Shown piece after piece: positions 1 to 50,285 of a stretch of DNA of 50,285 nucleotides (position 1 is its first letter; each line of letters starts with the position of its first letter). A program made the translations under genes and the position numbers. Origin of the DNA: an uncultured Archangium sp. (GTDB taxonomy: Bacteria > Myxococcota > Myxococcia > Myxococcales > Myxococcaceae); the NCBI GenBank assembly GCA_903905455.1, contig CAIVGN010000196.1, positions 1 through 50,285 on the forward strand, written 5' to 3'. The notes beneath the pieces were generated by a model, which did not search any database, had not been told where the DNA came from, and saw only the letters and a program-made list of their open reading frames with translations.

Positions 1-2178
1 CGTGTGGGTCTGGTCGAACACGAACGGCAACATCGCGGAGGTGTCCTCGGCCACGGTGAAGTCCGGCGTGAAGAGCGCGAACCGTCGCAGCCGCTCGCTG
101 CGCATCAGGGTGTACGAGAGCCAGCCGAAGAGGCGGCCCTGCTGCGGCAACCGCACCATCAACTCGAGGCCGTACGCCCGCCCCCAGCGATTCGCAGAGA
201 GGCGATCATCCAGCGTCGAGCCACCCGTTAGGAACTGGATGAGGCTGCGCTCGCGGGCCTGGAAGAGGTGGTTGTAGAAGACGTCGCCGGAGATCTCGAG
301 ACCGACGCCGGGCAACGTCCCCACTGCGCCCAGGCTGAACTGCCCGACCTTTTGCAGCCCATCGCGCAGCGCCGCGGTGTCCGAGATTGGCAAGGAGATG
401 AGCAACATGGGCGCCTGGTGGGCGAGGCCCGCGGTCCCTCGCAACGTGAGCGCTTCGATGGGCTTGAACCGCACGTCGAGCCGAGGATCCACGGAGGCGA
501 GCGTGAAGTCGGGAGGCAGATGCCAGGTGTCGACCCGCACGCCCGCCACCACCGTCCATTGTTTCGAGAAGAACGCGGCTTCGATGAACGAGCCGGTGAA
601 GACGCCCATCACCTTCGGCTGCTTGAGGAGGTCCGCGCTGCCGATGCCGGCGGTGTTCTCCACTTCAGAGACCTGCCGCTCGAAGTCGAAGCCCGCCTTG
701 AGCTGCAGGTGCTCGCCGAGCTCGAGCCGGTAGTTGATCCGCCCCGTCCACAGGAACCGATCGAGCTTGAAGGCGTAGTCCTGGGCGCCGGAGCCCAGCG
801 ACATGCCCATCGTCTCCCACCCGAGCCAGGAGCCCGCTTCGAGGACTCCGGGCCCGATGGGGTATTGCGCGCGCAGGTCGACGCGGTGAAAGCGCGAGGT
901 CCCGAGGATGCTGACGCCGTGCATTTCATCGGAGTGGTCGCGCATGCCGCCGTAGTCGCTGGAGCCGAACGCGAGCAGCCGGAGGCTCCCGCGCCCGACC
1001 TTCTGTTCGACCCGCGCCTGGTAGTCGTACGACTCGAAGATCGGCTTGACGCCCCTGAAGACGTCCGCGGCGGCGAGCGCGCCCAGCAGCCAGCCTGCGT
1101 AGTTGACGCTCCCGGCCAGCGTGATGTTGGTGCCGGTCGACGCGATGGGCACCTCGACGAAGGCGTTGGACTGCAGCAGGTCGGCCGCGATGCTCACGTG
1201 CACCCGGTCATCGCGCGCCCGGGCCACCTGCGCCGCGACCACCCCGCCAGAGATGCGCCCGTACCGCGTGGGCGCGTTGGCCGGGAAGAAGTCGAGGCTC
1301 TCGATGAACTCCGGGTGCACCACCGAGTTGCCGACCATCAGGTGGTAGAGCTGCGGCATGCGCACGCCGTCGAGGAAGAAGCCCGTCGCTGCCGGCAGCG
1401 AGCCGCGCACCATCGGGTAGCTCAGCCCCGTCGCGGGCGTCACCACCCCCGGGAGCAGCATCACCACGCGCAGCGGCTGTCCGCCGGTGCCGGCCACTTC
1501 TGCCAACTCCGCCCCGCTGAGCGTGACCCGCGAGAGCTCGCTGCGATCGGCCTGGGCGCGCACCACGGTCTCGTACGGCCGGGCGAAGGTGGGCTCGAGG
1601 CGGTAGTGCACCTCGACCTGCTGGCCTGCGTCGAGCGTCTCCGGGAAGACGCGCTTCACGTGGCCTGACGCGGTGACCGCCACCCGGAAAGTCCCGGCCG
1701 GCACCTCGAAGCTGAAGTGCCCCTGCGCGTCGGTCTCGGCGAGCGTGACGCCTCCGTCTTCCAGCGCGAGCTGGGCCAACGCCACCACGTCGCGCGAGCC
1801 CTTCGTGGTCACCGTGCCGCGCAGCCGCCCCGTCGGCGTCGCCACGCCCGCGTCCGAGGGAGGCGCGAAGTGGTAGCGATACGCGAGCACCGCGCCCACC
1901 ACGCCGCCGTCGTGCCGCATGGGCTCGAAGACGAGGCCGCGCGCAGCGGTCAAGGCCGCGGCGGTGAACGCCTCACCGGGTGACGACGCGACCTGCACGT
2001 CGGTGACGGCGCCGTGCTCGTCGAGGGTGAGGAGCAACTCCACGTCGCCGAAGGCGAGGCCCGCGTCCTGGGGCCACGCCGCCAATGATGGCACCACCAG
2101 CACCGGACGCAGTTCTTCCTGCGCGACCGCGAATGTCCCCAACACCATCAGCCCCACCACCCACGCCCGAACTCGCAC
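1..2178 (-). CDS. TonB-dependent receptor with N-terminal TonB_C domain (3' end outside window)
   Basis: Outer-membrane receptor/transporter; the reading frame is open from GTG at 2178 to the window edge (726 residues, no stop). A signal peptide ends near residue 19 (AVAQ). Residues about 30-104 resemble the C-terminal domain of TonB energy transducers (AVTDVQVASS, then GLVFEPMRHDG). Residues about 117-175 look like a carboxypeptidase-regulatory-like Ig domain, followed by a plug (PMVRGSLPAATGFFLDGVRMP, FPANAPTRYGRISGGVV) and beta-barrel strands. The start is supported by a GGGGGAAG ribosome-binding site 5 bp upstream. The TonB_C-CarboxypepD_reg-plug-barrel order is seen in Myxococcota; the substrate cannot be told from the sequence. 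No partner ExbB/ExbD gene is in the window. Confidence 0.9.
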   Translation of the reverse strand, partial: MRVRAWVVGLMVLGTFAVAQEELRPVLVVPSLAAWPQDAGLAFGDVELLLTLDEHGAVTDVQVASSPGEAFTAAALTAARGLVFEPMRHDGGVVGAVLAYRYHFAPPSDAGVATPTGRLRGTVTTKGSRDVVALAQLALEDGGVTLAETDAQGHFSFEVPAGTFRVAVTASGHVKRVFPETLDAGQQVEVHYRLEPTFARPYETVVRAQADRSELSRVTLSGAELAEVAGTGGQPLRVVMLLPGVVTPATGLSYPMVRGSLPAATGFFLDGVRMPQLYHLMVGNSVVHPEFIESLDFFPANAPTRYGRISGGVVAAQVARARDDRVHVSIAADLLQSNAFVEVPIASTGTNITLAGSVNYAGWLLGALAAADVFRGVKPIFESYDYQARVEQKVGRGSLRLLAFGSSDYGGMRDHSDEMHGVSILGTSRFHRVDLRAQYPIGPGVLEAGSWLGWETMGMSLGSGAQDYAFKLDRFLWTGRINYRLELGEHLQLKAGFDFERQVSEVENTAGIGSADLLKQPKVMGVFTGSFIEAAFFSKQWTVVAGVRVDTWHLPPDFTLASVDPRLDVRFKPIEALTLRGTAGLAHQAPMLLISLPISDTAALRDGLQKVGQFSLGAVGTLPGVGLEISGDVFYNHLFQARERSLIQFLTGGSTLDDRLSANRWGRAYGLELMVRLPQQGRLFGWLSYTLMRSERLRRFALFTPDFTVAEDTSAMLPFVFDQTHT

Positions 2179-2652
2179 CGGTACTTCCCCCTGGCCCGCT
2201 CAACGCCTCGCCACCGAACTGATTGCGCGGGCCTCGCTATCACGCGCAGGGGCAGTCGTGAGCGAGCGCTCAACTCAACGGCGCGGGCGCGACATCACCT
2301 CGAGGCGGGAGCATGAATGCAGGCGTTGATGGTGCGGCTGAGGGCGACGAGGGCGTCACGCCGAGGTCATCGCCATCGAGGGCAAGAGGTTCAGGGGCGC
2401 GAAGCCGAGCGCCCTCTGGCGGGATCGCGATCACCGGCGGTCGCCGCTCCACCCTTGAGCTTCCATCTTGTGAACTGTCAGTTGTGAGCACGTGGATGCC
2501 AACAACGCAGTGGGCGGGCTGCTGACTCATGCGGACCGTGATGCAGGGCTCGCTTGATGTCCTGACAGGGCTTAGCGGCCCACGTGAGCCGTCGCCGCGC
2601 TACCCGTCCTCGGTCAAGCCGGTCGCCGGAACAGCTGGGCTATAAGCGCGGC
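2179..2652. other. Intergenic region between divergent genes
   Basis: This 474-bp stretch separates the divergently read TonB-dependent receptor and the small NTR-like protein. The open frames in it (for instance a minus-strand frame of 86 residues at 2270-2530) show no recognisable domain, no ribosome-binding site and no gene-like composition. It presumably holds both promoters; I could not place a convincing -35/-10 pair. A TATAAG stretch lies at 2641-2646, close to the start of the plus-strand gene. Confidence 0.5.
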
Positions 2653-3138
2653 ATGCGTTGGGTGGCGATGGCGGTCTTCTGGAGTTCTAGCGCGCTTGCA
2701 TGTACCTGCGGATGGGCGGGCTTCGCGCATGCGCTCGCGAGCAGCTCCGTTGCCTTCGAAGGAGTGAGCGAAAACGATCCGTTTGAGTCGAACTACACGG
2801 ATTACATCTATCGAATTCGCGTAACGAGGGTGCACAAGGGAGAAGTCGCATCCGTGGTCTACGTGCGCACGCCGGCGAGCACGTGTGGGCTCTACCCTGC
2901 GATCGGTGACCCGTGGATCTTCCTTCCAAGAGAGAATGATTGGTTGGGCTACCGCACGGCCGGCTGCGATGGCTCGACTGCGCTCAGCGACCTGAGTCCT
3001 GCTGAGCGCGCCCTCCTGGGAGCCGGGTATGCACCACTCAGCAGCCCGCCGCTCCTCGTGGTTTCAGCCAGCCTCGTTGGCGTCGTGCTCGTGGCGATTT
3101 CGTGGGGGATCATCAAGCGACGGCGTGCGCGGAGATAG
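2653..3138 (+). CDS. Small exported TIMP/NTR-like protein
   Basis: 161 residues. A signal peptide ends at ALACTCG, leaving Cys17 and Cys19 near the mature N-terminus. The pattern of N-terminal CxC, an ASSSVAFEGVS strand, a RVTRVHKGE segment and a later STCG cysteine matches bacterial proteins related to the netrin/TIMP-type OB fold. The C-terminus has a hydrophobic helix (about residues 137-155) followed by KRRRARR, so the protein is probably anchored with its N-terminal domain outside. ATG 2653 is chosen because it begins the signal peptide; an upstream in-frame extension to 2584 has no export signal at its front. Partner and role are unknown. Confidence 0.7.
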   Translation: MRWVAMAVFWSSSALACTCGWAGFAHALASSSVAFEGVSENDPFESNYTDYIYRIRVTRVHKGEVASVVYVRTPASTCGLYPAIGDPWIFLPRENDWLGYRTAGCDGSTALSDLSPAERALLGAGYAPLSSPPLLVVSASLVGVVLVAISWGIIKRRRARR

Positions 3139-3139
3139 G

Positions 3140-3428
3140 CCGCGTCGTTTCCGCGCTCGGCGAGGGCACAGGAGGTGTCCTCGTAGGACTTCTCGAGGAT
3201 GGCGAGCAGCTTGTCGTCGTCGAGAAGTACGACCAGCGCCTCGGTAAGAGCGTGCGAGACCCGCTTCTCAGAAATCGTCTTCGAGTTGGAGCAGATGCTC
3301 GACCCGCGCGTGGAGTCCGTCGAGCAGCCGGTACGTGACCCCAGCTTCCGGCTCTTCCCCGCGACCTTCAGCAGCCGCTTCTGCGCGGACTGCATTCCAC
3401 TGTCGGCTTCCATCGCTCCATGGGTCAC
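3140..3428 (-). pseudogene. Decayed ribbon-helix-helix-like regulator (two compensating frameshifts)
   Basis: A strong GGAGGT site (3427-3432) precedes a start region near 3428-3413. One frame gives a lysine-rich N-terminus (KRLLKVAGKSRKLG). The frame one base earlier gives VTYRLLDGLHARVEHLLQLE and then a stop. The first frame resumes with SEKRVSHALTEALVVLLDDD. Joined together, these read as a beta strand, helix and helix of the ribbon-helix-helix (CopG/Arc) type. The shifts fall at a GGGG run near 3337-3340 and a TTT run near 3277-3279, so a one-base loss and a one-base gain restore frame. The downstream frame runs on into the antisense of the neighbouring gene, so the original 3' end is unclear. 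This is most likely a pseudogene; sequencing error is the alternative. Confidence 0.4.
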
Positions 3429-3615
3429 CTCCGTGAGGAGGCGACCTGATCACTCCGCTGCCGACCTCGTGGATCCGCCTCGTAAGCGATCGACTTTGCT
3501 CTGGCTCATTCCTGATCGGCGCTTTGGGCGGTGGCGGTCGCGCACCGGCTGGGCCGGCATTGTCGAGGACACCGCTTGCCCGAGGCCGCGGGGCCGTCCT
3601 GGGTGCGCGCCCAAC

Positions 3616-4824
3616 TCAACGCCCGATGGGGATGGTGAGCATCGGTCCGGCGCGCGTCGCCGAACCGGAGAGCTCGAGGCGGGAGAGCTCCATCAGCAAC
3701 GAGAAAGTCGCGCGCGTGTCGTGATCCGTCGGGTCGATGAAGAAGCAGTAGCCGGCGTAGTCGACCGCGACGCTCGCCTCTTCCCGGCCGCAGCCGCCAC
3801 GCGCGGACTTCACGGTGAAGAGCCCGTCCATCGTCGGGTGCCAATCGAAGGGCTGGCCGTCGGCGGTCCTGGTCTGCCGGGCGAGCGAGTGCGCGAAGTG
3901 TTCGGACGGCACCTCGACGCCGTGCGAGACGAAGAACAGCGCCTGCAGCAGCGAGCGCGTCTCGAGGTCGATGGACTCCGCGCCGTCCTTCGGTGGCGAG
4001 AACGGCTCGGCCGACTCGATCGTCACGTCGTAGTGATCCCGGCCGGGCTTGAGGTGAAAGACCTCGCGCACCAGCAGGAGCTCGGCCGAATCGAGGACCG
4101 CGGGGTTGAGGTGCAGCACGAAGCGGCGCGCGCTGCGCTCGAGTTGCCACGTACCGCCGGGGCGCGCGACGAAGGTGAGTCCTTGCTGTGTCGCGGTCAG
4201 CACGTCGCTCGACGAGACCTGGGCCACCGGAGGGCCGAGCGGCTCGGGGTGATCCTCGGGCCCGAACACGAGGTCGCCGCGCTGTTGCAACACCTGGAGC
4301 GCCTTCATGCCCTCGAGGAAGCGCGACTCCGGCGGCGCGAGGGCGGGGGTCGGGCCGCTCGCGGTCTGCGCGTTGGGCACCCAGTTGAGGTTCTCCAGGT
4401 ACAGGCGGAACACGGTCTGGATCGGCCACGTCGTCTTCGCGAGGTAGATGATCCCCTCGAGCGAGAGCGGCGTGAAGAGCCGGCGCGCGAACTCCGAGTC
4501 GTCGAGCGGCGTGAAGCTGATGGTCGGCCGGTCGGCCCCGCCCAGCGTCGCCTGCGGCAGCACCGAGTTGAGGCCGCGGTCGGCCCCGGCCGCGAAGAAG
4601 GGCATCGCGCCCAGGCCCGCGGAGAGCTCGTACTGCGCCGCGATGTTGCTGATGGCCAGCGAGCTCGGCGTGTCCGTGTAGCGGAGCCGCACGATGTTGA
4701 GCAGCATCTCCTGCTCGGACGTCGCCTTCACCGCTTCGTTGAAGCGCACCCGCGAGCGCTGCAGCACGCCAGGGCCGATGGTGGTGCAGCCGGTCAGCAG
4801 GAGGAGGAGCGGGAGCGCGCGCAC
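3616..4824 (-). CDS. Lipoprotein of unknown function (NIVRLRY family)
   Basis: 402 residues. The N-terminus is a lipoprotein signal with lipobox LLTGC (Cys13). Shortly after comes LLNIVRLRYTDTP, a block I associate with a family of uncharacterised proteobacterial lipoproteins. The rest has no recognised domain: a middle part rich in ordinary globular sequence, then WHPTMDGLFTVKSARGG near the C-terminus. It is transcribed in the same direction as the TonB receptor but separated from it by two small genes. Start ATG 4824 directly begins the signal peptide. Localisation is well supported; function is not known. Confidence 0.8.
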   Translation of the reverse strand: MRALPLLLLLTGCTTIGPGVLQRSRVRFNEAVKATSEQEMLLNIVRLRYTDTPSSLAISNIAAQYELSAGLGAMPFFAAGADRGLNSVLPQATLGGADRPTISFTPLDDSEFARRLFTPLSLEGIIYLAKTTWPIQTVFRLYLENLNWVPNAQTASGPTPALAPPESRFLEGMKALQVLQQRGDLVFGPEDHPEPLGPPVAQVSSSDVLTATQQGLTFVARPGGTWQLERSARRFVLHLNPAVLDSAELLLVREVFHLKPGRDHYDVTIESAEPFSPPKDGAESIDLETRSLLQALFFVSHGVEVPSEHFAHSLARQTRTADGQPFDWHPTMDGLFTVKSARGGCGREEASVAVDYAGYCFFIDPTDHDTRATFSLLMELSRLELSGSATRAGPMLTIPIGR

Positions 4825-4897
4825 GCCGCGAACTCTAGCCAGCGGCGGCCAACTGGTTTCGGCTTCTTCGCGGTCTTCTCCGGGCGCCCGCGCGCGG

Positions 4898-5830
4898 CTA
4901 CCGGATGGCGCGAGCGACCAGCGCGAGCCGCGCGGGGTTCACGGCGCCATCACCGACGACCGGGTCGTTGCTGGTGAACGAGATGACGGCGAAGCGGTCC
5001 TGCACGCCGAGGCCAGAGCCGTCATCGGTCGCGGTGAAACGCACCGTCAACGTGCGCTCGTCCGTACCGTCGGCCACCTGCAGCACGAGCGGGTTGCCGG
5101 CCGTGGGCAGCACCGCCGGCGAAGCCAGCGTGAACCCGTCGCTCGCGCCGGGGTTCGAGCTGCCCTGGAGGGTGATGGACGTGACCTTGAGCGAAGGGCA
5201 GCCCCGGTTGCGCAGCTTGAGCTGCAGGGTCTTCGACTGGCCGAAGAGCGTGTCGGGGAACTCGAGCGTGCAGTCGCTGAGGGGCGAGGCGTCGGTGCAG
5301 GTCGCGAAGCCAGAGAGGTTCGTGAGCTGCGGCGCGGTCTCCAGCACCGGGGTCGGCGGCAGCGCGAGGGTCGAGCCCAGCAGGGTCACCGTCGTCGCGA
5401 CGCCACCCGGGGCGCCGATGCTCAGCGTGGCGAGGCTCTGTCCCGCCACGCGCGGCGAGAACGCGACCTGCACCGGCGTCGAGCTCATGGCCCCGGTCGT
5501 CGTCGGTGCGGGCGTGGGCAGCGAGAACAGCCCGGCGTCGTTGCCCAGCAATCGCACCTCGAGGCTGCGCGAGGTGGAGGCCGGGTTGGAGATGGTCACC
5601 ACCTGCACGTCGGGGAAGACGTCGGCGATCGCCGCGCCACCGCTGGTCCGCGAGGGGCACGCCTCGAAGCTCAGCGCCGTCGGGGACACGGCGTAGTCGC
5701 CACCGGGTCCCGCATCGCTGAGGCCTCCATCGCCCGTCATGCCCGCATCACTCCCACCGCCGCCTCCACCACCGCCCGTGGGGCCGCTGCACACGCAGGG
5801 CTGCCACGCGGTGCCGTCCTCCGCGCACAC
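4898..5830 (-). CDS. ASH/SPD-2/Hydin-like beta-sandwich protein lacking its export signal
   Basis: From GTG 5830 the product has 310 residues. It has a Cys-rich start (WQPCVCSG), a Gly/Asp-Ala linker, then Ig-like beta-sandwich sequence of the ASH/choice-of-anchor-D kind (VVTISNPASTSRSLEVRLLG, then VQVAFSPRVAG; a second copy around LQLKLRNRGCPSLKV). Coding-like sequence continues upstream in frame (CDRGATQACLGFAGACSGAQ), but an in-frame TGA lies at 5906-5908 and no ATG, GTG, TTG or CTG occurs between it and 5830. Relatives normally start with a lipoprotein signal; none is seen here. Either the 5' end is lost or a frameshift lies upstream. It is divergent from the beta-helix gene. Confidence 0.6.
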   Translation of the reverse strand: MCAEDGTAWQPCVCSGPTGGGGGGGGSDAGMTGDGGLSDAGPGGDYAVSPTALSFEACPSRTSGGAAIADVFPDVQVVTISNPASTSRSLEVRLLGNDAGLFSLPTPAPTTTGAMSSTPVQVAFSPRVAGQSLATLSIGAPGGVATTVTLLGSTLALPPTPVLETAPQLTNLSGFATCTDASPLSDCTLEFPDTLFGQSKTLQLKLRNRGCPSLKVTSITLQGSSNPGASDGFTLASPAVLPTAGNPLVLQVADGTDERTLTVRFTATDDGSGLGVQDRFAVISFTSNDPVVGDGAVNPARLALVARAIR

Positions 5831-6115
5831 CTGCGCCCCGCTGCATGCGCCCGCGAAGCCGAGGCAGGCCTGGGTGGCCCCTCGGTCGCAGAATCTCGTG
5901 GCCGTTCACCAGCCCCGATGGTGATGGTGTCGATGGTCGACTCGACTTGCGCCGCAGCGCTGTGCGTTGAGGTTCGGCGTTGCCCTCGTGATGGCTGGCG
6001 CCCGCGTCCCCCAGTGCCTTGCACCGTCGCGAAATTTCTTCTTCAGGCTTCAGCGTTGGCGACGACCCGTGCCATGAAGGCCGTTCGCGTACTTCACGTA
6101 CCGGGGGAAGTTCAC

Positions 6116-9100
6116 ATGAAGGCAATGAGACTGGGTTTCCTGGCGCTGGTGTTGATCAGCTCGGCTGCGATGGCGCGTGATTGGTTCGTGCGCGACGGCG
6201 CGACCGGCGGCGACGGCTCGATGGGCAAGCCCTTCGCCGATCCGTGGCAGGCGCTCGACGCGTGCGAGGCCAACGACGCCATCCACGTCACCGGGGGCCG
6301 GTACTTCGGCCGCAATCGGGTCGGCACGTGGGCCATTCCCTTCGACGGCGTGCAGGTCCTCGGTGGCTACGACGCCGACTTCAAGGCCCGCGACCCGTGG
6401 AAGAACCTCACCCGCCTCGAATGGGACCCGGCCTCGAAGAACTGGCCCAAGGACGAGCGCCTCCGCTCCACCGCGCGCAACGTGGTCATCGATGGCCTGG
6501 TCATCGATATGCGCGACCAGAACAAGTACGAGACCGAGGCGCAGACCGGCCGCGACCCGGCAGGCACCGCGACCGACGCCATGTACTTCAACCGCGCGGT
6601 CACCATCCGCAACTGCGTGGTGCTCAATCCCGGCCAGAACGGCATGGCGCTGGTCCAGGGCTCCACCGTCGAGAACAACCTGATCATGAACGCCTACGGC
6701 TGGGGCCTGGTGATCAACCAGAGCTCCAACGAGACGGCCGCGGCGAGCGTGAAGAACAACACCATCGCCTTCTCCCAGGACCCCAAGCAGCCGGGCTCCG
6801 GGCGCTACCAGGGCGCGGCCATGGCCATCAAGGCGCCGGCGGTCATCGTGGGCAACATCCTCACCAACTCCGACAACAACGCCATCTACCTCGCCACCGA
6901 CGCCAGCAAGGTCACGCTCACCGGCAACGTGTTCTCCATGAGCCTCTTCTCGAACGTGAAGGTGCTGCGCGGGGCCGAGGAGATCTCCATGGACGACGCC
7001 GAGATGGACTCGCTCGACGAGGTCGGGTTCAAGGCCGTCGCCGACAACGTGGTGCTCAACCCGAAGTTCGACCTGGACCCGAAGTGGCTCGATCGCTTCT
7101 CGAAGCGCACCGCCTCCAAGCCCGGCAAGTTGAACATGGACGACTGGAACAAGGCCCGCCAGGTGCTGGGGCTCCCGCTCATGGGCACCGGCGGCGAGAA
7201 CGCCAGCGGCGTGTGCCCGGCGTACGATCTCGACAAGGCCCTCAAGCTGATGACCCCCAAGGCGCCCACCAAGGCCGGCGCGCGCGTGGTGAAGCTCGAG
7301 GTGAGGTGGACGGGCGGCGCCGAGGCGGGCCCCGCGCGCAGCTACGGCAAGAGCGACGTCGGCAGCTGGGTGAAGAACGCGGCCCCGGTCGACGGCCAGG
7401 CGCTGGAGATCACCGTGGCCATCGGCACCACCGGCGCGAACGTGAGCAGCATTCCCCCGGGCTACAAGCCCGACGACCACGCGGGCGTGGTGCTCTACAC
7501 GGCGGGCGGCGACCACGAGCGCCTCCTGGGCTTCTACAAGAAGGGCTCCGCGGCGCAGCGCTTCGTCGAGGAGAACGACGGGCAGTACACCGGCAGTGGC
7601 ACGCCTCCCAAGCTCTACACCGCGCGCGGCGTGGCCCACGGGCTCAAGGGCCTGCCGAAGACGGGCTTCTTCATCGAGAGCATCGAGGCCCAGGACGCAT
7701 CGGCGGGCGGCAGCGGAGGGGCGCGGCCCACGGGCCGTGACTGGTTCGTGCGCGCCGGCTCGAGCGGCGGCGACGGCAGCAAGGGCAAGCCCTTCAAGGA
7801 CCCCTGGCAGGCGCTGGAGAAGGTCGAGGCCGGTGACTCCGTGCACGTCACCGAGGGCGAGTACTTCGGCAAGCTGAAGACCGGGAAGTGGAAGATCGAA
7901 CAGCCCTTCGTCTCGCTCATCGGCGGCTACGACAAGGACTTCACCGAGCGCAACCCGTGGAAGCACCCCACGCGCCTCTTCACCCCCGCGGAGTTCAAGG
8001 GCACGCGCGACGGGTACACCATCGAGGGCGCCAACGATCACACCGGGGCCCTCGTCGACGGCTTCGTCTTCGACAAGAAGCTGAACAACCTCTACGAGCC
8101 CGACGGCGACCTGATGTACTCGGACAGCCCGGACAAGAAGGAACACGTCTGGTTTGCGAAGCCCGGCTGCATCATCCGCAACAACGTGTTCTTGAACGGT
8201 GACGAGGGCGCGCTCCGCGTGGCCGGCGGCCAGACCGTCGAGAACAACATCTTCATCAACCACGCCTACCGCACCGTGCGCGTCGAGCGCGGCTTCGGCG
8301 GCGTCACCGTCATCCGCTCGAACACCATGCTGTTCTCCTGGGACCCGATCCACTTCGGCCAGGGCCACGGCTCGAACGGCTCGTTGCTCGCGCTCGAGGG
8401 GCAGACCCAGAGCATCGTGGACAACAACCTCTTCGAGTTCGCGGACAACGACGCCATCCGCATGGCGGCCGAGGCGAAGGACGTCGAGCTCACCAACAAC
8501 ACCTTCTCCAAGAACCTGTGGTCGAACGTGCAGCGCGTGACCGACTGGGTCTCGGTGGACGACAAGGAATGGAGCAACCTCGCCGACCTCAAGTTCAAGA
8601 AGCTCTCGGGCAACGTGCTGGCGACGTCGGGCGTGCCGCTCGAGAAGAAGTGGTTCGACGTGTACGTCAGCCGCGTCGCGCCGGTGCCGGGCAAGGTGAA
8701 GATGGACGACTGGAACCAGCTGCGCGAGATCCTCGGGCAGCCGGTCATCGCCACCGGCAGCGTCGCGGGCACGGGCTTCGCCCCGGCCTACGACTGGCAA
8801 CAGGCGCTGCTGCTCTTCCCCAAGAACCCCAAGGTGACCTCCGGCGCGCGGGCGAAGAGCTTCCCGGTGAGCTTCTCCGGCGTGGCGCGCAGCGAGGCGC
8901 AGTTCGACTACGCCGACAGCTCGTGGGACGTGGCGAAGGACGCCGGCAAGTGGAGCGCGCTGGACGGCAAGCGCGTGGCCTTGAAGATCGTCATCCGCGA
9001 CCCCGACAACCAGTACCAGCTCGATGACGTGAAGAAGGAGGAGTACCAGGCCTTCACCGTCACCGGCCTCGAGGGCGCCGACTCGGGCGGGCTGCCCATG

Positions 9101-9253
9101 CGCATGTACGTGAAGCGGGGCACCAGGCACGAGCGCCTGCTCAACGACGCCCCCAGCTACAGCTCGGGCACCCCCAGGGCGTTCTACGTGGTGAAGGGCG
9201 TGGCGCGCGCCCCGCGGCAAATGGTGGTCGAGGTCATCGAACGGGCTGACTGA
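6116..9253 (+). CDS. Secreted parallel beta-helix protein with tandem duplication
   Basis: 1045 residues. Signal peptide LALVLISSAAMA is cleaved before RDWFVRDG. The protein is two copies of a unit of about 520 residues: copy 1 starts RDWFVRDGATGGDGSMGKPF, copy 2 starts RDWFVRAGSSGGDGSKGKPF. Each copy begins like the DUF1565/right-handed beta-helix family, then runs through Asn-rich coils (VENNLIMNAY, VKNNTIAFSQ; VENNIFINHA, IVDNNLFEFA), and ends with a non-helical domain (RHERLLNDAP-like). This fold is typical of polysaccharide-binding or -cleaving surface proteins; no catalytic residues can be assigned. GGGGGAAG 5 bp before ATG 6116 favours this start over the in-frame ATG 6074. A hairpin follows the stop. 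Confidence 0.85.
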   Translation: MKAMRLGFLALVLISSAAMARDWFVRDGATGGDGSMGKPFADPWQALDACEANDAIHVTGGRYFGRNRVGTWAIPFDGVQVLGGYDADFKARDPWKNLTRLEWDPASKNWPKDERLRSTARNVVIDGLVIDMRDQNKYETEAQTGRDPAGTATDAMYFNRAVTIRNCVVLNPGQNGMALVQGSTVENNLIMNAYGWGLVINQSSNETAAASVKNNTIAFSQDPKQPGSGRYQGAAMAIKAPAVIVGNILTNSDNNAIYLATDASKVTLTGNVFSMSLFSNVKVLRGAEEISMDDAEMDSLDEVGFKAVADNVVLNPKFDLDPKWLDRFSKRTASKPGKLNMDDWNKARQVLGLPLMGTGGENASGVCPAYDLDKALKLMTPKAPTKAGARVVKLEVRWTGGAEAGPARSYGKSDVGSWVKNAAPVDGQALEITVAIGTTGANVSSIPPGYKPDDHAGVVLYTAGGDHERLLGFYKKGSAAQRFVEENDGQYTGSGTPPKLYTARGVAHGLKGLPKTGFFIESIEAQDASAGGSGGARPTGRDWFVRAGSSGGDGSKGKPFKDPWQALEKVEAGDSVHVTEGEYFGKLKTGKWKIEQPFVSLIGGYDKDFTERNPWKHPTRLFTPAEFKGTRDGYTIEGANDHTGALVDGFVFDKKLNNLYEPDGDLMYSDSPDKKEHVWFAKPGCIIRNNVFLNGDEGALRVAGGQTVENNIFINHAYRTVRVERGFGGVTVIRSNTMLFSWDPIHFGQGHGSNGSLLALEGQTQSIVDNNLFEFADNDAIRMAAEAKDVELTNNTFSKNLWSNVQRVTDWVSVDDKEWSNLADLKFKKLSGNVLATSGVPLEKKWFDVYVSRVAPVPGKVKMDDWNQLREILGQPVIATGSVAGTGFAPAYDWQQALLLFPKNPKVTSGARAKSFPVSFSGVARSEAQFDYADSSWDVAKDAGKWSALDGKRVALKIVIRDPDNQYQLDDVKKEEYQAFTVTGLEGADSGGLPMRMYVKRGTRHERLLNDAPSYSSGTPRAFYVVKGVARAPRQMVVEVIERAD
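6176..9250 (+). repeat. Long direct duplication inside the beta-helix gene
   Basis: Two diverged direct copies, about 6176-7735 and 7736-9250, period about 1560 bp. The same ordered landmarks recur: DWFVR, GKPF.DPWQAL, VHVT/IHVT, YFG, a GGYD.DF motif, RNPWKHPTRL/RDPWKNLTRL, MDDWN. Divergence is considerable at protein level, so the duplication is old. Confidence 0.85.
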
Positions 9254-9271
9254 GACACGTAAGGCACTGAA

Positions 9272-9298
9272 GTTGCTGGCTCAAAATGAGTCAGCAAC
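9272..9298 (+). terminator. Intrinsic-type hairpin after the beta-helix gene
   Basis: Arms 9272-9283 and 9287-9298 form a 12-bp stem (one G-T pair) with a three-base AAA loop, 18 bp after the stop codon. A T-tract is missing, so it could act as a weak or factor-assisted terminator, or protect the 3' end. It overlaps an upstream candidate ATG (9286) of the next gene, which argues for the later start at 9358. Confidence 0.6.
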
Positions 9299-9357
9299 AA
9301 TGTAGGTGCGCCTCCGACAATCCGCTGTTCCTTTCTCTTCTCCCTGGGGTTTTCCGC

Positions 9358-10491
9358 ATGCCCGCACTGTCCAGCGTCGTCCGCCGTGCTCTCTCCGATG
9401 CCCGCATCACCAAGGAAGAGGTCACGCAGCTGAAGGAAGCGGTGCGCACGGGGGCGGTGACGGGTGCGGAGCTGGCCACGCTGGCGCAGAAGTACGGCGA
9501 TCTCTTCGACGTGGGCGCGGGCAAGGAGCTCAGCGCCATCTCGCCCCCCCAGGCGCACGTGGTCATCCGCCCGCCGCTGCGCTCCATCGGCGACAACCGG
9601 GCCGCGGCCGAGGTCCTCTGCGGCACCGTGACCCTCAGCGAGGGCAAGGCCATGTCGAAGGACGCGGTGCTCACCTTCCAGCGCGCGCTCGAGTCGCTGT
9701 CCAACCGCATGGGCAAGCCCGAGTGGTCGCTGCCTTCGGGAGCTGACGGTGGCTTCGGCGGCGAGACCACCCGGGCGGTGCAGGCCTTCCAGAAGGACAA
9801 CGGCCTGCCGGTCACCGGCACCATCGACCAGATGACGGCGCTCGGCCTGGAGCACCTGATGATGAAGAACGCTCCGCCCAACGTCGGCGGGGTGTTCGGC
9901 CCGGCGCTCCCGGTGGCCGATGGAGATCGCATCGCCCAGGCGGCCCGCGACCTCATCGCCGCGCGCGCCACGGACTACGGCGTGGGCGGTACGTGGAAGA
10001 GCCCCAACCCGGCGGTGCCCAACAACGCCAAGCCCGGGGTGACTTCGCTCGGCGTGACCAACCGCTGGAAGTGCAACCTCTTCGGCATGGACTCGCTCTT
10101 CGCCGGGGGCGCCAAGACGCCGCACTACCCGGGCGGCAACTACCCCATCGCCATCGAGATCCCCAACTACAGCCGCGGGGCTGACGCGCCGTTGATCAAG
10201 CTCGGCGAAGTGTGGCCGGCCAGGGCGGGCACCCCCGAGGAGTCGAAGGCGAAGATCGACGCGCTGCTCAAGATCGCGCGGCCCGGCGACGTCATCATCG
10301 TCAACCACCAGGGCACCGACACCTCCGACGGCGGCCACACCCGCGTGGTGGTGGGCAACAGCTACGACGCCAAGGGCACCGTCGACTGTGCCCAGGCCTC
10401 GAGCGACGCGGCGGTCATTCGCGGCGAGACGCTCAACAGCTTCACCGGCGAAGAGGCCTTCTACCTGCTGCGCCCCGCGCAGAGCCGCTGA
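9358..10491 (+). CDS. Peptidoglycan-binding protein with C-terminal cysteine-peptidase-like domain
   Basis: 377 residues. Residues 1-60 are helical (ITKEEVTQLKEAV). Residues about 98-165 are a PG_binding_1 domain (GGFGGETTRAVQAFQKDNGL, PVTGTID). The C-terminal part has Cys239 in the context RWKCNLFGMDSLF and His327 in DGGHTRVVVGN, with PGDVIIVNH between, which fits an NlpC/P60- or CHAP-like papain-fold hydrolase acting on peptidoglycan peptides. There is no evident signal peptide, so release may be by lysis or a non-Sec route. ATG 9358 is preferred to ATG 9286, which sits inside a hairpin. Confidence 0.75.
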   Translation: MPALSSVVRRALSDARITKEEVTQLKEAVRTGAVTGAELATLAQKYGDLFDVGAGKELSAISPPQAHVVIRPPLRSIGDNRAAAEVLCGTVTLSEGKAMSKDAVLTFQRALESLSNRMGKPEWSLPSGADGGFGGETTRAVQAFQKDNGLPVTGTIDQMTALGLEHLMMKNAPPNVGGVFGPALPVADGDRIAQAARDLIAARATDYGVGGTWKSPNPAVPNNAKPGVTSLGVTNRWKCNLFGMDSLFAGGAKTPHYPGGNYPIAIEIPNYSRGADAPLIKLGEVWPARAGTPEESKAKIDALLKIARPGDVIIVNHQGTDTSDGGHTRVVVGNSYDAKGTVDCAQASSDAAVIRGETLNSFTGEEAFYLLRPAQSR

Positions 10492-10505
10492 AGACCACGC
10501 AACTC

Positions 10506-10544
10506 GACGCCAGGTGAGCGCGCGCAGGCGGGCTCCCTGGCGTC
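10506..10544. terminator. Hairpin between convergent genes
   Basis: GACGCCAGG at 10506-10514 is the exact reverse complement of CCTGGCGTC at 10536-10544. It lies between the stop of the peptidoglycan-binding gene (10491) and the stop of the minus-strand gene ending at 10572, so it could end transcription from both sides. There is no clear T-run. Confidence 0.55.
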
Positions 10545-10571
10545 ACGCGTGCTCACGACCCTGAAGCACGC

Positions 10572-12479
10572 TCAGCGCCGCGCCCTGCGGGCTCCGAGCG
10601 CCAGGGCCAGGGCGAAGACGCCCCCGCCGAGCGCGAGCCAGCGCTTGCGCACGTGGACCCCGCGCTTGGGTTCCGGCGGCGCCACGAAGCGCGGCTCGGG
10701 GCACTGCACGCCAAACTGCATCGGCTCGCGCAGCAGCGGGCCTTCCTTCACCGCGCGGTTCCACAGCGCGCGCACCCGCACCTCGTCTCGCGAGGCGACG
10801 AAGCCGGCGGCCTTGCACAGCAGCGCGGTGAAGGCCTGGCTGCGCGGCGAGACCAGGTTGGCGGCCTCCTCCGCGAGGCGCGAGGCGATGGCCCGGTAGT
10901 GAAAGCGCTGCTCCACCTCCGGCGCGCTGGCTTCGCAGCGGCGGCGCTCTTCGGCGCTGGCGGGTGAAGGTTCCCGGCTGGGCTCGTAGAGGCCGTCGGT
11001 CCAGCGGAAGTCGGGAGGACCCTCGAAGCCCAGCAGCTCCATGCCGTGGCGCCGCGCGAGCTTCGAGGCCTCGAAGAGGTGCCTCGCGCGCTCGAGCGGA
11101 ACACCAGCCTTCCGGGCCGCTTCGAGCTGGCGCACGTACTGCTCGGCGACCAACCGCGGCTCGTCGTCGAAGAAGGGCAGGGCCTCGTCGAAGCGGCCCA
11201 GGCGCAGCAGCCGCCGCGCGAGCACCGCGCGCAGGGCATCCCGCTGGCTTTTCGGCGCCCACACGCCGCTGTGGTCGGCGTCGCCGGTGACCACCGCGCA
11301 GGGGTCGACGTTGGGCGCCGGCGCGGCGAGCACGCGCGCCAGGCTCTCGACGTCGAGCACGCGCTCCCCGAGGTAGGCCACGTCGGCCCAGCTGCAGCCG
11401 GCCATGGCGTGGCGCAGCGCCGCGTCGAAGTCGTCGCGACCCAGCGCGAGGATGGAGCGCTCGAGCTCCAGCTGCTGCCGGGGGCGCTGCTCGACGGTGT
11501 ACTCGTCGGTCCACAGCTCGCTCAGCGGGTAGCCCTCGGCCGCCTGCTCGAGCTCGTGGTCGGCGGCCTCGCGCGCGCCCTGGCGCAGCAGCAACTGGGC
11601 GCGCACCCAGTGGGCGATGGGGCTGTCTTCGTGCTCGACGAGTCGCTGCGCGTCTTCGAAGCGGCCCGCGCGGTACAGCGCCGCGGCCAGGCGATCGCCC
11701 CCGGCCACGCGCGGCACTGCGGTGAGGCGCTCCAGCACCTGCGCCGGCGTGGAGCTCGTCTTGCCGTCCGTCCACCAGCTCTCGGTGGAGCGGGTCCACA
11801 GGTAGGTGGCCAGCAGGCGCTGCACCAGCGGCGACTTCAACGCGCGGTCCAGGCGCGCCGGGTGGGCCACCAACTCGCGAGCCACGAAGAGCAGGCTCAC
11901 CGCGCCGGACCGGCTGCCGTGCGAGGCCTGGCTCGCGTAGAGCTCGACGGCCCGGGCGTCGTCGCCGGCCTGCAGCGCGTCGCGTGCTTCGGCACCGAGG
12001 CTCGCCACCGCGAGGCCCAGGCCGTCGTCGAAGCCGGCAGCGGCGTGCGCGCGCAGGCTCGCCATGCGGGGCGCCGAGGCCGGCTCGCTGCGCGCGAGGT
12101 TGTACTCGGCGGCGATGGTGAAGGTGCGGCGCTCGGCCTCGGGCAGCGCGAGCAACGAGAGGAACGCGCGGCGCGCCTCCGCCACTTCTCCCGCGTGCCA
12201 GTGCCGCGCGCCGGCCTGGTAGAGGGCGCGCTCCTGCGCGGCGCCTCCGTCACGGAAGCCCGCGGGCTCCTCGAGCTCGACCACGGCGAAGCGCGGGCTC
12301 GGCGGGCCGGTGAGGCGGCTCGCTTCGAGCAGGAAGAGGCTGTCGGGCAGTTGCCCCAGCGCCTCGTCGCGGCGCGAGAGAAACTCGAGCGGGAAGTCGG
12401 GGCCGCAGGCCCACGCGCGCGCGGAGCCGAGCACCGCACAGCCCAGGAGGGGAAGGAGGACGACGCTACCGCGCGACAT
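10572..12479 (-). CDS. Exported CGPDF-type protein with TPR-like helical repeats
   Basis: 635 residues. Signal peptide ends at ARAWACGPDFPLEF; a CGPDFP start is characteristic of a family of uncharacterised proteins that I associate with DUF3142 partners. The body is alpha-helical and Ala/Leu/Arg-rich with TPR-like pairs (RALYQAGARHWHAGEVAEARRAF; AALYRAGRFEDAQRLVEHED; LLRLGRFDEALPFFDDEP). The C-terminus has one hydrophobic helix followed by ARRARR, suggesting membrane anchoring. The start overlaps the end of the DUF3142 gene by 14 bp and has no Shine-Dalgarno site, so it is probably translated by coupling. Role unknown. Confidence 0.75.
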   Translation of the reverse strand: MSRGSVVLLPLLGCAVLGSARAWACGPDFPLEFLSRRDEALGQLPDSLFLLEASRLTGPPSPRFAVVELEEPAGFRDGGAAQERALYQAGARHWHAGEVAEARRAFLSLLALPEAERRTFTIAAEYNLARSEPASAPRMASLRAHAAAGFDDGLGLAVASLGAEARDALQAGDDARAVELYASQASHGSRSGAVSLLFVARELVAHPARLDRALKSPLVQRLLATYLWTRSTESWWTDGKTSSTPAQVLERLTAVPRVAGGDRLAAALYRAGRFEDAQRLVEHEDSPIAHWVRAQLLLRQGAREAADHELEQAAEGYPLSELWTDEYTVEQRPRQQLELERSILALGRDDFDAALRHAMAGCSWADVAYLGERVLDVESLARVLAAPAPNVDPCAVVTGDADHSGVWAPKSQRDALRAVLARRLLRLGRFDEALPFFDDEPRLVAEQYVRQLEAARKAGVPLERARHLFEASKLARRHGMELLGFEGPPDFRWTDGLYEPSREPSPASAEERRRCEASAPEVEQRFHYRAIASRLAEEAANLVSPRSQAFTALLCKAAGFVASRDEVRVRALWNRAVKEGPLLREPMQFGVQCPEPRFVAPPEPKRGVHVRKRWLALGGGVFALALALGARRARR

Positions 12480-13551
12480 GGAGGTTCTTTCCGCGGACCG
12501 TGCCCAGCCGCAGTTGCTCCCCGCGGCGGAGCCAGGGCGGGTGCGAGGTGAAGAAGCGGGAGCCTTCGCGGTGGTAGCCGGTGGTGGCCAGCAGTGTGTC
12601 GAGCGAACCGTCGATGGTGATGGCCGCGGGCGCCTGCGCGTCGACCTCCCCCTCGTGGTCCAGCCACACGTCGAAGCCGCCAGCGTCGTCGATGGGCGCG
12701 AGGCGCGCGACGACCCGGGCCTCGAGGGGGCGCGCGGCGAGCGTGGCGTCCAGGGTGGCGAGGCTCCACGCCTGGCGGTCGTCGGCGTTGCCCAGGCGGA
12801 AGAAGACGAGGCCCGAGACCAGGCGTTGCGCAGCCAGCGCCTGCCTCACGCGCGCGACGTCGGTGGGTCTCGCGGCGAGCTCTTCACCGGAAGCGAGGCG
12901 CGCGCGGTAGGCCGGGAGCGCGACGCGAAAGGGGCGGTTCGTCGCTTCGGACCAGCGAGCGACGTCTCGCAGCGCGGCGTCGGCCTCGAAGAGCACCGGG
13001 GCCCGCACCGTGTGCACCTGCAGCACCACCTCGTCGACGCTCGCGCTCAAGGCGCGCAGGTGCGGCGAGTCGACCCAACTGGGCAACGCCGTCACCGACC
13101 TCGCGAAGGGCAGCGCGCCGCGGGTGGCGGTGAGCCAGGCCACGTAGGCCCCCAGGCCCTCGAGCGGCGCGTCGAAGTCGACCTCCACCTGGCCCACGGC
13201 CACGCCGGCGGCTCTCAAGGCCACTGCGCGCGACACGAAGTCGCTCCACGTCGCGTCGTCCGGCAGCGGACCCCCGACGCGCAGCACCGCGACCACGCGC
13301 ACGCCGCGCAGGGCCGAGACGTCGGGGTTCACCCACGCGGCCGCGGGGCCGGTCTCTCCGAGCAGCACCCTCAGTCCCTGCAGTCCTTGCGGGCGCTGGG
13401 TGACGGCCTCGCGCACCGCGGGCGTCCAGCGTCGGTTCCACACGTAGGCCTCGGCGGGCAGCGACCGGGGGGCTTCGCAGCCCAGACTCAGGACCACGAC
13501 GAGCAGTGGTGACCAGCCGATGTGCGCCACGCGGGCATCATGCACCGCCAC
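12466..13551 (-). CDS. DUF3142 lipoprotein
   Basis: 361 residues with lipobox LSLGC (Cys25). The sequence AEAYVWNRRWTPAVREAV, the strand VGQVEVDFDAP, then VTALPSWVDSP and DEVVLQVHTV are the hallmarks of DUF3142, a family with a TIM-barrel/glycoside-hydrolase-like look but no proven activity. The start could be the ATG used here or a GTG about 21 bp later; both give a lipoprotein signal. It begins 6 bp after the stop of the histidine kinase gene and overlaps the CGPDF gene, so the three are likely one transcript. Confidence 0.8.
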   Translation of the reverse strand: MAVHDARVAHIGWSPLLVVVLSLGCEAPRSLPAEAYVWNRRWTPAVREAVTQRPQGLQGLRVLLGETGPAAAWVNPDVSALRGVRVVAVLRVGGPLPDDATWSDFVSRAVALRAAGVAVGQVEVDFDAPLEGLGAYVAWLTATRGALPFARSVTALPSWVDSPHLRALSASVDEVVLQVHTVRAPVLFEADAALRDVARWSEATNRPFRVALPAYRARLASGEELAARPTDVARVRQALAAQRLVSGLVFFRLGNADDRQAWSLATLDATLAARPLEARVVARLAPIDDAGGFDVWLDHEGEVDAQAPAAITIDGSLDTLLATTGYHREGSRFFTSHPPWLRRGEQLRLGTVRGKNLHVAR

Positions 13552-13557
13552 GGCGAA

Positions 13558-15369
13558 TCAGGTCGCCGATGGTGGGACCGCGTCGAGGCGCACTACCAGC
13601 TCTTCGAGGGCGCGCAGTTGCAGCGGCTTGGCGAGCACCTCGTCCAGGCCGCTCTCGAGGCAGGCGGCGACCTCCGGGGCGAGCACCGAGGCGGTCAGCG
13701 CCACGATGGTGAGCCGCTGGCTCTCGCCGCGTGCTTCCTTGAGCCGCTGGCGCCGGGTGGCCTCGAGCCCGTCGAGAATGGGCATGTGGCAGTCCATCAA
13801 CACCAGCGCGTAGGGGTGGGCGTCCATCAGCGCCAGCGCCTCCAGCCCGTCGCGCGCGACGTCCACCTCGAAGCCCAGGAGGGCCACCATGGCCGAGGCC
13901 ACGCGCAGGTTGACCGGGTTGTCGTCCACCACCAGCGCCCGCCCGCGCTTCGTGCCCGGGACCAGGGGCAGCGCCGTGCGCTCCGTCGCCGTGGCGGCTT
14001 TCGCCTGCGGCAGGGTGAGGGTCAGCCGGAAGCACGAGCCCTGGTGCTCGGGGTTGGGGAGCGCCACCAGTTCGCCTCCCATGGCGCGGGCCAGCGAGCG
14101 CGAGAGCGGCAGGCCCAGGCCCGTGCCGCTCAACGAGTCGGTGCGGTGGAGCTGGGTGAAGGGCTCGAACATGCGCTCCTGGTCCACCGCGCTGATCCCG
14201 CGCCCCGAGTCGAGCACGTCGAATACCAGCGCCCACTGCCCCGGTGAATGCTCCTCACCCGAGCAGCGCACCACCACCTGGCCCTGGTCGGTGAACTTGA
14301 GCGCGTTGCCCACGAGGTTGTTGAGCACCTGTCGAAGGCGCACCGAGTCGCCGTGCAGCCACAGCCCCGCGGGCAGGCTCGAGCGGTACTCCAGCGTGAG
14401 GCCCCGGGTGCGCGCGCCGGCCTGGTAGAGGCCCACCACCTCGCGCAGCGCCCGCTCGAGGGGGAAGTCGTGCGCGTGCACCTCGAGCCGGCCTGCTTCG
14501 ATCTTCGAGAGGTCGAGCAACTCGTTGAGCAGGCGCAGCAGCATGTGGCCGCTCTCGTGAATGGTGCTCACGTCGTCGCGGGTCGCGGAGTCGAGCTGGG
14601 CCTGGCGCGTGAGCAGCAACTCGGTGGTGCCCAGCACCCCGTTGAGCGGGGTGCGAATCTCGTGGCTCATGCTCGCGAGGAAGGAAGACTTCGCGCGGTT
14701 GGCCGCCTCTGCGTCGTGGCGCGCGCTGATCAGTTGCTCGAGCATGCGCTGCTGAATCACCCAGAAGGTGCCGCCCAGGCCCAGCAGCACCGGCATCAGC
14801 ACCCACTCGTTGAAGGCGACGACCATCGCGTCGGCGCGGCCGTTGCCCCGGAGCGAGACCGCTCCCGCGATGAGCGCCGTCGCCACCGTCGAGACGACCG
14901 CCCAGGCCAGCGCGGGCCGCATCCCGGCGAAGAAGAGCACGATGAGCGGCAGCGCAGAGAGCCAGTGCAATCCGGTCGGCTCGCCCGTGGCCAGCACCTG
15001 CGCGCCGTTCACCACCAACTGCAGGACCCCGACGGCGTGGGCCAGCGGTTCGAAGGCGAGGCGCGCGCGCAGCACCACCATCAGCGTCAGGCACGAGATC
15101 CCCAGGAGCGCCGTCATCAACGCTTCGGCCCACGCACCGCGCGCCACATGCAGCGCCGTGAGCACCGTGTCGACGGGCACGCCGAGCACCACGAGCCACC
15201 CCACCAGCCTGACGTGGGCGCGCGTCTGAATCGACAGTGACGGGTCTCTCGACGGGCGATCAATCCACTCTCGCAGCAGGTGCACGGCCTGAACTTGCCG
15301 CGTCGTTCGCCCCGCCGTCACCACCTCTGGCCACGTCAGTGCGCGCGCGTCAATTCCCTGACGCGTCAT
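13558..15369 (-). CDS. Membrane hybrid sensor histidine kinase with receiver domain
   Basis: 603 residues. About six membrane segments lie between residues 55 and 206, forming the sensor. The kinase core has the H-box [10 protein letters not shown] (His236), the N-box [14 protein letters not shown] (Asn351), DSGRGIS and the G-box [12 protein letters not shown]-terminal receiver follows at about residues 477-595, with phospho-acceptor Asp526 in LVLMDCHMP, the acidic pair DD482-483 and Lys581. Signal passes from His236 to Asp526; no DNA-binding output is fused, so a partner is needed. The ATG overlaps the upstream small gene by 20 bp, and the DUF3142 gene follows after 6 bp. Confidence 0.92.
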
Positions 15370-15667
15370 GCTCCATCGCGGCCTGCTGCAGCGCCTCTTC
15401 GTGGGCCCGGTCGAGCTCGTGCACCGGCGAGTGCCAGGTGATGTCGAGGCGCTCGGTGGCCTCGAGCAGCACGCAGTCTTCGGCGTGGTCGCGACCCGAG
15501 AGCATGCCGCAGGCGACGCAGCGCCCGCCCTCCGTCAGCCGCTGGTGCTCGATCAACGTGCGCACCGCGTCGGGGTGCTGGGCCCAGCGAATGAGGTCCT
15601 CCGCGTCCCGCTCGGGGAGCGCTTCCCGCAGCACGTCAGAGAGCACCTTGAGCGCGTCGGGGGTCAT
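15350..15667 (-). CDS. Small cytoplasmic protein with CxxC...HxxxC metal-binding motif
   Basis: 105 residues from ATG 15667. The middle holds CVACGMLSGRDHAEDC, a C-x2-C-x7-H-x3-C arrangement suitable for one zinc or iron ion. The N-terminal part is helical (LSDVLREALPERDAEDLIRWAQHPDAV). No known family is recognised. The reading frame overlaps the histidine kinase start by 20 bp, so the two are co-expressed. A longer upstream extension to 15856 overlaps the next gene and lacks coding character. Confidence 0.65.
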   Translation of the reverse strand: MTPDALKVLSDVLREALPERDAEDLIRWAQHPDAVRTLIEHQRLTEGGRCVACGMLSGRDHAEDCVLLEATERLDITWHSPVHELDRAHEEALQQAAMEHDASGN

Positions 15668-15716
15668 GGCGCTCCAGCTACACCGTCGCGCCGGGCCGCG
15701 GGCTGGTAGTTCGCGC

Positions 15717-16673
15717 TCAGCGCACTTCGCCGAACGCCACCCCGGTGACGCCGGCGATGGTGGTGAGCACCGTCGTCCAGTGCGTGCCGTCGGTGGAGCG
15801 CTGCACCTGCGTCCAGTTCGAGCGCACCCACACCCCGTGACCGAAGGCCACGTCACCGGCCACCACCGTGCTGTTGCACGCGTTGCGCTCGGAGAACGGC
15901 CCGTTGCAGGAGACGATGTCGGCGCTGCCGTGGCCGGAGCTCGCGGTGACCCAGTTCTTCCCGTCGGTCGAGCGCCACCAGGTGCCCGGGTCGGTGGCGG
16001 CCATGAGCGTCGTGCCGTCGAAGGCCATGGAGCGCGCGGCCTCGGCGTTGCGGAAGGTGCTCGCCGTCCAGCTCGCGCCGTCGCTCGACCACGCGGAGTA
16101 GCCGTAGCCGCCCACGGCGCTGAAGAGGTTCGCCTGGGGGACCCACTGCACCGCGCCCAGCCACTGCTGCTCGGCGTTGGGGCGCTCGGTCCACGCCAGG
16201 CCGTCGGGCGAGGTCTCGATCTTCCAGCCGACGGAGACGAACTGGCCCGCGCCGAAGGTCACCGCGCGCAGGAGGAACTCGTTGTCGCCGTCGGCGCCGA
16301 GGGTCTGCGGGGTGCTCCAGGTCAGGCCGAGGTCGAGCGAGCGCTGGCGCAGCCCCATGTAGCCGACGATGACGAACACCGGCGTGGTCGTGCCGGCGTC
16401 GAGCACCGGCGTGCCCGCATCGACCTGCGGATGGCCTGCGTCGGGGAGCCCCGCATCGGCGAGGCCGGCGTCGGACCTCCCCGCGTCCAGGGTTCCTGCG
16501 TCGAAGCCCTCGAGCCCGGCGTCGGCGATGGGGCCGCCTGCGTCGGGCCCGGTGATGCTCATTCCGGCATCCGGCAGCCCCTCGACGTCGACGAGGCAGC
16601 CTGAGCAGAGCAACGCGGCGAGCAGGGCGGGGCGCATGAAGGACAGAGCCATGAGGCGGTGCTTATGGCTCAT
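15717..16673 (-). CDS. Lipoprotein with Asp-box (BNR-like) beta-propeller repeats
   Basis: 318 residues from ATG 16673. Lipobox LLCSGC is followed by a linker built of PDAG/FDAG/SDAG/DAG units, typical of myxobacterial surface lipoproteins. After that come about five Asp-box-like repeats (SLDLGLTWS, SPDGLAWTE, SSDGASWTA, STDGKNWVT, STDGTHWTT), which form blades of a sialidase-like propeller; no sialidase active-site residues are evident. Start is uncertain: GGAGGA lies directly before ATG 16673, while ATGs at 16652 and 16637 would also give a signal peptide. Confidence 0.75.
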   Translation of the reverse strand: MSHKHRLMALSFMRPALLAALLCSGCLVDVEGLPDAGMSITGPDAGGPIADAGLEGFDAGTLDAGRSDAGLADAGLPDAGHPQVDAGTPVLDAGTTTPVFVIVGYMGLRQRSLDLGLTWSTPQTLGADGDNEFLLRAVTFGAGQFVSVGWKIETSPDGLAWTERPNAEQQWLGAVQWVPQANLFSAVGGYGYSAWSSDGASWTASTFRNAEAARSMAFDGTTLMAATDPGTWWRSTDGKNWVTASSGHGSADIVSCNGPFSERNACNSTVVAGDVAFGHGVWVRSNWTQVQRSTDGTHWTTVLTTIAGVTGVAFGEVR

Positions 16674-16701
16674 TCCTCCGTGGGGAGGCACCGCGTGCGG
16701 C

Positions 16702-16965
16702 TCACGGGCAGGTGACGCCGCCATCAGGCCACGGGTCCCCGGCGCGAGGCTGCTCGGGAATGGGCAGCCCCTCGTCGATGGCCTTCTTCACCGCGGTGTG
16801 GTGCGCGTCGGCGGTCTTGCGCTGCTCGTCGGCGGCCTTGCCGTAGAAGCCACTCGCGGCGGCCTGGTCGGACTTGTACTGGTGCTCCTGCGAATCGCGC
16901 TGTGCCTCCAGCGAGGTCACGCAGCCCGCGGAGAGGAACCCCACCACCCACGCGCCGAACCTCAC
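16702..16965 (-). CDS. Small lipoprotein
   Basis: 87 residues, lipobox FLSAGC (Cys15), then a charged helical segment (EAQRDSQEHQYKSDQAAA, EQRKTADAHH) that could form a coiled coil, and a Pro-rich tail. It starts with GTG in a GTGA overlap with the stop of the preceding gene, so it is translationally coupled to it. No family recognised. Confidence 0.65.
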   Translation of the reverse strand: MRFGAWVVGFLSAGCVTSLEAQRDSQEHQYKSDQAAASGFYGKAADEQRKTADAHHTAVKKAIDEGLPIPEQPRAGDPWPDGGVTCP

Positions 16966-17279
16966 GACGCGATTCGCTTCACGAGCAGGCCCAGCCCGCG
17001 GGCCGCCGACGTAAAAAGCGCGACAGCCCCGAGACGCTCGAGGACCGACGGAGGCGTGCGACGCGAGGCGAGCATTCGCTCTGCGACCACGCCCAGGGCC
17101 AGCCCGGTCGCGACGCCAGCGCCCACCGCCACGCCCACCGAGGTCAGCGGGTGTCGACGCACGACTCCCTGCGACTTCATGGCGACGGAGCGGACTTCAC
17201 CTTCCACGACGTCGACGGCGTGCTGCAGGCCCGAGGCCCCATCGCTCATGATTTCAGCTGCTGCGGTTTGCTTGTGCAT
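16962..17279 (-). CDS. DUF883/ElaB-like small membrane protein
   Basis: 105 residues. An amphipathic N-terminal helix is followed by SQGVVRRHPLTSVGVAVGAGVATGLALGVV, resembling the ElaB/YqjD/DUF883 family, whose members have a C-terminal glycine-rich membrane helix preceded by a V-R-x-x-P motif. A further hydrophobic stretch (LGAVALFTSAARGLGLLV) follows. ATG 17279 has GGGGTGG about 7 bp upstream; an in-frame ATG at 17312 is possible. Coupled to the small lipoprotein gene. Confidence 0.6.
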   Translation of the reverse strand: MHKQTAAAEIMSDGASGLQHAVDVVEGEVRSVAMKSQGVVRRHPLTSVGVAVGAGVATGLALGVVAERMLASRRTPPSVLERLGAVALFTSAARGLGLLVKRIAS

Positions 17280-17401
17280 GGTGCAGCCACCCCATTGCGA
17301 ATTCCATGACACGCCCCGTTCACCCTGATTGTGGGCCCTTGGAGTTCGAGCCAGGGCGGTGCCCCATCAAGGTGACGGGGTGGCTCGCTCACTTCGGCGG
17401 A

Positions 17402-18313
17402 TCAATCGGCCCGTGGTCCCGCCCCGCCGAACACCCAGCGCTGCCCCGCCGCGAGCTCGAGGAAGGCGCGGGTGTTGGCCGAGACCATGCGCGCCGAGGG
17501 GTAGACGCACGAGATGGGCAGCGGCGGCGGCTCGAAGGCCTCGAGCACCGTCACCAGGCGCCCCGCCTTCACTGCGTCGGCCACCTGGTACGCGAGGGCG
17601 AGCGTCAGGCCACCCCCGAGCAGCGCATGGCCGATGGCCGCGTCCCCGCTGTTGGTCACCAGCCGCGGGGAGAAGCGCACGGTGTGCTCGCGGCCCTTGC
17701 GCTCGAAGCGCCACTCGGGCGCCGGCGAGAGCGCGGTGAAGTGAATGAGCTCGTGCTTGGGCAGCTCTTCGGGCGTGCGCGGCGGCCGGTGCTTCGCGAG
17801 GTACTTCGGCGCGGCCACCAGCACCCGCGAGGTCTGCCCCACCTTGCGCGCCACCAGCGACGAGTCCGCGAGGTGCCCGATGCGCAGCGCGAGGTCCACG
17901 CCTTCGTCCACCATGTTCACCACGCGGTCGGCGAGCATCAACTCGCCGGTCACCTGGGGGTAGCGCAGCAGGTAGGTGCACATCAGCGGCGCGAGGTGCA
18001 GCCTCCCGAAGAGCGCCGGCCCGCTCACCACGAAGCGCCCGGTGGGCACGGTGCGCTGGGAGAGCGCCGCCGCCTCCGCCTGCTCCACCTCGGTGAGGAT
18101 GCGCCGCGCCCGCTCCACGTAGCGCTGCCCCGCGTCGGTCAAGGTCACCGAGCGCGTGGTGCGCTGGAGCAGCCGCTGCCCCAGCCGGTCCTCGAGCGAG
18201 GCCACCAGCCGCGTCACCGTGGGCGGCGAGCGCTTCAACTTCCGCGCGGCGGCGGCGAAGCCCTGGAGGTCGGCGACGGTGACGAAGGCCTGCATGGCGT
18301 CGAGGCGGTCCAT
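17402..18313 (-). CDS. LysR-family transcriptional regulator
   Basis: 303 residues from ATG 18313 (MDRLDAMQAFVTVADL; an ATG at 18322 adds three). Winged helix-turn-helix in residues about 1-60 (GFAAAARKLKRSPPTVTRLVASLE), then the LysR substrate-binding fold (FVVSGPALFGRLHLAP, GVDLALRIGHLADSSLVARKV). It is divergent from the AhpD-like gene, with inverted repeats in the shared 126-bp promoter region, so it probably controls that gene and itself. Effector unknown. Confidence 0.9.
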   Translation of the reverse strand: MDRLDAMQAFVTVADLQGFAAAARKLKRSPPTVTRLVASLEDRLGQRLLQRTTRSVTLTDAGQRYVERARRILTEVEQAEAAALSQRTVPTGRFVVSGPALFGRLHLAPLMCTYLLRYPQVTGELMLADRVVNMVDEGVDLALRIGHLADSSLVARKVGQTSRVLVAAPKYLAKHRPPRTPEELPKHELIHFTALSPAPEWRFERKGREHTVRFSPRLVTNSGDAAIGHALLGGGLTLALAYQVADAVKAGRLVTVLEAFEPPPLPISCVYPSARMVSANTRAFLELAAGQRWVFGGAGPRAD

Positions 18314-18316
18314 GGG

Positions 18317-18373
18317 CACCATTACTCGATGTGGAACAGTGTCTTGTCAATGGTGCTGATTCTGAACTGAATC
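18317..18373. promoter_or_regulatory. Candidate LysR operator with two inverted repeats
   Basis: Between the divergent LysR and AhpD-like genes, CACCATT (18317-18323) pairs with AATGGTG (18349-18355), and GATTC (18358-18362) pairs with GAATC (18369-18373) across six bases. LysR proteins bind such interrupted palindromes. The first arm touches the regulator's start region, as expected for autorepression. This is inference from symmetry and position. Confidence 0.45.
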
Positions 18374-18439
18374 GGCAATGACATGTTGGAGGCACGCCAG
18401 ACGGGCATCCCGCCCGCCGGCCCTTCTCAGGAGCACCCC

Positions 18440-18997
18440 ATGTCCCGCATCGCCACCCCCGCCTCCATCCAGTCGTCGCCCGCGCAGTCCCAGCCCCTGC
18501 TCGAGGCTGTGCAGAAGCAGCTCGGCCTCGTGCCCAACCTCTTCCGCGTGGTGGGCAACAGCCCGGCGGCGCTCGAGGGCTACCTCGGCCTCAGCGGCGC
18601 GTTGGGCAAGGGCTCGCTCGACGCGCGCACCCGCGAGCGCCTCGCCCTGGCCGTGGCCTCGCTCAACGGCTGCAGCTACTGCCTCTCGGCGCACAGCTAC
18701 CTGGGCAAGAACCTGGCGAAGCTCGACGACGTCGAGCTCGAGGCCAACCGGCACGGGCGGTCGGCCGACGCGAAGGCCGACGCGGCGCTCCGCTTCGCCG
18801 CGCGCGTGGTGCAGGAGCGTGGCCACGTCACCGACGCCGACCTGCAGGCGGTGAAGATGGCCGGCTACGGCGACGCGGAGGTGGTGGAGATCGTGCTCCA
18901 CGTCGCCCTCAACACCCTGACCAACTACGTCAACGAGGTGGCGAAGACGGTCATCGACTTCCCCGTGGTGACCGCGCCCGCGCAGAAGGCGGCCTGA
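18440..18997 (+). CDS. AhpD-like / carboxymuconolactone decarboxylase-family peroxidase-type protein
   Basis: 185 residues. LNGCSYCLSAHSYLG gives the AhpD catalytic motif with Cys78, Cys81 and His85, preceded by LVPNLFRVVGNSPAALEGYL, as in uncharacterised peroxidase-related AhpD-fold enzymes. Such proteins reduce peroxides or other electrophiles with a thiol pair. AGGAG lies 6 bp before ATG 18440. It is followed after one base by the flavin-binding gene, so the two form an operon under the divergent LysR. Confidence 0.88.
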   Translation: MSRIATPASIQSSPAQSQPLLEAVQKQLGLVPNLFRVVGNSPAALEGYLGLSGALGKGSLDARTRERLALAVASLNGCSYCLSAHSYLGKNLAKLDDVELEANRHGRSADAKADAALRFAARVVQERGHVTDADLQAVKMAGYGDAEVVEIVLHVALNTLTNYVNEVAKTVIDFPVVTAPAQKAA

Positions 18998-18998
18998 G

Positions 18999-19505
18999 GT
19001 GAGCCGGCGCCCGCAGCTCGTATCCAGCGATCTCGCCTTCACCCCGGCGGTGAAGGCGGTGCAGGCGAAGAAGGGTTCGCGGGCGCCCGGCGCGTTCGAG
19101 CGCGACATCTCGGACGAGCTCGCGGCCTTCATCGCCGCGCAGACCACCACGTACCTCGCGACCGCCAGCCTGCAGGGGCAACCCTACGTGCAGCACCGGG
19201 GGGGCGCGCCGGGCTTCCTCCACGTGCTCGACGCGCACACCATCGCCTTCGCCGACCTGCGGGGAAACCGGCAGTACATCTCGCTGGGGAACCTGAGCGA
19301 GAACCCGAAGGTGATGCTCTTCCTCATGGACTACGCGCACCGCCAGCGGGTGAAGGTGTGGGGCACGGCCCGGGTGGTGGAGGACGATGCCCCGCTCCTC
19401 GCCCGCCTCACCCCCGAGGGGGAGCGCGCCGACCAGGCCATCGTCATCACCGTCGCCGCGTGGGACGGCAACTGTCCCAAGTACATCCCCCAGCTCAGGC
19501 CTTGA
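18999..19505 (+). CDS. Pyridoxamine 5'-phosphate oxidase-family FMN-binding protein
   Basis: 168 residues, GTG start one base after the upstream TGA. The split-barrel features are LAAFIAAQTTTYLATASLQG, PYVQHRGGAPGFLHVL, FADLRGNRQYISLGNLSENP and RQRVKVWGTARVVE, matching PNPOx-like flavin reductases/oxidases of unknown substrate. The C-terminal CPKYIPQL is typical of this subgroup. Together with the AhpD-like protein it suggests handling of an oxidant or electrophile. The stop overlaps the convergent SnoaL-like gene tail by 11 bp. Confidence 0.85.
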   Translation: MSRRPQLVSSDLAFTPAVKAVQAKKGSRAPGAFERDISDELAAFIAAQTTTYLATASLQGQPYVQHRGGAPGFLHVLDAHTIAFADLRGNRQYISLGNLSENPKVMLFLMDYAHRQRVKVWGTARVVEDDAPLLARLTPEGERADQAIVITVAAWDGNCPKYIPQLRP

Positions 19506-19908
19506 GCTGCCGCAGCGCGCTGGCCCAGTCCTCGACGTGGTGCGCGCGCACCAACTTGCCGTTGGCCACGGTGTGCACGTCGAGGGTCATGATGGCGAAC
19601 TTCTTGCCGCCGTGGGGCACGCCCATGAAGTCGCCGGCCGGCGTGCCACGCGCCTCGCTGCGCACGATGACCCGGTCGCCGTCCACGAAGACCTCCTTGA
19701 TCTCCCACGCGAGGTCGGGGAGCAGCTTCCCGAAGCCCATCACCTGCGCGATGAACTCCTCGCGCCCCTTGCTCACCGTCTCCCCGGCGAACGAGCGCCA
19801 CTCGGGGCTGGCCACGCCCTCGATGAGCGCCTTCACGTCCTTCGCGGCGGGGGTGTTGAGGGCTTCGTAGAAGGGGGCGACGAGGGCGCGGGCGGTGTCA
19901 GTGTTCAT
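19495..19908 (-). CDS. SnoaL-like/ester-cyclase-family protein
   Basis: 137 residues forming an alpha+beta barrel of the NTF2/SnoaL kind: helix ARALVAPFYEALN, VKALIEGVASPEWRSFAGE, GREEFIAQVMGFGKLLPDLAWEIKEVFVDGDRVIVRSEARGTP (here broken for length), HGGKKFAIMTLDVHTVANGKL and HHVEDW. Members bind small hydrophobic substrates; the reaction is unknown. AGGAG lies 8 bp before ATG 19908. Divergent from the second LysR gene, which probably regulates it. Confidence 0.8.
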   Translation of the reverse strand: MNTDTARALVAPFYEALNTPAAKDVKALIEGVASPEWRSFAGETVSKGREEFIAQVMGFGKLLPDLAWEIKEVFVDGDRVIVRSEARGTPAGDFMGVPHGGKKFAIMTLDVHTVANGKLVRAHHVEDWASALRQLKA

Positions 19909-19965
19909 GGTGGTGCTCCTGGGTGACGCGGGGTGGTGTGCAGAAGGTACGCACCGGGGGCGTCT

Positions 19966-19998
19966 CGAACAATCGCTTGTCCGGTGACAGACTGTTCG
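19966..19998. promoter_or_regulatory. Candidate LysR operator (nested dyads)
   Basis: In the 103-bp gap between SnoaL-like and LysR genes, CGAACA (19966-19971) pairs with TGTTCG (19993-19998), and inside it TGTC (19978-19981) pairs with GACA (19986-19989). A third match, TTGTCC (19977-19982) and GGACAA (20007-20012), reaches the LysR start codon. The size and placement suit a LysR tetramer site. Confidence 0.45.
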
Positions 19999-20011
19999 GT
20001 ATCGCGGGACA

Positions 20012-20926
20012 ATGCTCACCACCGCCGATGGTCCCCTGCTCGCGGTGTTCAGCTCGGTCGCGCGGCTGGGCTCCTTCACTGCCGCGGCCCAGGCGCTCAA
20101 GCTCTCGAAGAGCGTGGTGAGCGAGCGGGTGCGGCAGCTCGAGGAGCGGTGTGGGGCCCGGCTGCTCGAGCGCACGACCCGGCGCGTGCGGCTGACGAGC
20201 GCCGGCACCGAGGTGCTCGAGGCGGCCACGCGCATGGACGACGCCCTGGGCCTGGTGACCCGCAGCCTCGAGGTGGGGCGCCGCGAGCCCTCGGGCGTGC
20301 TGCGCGTCTCCACCACCAGCGACCTGGGGCCGCTGCTGGTGGGCCCGGTGGTGGCGCGCTTCGTGACGGCCTACCCGCGGGTGCGCGTGGAGATCCTCTC
20401 TGACGACGCGCCCGGCGAGCTGCTCGAGTCGCGCGTGGACGTCGCGGTGCGGCTGGGGGCCCCGAAGAACTCGACCTTCGTCAGCCGCAAGCTGGCGGTG
20501 CTCAGCGAGCCCATCGTCGCCGCGCCGGCCCTCGCCGTGCGTTGGGCCCAGGCGACGCGGCCCCGGGACCTCGCCGATGCGCCGTGGGTGCGCCACTCGC
20601 TCGTGTCGTCGGCCACCTTGCGCTTCGGGGGCCCCGGCGGCGCGACCGAGGAGATCTCTCCCGCCTTTCGTGCCGAGGCCAACTCCGGCACCACCCTGCT
20701 GAGCCTGCTGCTCAACGGCGCAGGCCTGGGCGTGCTCCCCCACCACGCGCTGCGCGAACACCTCCACAGCGGGCGCCTGGTGCAGCTGTGCCCGGGGTGG
20801 ATCTGGAAGACGGTCACCCTCTTCGCCCTGGTGTCGTCGCGCGCGTCGCTCAGTCCCACGCACAAGGCCTTCATCGCCATGCTCCAGGACCAGCTCGCCC
20901 AGGACCACAGCCGCTGGAGCCCCTGA
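20012..20926 (+). CDS. LysR-family transcriptional regulator
   Basis: 304 residues. HTH in GSFTAAAQALKLSKSVVSERVRQLE (split for length at residue 40), then ARLLERTTRRVRLTSAG and a periplasmic-binding-like effector domain (GVLRVSTTSDLGPLLVGPVV, SRVDVAVRLGAPKNSTFVSR, GAGLGVLPHHAL). It faces away from the SnoaL-like gene and likely regulates it. Its ATG lies within a dyad with no clear ribosome-binding site. Confidence 0.9.
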   Translation: MLTTADGPLLAVFSSVARLGSFTAAAQALKLSKSVVSERVRQLEERCGARLLERTTRRVRLTSAGTEVLEAATRMDDALGLVTRSLEVGRREPSGVLRVSTTSDLGPLLVGPVVARFVTAYPRVRVEILSDDAPGELLESRVDVAVRLGAPKNSTFVSRKLAVLSEPIVAAPALAVRWAQATRPRDLADAPWVRHSLVSSATLRFGGPGGATEEISPAFRAEANSGTTLLSLLLNGAGLGVLPHHALREHLHSGRLVQLCPGWIWKTVTLFALVSSRASLSPTHKAFIAMLQDQLAQDHSRWSP

Positions 20927-20941
20927 GCGCCGGCCCGTGCT

Positions 20942-21952
20942 TCAGCTGGCGCGGAAGACGAAGCGCGTGGCCCCCGAAGACACCTCGTCGCCCGGGGTGA
21001 GGAACGCGGTGTAGCGGCTGCGGCCGTTGAAGAGGAGCGAGTGGTGCTTGTACGCCCGCGAGACCAGCCAGCCCCCCGACTCCCAGCGCACCGCGGAGGT
21101 GGGGAAGGTCACCTGCGCGCCCTGCTCGAGGCGACGCTGCTCGCCGCCTGCGAACTCCAGCCAGGCGCGCGCGTACTGCTGCACCACCGGCGGCTGCAGG
21201 AACGGGGCGCGCGCGAAGGGGGCGCGGGCGAGGGCCTCGGTGCACCGCGCGCCGTCTTCCGCGGTGAAGAAGGGGCCGAAGCGCAGCTCGCGCAGCGCGG
21301 GCAACGCGGCGCCGTCGAGTCCGAAGCGCGGGTGCAGGTAGGGCAGGGCGAGGGTGTCGAGGAACCGCGCCGCCTCCGAGGCCAGCAGCGCGAAGAGCAA
21401 CGCGCGGTCGACGGTGAAGGCCTGGGCCCGCAGCCGCGCGGCGCGCACGAAGCCTCCGCGCCAGTCGAGCTCGAGCGTGCCCTCGCGCACCGCCTCCGAC
21501 AACGGCGCCGCCAGCGGCATGCGCTTGCCCGCGGCCAGGCGCGGACCCAGCGGGTCACCCTGCTCGAGCAGCGCGTCGACCCACACCTGCAGGGCCGCCT
21601 CGCCGTCGCTGGCCTGCGCCAGCACCGCCGCCATGGGGTCCACCGGCGAGGGGAGCTCGGGGCCCAGGTGGAACACGAAGGGGTGATCGTCGAGCTCCAG
21701 CACGTCGCCGTCGGCGAGCACCCGGTGCGCGAGGGGCGCGCCGTTGAGCCGGGTGCCGGTGGTGGTGGCCAAATCCTCCGCCTCCACGTCACCCGAGGGC
21801 AGGCGCACCAGCACCACGTGGCGCCGGTCGACGCGGCCGCTGTGCACCACGAGGTCCGCGTCGCGCGAGCGGCCGATGATCAGCCGCTCGCCCACGGCGA
21901 AGGATTGACCTTCGGGGTCGACGAGGTGGGCGGTACGGCCAGGCACGGGCAC
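20942..21952 (-). CDS. FHA-domain protein with TIGR02996-like segment
   Basis: 336 residues from GTG 21952 (GTG 21946 is an alternative). Residues about 20-95 are a forkhead-associated domain: GRSRDADLVV, VDRRHVVL and GTRLNG (Asn70, Gly71). The usual serine of the SxxH phosphothreonine contact is Asp42 here, which may weaken phosphopeptide binding. Residues about 107-138 (AVLAQASDGEAALQVWVDAL, LEQGDPLGPRL) resemble the TIGR02996 companion domain known from Myxococcales. The remainder includes a beta-rich C-terminus. It lies 29 bp after the pseudokinase gene and is probably its co-expressed partner. Confidence 0.78.
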   Translation of the reverse strand: MPVPGRTAHLVDPEGQSFAVGERLIIGRSRDADLVVHSGRVDRRHVVLVRLPSGDVEAEDLATTTGTRLNGAPLAHRVLADGDVLELDDHPFVFHLGPELPSPVDPMAAVLAQASDGEAALQVWVDALLEQGDPLGPRLAAGKRMPLAAPLSEAVREGTLELDWRGGFVRAARLRAQAFTVDRALLFALLASEAARFLDTLALPYLHPRFGLDGAALPALRELRFGPFFTAEDGARCTEALARAPFARAPFLQPPVVQQYARAWLEFAGGEQRRLEQGAQVTFPTSAVRWESGGWLVSRAYKHHSLLFNGRSRYTAFLTPGDEVSSGATRFVFRAS

Positions 21953-21981
21953 CCTATAGGCCGAGGTCGGCCCGGGCGGGG

Positions 21982-24981
21982 TCACTGTGCAGCGAGCACG
22001 ATCTCCAGCGCGGCGAGGGCCGCCAGCGGGTAGCGGCTGCGCAGCGCATCGAGCGTCTGGGTGGCGTCGGCGAGGTTCCTCGGCACGGCCCCCACGGTGT
22101 TGGCCACCTCGAAGCACAACGAGATGACCACCCCGCGCGGGTCCGAGGGCAGCGTCTCGTCACCGTCGAGCAGCGGGCGAACGAAGTCCTCGAAGTCGCG
22201 CCAGTGCGGCCCGAGGCACGCCGCGGCGGCCGGCCGCGAGGGCACCTCGAAGGCGCGCTTCCCCTCGAGCAGCGCGGCGATGACCACCGCGGTCACCGAG
22301 AGCCGCACCTGGTCCATCGGGCCTCCGGTGGCGCCGGCCTGCTTCGCCACCGAGCGCACCAGGGAGATCATCGCCGAGGCCTCGAGGCCCCGGTCTCCCA
22401 TCACCGACAGGGCCGCGTCGAAGAGCCGCAGCGCCACGTCGAGGGAGCCCGTCAGCTCGGCCGCCGATGCCGCGGGAGCCACCACGGGCACCGCCGGCGC
22501 CGCGGCGACCGGCGCCTGCTGCGGCGGCGTGAAGGGGGCCGGGGCCGGCGCGGGGCTCGACGGTGCTGGCGCCTGGGGAGCCGCCGCCGGCGCCTGGGGC
22601 ACGGCGGAGGCCTGCGCGGCGTACTGCGCGGGGCTCGACGGCGGCGGCGCGTAGAGCCCCGGGGATTGCGTCGCAGAGTCCCCGGGCCCGGGCACGGGCG
22701 GCGCGTACTGCGCCGCGTACTGCGCCGGGCTCGACGGGGGCGGGGCGTACAGCGCGGGGTTCGAGGGCGGCGGTCCGTAGCCGGGCTGCGCGTACTGCGG
22801 CGCGCTCGCCGCCTGGGGTCCGTAGCCGGGCTGCGCGTACTGCGCGGGGTTCGAGGGCGGAGGGCCGTACCCGGGCTGCGCGTACTGCGGCGCGTTGGAG
22901 GGCGGAGGGCCGTAGCCGGGCTGCGCATACGGCGCGTTGGAGGGCGGAGGTCCGTAGCCTTGCTGCGCGTACGGCTGTGGGTTCGAGGGCGGCGGTCCGT
23001 AGCCGGGCTGCGTGTACGGCTGGGGGTTCGACGGCGGAGGGCCGTACCCTTGCTGCGCGTACTGCGGCGCGTACTGCGCCGGGTTCGAGGGCGGAGGTCC
23101 GTACGGCGAGGGGCCCTGCGGCGCGTACTGCGGCGCATACGGCTGCGGGTTCGACGGCGGGGGGCCGTAGCCGGGCTGCGCGTAGGGCTGCGGGTTCGAC
23201 GGCGGAGGTCCGTAGCCTTGCGGCGCGTACGGCTGCGGGTTCGAGGGCGGCGGGGCCCAGGCCGCCGGAGACGGCGCGGAGATCGCCTCGAGCACCCCTG
23301 ACGCGCTCAGCGCCAGGCGCCCGGGGCTCGGCTCGGGCGGCGCGTCGGCGACGTCGAGCTCGAAGGACATCGGCGCGGGCACCGGGGGCGGCGGGACGGG
23401 CGCGGCGAACGACTCCACCTGGGGGGCGCCCTTCACGGCCCAGCTGGGCGCCGAAGTCTTCCCGTCGTAGACGCGGGCGAAGCCCTCTTCGATGGTGCGC
23501 TGGGTGGCGCGCACGGCGGTCACCGAGCGGGCCTTGGCGCGCAGCTTGAGGTCGTCGAGCACGTCGAGGCGCGCCGGGTCGATGACCGCGACGGTCAGCC
23601 CGCCCGCCTCGAGCTTCAGGGGGAAGACCTGCCAGTCGTCGGCCGCGTCGCGCGGGAGCATCGCCGCCTGCGGCTTGCCCAGGGCCAGCTCCAGCATCTG
23701 CGGGCCGGTGAGGTACTGCTGCTTGAGCAACCCCGCGGCGATGGGGAGCACCTCGTCTTCATCGAGGGTGTCGAGCGCCAGCAACGAATCGAAGAGCGTC
23801 GCGCCCAGCGACTGCGCGTGCCGCAGCGCCGCGTCGACCTGCTCCACCGTCAGCCGCTGCAGCTCGATGAGGTTCGCCCCGAGCGCGAAGTCCTTCGGGT
23901 TGTCCTCGTCGCGCGAGTGCTTGAGCGACCACTCCCGCCCGGCGACGCGGGCCGCTTCCACGGCCTCCACGGCGCGCTCGGCGGCGACGTCATCGGCGGT
24001 GACGCGCCTGGTGGTGATGCGCGCCAGCTTCACCGCGCCCTCGGTCAGGCTCGCCCCGGGCAGGCCCACGGTGATCACCGTGCCGCCCTGCAGCTGCGAG
24101 CGGGTGGGCGCGCGCCCCGGGAAGAGGCGTGGGAACGCGTCGACCAGCGGCCGCGTGGCGTCGAAGAGCCCGAGCGTGGCGCCGATCTGCTCGAGCATCG
24201 ACGCGAGGTCGGTCATCGAGGGGCGCGCGGTGGGCGCCTTCGACAGCATCATGGCCAACGCCGCGGCGACCTGCGGCGGCAGCGACGGGAAGTGGCCCGC
24301 CGTCACCCCGGGGAACTTCTCGAAGCGCGCCTTCACCTCGGCGTGGTTGTTCGCGCCGAAGGCGGGCTTGCCGGTGAGCAGCTCCAGCCACACCAGGCCC
24401 AGGCGGAAGACGTCGGTGGTGGGACCGGCGCGGCCCTCGAGCTCCTCGGGCGAGAGGCACAACAGCTCGGAGCGCGCGGGGCCCTGCGTGGCGTCGGGCG
24501 GGTGCGCCGAGGCGACGCCGATGGCCTCGAGCCGCACCGTGCCGTCGGCGCCCAGCAGCAGCGTGCTCGCCGAGACGTCGCCGTGCATCAGCGGCGGGTT
24601 GAGCTGCGAGAGCGAGCGCAGCCCGCGGGCAGCCTGGATGACGATGGCCAGGCTCTCGACGATGGAGAAGGGCGTCTTGCCCGGAGGCGCGGGCCCGGCG
24701 AGCGCGGTGCGCACCGGCTCGCTCTCCATGAAGTCCTGCACCACGCACACCGCGCCGTCGGCGAGGCCCACCTCGAACAGCGGCAGCACCCCTTCGGCCT
24801 CGCGCAGCGCCGACCACCCGCGTTGCCAGGTGGTGAAGCGCTCGAGGAAGGCCGAGCCCTGCGCCCATGGGTCCTTGCGGCGCAGCACGGTGACCGCGCG
24901 CCCGTCGTCAGAGAGTCCGGCCCAGGCGTCGGTGACGAGACCCCGGGGACTGAGTTGCTTCGCGAGTCGGTAGGTGCCCAT
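21982..24981 (-). CDS. Serine/threonine pseudokinase with MshEN/GspE-N-like domain and Pro-rich repeats
   Basis: 999 residues. Residues 1 to about 270 have the Ser/Thr kinase fold, but the glycine loop is absent, the VAIK lysine position reads AVTVL, the catalytic loop is MHGDVSASTLLL (Asp kept near residue 132; the Lys and Asn positions changed) and DFG is replaced by EAIG. It should not transfer phosphate. Residues about 365-510 resemble the N-terminal domain of type II secretion/pilus ATPases (GANLIELQRLTVEQVDAAL, LLKQQYLTGPQMLELALGK). Residues about 574-780 are PPPSNPQPYAQPGYG repeats. About 850-999 is a unique helical domain. Likely a scaffold acting with the FHA and PilZ-receiver proteins. 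Confidence 0.85.
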   Translation of the reverse strand: MGTYRLAKQLSPRGLVTDAWAGLSDDGRAVTVLRRKDPWAQGSAFLERFTTWQRGWSALREAEGVLPLFEVGLADGAVCVVQDFMESEPVRTALAGPAPPGKTPFSIVESLAIVIQAARGLRSLSQLNPPLMHGDVSASTLLLGADGTVRLEAIGVASAHPPDATQGPARSELLCLSPEELEGRAGPTTDVFRLGLVWLELLTGKPAFGANNHAEVKARFEKFPGVTAGHFPSLPPQVAAALAMMLSKAPTARPSMTDLASMLEQIGATLGLFDATRPLVDAFPRLFPGRAPTRSQLQGGTVITVGLPGASLTEGAVKLARITTRRVTADDVAAERAVEAVEAARVAGREWSLKHSRDEDNPKDFALGANLIELQRLTVEQVDAALRHAQSLGATLFDSLLALDTLDEDEVLPIAAGLLKQQYLTGPQMLELALGKPQAAMLPRDAADDWQVFPLKLEAGGLTVAVIDPARLDVLDDLKLRAKARSVTAVRATQRTIEEGFARVYDGKTSAPSWAVKGAPQVESFAAPVPPPPVPAPMSFELDVADAPPEPSPGRLALSASGVLEAISAPSPAAWAPPPSNPQPYAPQGYGPPPSNPQPYAQPGYGPPPSNPQPYAPQYAPQGPSPYGPPPSNPAQYAPQYAQQGYGPPPSNPQPYTQPGYGPPPSNPQPYAQQGYGPPPSNAPYAQPGYGPPPSNAPQYAQPGYGPPPSNPAQYAQPGYGPQAASAPQYAQPGYGPPPSNPALYAPPPSSPAQYAAQYAPPVPGPGDSATQSPGLYAPPPSSPAQYAAQASAVPQAPAAAPQAPAPSSPAPAPAPFTPPQQAPVAAAPAVPVVAPAASAAELTGSLDVALRLFDAALSVMGDRGLEASAMISLVRSVAKQAGATGGPMDQVRLSVTAVVIAALLEGKRAFEVPSRPAAAACLGPHWRDFEDFVRPLLDGDETLPSDPRGVVISLCFEVANTVGAVPRNLADATQTLDALRSRYPLAALAALEIVLAAQ
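22640..23260 (-). repeat. Tandem Pro/Tyr-rich repeats in the pseudokinase gene
   Basis: Roughly 45-bp units coding for variants of GYGPPPSNPQPYAQP; ten PPPSN and two PPPSS cores can be counted. The unit resembles low-complexity Pro/Gln/Tyr linkers that can promote phase separation or cell-wall association. Copy number is likely to vary between strains. Confidence 0.85.
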
Positions 24982-25087
24982 CGGATGCCTCGTGAACGGT
25001 AGCGCAGCGCCCGCGGGTCCGTGTGCGCTGAATCGCTCCGTGGAGGGAGCCGATGTAGGCCTCTGGCAGATCAGCCGGGGCCGGCGC

Positions 25088-26056
25088 TCACTTCAGGTAG
25101 CGGCCCACCATGTTGAAGAGGTCGCCCAGGGTCATGGGCTTCGACAGGTAGTCGGTGGCGCCGGACTCGTCGGCGACCACGTGCAGCCGGCCGGGGTCGA
25201 GGGCCGAGGCGAAGATGACGGGGATGTCGGCCAGCTCGACGTCGGCGCGCATCGCCTTGCAGATGTCCACGCCGTCCATGCCGGGCATGAGGATGTCGAG
25301 CAGCACCAGCGCCGGCCGCGCCTGGCGAATGAGGGACATCGCCTCGCGGCCGCTCGACGCCTTGAGCACCTCGTAGCCGTGCTTCGAGAGCGCCCGGGTG
25401 AGGAACTCGCGCAAGTCGGCCTCGTCGTCGGCGACGAGGATCTGCTGGCGCGCCTTCGGGGGGCGGGCGGCGAGGCGCTCGAGCTGCGCGCTCAAGTGCG
25501 CCCGCGCGACGTCGCTCAGCGCCGAGAACTGCACGCCGATGTACGCCTCCTCGTGGTCGCGGCGCACCTCGGCCGAGAGGGCGACGACGCGGCCGTCGTC
25601 CAGCGTCACCTCGAACTCGATGAACTGGCCCGCGGCGAGCGGCGCGGTCGTCTCGAGCAGCGCCCCGGTCTGCGAGAGGTTGCGCAGCTTCGCCGCGTGC
25701 GGCACGTCCGGCCGCTTGAGCGCCACCTTCAGGTTGCACGGCTCGCGGTGCGCGCTGCGGCCGGCGTTGGGCCGCGTGGGCTCTTCGGCGAGCCCCAGGA
25801 AGCGGCGCACCTTGAGCACCTCGTCGTCGCCGAGGTTCACCCACACGCCGGGCTTGAAGCGGCCGCCCTCGGTGCGCAGGCCCACCACGTCGGCCATGGC
25901 CACCAGCAGCACGCCGCCGACCACCAGCTCCACCGGCACCCGCGCCCCCAACCGCACGCTCGCGGCCGGAGCCTCGATGAACACGCGGTCGGTGTTGGCC
26001 TTCACCAGCTCAGACCACAGGCGGAACTTGTCGGGGAACTCCAGGCGCAGGCGCAT
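25088..26056 (-). CDS. PilZ-domain response regulator
   Basis: 322 residues. Residues about 1-90 form a beta-rich domain of PilZ-like appearance. Residues about 97-195 are a PilZ domain with both cyclic-di-GMP motifs: RSAHR (R100xxxR104) and NLSQTG (126-131). Residues 205-320 are a receiver with DD210-211, phospho-acceptor Asp254 in LVLLDILMPGMDG and Lys306. It therefore should combine second-messenger binding with phosphorylation. GAGG lies 4 bp before the ATG. It precedes the pseudokinase gene by 106 bp on the same strand and is divergent from otsB. Confidence 0.88.
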   Translation of the reverse strand: MRLRLEFPDKFRLWSELVKANTDRVFIEAPAASVRLGARVPVELVVGGVLLVAMADVVGLRTEGGRFKPGVWVNLGDDEVLKVRRFLGLAEEPTRPNAGRSAHREPCNLKVALKRPDVPHAAKLRNLSQTGALLETTAPLAAGQFIEFEVTLDDGRVVALSAEVRRDHEEAYIGVQFSALSDVARAHLSAQLERLAARPPKARQQILVADDEADLREFLTRALSKHGYEVLKASSGREAMSLIRQARPALVLLDILMPGMDGVDICKAMRADVELADIPVIFASALDPGRLHVVADESGATDYLSKPMTLGDLFNMVGRYLK

Positions 26057-26248
26057 GAAACCTCGGGGGCGTCGTTGGGGGGAGCGACGGACTTCTCAGC
26101 CAGACCCCGTCACCACTCCGATGGTCACCGAATCGACGCCCCACGGACGCACGCGGAGTCCCCGGAAGTGCCGGCGAAGATCTTTCTGCTGGGCCTCAAC
26201 GACCGCCCCGCCGCGCGTGGCATTTGCCTTCTGCGTCGAAATCACAGA

Positions 26249-26986
26249 ATGAAACCCATGGGCTTTGGCACTCCGACGGCGGGCTTCCTCGCGGGTGCGG
26301 CGCTGTTCCTGGATTTCGACGGCACGCTGGTCGAACTGACGCCGACGCCGGACGGCACGCGGGTCGATGGGCCGCTGCTCACCCTGCTCGCGGAGGTGCG
26401 CGCCTCGCTCGGGGGGCGGCTCGCCATCGTCAGCGGACGTTCCATCGAGGTGCTCCGCGGCACCTTTGGGCTGGGTGACTTCTGGCTCGCCGGCAGCCAC
26501 GGGCTGGAACTCGCGGCTCCCCACCTGGACATCGAGTCCCCGGCGCGCGACCCGGCGATCGACGAGGCGCAGCGTGCGCTGGAGGTCTTCGTCGCCGACA
26601 AGCCGGGTCTCTTCGTCGAGCCCAAGGCGCTGGGCGTCGGGCTGCACTTCCGGCCGGCCCCCCAGTTCCAGCGCGCCTGCGAGGCGTTCACCGAGCGCCT
26701 CGCGCGCGAGACCGGCCTCGTCAACCAGCACGGGAAGATGATGTACGAGCTGCGCCCCGGCGGCGCGGACAAGGGCACGGCCATCGGGGCGCTGCTGCAG
26801 CGCACGCCGTTCCTCGGAGGCCGGCCGATCTTCTTCGGCGACGACCTCACCGACGAAGCTGGGTTCTCGGAGGTGGTGAAGCACCACGGCGCTGGCGTGC
26901 TCGTGGGCCCGGAGCGCCAGAGCGCGGCGCAGTACCGCCTCGAGGACGTCGAGGCCGTGCGCGCGTTGCTCCGCGCCGCGCCCTGA
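26249..26986 (+). CDS. otsB: Trehalose-6-phosphate phosphatase
   Basis: 245 residues, HAD superfamily. It hydrolyses trehalose 6-phosphate to trehalose in the cytoplasm. Motif I is LFLDFDGTLVEL (nucleophile Asp22, acid/base Asp24), motif II is the IVSGRS region (60-64), and the family-specific block FFGDDLTDEAGF (196-206) with Lys175 gives motifs III/IV. Length is normal for OtsB. No trehalose-phosphate synthase (otsA) lies in the window. The start has only a weak ribosome-binding site; a second ATG lies 9 bp later. Trehalose supports osmotic and desiccation tolerance. Confidence 0.93.
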   Translation: MKPMGFGTPTAGFLAGAALFLDFDGTLVELTPTPDGTRVDGPLLTLLAEVRASLGGRLAIVSGRSIEVLRGTFGLGDFWLAGSHGLELAAPHLDIESPARDPAIDEAQRALEVFVADKPGLFVEPKALGVGLHFRPAPQFQRACEAFTERLARETGLVNQHGKMMYELRPGGADKGTAIGALLQRTPFLGGRPIFFGDDLTDEAGFSEVVKHHGAGVLVGPERQSAAQYRLEDVEAVRALLRAAP

Positions 26987-27053
26987 GGAGCGCGCTCTTC
27001 ACCACGGACGCTGCGTCGCCGCGACCCGGCGCCTGCTGAAGTAGAAGGGGCGG

Positions 27054-27473
27054 ATGCACACCTCCCAGCGAGTGGACTTCCTGCGCCGTGCCGCGCTCTT
27101 CGCCGGGCTCGACGACGACGACCTGGGCGCGGTCGCCGCGAAGCTGAGCGGGCGCAGCTACGTGAAAGGGGCCGCCGTGTTTCGCGCGGGAGACCCGGGC
27201 GCGTCGGTGTTCCTGCTCCTGCGCGGCAAGGTCGCCATTCGAGACGACCATCGTCACCTGGTGCACCTGGTGCCGGGGGAGTGCTTCGGCGAGCTGGCGG
27301 CGTTGACCCACGACCCGCGGAGCGCCGACGCCATCTGCGAAGAGTCGTGCGAGCTGCTCGAGCTGACCTCCAGCCACCTGCTGCTGCTGATGTCGCAGAG
27401 CCCGGAGCTGCAGCGGCAGGTGATGCGGGTGCTGGTGGAGCGCGTGAAGGAAGCGGGCAGCCGCAGCCAATGA
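27054..27473 (+). CDS. Cyclic-nucleotide-binding (CNBD) single-domain protein
   Basis: 139 residues, essentially one cNMP-binding beta barrel: RRAALFAGLDDDDLGAVAA, KGAAVFRAGDPGASVFLLL, and a phosphate-binding cassette FGELAALTHDPRSADAI (Glu and Arg retained). There is no DNA-binding domain, so it would act as a stand-alone cAMP/cGMP-responsive or structural module. AAGGGG precedes the ATG. The distance to otsB is 67 bp in the same direction, so co-transcription is possible. Confidence 0.85.
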   Translation: MHTSQRVDFLRRAALFAGLDDDDLGAVAAKLSGRSYVKGAAVFRAGDPGASVFLLLRGKVAIRDDHRHLVHLVPGECFGELAALTHDPRSADAICEESCELLELTSSHLLLLMSQSPELQRQVMRVLVERVKEAGSRSQ

Positions 27474-27480
27474 GGAGGCC

Positions 27481-27810
27481 GTGATTCCCGAACGGGCATT
27501 GAGGAACGGCGATGGCCCGACCCCGGCGAGTCAGTCAGGCGCAGAAGCTCGGTGCCGGGCGTACCGGCTCACCGGTCCCCGCACGTGCAGCTTCGACCAG
27601 GCGGCGACGCTGCTGCGCGAGCTGACGGGGCGCGGCATTCACTACGTGCCGGCGACAGGCGGCCGCGATGCAGGCCATCATCTGGACGGTGCTCCACTTG
27701 GGGCTGCGGCACGGAGACGCGGCGACCCCACCCTGGGCCAGTTGCTCGGTCAACCGGCGCGAGACCTCGAGGCGTGCACCAGGGACGCCCGCGCGGCCTG
27801 GGCCCGCTGA
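27481..27810 (+). pseudogene. Remnant of an NmrA-like SDR/NAD(P)-binding protein
   Basis: Only the C-terminal third of the family remains. One frame gives AYRLTGPRTCSFDQAATLLR and GRGIHYVPAT. The next frame gives AAAMQAIIWTVLHLGLRHGD. The first frame then resumes with DPTLGQLLGQPARDLEACTR and DARAAWAR. In intact NmrA/atypical-SDR proteins these pieces are consecutive (TGPExLSFAExA, RYV, the helix, then the LLGRPPRxFExF end). The Rossmann domain is missing. Two frameshifts near 27650-27665 and 27715-27730 compensate. GTG 27481 has a GAGGAGG site, probably a relic. Confidence 0.55.
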
Positions 27811-27830
27811 AGCGCAACCCGCGGCGTGGC

Positions 27831-29684
27831 TCAGTCTTGCGGGCCCTTCACGAGGCTCGCGCCGTTGCCGGACACCCAGGTGATGCCCGCGCCGCTGGTG
27901 CGCACCGAGTAGCCGGCAGCGCCACCCGCCGCGCCGGCCGTACCGATGTTGCTCGCGCCACCGCTCGCGCCTGGCAGGCCGTAGCCACCGGCCGTCCCGC
28001 CCGCGCCCCCGATGGCCACCCCGGCATAGTTGCCGCCGGGCCCCGGCGTACCGGGGCTCAGGCCGCCGCCGCTGCCGGGCGCGCCGTTCGCGTACTGCGC
28101 GCCGGAGAAGCCCGGCCCTCCAGCGCCGCCCGAGCTGTTGGCCGTGCCCGCCCCGCCCGCACCGCCGCCACCACCGGCGAGGTTGTTGACCTGGTGCGAC
28201 TCCCCGCCGCCACCGCCACCACCGCCGCCGCCGAAGATGGTGCCCGCGTTGGTGATGCTCAGGGGCACGCTGGAGCGGATGGCGTCACCGCCGCCCTGCC
28301 CGGCGATGGGCGGGAAGGAGCTCTGGGCGGCGCGGGTATCGACGCCGGCCCCCATGCCGCCCGAGCCGCCGGCGCCGATGATGACCCCGTTGTTCACCAG
28401 TTCGACCACGGAGCCTGGAGGCAGCGCCCCGGAGCTGAACGCCGGGAGCCCGGCCTGCGCGGAGGAGACCACCACGCCAGCGTTGATCGTCACCTGCACC
28501 CGTCGCGGCGAGGTGGGCGAGCCCGCGGCGATGAAGGCGTCGTAGTTCTGCGTGCTGCTGGTGATGGCGAGCGTCACCACGACCAGGGCGCAGCTCGTTC
28601 CCGAGCCGGTGTAGCCCGCGTTGCAGGCGCAGCTGCTGCCACCATCGGTGTTGGTGCAGGTCGCGTTCGCGTCGCAGCCCGCGCTCCCCAACGCACACTC
28701 GTTCACGTCGGCGCACACCCGGCCGTTGCCTTCGAAGCCCACGTTGCAGGCGCAGCTCGACCCGCCGACGGTGTTGGTGCACGACGCGCTCACCGCGCAG
28801 CCGGCCGTGCCCTGCTGGCACTCGTCGATGTCACTGCACTGCACGCCATCACCGCTGAAGCCGGGCCGGCACGCGCAGCCCGGGCCGCCGTCTTGCTGTG
28901 CGGTGCAGGTGGCGCTGGTGCTGCAGCCGCCGTTCGACGAGGCGCAGGGGTCGCCCAGGCAGCCACCGCCCAGGCACAGGAGCCCGCCCGGACAGTCGCC
29001 CTGGTTGAGGCAAAGGCCGCAGGCGCCCGTGGCGAGACAGCTCGTGCCGGCGCAGTCGGCGTTCTGGCTGCACGCCCCGCACGCGCCGCCGTCGAGACAG
29101 GCCTGGCCGGCGCGGCAGTCGACGCTGCTGCGGCAGGCCCCGCACGCGCCCGACGCACAGGCCGCGGTCGCGGCGCAGTCGTCAGCTGACTGGCAGGCCG
29201 TGCACAGGCCCGCGAGGCAGCGGGCCGAGGCGCAGTCGCTCGCGGCCCCACAGGTGCGCCCGTCGGCACAATCGGCGCACGCGCCGCCACAGTCGACGTC
29301 AGACTCGTCACCGTCGCGCCGTTGGTCGCTGCAGCTGTCAGCCATGCATTGCCCGGCCGTGCAGTGCCGGCCCACCCCGCAGCTCACGCCGACGCAGCGC
29401 GCTTCGACGCAGGTGCTGCCGAGGCAGACCTGGTCCGCGGCGCAGGTCGTGCCCGGGCAGTTCTTCGGGTAGCAGGCCCCGACCACGCAGCGCCCTGCCG
29501 CACCGCAGGCCTTGCCGCAGCTGCCGCAGTTCGTGTCGTCGGACGAGAGGGTCACGCAGGCCTCCCCGCAGGCCGTGGTGGTGGCCGGGCAGACCTGGCC
29601 CGCATCAACGACGGCGGGCGGCGTGGAGGGGCAACCGGCGAGGACGATGAGCGAGAGCGCGAGGCCGAGCCGAGTCTGGTTCAT
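27831..29684 (-). CDS. Cys-rich lipoprotein with EGF-like domains and Gly-rich C-terminus
   Basis: 617 residues. Lipobox LIVLAGC (Cys18). Residues 30-245 are disulfide-rich short repeats (CGSCGKACG, CGACRSSVDC, CGACSQNADC). Residues about 245-400 carry EGF-like modules, at least two of the calcium-binding kind (DIDECQQGTAGC, DVNECALGSAGC). Residues about 430-617 are a glycine-rich region with GAGGSGGMGAG and ten consecutive Gly in one place. Surface localisation via the lipid anchor is likely; role unknown, possibly adhesion. ATG 29684 begins the signal peptide; an extended upstream frame to 30128 lies inside the peptidase gene and is not coding. Confidence 0.8.
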   Translation of the reverse strand: MNQTRLGLALSLIVLAGCPSTPPAVVDAGQVCPATTTACGEACVTLSSDDTNCGSCGKACGAAGRCVVGACYPKNCPGTTCAADQVCLGSTCVEARCVGVSCGVGRHCTAGQCMADSCSDQRRDGDESDVDCGGACADCADGRTCGAASDCASARCLAGLCTACQSADDCAATAACASGACGACRSSVDCRAGQACLDGGACGACSQNADCAGTSCLATGACGLCLNQGDCPGGLLCLGGGCLGDPCASSNGGCSTSATCTAQQDGGPGCACRPGFSGDGVQCSDIDECQQGTAGCAVSASCTNTVGGSSCACNVGFEGNGRVCADVNECALGSAGCDANATCTNTDGGSSCACNAGYTGSGTSCALVVVTLAITSSTQNYDAFIAAGSPTSPRRVQVTINAGVVVSSAQAGLPAFSSGALPPGSVVELVNNGVIIGAGGSGGMGAGVDTRAAQSSFPPIAGQGGGDAIRSSVPLSITNAGTIFGGGGGGGGGGESHQVNNLAGGGGGAGGAGTANSSGGAGGPGFSGAQYANGAPGSGGGLSPGTPGPGGNYAGVAIGGAGGTAGGYGLPGASGGASNIGTAGAAGGAAGYSVRTSGAGITWVSGNGASLVKGPQD

Positions 29685-29785
29685 GGGGGGAGCGCGAACT
29701 TCGCAGCTTTTCGCGAGGGAAGGAGCCCCCGTCGACCGACTCGAGCCCGCGGCCGAGGTGCACCTCGAGACCCATCGCCTCCCCG

Positions 29786-30781
29786 TTACTGCGCGAGCGA
29801 CTCGACCACGCTGATCAGCCCCTCGGTGACCAACGCCAGCCGGCGGAAGTCCACCCGCGCCGGGACGTCGGTCGGCTCGTGGTAGTGCGGGTTTCGGAAC
29901 AGCGCGGTGTCGGTCACCATCAGCGCCGGGTACCCGTATTTCCAGTACGGCGCGTGGTCCGAGAAGTCGACGCCCTCCAGCGAGCCGGGCAGCGACGCGC
30001 CCTCGCTGGGCACCTGGGCCATCGCGCGGAACGTGCGCACGCAGTCGCGCACCAGTTCGCGCGACTCGACGTTGCCCACGAAGGCCACGAAGTTGCCCTG
30101 CGACGGGTAGACCAGGGAGAGCGGCCACGGGTAGCGCTGTGAGCCCGCCTCGTCGCTGAAGTAGCCCAGCGTCTCGAGCGAGAGCATGGCCTTGACGTCA
30201 TCGTGCCGCCCCCGGCACGCGCCCGCGTTCACCACGCTGCCCATCGACGTGGTGCGGAAGTGGGGCGGCTCTTCGTTGGTGAAGAAGATGAAGCGCACGG
30301 TGCGCTCGGGCGTGCGGGTGGAGAAGATCTCCGCCAGCGCGAGGGCCACCGCGACACCCGAGCCGTTGTCGTCCGCGCCCGGCGTGCCGTGGGCGGTGTC
30401 GTAGTGCGCACCCACCAACACCAACTGCGTGGCGAGGCCGCGGCCGCGTCGCTCGACGATGAGGTTCTTCGTGGTGCGCTCGCCGACCTTGATGGGCTCT
30501 TCCTGCACCACGTAACCCAGGCCCTCGAGCCGGGTGCGGAGCCACGCCGCGGTCTGCTCGAGCGCCGCCGGTTGATTGGTCACGTTGCGCTCACCGAAGC
30601 CGGCCGCGAGCTGGGTCACGTCGGCGTTCAACCTCGCGACGAGGGCCGGGTCAGGCTGCGCCTCGGGCCCCGCGTAGGAGGTGCCGGGCATCGACACCGC
30701 GCGCACCGTGCAGCCCGCGACCGACCCGAGCGCGAGCAGCGCCACGGCGATGAACCCACGCGACCGCTGCACGAAGACCAT
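29786..30781 (-). CDS. M28-family zinc aminopeptidase lipoprotein
   Basis: 331 residues from ATG 30781 (a GTG 9 bp upstream is possible). Lipobox SVAGC (Cys24). The dinuclear zinc ligands of M28 are visible: His126 in GAHYDT, Asp137 in GADDNGSG, Glu170/171 in FFTNEEPP, Glu203 in SLETLGY and His301 in PHYHEPTD. It should remove N-terminal residues from peptides in the periplasm or at the surface. FSDHAPYWKYGYPALMVTD is also typical of the family. It stands alone, 101 bp upstream of the EGF-protein gene. Confidence 0.92.
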   Translation of the reverse strand: MVFVQRSRGFIAVALLALGSVAGCTVRAVSMPGTSYAGPEAQPDPALVARLNADVTQLAAGFGERNVTNQPAALEQTAAWLRTRLEGLGYVVQEEPIKVGERTTKNLIVERRGRGLATQLVLVGAHYDTAHGTPGADDNGSGVAVALALAEIFSTRTPERTVRFIFFTNEEPPHFRTTSMGSVVNAGACRGRHDDVKAMLSLETLGYFSDEAGSQRYPWPLSLVYPSQGNFVAFVGNVESRELVRDCVRTFRAMAQVPSEGASLPGSLEGVDFSDHAPYWKYGYPALMVTDTALFRNPHYHEPTDVPARVDFRRLALVTEGLISVVESLAQ

Positions 30782-30950
30782 GCGCGGCACCGTACCAGCC
30801 GGGTCTTCTTCGGAGGGGACGACCTCGCTGCAACGCCGCGGGCTTCACCATCGAGGACCGGCGTTCGACGAGGTCCACGGGCCGGCCCCAGCATCAGCGT
30901 CGAGCGTCGTCGGCGCCCCGCTCCACGTCACCGCGGGTTCGTCACGAGCC

Positions 30951-31571
30951 TCAGCGCGCCGGCGGCGTGTGCCAGCGCGCGAGCGTGCCGCGGTAGTCGC
31001 GGTTCTCGAGCTCGACCACCAGGGCAGCGCCGTCGAGCATGGTCTCCTGCTCGCGCGTGCGCTGCCGCTCGGCCGGCGTGAGCGGCATCACGCGCGCGAG
31101 GTCCACCGGGCCGACGCTGGTCTCGACGGACCGGCCGTGGCGCGCGAAGAGAAACGAGTCCCACCCGCCGAGGCCATCGCCCGGGGCGAACGACAGGGTG
31201 TGCCCGAGGAACCACGGCGCGCTGTCCGGCGTGGCCTGCGCGTGGAGCAGGCGGCCCAGCGCCGAGAGCCCGACCAGCACGTCGCTCCCCGCCAGCTCGA
31301 GCGTGTCGACCCAGGTGAAGAGCTCGAAGCGCGAGAGGCTGTGCTCGACGGCCGAGCCGAGCGGCTGCAGGCCGAGGCCCGTGGTGATGACGAAGAGGCC
31401 ATCTGCCTCGCGGCGCTCGTCGGTGCCGAACAACCGGTAGAAGGCGTGGATGTTGTGCGGCGGCGCGCCGGGCGCTTCGCAGCTCGTGACCGCGAGGCGC
31501 TTCACGCCGGTGACGCCGTGGCCGCCGATGGCGTTGACGAACCCCTGCAGCAGTTCCTTGTCGTAGCTCAT
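30951..31571 (-). CDS. Suppressor-of-fused (SUFU)-domain-like protein
   Basis: 206 residues, soluble, no signal peptide. The order of features fits the SUFU fold found in many bacteria: DGLFVITTGLGLQPLG, then RFELFTWVDTLELA, a helix GLSALGRLLHAQ, a WFLGHTLSF strand, SFLFARHG, and the end VDLARVMPLTPAERQRT. Bacterial SUFU proteins are often immunity proteins or stand-alone proteins of unknown role. No toxin gene is beside it, so an immunity role is not supported here. Assignment rests on pattern resemblance. Confidence 0.55.
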   Translation of the reverse strand: MSYDKELLQGFVNAIGGHGVTGVKRLAVTSCEAPGAPPHNIHAFYRLFGTDERREADGLFVITTGLGLQPLGSAVEHSLSRFELFTWVDTLELAGSDVLVGLSALGRLLHAQATPDSAPWFLGHTLSFAPGDGLGGWDSFLFARHGRSVETSVGPVDLARVMPLTPAERQRTREQETMLDGAALVVELENRDYRGTLARWHTPPAR

Positions 31572-31668
31572 GGGCGCTGGCTTCTAGCGGGTTTGGGCAC
31601 GGCGTCGAGCGCTCGAGGTCCGGCCAGCCCCGGGTCCAGCTGTTCGCTTCCTCGCCCGGGCTTTCCCC

Positions 31669-32208
31669 TCAGGGAGGCAGGCCCATCGTCAGCAGGTACT
31701 GCTGCGCGGCCTCCGGGGCGACGGTCACGCCCGCTTGCTGGGCCCACGTCTCGGGGGACAGCAGCGCGTAGCCGATGACGCCCGCGGCGGGGCCACCACC
31801 CGGTCCATCGGTGTCGGAGCGCAGGCAAGCCCCCGTCGCGCACGCGCTCGCCCACCGCGCGTCGACCGCTTCCCCCGACCAGTCGATGCCGTCGTAGGGC
31901 TGCGTGGGCAACACCGCCGGTTGCACCCCTGCGCCCGGCAACGGAGGTGCCCACACCGCGAAGGTGGACTTCCCATCGGCCGTCGGCAGGCGCAGCAAGA
32001 CGAGCTCCCGCGTCACGCCGAGCACGGTGACCGTGCGCCGCCCCAGCTCGATGCCCTGCAACGCCATCGCGTCGGGGGTGATCAGCGCGGCCTCGAGCGG
32101 GCAGCCCGTCGCGCCGCCGTCCGACGGGGGCACCGCGGCGTCGGGCACCGAAGGCACCAGGCCGCACCCCAGCGCCCAGCAGCTCAACACCCCGCGAAGG
32201 ACTTGCAT
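31669..32208 (-). CDS. Small lipoprotein of unknown function
   Basis: 179 residues from ATG 32208, which has AGGG about 4 bp upstream; alternative starts are ATG 32244 or GTG 32250, which overlap the stop of the preceding gene and could be coupled to it. Lipobox CWALGC, linker with PSVPDAAVPPSDGG, then a globular domain (GIELGRRTVTVLGVTRELVL, YDGIDWSGEAVDARWASAC) that I do not recognise. Probably co-transcribed with the gene ending at 32247. Confidence 0.65.
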   Translation of the reverse strand: MQVLRGVLSCWALGCGLVPSVPDAAVPPSDGGATGCPLEAALITPDAMALQGIELGRRTVTVLGVTRELVLLRLPTADGKSTFAVWAPPLPGAGVQPAVLPTQPYDGIDWSGEAVDARWASACATGACLRSDTDGPGGGPAAGVIGYALLSPETWAQQAGVTVAPEAAQQYLLTMGLPP

Positions 32209-32246
32209 CGACCCTGCAGAGCACGGCTCGCGAGGCGGGGCCATGG

Positions 32247-33374
32247 TCACTCGAAGTACGTGGTGCGCACCGGCACGAGGCGCCGCGGTCCCGCGGAGAA
32301 CAGCCGCGCCGAGACCTGGGCCATCGTCTCCTCGCCTTCGAGGGGGATCTCCTCTTTGAAGTCCCACGGGCAGGCGTAGCTCACGTCGCCCAGGCGCAGC
32401 TCGCCCCTGAGCGTGAGCACCCCCTTCTTCAGCCTCCTGTCCGCCCACGAGGGGTTGTTGCTCGACTCGCGGGCGAAGAGGGTGCAGCGGCGACCGGCCT
32501 GCAGCCGCGAGGAGATCGTCGACTGGAGGCAGCGGTCGGCCCGGAACAGTTCGGTCAGCGCCGCGAGGAGGGTGACGTAGGCCGTCTGTTGTTGCTCGAA
32601 GTGCGCCTTCGTCACCTGGTTGCGCGCGAGCACGGCCTCGATGACCTTGCGGCTCTCGGCGAGACGGGCGCCCTCTTCACGGTCCAGGGCCTTGTGCTGC
32701 GAGGCCTGCCGCTTCTTCCAGGCGGCCTTCTCCGAGGGCGAGAGCGGGGCCCAGTCCTTCTCCTGCCCCAGGTCTCCACCGCGGAGGATCGCGCTCAGGC
32801 CACCGGTCAACATCGCGATGGCCAGCTGCGCGGGATCCACGCCGCCCCGGTAGACCCACTTCCCTGGCTCCGTTTCTTCGACGAACTCGCGGGGCAGGTA
32901 CTGGGCCGGCACCCGCTCGTAGCTCGGCGCCGACGGCTCACGCAGCATCCAGCGGGCCTCCCGCGCGACGTCCGTATCGCCGAAGTTGAACAGGGGCGTG
33001 AAGCTCGCCGACTCCGTCGAGGTGAGGAGGGTGGGCGGTTGCAGGGCCAGGGTCGCGCCCGCAGGCAGCCCCCGGGCCTCGTAGGTCAGGCGGTAGGTGA
33101 CCTGCTTGCGGAGTTCATCCATGCCCACCGCGACGGCCACCGCGTCCGGCGGCAACAGGTCCACGAGGGACACGCGCTCGATGCGCCATTCGACCTGCGT
33201 CTGCGCCATGAGCAGCGCGTGGAGCCGGTCGCGGTCGGGATCGGCCGTGGGCACCTTCGCGTCGTAGCCTGTGAAGCAGGCCTCGGTGAGCGCCCCCCGG
33301 TCGAGGGCCGCGCGCATCGGATGACAGGAGAGCAGCGCCGCGGTGCACAGCGTGGTGGTCAGCCAGCGAGCCAT
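32247..33374 (-). CDS. Lipoprotein of unknown function
   Basis: 375 residues from ATG 33374. Lipobox TAALLSC (Cys17). The middle contains a short hydrophobic stretch (LAIAMLTGGLSAIL) and a charged helical segment (SEKAAWKKRQASQHKALDRE, VLARNQVTKAHFEQQQTAY) with coiled-coil character. The C-terminus has SYACPWDFKEEIPLEGEE. No domain is recognised. The next gene follows with a possible GTGA overlap, so the two exported proteins may work together. Confidence 0.7.
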   Translation of the reverse strand: MARWLTTTLCTAALLSCHPMRAALDRGALTEACFTGYDAKVPTADPDRDRLHALLMAQTQVEWRIERVSLVDLLPPDAVAVAVGMDELRKQVTYRLTYEARGLPAGATLALQPPTLLTSTESASFTPLFNFGDTDVAREARWMLREPSAPSYERVPAQYLPREFVEETEPGKWVYRGGVDPAQLAIAMLTGGLSAILRGGDLGQEKDWAPLSPSEKAAWKKRQASQHKALDREEGARLAESRKVIEAVLARNQVTKAHFEQQQTAYVTLLAALTELFRADRCLQSTISSRLQAGRRCTLFARESSNNPSWADRRLKKGVLTLRGELRLGDVSYACPWDFKEEIPLEGEETMAQVSARLFSAGPRRLVPVRTTYFE

Positions 33375-33545
33375 GGGGACGCAGGCTACTCCCCGCCGCA
33401 CGATTGCCCGCGGCATGAGTTCACTGACGCTCGAGGAGTCCTCGCTCCACTTCTCCACGAAACCCGGGTGCAGGGTCAGGGGGCGAGCCGGAGCAGAGGG
33501 GTGCGGCGCGAGCCATCCGTGCGAGGCCTCGGCTCGGAATCCGCC

Positions 33546-34466
33546 TCAGGGACAGGTCGCGCTGCCGAGGTTCCCCGTCGCGCGTACGCCGGCCGCGGGG
33601 GGCGTCGTCAGCCGCCGCACCACCGCGTCGACCTCGCACTGCGGCAGCACCGCGTTGCCCGAGATGTCGAGGCTCTGGCTCGCCGCGGTGAGCGCCGGGA
33701 GCCCGAGCCGCTCGAGGCTGGTACCGCGGATGTTCAGCCTGTCGGCCGAGCGCAGCTGCCCCGCGAGCAACGAGGTCAGCGGTCCGCCGAGGGTGAGCTC
33801 CCGGGTGGTCGAGAGCGCCGCGAGGTCGACGCTGGTGAGCGCGCTGTTGGCGTAGAGGCCGACCGAGGTGGCGCTCGCCAGGCGTGCCAGGTGCACCTCG
33901 CGCAGCGCGGGGTTGTCGTGCACGGCGATGACCTGCACCGCGGTGAGCGCGGGCAACGAGAGCGTGGTGAGCGCGACGTTGTCCTGCAGCAGCAGGCTGG
34001 TGGCGCTGGTGAGCGCGGGGAGCTCGAGCGCCGTCAGCGCGTGCACGTCGAGCCGCAGCTCACCGTCGAGGGTCTGGAGGCGGGGCAGGCTGAGCGTCGT
34101 CAGCGCGTCGTCGCCCAGTACGTTCACCGGGCCACCCAGCGCCGTGAGCATGGGCGCCGCGAAGCGCGTGAGCGAGGGGTCGTTCTGCAGGTCGAGGCTG
34201 GTGGTGCTCGCCAGCGCGCCGAAGCTCGCGGTCTCGAGCGCGGCGTTCCCCGAAATGGTCACGCCGCCGTCGACCTCGCGCAACACGGGCGCGTCGAGGT
34301 CCACCAGGTCGGGCGCGGTCACCGCGAGCGCGCCGTAGACGTGCGTGCAGCCCCGGTCTGCCCAGCGCTTCCACTCCGCGGCGCTCGCGATGCTGACCCC
34401 CTCGCAGGGCACCTCGCCGCAGGACACCATCACCACCGCCGCGACCATCGAGACCCGGTTCCTCAC
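33546..34466 (-). CDS. LRR/receptor-L-domain-like lipoprotein
   Basis: 306 residues from GTG 34466 (ATG 34448 is possible but shortens the signal). Lipobox VVMVSC. The body is a series of short Leu/Thr/Ala beta-strand repeats of about 22 residues (APDLVDLDAPVLREVDGGV, ASTTSLDLQNDPSLTRFAAP, LTTLSLPALTAVQVIAVHDN), resembling the receptor L-domain/LRR-like solenoids in bacterial surface proteins. The end NAVLPQCEVDAVV, then ATGNLGSATCP, is typical of the myxobacterial version. Likely a binding surface. Confidence 0.72.
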   Translation of the reverse strand: MRNRVSMVAAVVMVSCGEVPCEGVSIASAAEWKRWADRGCTHVYGALAVTAPDLVDLDAPVLREVDGGVTISGNAALETASFGALASTTSLDLQNDPSLTRFAAPMLTALGGPVNVLGDDALTTLSLPRLQTLDGELRLDVHALTALELPALTSATSLLLQDNVALTTLSLPALTAVQVIAVHDNPALREVHLARLASATSVGLYANSALTSVDLAALSTTRELTLGGPLTSLLAGQLRSADRLNIRGTSLERLGLPALTAASQSLDISGNAVLPQCEVDAVVRRLTTPPAAGVRATGNLGSATCP

Positions 34467-34516
34467 GGCACGCAGTGTCGCGCAGAATCCAGCCGCCAGG
34501 TATGTCCCCGCGCGCT

Positions 34517-35395
34517 TCAGCACCCGGGCGCCTGCGCACGACGACGCGCCAGCCACGCGCCGACCGCGAGGAGCAGCGGCACTGGCACCGCGCTGCAGCC
34601 CCCGTCAGTGCTCCCGGAACCACCGCCCGTGCTGCCGCTGCCCCCGCCCGTCGAAGCGCTGCCCCCGCCACCGCCCGAGCCCGAGGCGCTGACCGTCACG
34701 GTGTACGTCGAGGTCGCGGCGCCCGGGTTCAGGGTCGCGGTGATGGTCAGCGTGCCGGCCTGCGTGGGCGTCAGCTGCAGCGACTTGAAGCCTGCCGAGG
34801 GGCAGCTGCTGTTCGAGGGAAAGTCGCTGGGCCCGAAGGTCTGCGTGGACGTCGCGAGGCCCGCGCCCGACGTGGTCACCTCCACCGTCTCGCTGCCCCT
34901 GGGCGCGGCCGTCACGAGGATGAAGGCCTGCTCGCCCACCTTCGCCGTCTGGTCGCCGCTGAAGGACGGAGGAATCGAGATGATCCCCGACTCGGGTTGG
35001 ATGAACCCCCCCTGGCCGATGGCCAGCGAGCCCCCGCACCAGCACGTCACGCCGTTGGCGCGCGCGGTGATCCGCGAACCCGCGGGCGGCGAGCTCACCC
35101 TGGTGGCGCTCCCCGTGGGGTCGACGTCGGCGAAGAGGTTGGCCAGGCCGATGAGACACAAGCCCGTGCTGGGCTCCGAGGCGAAGTAGCCGTCGATGTA
35201 GCCCGTGCTCCCGTAGTGAGGTCCCGGCGCGGAGGCGGTGCAGCTCAGCGCGCACGTCAGGTCGAGATTGAAGCGCACCTGCGGCGTGCCGAACTGGTCG
35301 AAGTTGACGAACGTACCGCTCAGGGTGCCGGCAATGTCGGCACCGAGAGAAACGCTGGAGATGAGCATCACCGCGGAAAAGAGGAGGGAGCGCAT
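34517..35395 (-). CDS. Exported protein with MYXO-CTERM-like sorting tail
   Basis: 292 residues. Sec signal (LFSAVMLISSVSLGA), then a beta-rich domain with Cys pairs (LDLTCALSCTA, VTCWCGGSLAIGQGGF) and an Ig-like part (TPTQAGTLTITATLNPGAAT). A linker of GGGGGSASTGGGSGSTGGG leads to DGGCSAVPVPLLLAVGAWLA and RRRAQAPGC. The Gly-Cys before a hydrophobic helix and Arg cluster matches the MYXO-CTERM surface-sorting signal; the extra C-terminal Cys is unusual. ATG 35395 begins the signal. Confidence 0.78.
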   Translation of the reverse strand: MRSLLFSAVMLISSVSLGADIAGTLSGTFVNFDQFGTPQVRFNLDLTCALSCTASAPGPHYGSTGYIDGYFASEPSTGLCLIGLANLFADVDPTGSATRVSSPPAGSRITARANGVTCWCGGSLAIGQGGFIQPESGIISIPPSFSGDQTAKVGEQAFILVTAAPRGSETVEVTTSGAGLATSTQTFGPSDFPSNSSCPSAGFKSLQLTPTQAGTLTITATLNPGAATSTYTVTVSASGSGGGGGSASTGGGSGSTGGGSGSTDGGCSAVPVPLLLAVGAWLARRRAQAPGC

Positions 35396-35424
35396 GGGCC
35401 ACACCCTGCCACTTCTCGCTGCTT

Positions 35425-36306
35425 TCAGCTCGCCGCGCCGCGAAACGCCTCGACGAGGAAGTCGCGGAACGCCGCGACCTTCCGGGGGAGCTGCCGGGCC
35501 GTGGGGTAGATCAAATACAGCGCCCCGATGACGTGCGACCACCCCGGGAGCACGCGCACCAGGCGGCCGTCGGCGACATCCTGCGCGGCGTGCGACTGGG
35601 GCAGCAGCCCGATGCCGGCGCCCGCCACCAGCATGCTGCGCAGGAAGCCGAACTCGTTGACCGCGATGCGCGCCGAGGTGAACGCGAGCTGCAGCGCAGC
35701 CGGTCGCAGGGGGGCGGCCTTCAACGAAGGCGCGTGCGCAGCCAGTTCGTGGGTGCCGACGTCTTCGGTGGTCTCCGGCGTGCCGCGGCGCGCGAGGTAC
35801 GTCGGCGCCGCGTACAGGTGGAGTTGCCCGTTGGTGAGCTTGCGCGCCGTGAGCGCGTCGCCCCTGAGGCTCGGGGTGCCGCGCAGCGCGACGTCGAAGC
35901 CCTCGCGCACCAGGTCCACCTTGCGCGACGAGAGCTCGAGATCGAGGCGCACGCGCGGGTAACGCTGGGCGAAGTGCACCGCCGCGGCGCCGAAGAGGTC
36001 TCCGCTCGCCAGGGGGGCGCTGATGCGCAGCGTGCCCTCGGGTTGATCCGCCGCGGTGCCCAGCAGGCGCGTGGCTTCTCCCAGGCCGGCCACGTGCGGC
36101 GCCACGGCGTCGAAGAAGCGCCGCCCCTCTTCGGTGAGCGTGAAGGACCGCGCCGCCCGGTACAGCAACGGCACCCCCGTCTTCGCCTCGAGCCGCGCGA
36201 TGGCCCGCGAGAGCGTGGACTTGGGCACCTCCAGCTTGCGTGCCGCGGCGGCCAGCGTTCCGGCCTCGGCCACCTGGGCGAAGAGCTCGATTTCATCGAA
36301 GAGCAT
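35425..36306 (-). CDS. LysR-family transcriptional regulator
   Basis: 293 residues. HTH in AGTLAAAARKLEVPKSTLSR, then AIARLEAKTGVPLLYRAARS. The effector domain contains GTLRISAPLASGDLFGAAAV, REGFDVALRGTPSLRGDALT and GAGIGLLPQSHA. AGGAGA lies 7 bp before ATG 36306. It is divergent from a small membrane-protein gene with a palindrome between them, so it probably regulates that gene. Confidence 0.92.
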   Translation of the reverse strand: MLFDEIELFAQVAEAGTLAAAARKLEVPKSTLSRAIARLEAKTGVPLLYRAARSFTLTEEGRRFFDAVAPHVAGLGEATRLLGTAADQPEGTLRISAPLASGDLFGAAAVHFAQRYPRVRLDLELSSRKVDLVREGFDVALRGTPSLRGDALTARKLTNGQLHLYAAPTYLARRGTPETTEDVGTHELAAHAPSLKAAPLRPAALQLAFTSARIAVNEFGFLRSMLVAGAGIGLLPQSHAAQDVADGRLVRVLPGWSHVIGALYLIYPTARQLPRKVAAFRDFLVEAFRGAAS

Positions 36307-36320
36307 GGGCGGTCTCCTTG

Positions 36321-36336
36321 GTTGCCTGAACGCAAC
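36321..36336. promoter_or_regulatory. Candidate LysR box
   Basis: GTTGC (36321-36325) and GCAAC (36332-36336) form an interrupted palindrome 15 bp upstream of the LysR start; another GCAAC follows at 36372-36376. The spacing suits a LysR recognition half-site pair. Position in the divergent promoter supports it; binding is inferred. Confidence 0.45.
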
Positions 36337-36459
36337 TGCAGGGTGAAGTTTTGCCGTCTTGTCGCAAATGAGCAACCTGCGCACTGTGTCTTCGTTCGGT
36401 GGTCACCCGGGTCGCGAGCACTCCCGCTCGCCCGTGGCGCACGCCGGCAGGAGGCAGTC

Positions 36460-36981
36460 ATGGTGTCCGCCAGGGAAGCACCCGCGCTGGGTCTCGCAGG
36501 GAAGATCGGCGCTGGCTTGTTCGCGGTGTGGGGCGTGTTGCACGTGTGGGTCGGCGTCGAGGGGGCGCGCCAGTACCTGGTGAACGGCACCAAGGGCCTG
36601 TGGACCATGTTCCTCGGGGGCTCCAACGCGCCCGTTGCCGCGTACCAGCACAGCACCGACCTCGTGACCTCCACCGTGCAAGGTCACCTGGCGCTCAACT
36701 TCGTGATCGACGTCGGCGCTTCCGGCCTGCTGGGGCTCGCGCTGGCGTGGATGATCTGGAAGCAGTCTTCCTGGGCGGCGTACTTCCTGGGCGTGGTGGT
36801 CATCGGGGTCATCGACAACGCGTTCCTCTTCACCCAGGTCGTGCCTGGCCTCATCGCGTTCAGCCCGGAGACCCTCGGGGGCCCGGCCATCTGGCTCGCG
36901 GCCTGCCTCGTCACGCCCTTCGGCCTGCCCCCGCTCTTCAAGTCCTCCGCGGCGCCGCTCCCCCGCGGCACGACGGCGTGA
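36460..36981 (+). CDS. Four-helix integral membrane protein of unknown function
   Basis: 173 residues. Hydrophobic segments at about 15-35 (GAGLFAVWGVLHVWVGVEGA), 75-100, 105-125 (AAYFLGVVVIGVIDNAFLF) and 140-160 (AIWLAACLVTPFGL) indicate four membrane helices. There is no obvious catalytic motif and I do not recognise a family. AGGAGG about 5 bp before ATG 36460 sets the start. Its divergent LysR neighbour suggests it is an inducible transporter-like or stress membrane protein, but this is only context. Confidence 0.75.
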   Translation: MVSAREAPALGLAGKIGAGLFAVWGVLHVWVGVEGARQYLVNGTKGLWTMFLGGSNAPVAAYQHSTDLVTSTVQGHLALNFVIDVGASGLLGLALAWMIWKQSSWAAYFLGVVVIGVIDNAFLFTQVVPGLIAFSPETLGGPAIWLAACLVTPFGLPPLFKSSAAPLPRGTTA

Positions 36982-37031
36982 CGGCGCGCAGAACGCGCCC
37001 GGGGTGACGTTTCAGGTCATGGTCGCGGCCC

Positions 37032-38501
37032 ATGCGCCGCCTCCTCTTCCTGTCGCTCGCCCTCTTCGCTTCCTTCGCCGCCGCGCGTGACGTCCGCGTC
37101 ACCACCGAGCCCCAACTGCGCGCGGCCCTCGCGGCGGCGCAGCCCGGGGACGTCATCACCCTGGCAGACGGCACCTATGCGCTGACCTCGAAGCTCTCCT
37201 GCGTCGCCACCGGCACGCAGGCCTTGCCCATCGTGGTGCGCGGCGAGACGCCGTGGGGCGCCACCCTCGAGTCGAACACCCTCATCGCCATCGGCGTCAG
37301 CGCGCCGTTCTGGCGCTTCGAGGACTTCGCGATGCGCGGGGTGTGCGCCGACGACTCCAACTGCGAGCACGCGTTCCAGGTCACGGGCCGCGCCACCGAC
37401 GTGGTGCTGCGCCGCCTGCGCCTCGTCGACTTCAACGCCCAGCTCAAGGTCAACGCCACGCCCGCGGGTGACGGAGGCTACGACATGCCGCACCGGGGCC
37501 TCGTCGAACGCTGCGAGGTCTACGACACGCGCCCGCGCAACACGGCCAACCCGGTCACCAAGCTGAACATCGACACCGGCGACGACTTCGTGGTGCGCGA
37601 CAACGTCATCCGAGACTTCTCGAAGAACGGCGGAAACTTCACCAGCTACGGCAGCTTCATGAAGTCCGGCGGCAAGCGCGGGCTCTACGAGCGCAACCTC
37701 GTGCTGTGCAAGAGCGGCGGCCAGGCCATGAGCGACGTGCGCCTCGGGCTCTCGTTCGGAGGGGGCGGCACCGGCAACCAGTTCTGTGCCCCGGCCTTCG
37801 ACGCCAACGTGCCCTGCGCCGTGGAGCACGAAGACGGCGTGCTGCGGAACAACGTCATCGCCAACTGCAGCGACGTCGGCGTGTACCTGAACCGCGCGCG
37901 CAACACCTCGGTGCTGCACAACACCCTGGTGGGCACCACGGGCGTCGACTTCCGCTTCGACACCACCAGCGGCCGGGCCGTGGGCAACCTGCTCACCTCC
38001 GCGGTGCGCACCCGTGACGCGGCCACCATGACCGCGACGCAGAACGTGACCGGCGTGTCCCTCGCCACCTTCGACGCGGCCTACGCGAGCGCGCTGAGCG
38101 GCGACCTGCGCGTGCGCGGCTCGGTGGCGGCGTGGCTCGGCCAGGTGACGCCTCCGGCTGGCGTGACCGATGACTACTGCGCGCGGTTGCGCACCCCGAG
38201 CGCGTGGACCGCCGGGGCCCTGGAGCACGCGCTCGGTGAATGTGACGCGGGCGTGGCCGACGCCGGGGCGGGTGGCGGGAGTGGTGGTGGTGGTGGCGGC
38301 TCGGCGACGGGTGGGAGTGGTGGTGGCGCGGCCTCCGGTGGGGGTGGCGGAAGCAGCGACCCGGTCACCGGCGGTGGTGACGGCGCTGTCGACGCAGGCC
38401 CCGGGGTGGACACGCCCCTGACCGGCTGTGGCTGCTCCTCGCTGGACAGCCTGGGCTTCCTGGCTGCGCTGGCCCTGCTGCGAGCGCGCCTCTCTCGCTG
38501 A
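37032..38501 (+). CDS. Secreted beta-helix protein, PL6/chondroitinase-B-like, with MYXO-CTERM tail
   Basis: 489 residues. Signal peptide LFLSLALFASFAAA. The start RDVRVTTEPQLRAALAAAQP then GDVITLADGTY is the classic opening of polysaccharide lyase family 6/right-handed beta-helix enzymes. Later turns include WRFEDFAMRGVC, HRGLVERCEVYDT, VVRDNVIRDFSKNGG and LRNNVIANCSDVGVYLNRAR. PL6 enzymes cleave alginate or dermatan; I could not confirm the calcium and Lys/Arg catalytic residues. A GGGSGGGGGGS-type linker leads to TGCGCSSLDSLGFLAALALL and RARLSR, a good MYXO-CTERM signal, so the protein is displayed on the cell surface. Confidence 0.8.
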   Translation: MRRLLFLSLALFASFAAARDVRVTTEPQLRAALAAAQPGDVITLADGTYALTSKLSCVATGTQALPIVVRGETPWGATLESNTLIAIGVSAPFWRFEDFAMRGVCADDSNCEHAFQVTGRATDVVLRRLRLVDFNAQLKVNATPAGDGGYDMPHRGLVERCEVYDTRPRNTANPVTKLNIDTGDDFVVRDNVIRDFSKNGGNFTSYGSFMKSGGKRGLYERNLVLCKSGGQAMSDVRLGLSFGGGGTGNQFCAPAFDANVPCAVEHEDGVLRNNVIANCSDVGVYLNRARNTSVLHNTLVGTTGVDFRFDTTSGRAVGNLLTSAVRTRDAATMTATQNVTGVSLATFDAAYASALSGDLRVRGSVAAWLGQVTPPAGVTDDYCARLRTPSAWTAGALEHALGECDAGVADAGAGGGSGGGGGGSATGGSGGGAASGGGGGSSDPVTGGGDGAVDAGPGVDTPLTGCGCSSLDSLGFLAALALLRARLSR

Positions 38502-38546
38502 CCCCCGTCGAAGTTCCCCCCCGAGGTGTGCGAGAACGGACCCCGG

Positions 38547-39905
38547 ATGCGGTTCCCCCTCCTCTTTCCCTGTGTGCTGCTCGCCGCGTGTGGGGTGGTG
38601 CCGCTCGAGTTCGAAGAGGACGCTGGCGCCAGCTTCCCGGTGGAGTCCCTGCCTGACGGCTCGGTGGCGCTCGCCTCCGACGCGGGCGTGGCCGTGACGC
38701 CTCCCGACGCGGGCCCCTCGGTGCTGGTGTACCCCCTGGACCGCAAGCACTCGCCGCTCACCGCGGAGGTCGTCACCCGGCTCCAGGCCATCGCCGCCCT
38801 CGCCCCTGCGAAGAAGGGCAACGTCTTCTCGAAGATCGGCGACTCGAACACCGTGAACGCGAGCTACCTGTCGTGCTTCGCCGGCGCGCAGGTCGACCTC
38901 GCGGGTCGCAGCTCGCTCGACGCGGTGCTGGCGCATTTCCGCGCGGGCCGGGTGGGCACCACGTCGCCCTTCGACCGCACCACGCTGGCCGCCACCGTCG
39001 GCTGGAGCGCCAGCGCCGCCAGCGCCGGCACGCCTTCCCCGTTGCAGCAGGAGCTCGACGCCGCCTCGCCGCGCTACGCCACGGTGATGTTCGGCACCAA
39101 CGACGTGGGCTTCGCCGACCCGGCCAGCTTCGGTCGCAACCTCTTCAGCCTCGTCGACACGCTCACCGCCCAGGGCGTGGTGCCGCTCATCACCTCCGTG
39201 CCCCCGCGCGATGACAGCGCGACGGCCGACGCCTGGGTGCCCCGCTACAACCTCGTCGCCCGCGGCGTGGCCCAGGCGCGCCAGGTGCCTTTCATCGATC
39301 TCCACCGCGAGCTGCAGGGCGTCACGGCACACGGCCTGGGCCCCGACGGCATCCACCTCAACGTCTTCCTCTCGGGCGGACCGCGCGGCTGCAACCTGAA
39401 CCCCGGGCCGCTCGACTTCGGGCACAACGCGCGCAACCTCGGCACCCTCGAGGCCCTCGCGCGCGCCTGGGCCGCGGTGGAGCAGGGCGCCCCGGCCGAC
39501 CTCACGGCCCCCCGCCGCCCCGGCACCGGCGTCCGCGGAGACGAGATCGCCGTCACCTCGCTGCCCTTCGTCGACACCCGCGACACGCGCACCGACGGCG
39601 CGGCGCGTCTCGACAGCTACCCGGGGTGCGGCTCGACCACCAACGAAGGGGGCCGCGAGGTGCTCTACCGCCTCGAGCTCACCCAACCCACCAACCTGCG
39701 CGTGGTGGTGGTCTCGCTGGGCAACGCCGACATCGACGTGCACCTCCTGTCGGACCCCGGCTCGGGCCAGTCCTGCATCGCGCGCCACGACAAGTTCCTC
39801 ACCCGGCAGCTCGCGGCCGGTACGTACTGGCTGTCGCTCGACACCTACCAGGCGCCCACCGGCCCGCTCGCCGGCGAGTACCTCGTGGGCGTGCTCGCCG
39901 AGTGA
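38547..39905 (+). CDS. SGNH/GDSL-hydrolase lipoprotein
   Basis: 452 residues. Lipobox LLAAC (Cys15). SGNH blocks are visible: KIGDSNTVN (nucleophile Ser100), MFGTNDVGF (Asn185) and GPDGIHLN (Asp267, His270). It should hydrolyse an ester, for example of acetylated polysaccharide or lipid. After about residue 320 a C-terminal domain (REVLYRLELTQPTNLRVVVV, DIDVHLLSD, GTYWLSLDTYQ) resembles a bacterial pre-peptidase (PPC) beta-sandwich. It follows the beta-helix gene by 45 bp, so a joint role in polysaccharide processing is plausible. ATG 38547 is chosen as the start of the signal. Confidence 0.85.
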   Translation: MRFPLLFPCVLLAACGVVPLEFEEDAGASFPVESLPDGSVALASDAGVAVTPPDAGPSVLVYPLDRKHSPLTAEVVTRLQAIAALAPAKKGNVFSKIGDSNTVNASYLSCFAGAQVDLAGRSSLDAVLAHFRAGRVGTTSPFDRTTLAATVGWSASAASAGTPSPLQQELDAASPRYATVMFGTNDVGFADPASFGRNLFSLVDTLTAQGVVPLITSVPPRDDSATADAWVPRYNLVARGVAQARQVPFIDLHRELQGVTAHGLGPDGIHLNVFLSGGPRGCNLNPGPLDFGHNARNLGTLEALARAWAAVEQGAPADLTAPRRPGTGVRGDEIAVTSLPFVDTRDTRTDGAARLDSYPGCGSTTNEGGREVLYRLELTQPTNLRVVVVSLGNADIDVHLLSDPGSGQSCIARHDKFLTRQLAAGTYWLSLDTYQAPTGPLAGEYLVGVLAE

Positions 39906-40004
39906 CGTAGGTCCGTGGCCTACCAACAAAGTGTGATCGATGAGGCCCAGCGGGGGTCTTCGCCTTGGCCGACCGTCGTCCCCCTCTCTCGGAGCCTCCC
40001 ACAC

Positions 40005-42005
40005 ATGCGTTCACTGCTGATTCTCGCGCTCCTCGCGCTCGCCCCCGCGTGCGTCTGCAACAACGGCATCGCGGCCGACCCCGACGCAGGCGCCTCCTCG
40101 GGCGGCGGTGACGGCACCACCGGCGGAGGCACGGGCACCGGCGGCGGAAGCGCGCTGCTCGACGACGGCGGCCTGTCGTGCGGTAACGCTGGAGAACTCT
40201 GTTGTGCCGGTAACACCTGCGGCGCCGGAGGCTGTTGCCTGGGCAACACCTGCGTCGCGGCCGGCGCCTCGTGCGGCGGGGCCATGGGCGTGTGCACCAA
40301 CGGCAGCTGCGGCACCTGCGGCGGCATCGGCGAGGCGTGCTGCGCCGGCCAGAGCTGCACCGCGGCCGGCAGCACCTGCGCGGGCGGCAACTGCGCGACC
40401 TGTGGCGGGCTCGGCGAGGTGTGCTGCGGCAACAACAGCTGCACCGCGGCCGGCGCGACCTGCCGCAACAACACCTGCACCGTGTGCGGCGGTCCCGGCG
40501 AGACCTGCTGCGCCAACCGGCAGTGCGACCTGGGCAGCGTCTGCTCCGGGCAGAACCCGTCCACCTGCGCCCTGTGTGGCGGGCCTGGCCAGCCGTGCTG
40601 CGCCGCGGGCACCTGCGGTGGTGGCGGCTGCTGCGTCAACAACGCCTGCGTCGGCGCGGGCTCGACCTGCACCGGCATCGGCGGCGCCTGCGCCAACGGG
40701 AGCTGCGGCACCTGCGGCGGCTTGACCCAGACCTGCTGCCCCGGCGGGGCCTGCACCGCGGGCGCGACCACCTGCTCGGCGGGCACCAGCTGCGTGACGT
40801 GCGGCGGCGCCGGCCAGCCGTGCTGCGGCAACGCCACCTGCACGGCCGCGGGCACCGCCTGTTCCCAGGGCGCGTGCGCGGCCTGCGGTGGTCCCGGCGA
40901 GCCCTGCTGTCCGGGGGCCGTGGCGTGCGGCGCCAACACCGTGTGCGGCGGCAACAATCGCTGCCAGGCCTGCGGCGGCGTCGGGGAACCCTGCTGCGCG
41001 GGCGCGGCGTGCACCGGCGGCTGCTGCGACACGCGCGGCAACTCGGTGTGCCTCGCCAGCGGTTCGACCTGCGGCGGCGGTGACCTGTGCGCGGCCACCG
41101 GCCAGTGCGCGGGCTGCGGCGGTCTCGGCCAGCCGTGCTGTGGCGGCACCAGCTGCAACGGCGCGACGCTCGCGTGCGGTGGCGGCCTGTGCGGCCCCTG
41201 CGGCGGCGCCGGCCAGGCGGCCTGCGGTGGCACCACCTGCAACAACGGCACGTGCCTCGACGCGGCGAGCTCGACCTGCCTCGCGGTGGGCGCCAACGGC
41301 CCCGGCGGCACCACGGTGTGCCAGGGCGGTACGTTGACGGCGTGCGGCGGCGCAGGTCAGCCGTGCTGCGAGAACTCGGCGTGCGGCGCCGGCGGCTGCT
41401 GCGCGGGCACCACCTGCGTGGCCTCGGGCGCGACCTGTGGCACCAACCTCGGCACCTGCACCGCGGGCGCGTGCTCGCAGTGTGGCGGCGCCGGGGCGAA
41501 CGCCCAGTGCTGCGCCGCTGGGGGCAACGCGGCCGACTTCTGCACCGCCAGCGGCCTCGCCTGCGACGGCAACGGCTGCACCACGTGTGGTGGGCCGGGC
41601 CAGCCGTGCTGCAACGGCAACACCTGCGCGGGCGCCGGCTGCTGCGACCAGAACAACCGCACCTGCACCGCCTCGGGCGCGCAGTGCGGCGGCGGCGCGG
41701 GCATCTGCGTGGGCGCGGGCTGCCTCTCGGCCACCGTGGCCTGCGGTCGCCTCGGCCAGCCCCCGTGCGGCAATGGCGTGGGCTGCACCGCCCCGAACAC
41801 CGTGGCCAACAACAACACCTGCGTGGCCTGCGGCGGCACGGGCCAGCGCTGCTGCGGCGGCTCCGGCGGCCGCTACTGCGGGGCCGGCGACGTGTGCAAC
41901 GGCAACACCCAGTGCGAGGCCTGCGGTGGGCAAGGCCAGCTGTGTTGCCTGGGCCGCTTCTGCGGCACCGGCACGTGCAGCCAGCAGACGGCGCGCTGCC
42001 CCTGA
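40005..42005 (+). CDS. Cysteine-rich repeat lipoprotein
   Basis: 666 residues, about one residue in five to six being Cys. Lipobox LALAPAC, then a Gly/Thr/Ser linker (GGGDGTTGGGTGTGGGS). The rest is built of more than fifteen imperfect units of the form CGGxGxPCCxxxxCxxxGxxCxxxxC, about 30-35 residues each (CGGPGQPCCNGNTCAGAGCC, CGGLGEVCCGNNSC). Regular CC and CxxC spacing suggests a disulfide rod or knot array on the cell surface. It has no catalytic features. A strong hairpin follows the stop. ATG 40005 begins the signal. Confidence 0.8.
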   Translation: MRSLLILALLALAPACVCNNGIAADPDAGASSGGGDGTTGGGTGTGGGSALLDDGGLSCGNAGELCCAGNTCGAGGCCLGNTCVAAGASCGGAMGVCTNGSCGTCGGIGEACCAGQSCTAAGSTCAGGNCATCGGLGEVCCGNNSCTAAGATCRNNTCTVCGGPGETCCANRQCDLGSVCSGQNPSTCALCGGPGQPCCAAGTCGGGGCCVNNACVGAGSTCTGIGGACANGSCGTCGGLTQTCCPGGACTAGATTCSAGTSCVTCGGAGQPCCGNATCTAAGTACSQGACAACGGPGEPCCPGAVACGANTVCGGNNRCQACGGVGEPCCAGAACTGGCCDTRGNSVCLASGSTCGGGDLCAATGQCAGCGGLGQPCCGGTSCNGATLACGGGLCGPCGGAGQAACGGTTCNNGTCLDAASSTCLAVGANGPGGTTVCQGGTLTACGGAGQPCCENSACGAGGCCAGTTCVASGATCGTNLGTCTAGACSQCGGAGANAQCCAAGGNAADFCTASGLACDGNGCTTCGGPGQPCCNGNTCAGAGCCDQNNRTCTASGAQCGGGAGICVGAGCLSATVACGRLGQPPCGNGVGCTAPNTVANNNTCVACGGTGQRCCGGSGGRYCGAGDVCNGNTQCEACGGQGQLCCLGRFCGTGTCSQQTARCP

Positions 42006-42029
42006 GGCGCCGCTGAGCTGACGTCCTGC

Positions 42030-42062
42030 GGAGGCGGTGGAGCGAGGTGCTCCGCCGCCTTC
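42030..42062 (+). terminator. Intrinsic terminator after the Cys-rich gene
   Basis: A 14-bp stem (42030-42043 with 42049-42062, including two G-T pairs) and a five-base GAGGT loop, 24 bp after the stop, followed by a T-rich stretch (GTTCGTTTCGG). Stable and well placed. Confidence 0.75.
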
Positions 42063-42236
42063 GTTCGTTTCGGCGCCTCGGCCTCGACCTCCGGGGCGGC
42101 GAATCGAAGCCTGCGCGCAACTTCGCTCGTTGACCTGGGCAGGATGCGCGCTCGCCGCGCATCTGGTCCGACTCGACCTCGGCCCCCCCCCCGTGAGGCG
42201 GCGACGGCGACCGGCGCCCGGACTAACATCGCGCGC

Positions 42237-43685
42237 ATGTCATGGGCCTCTCTGGAAGGCCGCCTCGAAGCCATGGGGCGGGCGTACCCGCAACTGAAGT
42301 CGCTGCTGCCGAAGCTCGGTCACTTCGTTCGCGAAGCCTCCGACACCTCCCTCGAACGCATCAACGTGCTCGGGTGGGCGAAGGGCGAGGGCGTCAGCGA
42401 AGGCGACGCGCTCGACCTCTTTCTCTGCGCCAGCCACGCGGGGATCTTCGATCTCGCGTGGAACCTCATGTGCCCTGCCTGTGGGCTCCACGTCGCGACG
42501 AAGGGCGCGCTGCAGCAGCTCGAGCGCAGCGCGGTGTGCAACTTCTGCCGGCGCCCGGTGACGGTCTCCCTCGATGACACCGTCGAGGCCTCCTTCACCG
42601 TGGCCGAAGCCGTTCGCAGGCTGCCCTCGACGCGGCTGGGCACGCTCGAAGAGGTGCGCGCTCACTTCACCGACGCCTTCTATTCCCGCAGCCTGATTCG
42701 CGGGCCGATGCACCAGGCCATCGCCGACTCGATGGAGCGCATGGCGTGGATCGCACCCGAGGCCAGCGCGGTGTTCGACCTCGAGCTCACCGAGGGTTCC
42801 TATGCGCTGGTCGGGGCGAACCAGCACGCCATCGCGCACCTCGAGGCGGGGCCGGGTGGGGCGGCGGTGCAGTCGGTCGAGATCATCGACGGGCACCTCG
42901 TCGGCACCAGCACCCTGGCCACGGGAAAGGTGCGGCTCACCGTCCGCAACCGCACCCGGCACCCCGCGCTGATGCTCTGGTCCTCGACGGAGTGGGCGAA
43001 GACCTTTGACTGGGCCTCACACGTCATCGCCTTCATGCCCTTCGTCAGCGCCAAGCAGTTGCTCACCAACCAGACCTTCCGCGAGCTCTACCGCGCCCAG
43101 AGCGTCGGCACCGACGGCGGCATGCAGCTGCGCAGCCTCGCCATTCTCTTCACCGACCTCACCGCGTCGACCGAGCTCTACGAGCGCGTGGGCGACCTCC
43201 AGGCGCTCGCGCTGGTCCGTCGTCACTTCGAGGTGCTCGAGTCGGTCATCGCCCGCGAGCGGGGCGCGGTGGTCAAGACCATCGGCGACGCGGTGATGGC
43301 CAGCTTCGCCGAGCCCTCCCGAGCGCTCGCGGCCGCGGCCGCGATGCACGAAGAGATGGCGAAGCTCGAGGCGAGCGAGTCACTGACCCTGAAGATCGGC
43401 GTGCACGTGGGCTCGTGCGTGGCCATCGAGTCCAACCAGCAGCTCGACTACTTCGGCCGCACCGTCAACGTCGCCGCCCGCGTTCAGGCCAGGGCCGCCG
43501 CCGGCGAAGTGGTCACCACCCAGGACGTGTTCGACCACCCCGCGGCGCTGGAGATCGCGCGCACCCGCTTCGCCTCGTCCAACTCCGAGCGCTTGCATCT
43601 CAAGGGCATCGAGGGCGAGGTGCTGGTGCACCGCCTCCGGGCATTCGACGGCGCCGTTCGGGACCGCGCGACTGCGCCAGCGTGA
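42237..43685 (+). CDS. Class III adenylate/guanylate cyclase with DUF5939-like N-terminus
   Basis: 482 residues, cytoplasmic. The N-terminal part has a zinc-ribbon-like set CPAC (Cys79, Cys82) and CNFC (Cys101, Cys104) and continues as in DUF5939 cyclases. The catalytic domain starts near residue 298: AILFTDLTASTELYERVGD supplies the first metal Asp307, VVKTIGDAVMASF supplies Lys347 and metal Asp351, and TVNVAARVQ supplies Asn411 and Arg415 for transition-state binding. The catalytic set appears complete, so cAMP production is likely. No partner effector gene is adjacent, though a cNMP-binding protein is at 27054. Confidence 0.9.
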   Translation: MSWASLEGRLEAMGRAYPQLKSLLPKLGHFVREASDTSLERINVLGWAKGEGVSEGDALDLFLCASHAGIFDLAWNLMCPACGLHVATKGALQQLERSAVCNFCRRPVTVSLDDTVEASFTVAEAVRRLPSTRLGTLEEVRAHFTDAFYSRSLIRGPMHQAIADSMERMAWIAPEASAVFDLELTEGSYALVGANQHAIAHLEAGPGGAAVQSVEIIDGHLVGTSTLATGKVRLTVRNRTRHPALMLWSSTEWAKTFDWASHVIAFMPFVSAKQLLTNQTFRELYRAQSVGTDGGMQLRSLAILFTDLTASTELYERVGDLQALALVRRHFEVLESVIARERGAVVKTIGDAVMASFAEPSRALAAAAAMHEEMAKLEASESLTLKIGVHVGSCVAIESNQQLDYFGRTVNVAARVQARAAAGEVVTTQDVFDHPAALEIARTRFASSNSERLHLKGIEGEVLVHRLRAFDGAVRDRATAPA

Positions 43686-43781
43686 GGCCTTCGCTCCTGC
43701 AGGCGCACCGTGCGCCCCGGCCGCAGCGCCCGGTAGATGGACCTCTTGGGGGCCGCGCTTGAACGGTGCAATGCTGCCGCG

Positions 43782-44321
43782 ATGTTCATGCTCGCGATGG
43801 CGCTGCTGTCGGCACACCCCGATGACTGGGCGGCGAAGGCGGCGAAGTACCCGGTGGGCACGCAGTTGACGGCGACGGTGGAGTCGATCGCTTCGGGCGG
43901 GCTGGGGGTGTTCGTCGAACTCGAGCCGAAGCTGGTGGCCCTGGTTCACAAGAGCGACCTTCCCCGCGGAAAGACGCCGGCCGACTACCGGGTGGGGAAC
44001 GAGGTGCAGGTCGTGGTGACGTCGGTGGACGCGGTGAAGCACCGCCTCGGCGCGCGGATTCCCGGGCCAGCGCAAGCTCCGCTCACCAGGAGGTACCCCG
44101 TGGGCACGAAGGTGAAGGCAGTGGTCGAGTCGATCGTCGCGCACGGCGTCTTCGTACTGCTGGCCCCCGACGTCTTCGCGCTGGCGCACGAGACCGACCT
44201 GCCCCCAGGCACGAAGCCTGGCGACTACACACCCGGTGCCGGGGTCGAGGTGGAGATCGTCACCGTCGACGAGCCGCGGCAGCGCATCGGCGCGAAGCTG
44301 ATCAGCCTGCCGAAGCGGTGA
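43782..44321 (+). CDS. Protein with two S1 (OB-fold) RNA-binding-type domains
   Basis: 179 residues. Two S1 repeats: KYPVGTQLTATVESIASGGL, GVFVELEPKLVALVHKSDLP and RYPVGTKVKAVVESIVAHGV, FVLLAPDVFALAHETDLPPG. Each ends with VTSVDAVKHRLGARI or VTVDEPRQRIGAKLI, as in ribosomal S1 domains. S1 domains bind RNA. The N-terminus (MFMLAMALLSAHPDD) looks like a short signal peptide, which is odd for an RNA-binding protein; it may instead be a short hydrophobic start. In-frame ATGs upstream (43737) and downstream (43788) make the start uncertain. Confidence 0.75.
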   Translation: MFMLAMALLSAHPDDWAAKAAKYPVGTQLTATVESIASGGLGVFVELEPKLVALVHKSDLPRGKTPADYRVGNEVQVVVTSVDAVKHRLGARIPGPAQAPLTRRYPVGTKVKAVVESIVAHGVFVLLAPDVFALAHETDLPPGTKPGDYTPGAGVEVEIVTVDEPRQRIGAKLISLPKR

Positions 44322-44920
44322 CGCGCAGGACTTGATGCCGGTGCAGGCCAGGGTTCCCCGCCCATGCAGTGGCGCATGCGGCGCCTCGAACTCGGGCTCG
44401 GCCATGCGTCCCACGCAACCGGAAATGCCGTTCGAGCAGTTCAGGCAATCACTCGACTCGGCGCACGTCGACCAGCCGTCCTTGCGACTCCGCGTCCAGG
44501 GGTGCGCCCACCGTCGCGGCCCACGAACCGGCACAAGAAGTGGCGTTCGCCAACTCGAGCGCCGCTCGATGCTCTCGATTGAGGTGACTCCCCCAGTCCG
44601 CGCTTCCGTGATGCTCCACGGCCTCTCGCTCCCGCGGGGCCGCCAGGGACCCGACGCCTCTGCTCGTGGCGCGGCCACGCGCGCGCCCGTGTCTGGGTGC
44701 CGCGGGCCTTGAGGAGGCCGTGATGCCGGTGTCGGCTGGCCTTGCCCGTCGCCCGCAGGCCCCTCGACCTCGCGCGACGTGACCACACGTGACGAGGTCG
44801 GTCCCCTTCGGTTGATGGGGCGCCACCTCGGCTGCTTCTTGACTGCTGCAGCGTCCGTAAACCCACCGCAGTGAAGTCACTTGTCGGACCCGCCCGGTAG
44901 GTTTCGCGTTGGAGGCGGCG
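44322..44920. other. Intergenic region with an imperfect inverted repeat
   Basis: About 600 bp with no supported gene; the open frames overlap each other, lack ribosome-binding sites and show no family signature. CGACCTCG (44765-44772) pairs with CGAGGTCG (44793-44800), with an inner ACGTG/CACGT match, giving an imperfect hairpin that could be a terminator or a binding site. GGAGG at 44911-44915 serves the next gene. Confidence 0.5.
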
Positions 44921-45856
44921 ATGGGCGTGGCGCAGTGGATGGCAGCGGCGGAAATGGCGAAGGCCCAGTTCGGCGTCGTGTCGCTTGCACAGTTCAGCGG
45001 TGAGCTCGGCATCACCCGGAGCGCCCTGGTGTCCGCGCTCCACCGCGGTCGCGTCGAGAGGTTGTTCCATTCGGCCTACCGGTTTCCCGGCGGCGACGGC
45101 GACTGGCGACAACGCGCGTTCGCCGCAACCCTCGTCACCGGCCCGGGAAGCGCCGTCTCGCACCAGACGGCGGGCGCGCTCTACAAACTGGCAGGCCTCG
45201 AGCAGTGCACCCGCGAACTCCATGTCTCAGTCGCCGGACGGCGCTCCCGCTCGCTCCCCAGTCCTTTCATCGTGCACCGACCGCAGCAGCCCTTCCTCGT
45301 GTGCACCCACCTGCGCATGCCCACCACGTCCATCACCCGCACCATCATCGACCTCGCCGGAGTGCTCGAGGAAGAGGCCCTCGAAATTGCGCTCGACGAT
45401 GCCCAGCACAGGTTCCGGGACCTCGGCCCACAGCTCGAGAAGATCCTCGGCCGCCTCAAACGCCAGTACCCCGGCCTCGCCACGCTTCGCGAACTCGTCA
45501 GGGTTCGCCAGGGGCGCTGCACCGAGAGCGCACTCGAGGTTCGGGCCTGGCGCGCACTCCGCAAGGCGAGCCTCGACCCGCCTCGCCTGCAGTTCGAGGT
45601 CCATGACGCCGGCCACTCCGTCATGCGCGTCGACTTCGCGTGGCCCCAGCACCGCGTCGCCCTCCACACCGACAGCTTCCTGTGGCACGCACGCCGCAAC
45701 GCGTTCGATACCGACGCGCGGCAACGCGCCCAACTCGCCGCGCTCGGCTGGGCCAACGTCCCCGTCACCAAGCGCTCCCTCGAAGACGGCGCATGGCTCG
45801 AGGGCCTACGGCGCCTCCTTCATCAGCGCAGGCCTCAACTCGACTTCGCCCTGTGA
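44921..45856 (+). CDS. AbiEi-type winged-helix plus DUF559 protein
   Basis: 311 residues. The N-terminus (VSLAQFSGELGITRSALVSA, LHRGRVERLFHSAYRFPG) matches the AbiEi antitoxin/regulator domain. The C-terminal part (FEVHDAGHSVMRVDFAWPQH, RVALHTDSFLWH, LGWANVPVTKRSLED) is DUF559, a PD-(D/E)xK-like fold. The usual Glu of the VAxExDG motif is His here. GGAGG 5 bp before ATG 44921 sets the start; a TTG at 44909 is also in frame. Such fusions are common in Actinobacteria and Myxococcota, and usually have no AbiEii toxin partner; none is seen here. Confidence 0.82.
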   Translation: MGVAQWMAAAEMAKAQFGVVSLAQFSGELGITRSALVSALHRGRVERLFHSAYRFPGGDGDWRQRAFAATLVTGPGSAVSHQTAGALYKLAGLEQCTRELHVSVAGRRSRSLPSPFIVHRPQQPFLVCTHLRMPTTSITRTIIDLAGVLEEEALEIALDDAQHRFRDLGPQLEKILGRLKRQYPGLATLRELVRVRQGRCTESALEVRAWRALRKASLDPPRLQFEVHDAGHSVMRVDFAWPQHRVALHTDSFLWHARRNAFDTDARQRAQLAALGWANVPVTKRSLEDGAWLEGLRRLLHQRRPQLDFAL

Positions 45857-45920
45857 GTCGCCGCTCGGCGTGCGCCCCGAATCAGGTGCGCTGCGCGTGT
45901 CGGGCCTCGCCTCGGTGCCT

Positions 45921-46547
45921 TCAGCGTGACTCGTGGGGCTCGCCCAGCCGCGGGTCGAAGTACGGGCGCTCGCGCAGCGGCACGCCCAAGTGCTTCGCCA
46001 GCACGCGCGTCGCCTCGACGTCGACACCCGGCGCCGTCACCACCGACGCGAGCACCGAGGGCACATGGGGCTTCACCGCGCCGACGAAGGCGCACACCGC
46101 CTCGTGCGCCGCGGCGCCGTACTTGCTCGGGCACACGCGCGCGTACGTCTCCCCGTCGGGCGCATTGAGCGACACGCTCACCTCGTCGACCGCGCCCTCG
46201 AGCTGCGCCGTGACGTCCGCCCCCGCGCGGAGGTTGGCGAGCCCGTCGGTGACCAGCCTCACGTGGAAGCCCTCGGCCCTCAGCGCGCGGCCCACCGGCA
46301 CCAGCACGTCCAGGCACATGGTCGGCTCACCGAGCCCGACGAAGGCCGCCCTCTTCGACGGCACGGACGGCATCAGCGCCCGCGCCGCGGCGAGCAGCTC
46401 GTCGACGGTCGGCTCGCGGTCGTGGCTCATGTCGTTCCCGGCGACGACCCAGCGGCCGTGCACCTTCGGGCAGAAGGTGCAGGCGAGCGTGCAGCGCCGC
46501 GTGACCGCGAGGTACAGCGTGCCGTCATAGACGTAGGCGATGGCCAT
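45921..46547 (-). CDS. TatD-associated-type radical SAM protein
   Basis: 208 residues. The [4Fe-4S] motif is CTLACTFC (C-x3-C-x2-C) in LYLAVTRRCTLACTFCPKVH. Other family blocks are DREPTVDELLAAARAL, FVGLGEPTMCLDVLVPV, VTDGLANLRAGADV and VDEVSVSLNAPDGETYARVC. This matches the compact radical SAM proteins usually encoded next to, or fused with, TatD nucleases. No TatD gene is adjacent in this window. The substrate is unknown. The start ATG 46547 is the first giving the family N-terminus AIAYVYDGTLYL. Confidence 0.85.
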   Translation of the reverse strand: MAIAYVYDGTLYLAVTRRCTLACTFCPKVHGRWVVAGNDMSHDREPTVDELLAAARALMPSVPSKRAAFVGLGEPTMCLDVLVPVGRALRAEGFHVRLVTDGLANLRAGADVTAQLEGAVDEVSVSLNAPDGETYARVCPSKYGAAAHEAVCAFVGAVKPHVPSVLASVVTAPGVDVEATRVLAKHLGVPLRERPYFDPRLGEPHESR

Positions 46548-46675
46548 ACGGCGAGGCGTAACACCCGCGCCCCTGCGCAGCCGCGCGATGCTGCTGACAC
46601 GAGGTGACCCGCGGCTGTCCTGCGTTGCGTTCCCCTGTGCGCGCACCCTGCCTGTCGCGGGCACCAGCCCCTGGT

Positions 46676-49600
46676 CTAGGGCAGGAACTGGGGCGTCGAG
46701 CTGTTGACGGTGCCACCGGTGCCCAGGCTGAACCGGCCGTTGTAGCCCCAGGTCCACACCGTCTTGTCCAACATCAGCGCGGCCGCGAAGCTGCTTCCTG
46801 CGGCCACGGACGCGAACCCCGGGCCAATGGGCACCAGCGTGGTGCGCGTCGTCGTCGTCCCGTCACCGACCTGCCCGTAGACGTTGTACCCGCAGGCCCA
46901 GAGCGTGCCGTCGGGCTTGAGCGCGTAGGTGTTCCACGAGCCGGTCGCGACCGAGGCGAAGCCGCTCCCCACTTGCACCGGCGCGAGGCGCGTCGTGGTG
47001 GTCCCGTCTCCCAACGCCCCGTAGCCGTTGATGCCCCACGTCCACAGCGTGCCGTCCGTCTTCACCGCCGCCGAATAGGAGGAGCCCCCGGCCACCGACG
47101 CGAAGCCGGTGCCGACCTGCACGGGCGCAAAGCGGTGCGTCGTCGTCCCGTCCCCGAGCTGGCCAAAGTCGTTCTTGCCCCAGGCCCAGAGGGTCCCGTC
47201 CGTCTTGACCGCCAGGGAGTGGGTCTCGCCGGCCGCCACCGACGCGAAGCCGGTGCCGATCTGCACGGGCGCATCGCGCTCAGTCGCCGTCGTCCCGTCC
47301 CCGACCTGGCCAAAGTCGTTGTTGCCCCAGGCCCAGAGGGTCCCGTCCGTCTTGACGGCCACGGTGTGGCTCTGGCCCGCCGCCACCGCGCGGAAGGGCG
47401 GCGCTGCCAGCGGCACGGGCGCTGGCCGGTTGCGTTGGACCTCCGTCTTCCCGTCGCCCAGCTGGCCTGTGAAGTTGAACCCCCACGCCCACAGTGAGCC
47501 GTCGGGAGCGAGTGCCAGGCTGTGGCTTCCGCCGGCCGCCACCTTGGCCAGGCCGGCGCCCACCCATACCGGCGTGGAGCGTGCCGTCGTGGTCCCGTCG
47601 CCCAACGCGGCATTGGTGTTGTCGCCCCACGCGTACACGTCCCCCGTGGGTTTCACCGCCAGGACGTGTGCGTACCCGGCCGCCACCGCGCTCCACGCCC
47701 CGCCACAGCGCAGCTCGATGGTGGTGACGTTCCCGGTGGGAGGCACCGTGCCCGACCCGGTGTTCAGCAAGGTCGTCCCGGAGGTCTTCAGCAGGGTGCA
47801 CGCCTGGACCTGGACCGGCAGGTTCGCGGTCGGCGGCGTCTTCACCGTGACCGAGTAGCTGGCGCCGGCACCCGCCAGGGGCGTCGCGAAGGTGAAGGCG
47901 CCATTGGCCGTGACGGCCAGGTCATCGCCCAGGTTGTTCTGCAGGACCAGGCCCGCGCTGGTCAGGCCCGTGACCGTGCCGCCGACGGACCTGCCCGGCA
48001 GACACCCGGCCGCGTTCGACGTGGTGCTGGTCTGGCCCGCGGGGCACGCCGTGCACTGCAGGTCCGACGTGGCCGTGCTGGCGACCGACACGAAGGTGCC
48101 CGGGGTGCAGATGCTCCACGGCTGACAGCCCAGGGAGTTCGGGGCCCCCGTGTAGCCGGAGACGCACGGCGCGCACACCCGGTCGGTGGTCGCTGACGGC
48201 GTGGTGCTGACGAAGGTACCGGCCGGGCACGTCGTCCACGCGGTGCAGGCCAGGGCGTTCTGGCCCGGCGCGAAGCCGGAGGCGCAGGGGGTGCACGCCC
48301 GGTTGTTGGTCGCGGTGCCGGCGACGGAGATCGACGTCCCCGCGGCGCACGTCGTCCACGCGGTGCAGGCCGCGGCGTTCGCGCCCGCCGTGAAGCCGGT
48401 GCCGCACGGGCTGCACGAGCGGTCGACCGTCGCGGTGCCGACCGTCGAGACGTACGTTCCGGCGAGGCAGGTCGTCCAGGACGTGCAGCTCGCGGCGTTC
48501 GTGCCCGAGGTGAAGCCGGCGCTGCACGCGAGGCAGGTCCGATTGGCCGTCGCGGTGCCCGCGGTCACCACGGAGGTCCCCGCCGCGCAGGTCGTCCACG
48601 CGGTGCAGCTCGCGGCGTTGAGGCTCGCGGTGTAGCCAGACGCACACGCGGCGCACACCCGGTCGGCCGTCGACGTCCCCGCGGTCGCCACGAAGGTCCC
48701 CGCCGCGCACGCCGACCAGGCCGTGCAGTTCGTCGCGTTCGGGCTCGAGGTGAAGCCTGAGCCGCAGGCCGTGCAGACCCGGTTGGCCGTCGCCGTCCCC
48801 GCGGTCGACACGAAGGTCCCCGCCGCGCACGTCGCCCACGCGGAGCAGCTCGTCGCGTTCGCGCTGGCCGTGTAGCCCGAGGCACACGCGGCGCACACCC
48901 GGTCGCTCGTCGCGGTGCCCGGCGTCGCCACGAAGGTGCCCGCGGCGCAGGTCGTCCACGCGGTGCAGCTCGTCGGGTTCCCGCTCGAGGTGTAGCCGGA
49001 CACGCACGCGCCACACACCCGGTCCGCGGTGGCGGTGCCCGCGGTCAGCATGAACTGCCCCGCGACGCACTCCGTGTGGGCCGTGCACGGCGTCGAGGCA
49101 TCACCGTCGTGGTCCCAGGTGCCCACGGCACAGGCCAGGGCCGTCGCGCTGCCGCCCGCGCAGTAGGTGCCGGCGACGCAGGCGCTGCAGGTGGGCGGCG
49201 TCGTCGCCGTGGCCGGGGCCGTCTGCACCGTCCCCGCAGGGCACGCGCCGATCGCCAGGCACGTCACTTGGTTCGCGCCCGTGGTGAAGGTTCCAGGCGC
49301 GCAGGCGGCGCAGGTCTGGTCGACGGTCGCCGACGGCGTGTCGTTGACGAAGGTACCGGCCGGGCACGTCGCCCACGGCGTGCACGTCGCCGCGTCCGTC
49401 GCGGTGCTGTACGAGCCGCTCGCGCAGCCCGAGCAGGTCTGGTCTTCCGTCGCGGTCGCGGGAGCCAGCACGGACGTCCCGGGGCCGCAGTGGCTCTGCG
49501 GTTCGCACGCCGTGGCGGGCAGCCCGTCGCGGTCCCACGTCCCGGGCCCGCAGGCCACGGCCGGCGCCACACCGCCCGCGCAGAAGTGACCGGCGCTGCA

Positions 49601-50083
49601 GGTCGTGCACACCGCGGGGGCGGTGGTGGTCGCTGGCGCCGCCTGCTCAGTCCCGGGCTCGCACCCGGCGGAGGCCGTGCACGCCGCCTGGTTCACGCCC
49701 GTGCTGGAGGTCCCCGCGCTGCAGGCCTCGCAGGTCCGGTCGGCGGTGGCCGAGCCCTCGAGCGAGACGAACTCCCCGGCGACGCACGTCGTCCACGCCG
49801 CGCAGCTCGCCGCGTTGGCCTGCGTGCTGAAGGTCCCGGCGGCGCAGCTCGCGCAGGTCCGGTCCGTCGTCGCGCTTCCGGCAGCCACCTGGTGCTGCCC
49901 TGCAGGACACTCCGTCCAGGGCGCGCAGACCCCGCGGTCCGACCCCGAGAAGGCACCCTCGGGACAGGCCAGCTCACCCACGGTGGCGTCGCAGCCGGAG
50001 GCCGCCAGGAGCGCGAGCCCCAGGACCCCCGCGCGGATGACGGACTGGATGCGGAGGAACTCGACCTGTACGAACGCGAACAT
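46676..50083 (-). CDS. Giant lipoprotein: TNFR/GCC2-like Cys-rich repeats plus RCC1 repeats
   Basis: 1135 residues. Lipobox LLAASGC (Cys31). Residues about 37-720 hold about fifteen Cys-rich units of the TNFR/GCC2_GCC3 kind, such as [20 protein letters not shown] followed by DRVCxACASGYTSS. A transition domain lies at about 730-790 (an Ig/CNA-like strand set, [15 protein letters not shown]). Residues about 794-1135 form seven RCC1 repeats ([34 protein letters not shown]), which build a beta propeller. The Cys-rich part would form a stalk holding the propeller away from the outer membrane; the ligand is unknown. Overlong minus-strand extension to 50173 adds no signal. Confidence 0.85.
48121..49080 (-). 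repeat. Eight tandem 120-bp units in the TNFR-like stalk
   Basis: The sequence repeats with an exact 120-bp period and no gaps from about 48121 to 49080 (the GTCCACGCGGTGCAG-type block recurs at 48235, 48355, 48475, 48595, 48715, 48835, 48955). Each unit codes for 40 residues. The regularity indicates recent unequal exchange or gene conversion. Confidence 0.85.
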
Positions 50084-50182
50084 GGATGCCCTCTTTGGCG
50101 TCACCCGGGGCCCTGCGTGACTGGGGCAACGGGGGAGAAGCAGCGGCGTAAGCGATCGCCGTCTTCGGCGCACCCCAGGAGT

Positions 50183-50285
50183 TCACGGCTGCTTCACCAA
50201 CTCGACGCGCCGGTTCTTCGCGCGGCCTTCTTCGGCGTCGTTGCTGGCCACCGGCGTCAGCGGTCCCACGCCGTAGCCCTTGAGC
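50183..50285 (-). CDS. OmpA-family protein, C-terminal end (5' part outside window)
   Basis: Only the last 33 codons and the stop are present: GYGVGPLTPVASNDAEEGRA, KNRRVELVKQP. ASNDAEEGRAKNRRVEL is the conserved end of the OmpA-like peptidoglycan-binding domain, with the Asp and Arg that contact diaminopimelate. Start and length cannot be seen. The TNFR/RCC1 gene begins 99 bp after its stop, in the same direction. Confidence 0.9.
   Translation of the reverse strand, partial: LKGYGVGPLTPVASNDAEEGRAKNRRVELVKQP

Follow-up and report, generated by a model that had tools for sequence, protein, structure and literature searches.

MshEN is a general fusion domain (PMC5013675). In MshE, Arg9 and Gln32 are important for the binding of c-di-GMP, and in XpsE/GspE of Xanthomonas, where the MshEN motifs are changed, c-di-GMP binding has been lost (PMC5013675). 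Fusions of MshEN to Ser/Thr kinases are already known (Wang et al. 2016, PMC5013675), and Myxococcus xanthus is reported to possess as many as 22 MshEN genes (PMC5013675). The same species encodes PixA, in which a PilZ domain is followed by a receiver domain, as an orphan gene (PMC8316039), and EcpK is reported as a tyrosine pseudokinase of M. xanthus (PMC12004946). In the open-access literature, which leaves most subscription journals outside, we found no description of a family that combines kinase, MshEN and HD-like domains, nor of its pseudokinase branch.

Here we describe a member of this branch from an uncultured Archangium sp., encoded in a stretch of DNA of 50,285 nucleotides (contig CAIVGN010000196.1) that is called the window throughout. 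A previous interpretation, made from the letters alone (the sequence-only reading), had joined three neighbouring genes into one c-di-GMP-gated scaffold in which a pseudokinase serves as the docking platform. The large protein of this locus shares the fusion of kinase and MshEN with the proteins of Wang et al. (PMC5013675), but differs from them in having lost both the kinase and the c-di-GMP motifs and in carrying an additional HD-like domain at its C-terminus. An MshEN fold in which changed motifs abolished the binding of c-di-GMP is found in XpsE/GspE (PMC5013675); there the domain sits on a secretion ATPase, while in the large protein it sits between a pseudokinase and the HD-like domain.

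Results

Gene layout and domains

The three minus-strand open reading frames are real and separated by short gaps (Table 1): 106 bp lie between the end of the PilZ-receiver gene and the start of the large gene, and the GTG start of the FHA gene overlaps the TGA of the large gene (GTGA, 21985-21982). On one side of the set lies a LysR gene (20012-20926, convergent) and on the other a trehalose-phosphatase gene (26237-26986, divergent). Elsewhere in the window, a 765-aa open reading frame with several EGF-like repeats occupies 27831-30128 on the minus strand.

Table 1. Positions of the genes and protein domains at the locus (window coordinates; residues are those of the large protein)
Feature	Coordinates	Strand	Description
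PilZ-receiver gene	25088-26056	-	322 aa; PilZ-receiver response regulator with c-di-GMP motifs and phospho-Asp intact; a neighbour inherited separately
Large gene	21982-24981	-	999 aa; kinase fold, MshEN-like domain, Pro/Tyr/Gln linker, HD-like C-terminal domain
Kinase fold, residues 1-270	24172-24981	-	catalytic motifs gone except HRD Asp (D135); Pfam, alignment, VIA Z 27.5 to PknA
MshEN domain, residues 361-515	23437-23901	-	degenerate in both RLG..Q motifs for c-di-GMP (ALG.. and TLF.. instead)
PPPSNPQPY-type repeat linker, residues ~577-790	22612-23253	-	tandem repeats; private to the window's genome among those inspected
HD/HD-GYP-like helical C-terminal domain, residues 841-999	21985-22461	-	AlphaFold2 pLDDT 92.3; VIA; no conserved metal ligands
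FHA gene	20942-21985	-	347 aa; partly degenerate phosphopeptide site; not a conserved partner of the large gene

All the domains expected from the motifs scored above their Pfam cut-offs in the two smaller proteins (PilZ 55.3 bits, REC 85.8, FHA 43.9). In the large protein, the proposed MshE/GspE N-terminal-like domain was recovered by a profile search with PF05157 (41.9 bits against a cut-off of 23.1, residues 440-510), and kinase profiles gave partial matches of 40.1 and 33.8 bits, also above cut-off but confined to residues 64-263. The long PPPSNPQPY tract was confirmed by tandem-repeat detection as period-45 arrays, corresponding to a low-complexity unit of 15 residues. It can be dismissed as a family feature, since no PPPSN was present in the four orthologues inspected.

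The kinase fold lacks its catalytic residues

The large protein adopts the bilobal fold of Hanks-type kinases in its AlphaFold2 model (mean pLDDT 84.5 over the kinase-MshEN part), in agreement with Pfam, and the kinase part superposes on PknA at 2.6 Å over 258 residues. As the sequence-only reading had stated, there is no glycine loop, and the VAIK Lys, the catalytic-loop Asn and the DFG Asp are missing: VAIK has become VTVL (Leu in place of Lys), DFG has become EAIG, and the catalytic loop HRDxKxxN reads HGDVSAST, with HGD for HRD, Ser for Lys and Thr for Asn. The HRD Asp, D135, is thus the only one of the residues of an active Hanks-type kinase (VAIK Lys, HRD, Asn, DFG Asp) to be retained. 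A MAFFT alignment of 41 relatives rules out that this is an ordinary active kinase whose motifs have shifted, and PF00069 scores the window's protein at 33.8 bits versus 125.6-133.2 in five kinase-intact relatives.

From these substitutions, the large protein would not be expected to bind ATP. The opposite reading, in which the fold still binds nucleotide or supports an unconventional catalysis and so acts as an enzyme of atypical kind or as a switch gated by nucleotide, draws on the preserved fold, on D135, which is invariant across a 16-sequence alignment, and on the VAIK Lys and DxG Asp kept in some relatives (L049, L107). We consider it unlikely, given that the catalytic motifs are missing from all nine orthologues, none of which has the VAIK Lys, the catalytic-loop Lys or the DFG Asp and only one of which (L044) has the catalytic-loop Asn, and that the kinase is the least constrained of the folded parts of the protein (see below).

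The MshEN domain lacks its c-di-GMP motifs

Each c-di-GMP motif of MshEN is degenerate as well, a loss that had escaped the sequence-only reading. NF053729 is a curated model of c-di-GMP-binding MshEN domains, whose signature is a pair of RLGxx..Q motifs, each of 24 residues and arranged in tandem, that carry RLG, G and Q; it has a cut-off of 38 bits. The window's domain reaches 12.8 bits, below that cut-off, its nearest orthologue 13.3 and L050 14.3, and L049 gives no match; six kinase-intact relatives score 52.6-66.9 bits and L107 40.4. Both RLG Arg residues, both turn Gly residues and the second LG are gone from the window's protein, and motif I retains its Leu-Gly.

We therefore expect, on these motifs, a protein that does not bind c-di-GMP. 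That the domain might still accommodate c-di-GMP or another cyclic dinucleotide through its altered residues would fit its strong conservation among orthologues (pN/pS 0.22) and the surviving Leu-Gly of motif I, but appears quite improbable after the residue losses just listed: Arg9 and Gln32 matter in MshE, and XpsE (GspE), with its changed motifs, lost binding (PMC5013675). The suggested tie to a pilus or secretion ATPase came from the name of the domain, and finds no counterpart among the neighbours scanned, which include no PilB/GspE-type gene. The fusion partners of MshEN within the window's own genome are ATPases, a cyclase, an HD-GYP-DUF4388 protein and HEAT repeats. Individual examples are a protein with MshEN, an intact HD-GYP and DUF4388 (L127:3051-4952) and one with MshEN, GAF and an adenylate/guanylate cyclase (L126:3534-5456), this pair lying on contigs C130 and C167, and a 964-aa MshEN protein with HEAT repeats (L123:1463-4357, on C48).

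A C-terminal domain with an HD-like predicted fold

The folded domain at residues 841-999 had also been passed over. AlphaFold2 models it with high confidence (mean pLDDT in Table 1), and for the predicted fold of residues 836-999 the nine best VIA matches are all HD/HD-GYP phosphodiesterases (Z 7.3-9.7, the best being DvhD at 9.7), although for helical bundles Z values below ~13 can arise by chance. The matches that follow the best nine begin at Z 6.7, and some of them are also HD proteins (DatZ, SpoT). Foldseek returned no significant match (E 0.54), profile-profile comparison with HD-GYP in hhalign gave a probability of 1%, and Pfam and NCBIfam had nothing useful for this domain, so a true HD-GYP domain finds no support in the sequence. 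Neither the HD metal ligands nor the GYP motif are conserved, and only L23 and P79 are invariant in a 19-sequence alignment. Because the Z values fall in the chance range, Foldseek and profiles give no match and no metal ligand is conserved, the domain is, as modelled, HD-like by fold only. The predicted fold is similar to the HD-GYP proteins DvhD, PA4781 and Bd1817 (VIA Z 8.5-9.7, again within the range that chance can produce), but in contrast to these the large protein lacks both the conserved His/Asp that bind metal and the GYP motif, and the sequence profiles do not match. A profile of the domain recovers it from nearly every member of the family, in kinase-intact and degenerate groups alike.

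A family divided by one change

Searching with a profile of the large protein yielded 41 kinase-MshEN proteins; they come from 14 genera within the same family, and their motifs were read from the MAFFT alignment. Eighteen of them, from eight genera, are kinase-intact, with VAIK Lys, HRD, Asn and DFG kept. Both MshEN motifs, [RK][LIV]G..[LI] or the motif I variant PLG, occur in all 17 kinase-intact proteins whose MshEN lies on the contig, and the turn Gly and the Gln are also kept in most of these. The other 23, from six genera, are kinase-degenerate, including both copies in the window's genome, and almost all of them have degenerate MshEN motifs. No genus contains both kinds among the proteins collected. 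Intact kinase motifs together with both c-di-GMP motifs suggest that the kinase-intact relatives are probably c-di-GMP-regulated kinases; strong candidates for direct regulation of a Ser/Thr kinase by c-di-GMP are L059 and L088-L104, in which an intact kinase goes together with intact tandem motifs for c-di-GMP and an HD-like domain at the C-terminus.

In the unrooted tree, a single branch with support 100/99 parts the 18 kinase-intact proteins from the 23 kinase-degenerate ones. Repeated independent co-loss of the kinase and c-di-GMP sites is excluded by the tree, which requires one change only, and because the joint loss counts once, it cannot serve as two separate pieces of evidence that the sites are functionally linked. 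An unrooted tree cannot prove direction alone, but the agreement of the intact motifs with the general kinase and MshEN consensus would make the intact state ancestral and the change a loss rather than a gain. The boundary between the two groups is graded, since L049 and L107, both in the degenerate group, keep the VAIK Lys and DxG Asp and L107 passes the c-di-GMP model. This intermediate (L107:2675-4375) has the VAIK Lys, Asn and DxG Asp with HGD for HRD, and a second one (L106:20-1591) has a dead kinase and the first RLG motif kept.

The large protein is under purifying selection

Orthologues of the large protein were found in four of six genomes of its own genus, counting the window's genome, and in five of a second genus; apart from the window's copy, all eight are 51-74% identical to it over the kinase-MshEN part. 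Compared with the same-genus orthologue L041, pN/pS is 0.22 in MshEN, 0.33 in the HD-like domain, 0.51 in the kinase and 0.71 in the linker, and compared with L042 the values are 0.32, 0.26, 0.47 and 0.56, respectively. This purifying selection indicates that the large protein is maintained and not decaying. Decay into a relic could be read into the loss of all known active sites and into the private repeat expansion of the linker, but the frame is open in nine genomes of two genera at the identities given above and pN/pS is well below 1 in every folded domain, so that a relic is scarcely credible. Constraint is strongest in the MshEN and HD-like domains and weaker in the pseudokinase. The kinase fold is a pseudokinase as proposed, but the distribution of constraint argues against it as the main docking platform, though not against its having a role.

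The two neighbours are inherited separately

We scanned up to 18 kb around the eight orthologues, or less where the contig ends, and at none of the eight loci did a PilZ-receiver or FHA gene stand beside the large gene; the only matches were generic receiver domains. A conserved three-gene cluster is thereby ruled out. Instead, the three same-genus orthologues lie in a different neighbourhood common to them, in which a PPDK_N-like gene and an RNA 3'-phosphate cyclase (3/3) and a hybrid histidine kinase (2/3) occur; in a search of the window's own genome for this older neighbourhood, contig C156 ended within the adjacent histidine kinase. Orthologues of the PilZ-receiver protein (72-75% identical) and of the FHA protein (58-65%) are encoded at other sites: in G048, the large gene lies 141 kb into a 249-kb contig and the PilZ-receiver gene on a different contig, and in G032 the large gene lies on a 153-kb contig and the FHA gene on a different one. 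Because these orthologues are unlinked to the large gene, the three genes are separately inherited and were joined in the window's genome, and as judged from these comparisons the PilZ-receiver and FHA genes are independent signalling genes that adjoin the large gene there by chance.

The PilZ-receiver protein carries both c-di-GMP motifs, RSAHR and NLSQTG (conforming to RxxxR and [DN]xSxxG), and an intact phospho-Asp, D254, just as had been noted, and these are kept in near and most other orthologues. It is a widely kept PilZ response regulator for which c-di-GMP binding is predicted. Its likeness to PixA lies in the domain order; the phospho-Asp of PixA is residue 180 (PMC8316039) versus 254 here, so the window's protein is longer before the receiver. 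The FHA protein has VDRRH for VSRRH, confirming that its key Ser is Asp, and TTTGT for STNGT, with GR and H kept. The Asp is ruled out as a conserved phosphomimic, since the orthologues have Ala (G032) or Ser (G026) at this position. By eye, the C-terminus of the FHA protein (20942-21200, minus strand) resembles a second, degenerate FHA half (LLFNGRSRYTAFLTPGDEVSSGATRFVF).

The overlap of its start with the stop of the large gene makes it probable that the FHA gene is cotranscribed with the large gene in the window's genome. A scan for promoters and terminators of a shared transcript found none, such scans being uninformative in GC-rich, non-enteric DNA. This overlap, the common strand with short gaps, and the c-di-GMP motifs and phospho-Asp retained by the PilZ-receiver protein and most of its orthologues are what could unite the PilZ-receiver protein, the pseudokinase-MshEN protein and the FHA protein into a single scaffold gated by c-di-GMP, with a pilus or secretion ATPase as its possible target. 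Nevertheless, with no neighbourhood common to the eight orthologous loci, with the PilZ-receiver and FHA orthologues unlinked, with the MshEN c-di-GMP motifs lost and with the Ser-to-Asp change of the FHA protein not conserved, this proposal is very unlikely, and an operon-like three-part system does not hold.

Discussion

We favor, with a probability of roughly 0.6, the explanation that the large protein is a stand-alone, non-catalytic and probably c-di-GMP-blind derivative of a family of c-di-GMP-regulated Ser/Thr kinases, serving as a scaffold, decoy or allosteric partner, and that its neighbours are independent of it. The family has the fixed order Ser/Thr kinase, MshEN and HD-like domain, and the window's lineage would have lost the active site of the kinase together with the site for c-di-GMP while keeping the three-domain body. 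Since both sites are lost while the body is kept, action independent of catalysis and of c-di-GMP is most likely. Partner proteins would be bound mainly through the MshEN-like and HD-like domains, the most constrained parts. Beside the domain order, motif loss, purifying selection and lack of synteny seen here, a scaffold function is what we infer. A more specific and tentative version is that of a pseudoreceptor-pseudokinase whose kinase, c-di-GMP and HD metal sites are dead and whose body is selected, and which may compete with, or scaffold, the partners of its active relatives.

The kinase-intact relatives would represent a link between c-di-GMP and Ser/Thr kinase signalling of the kind previously noted (PMC5013675). 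Forms graded from intact via partial (L107, L106) to dead occur naturally in the window's lineage, which makes it possible to study what function such a protein still has after losing catalysis and ligand sensing.

The second pseudokinase-MshEN paralogue of the genus (L049, L056, L057, L058) is followed in all four cases by two genes of ~325 aa; at L049 both products are peptidyl-prolyl isomerases of the PPIC type, and the N-terminus of one is SurA-like. In two genera, a triple universal-stress-protein gene adjoins a kinase-degenerate MshEN protein (L050:4552-5898 and L051:6373-7731).
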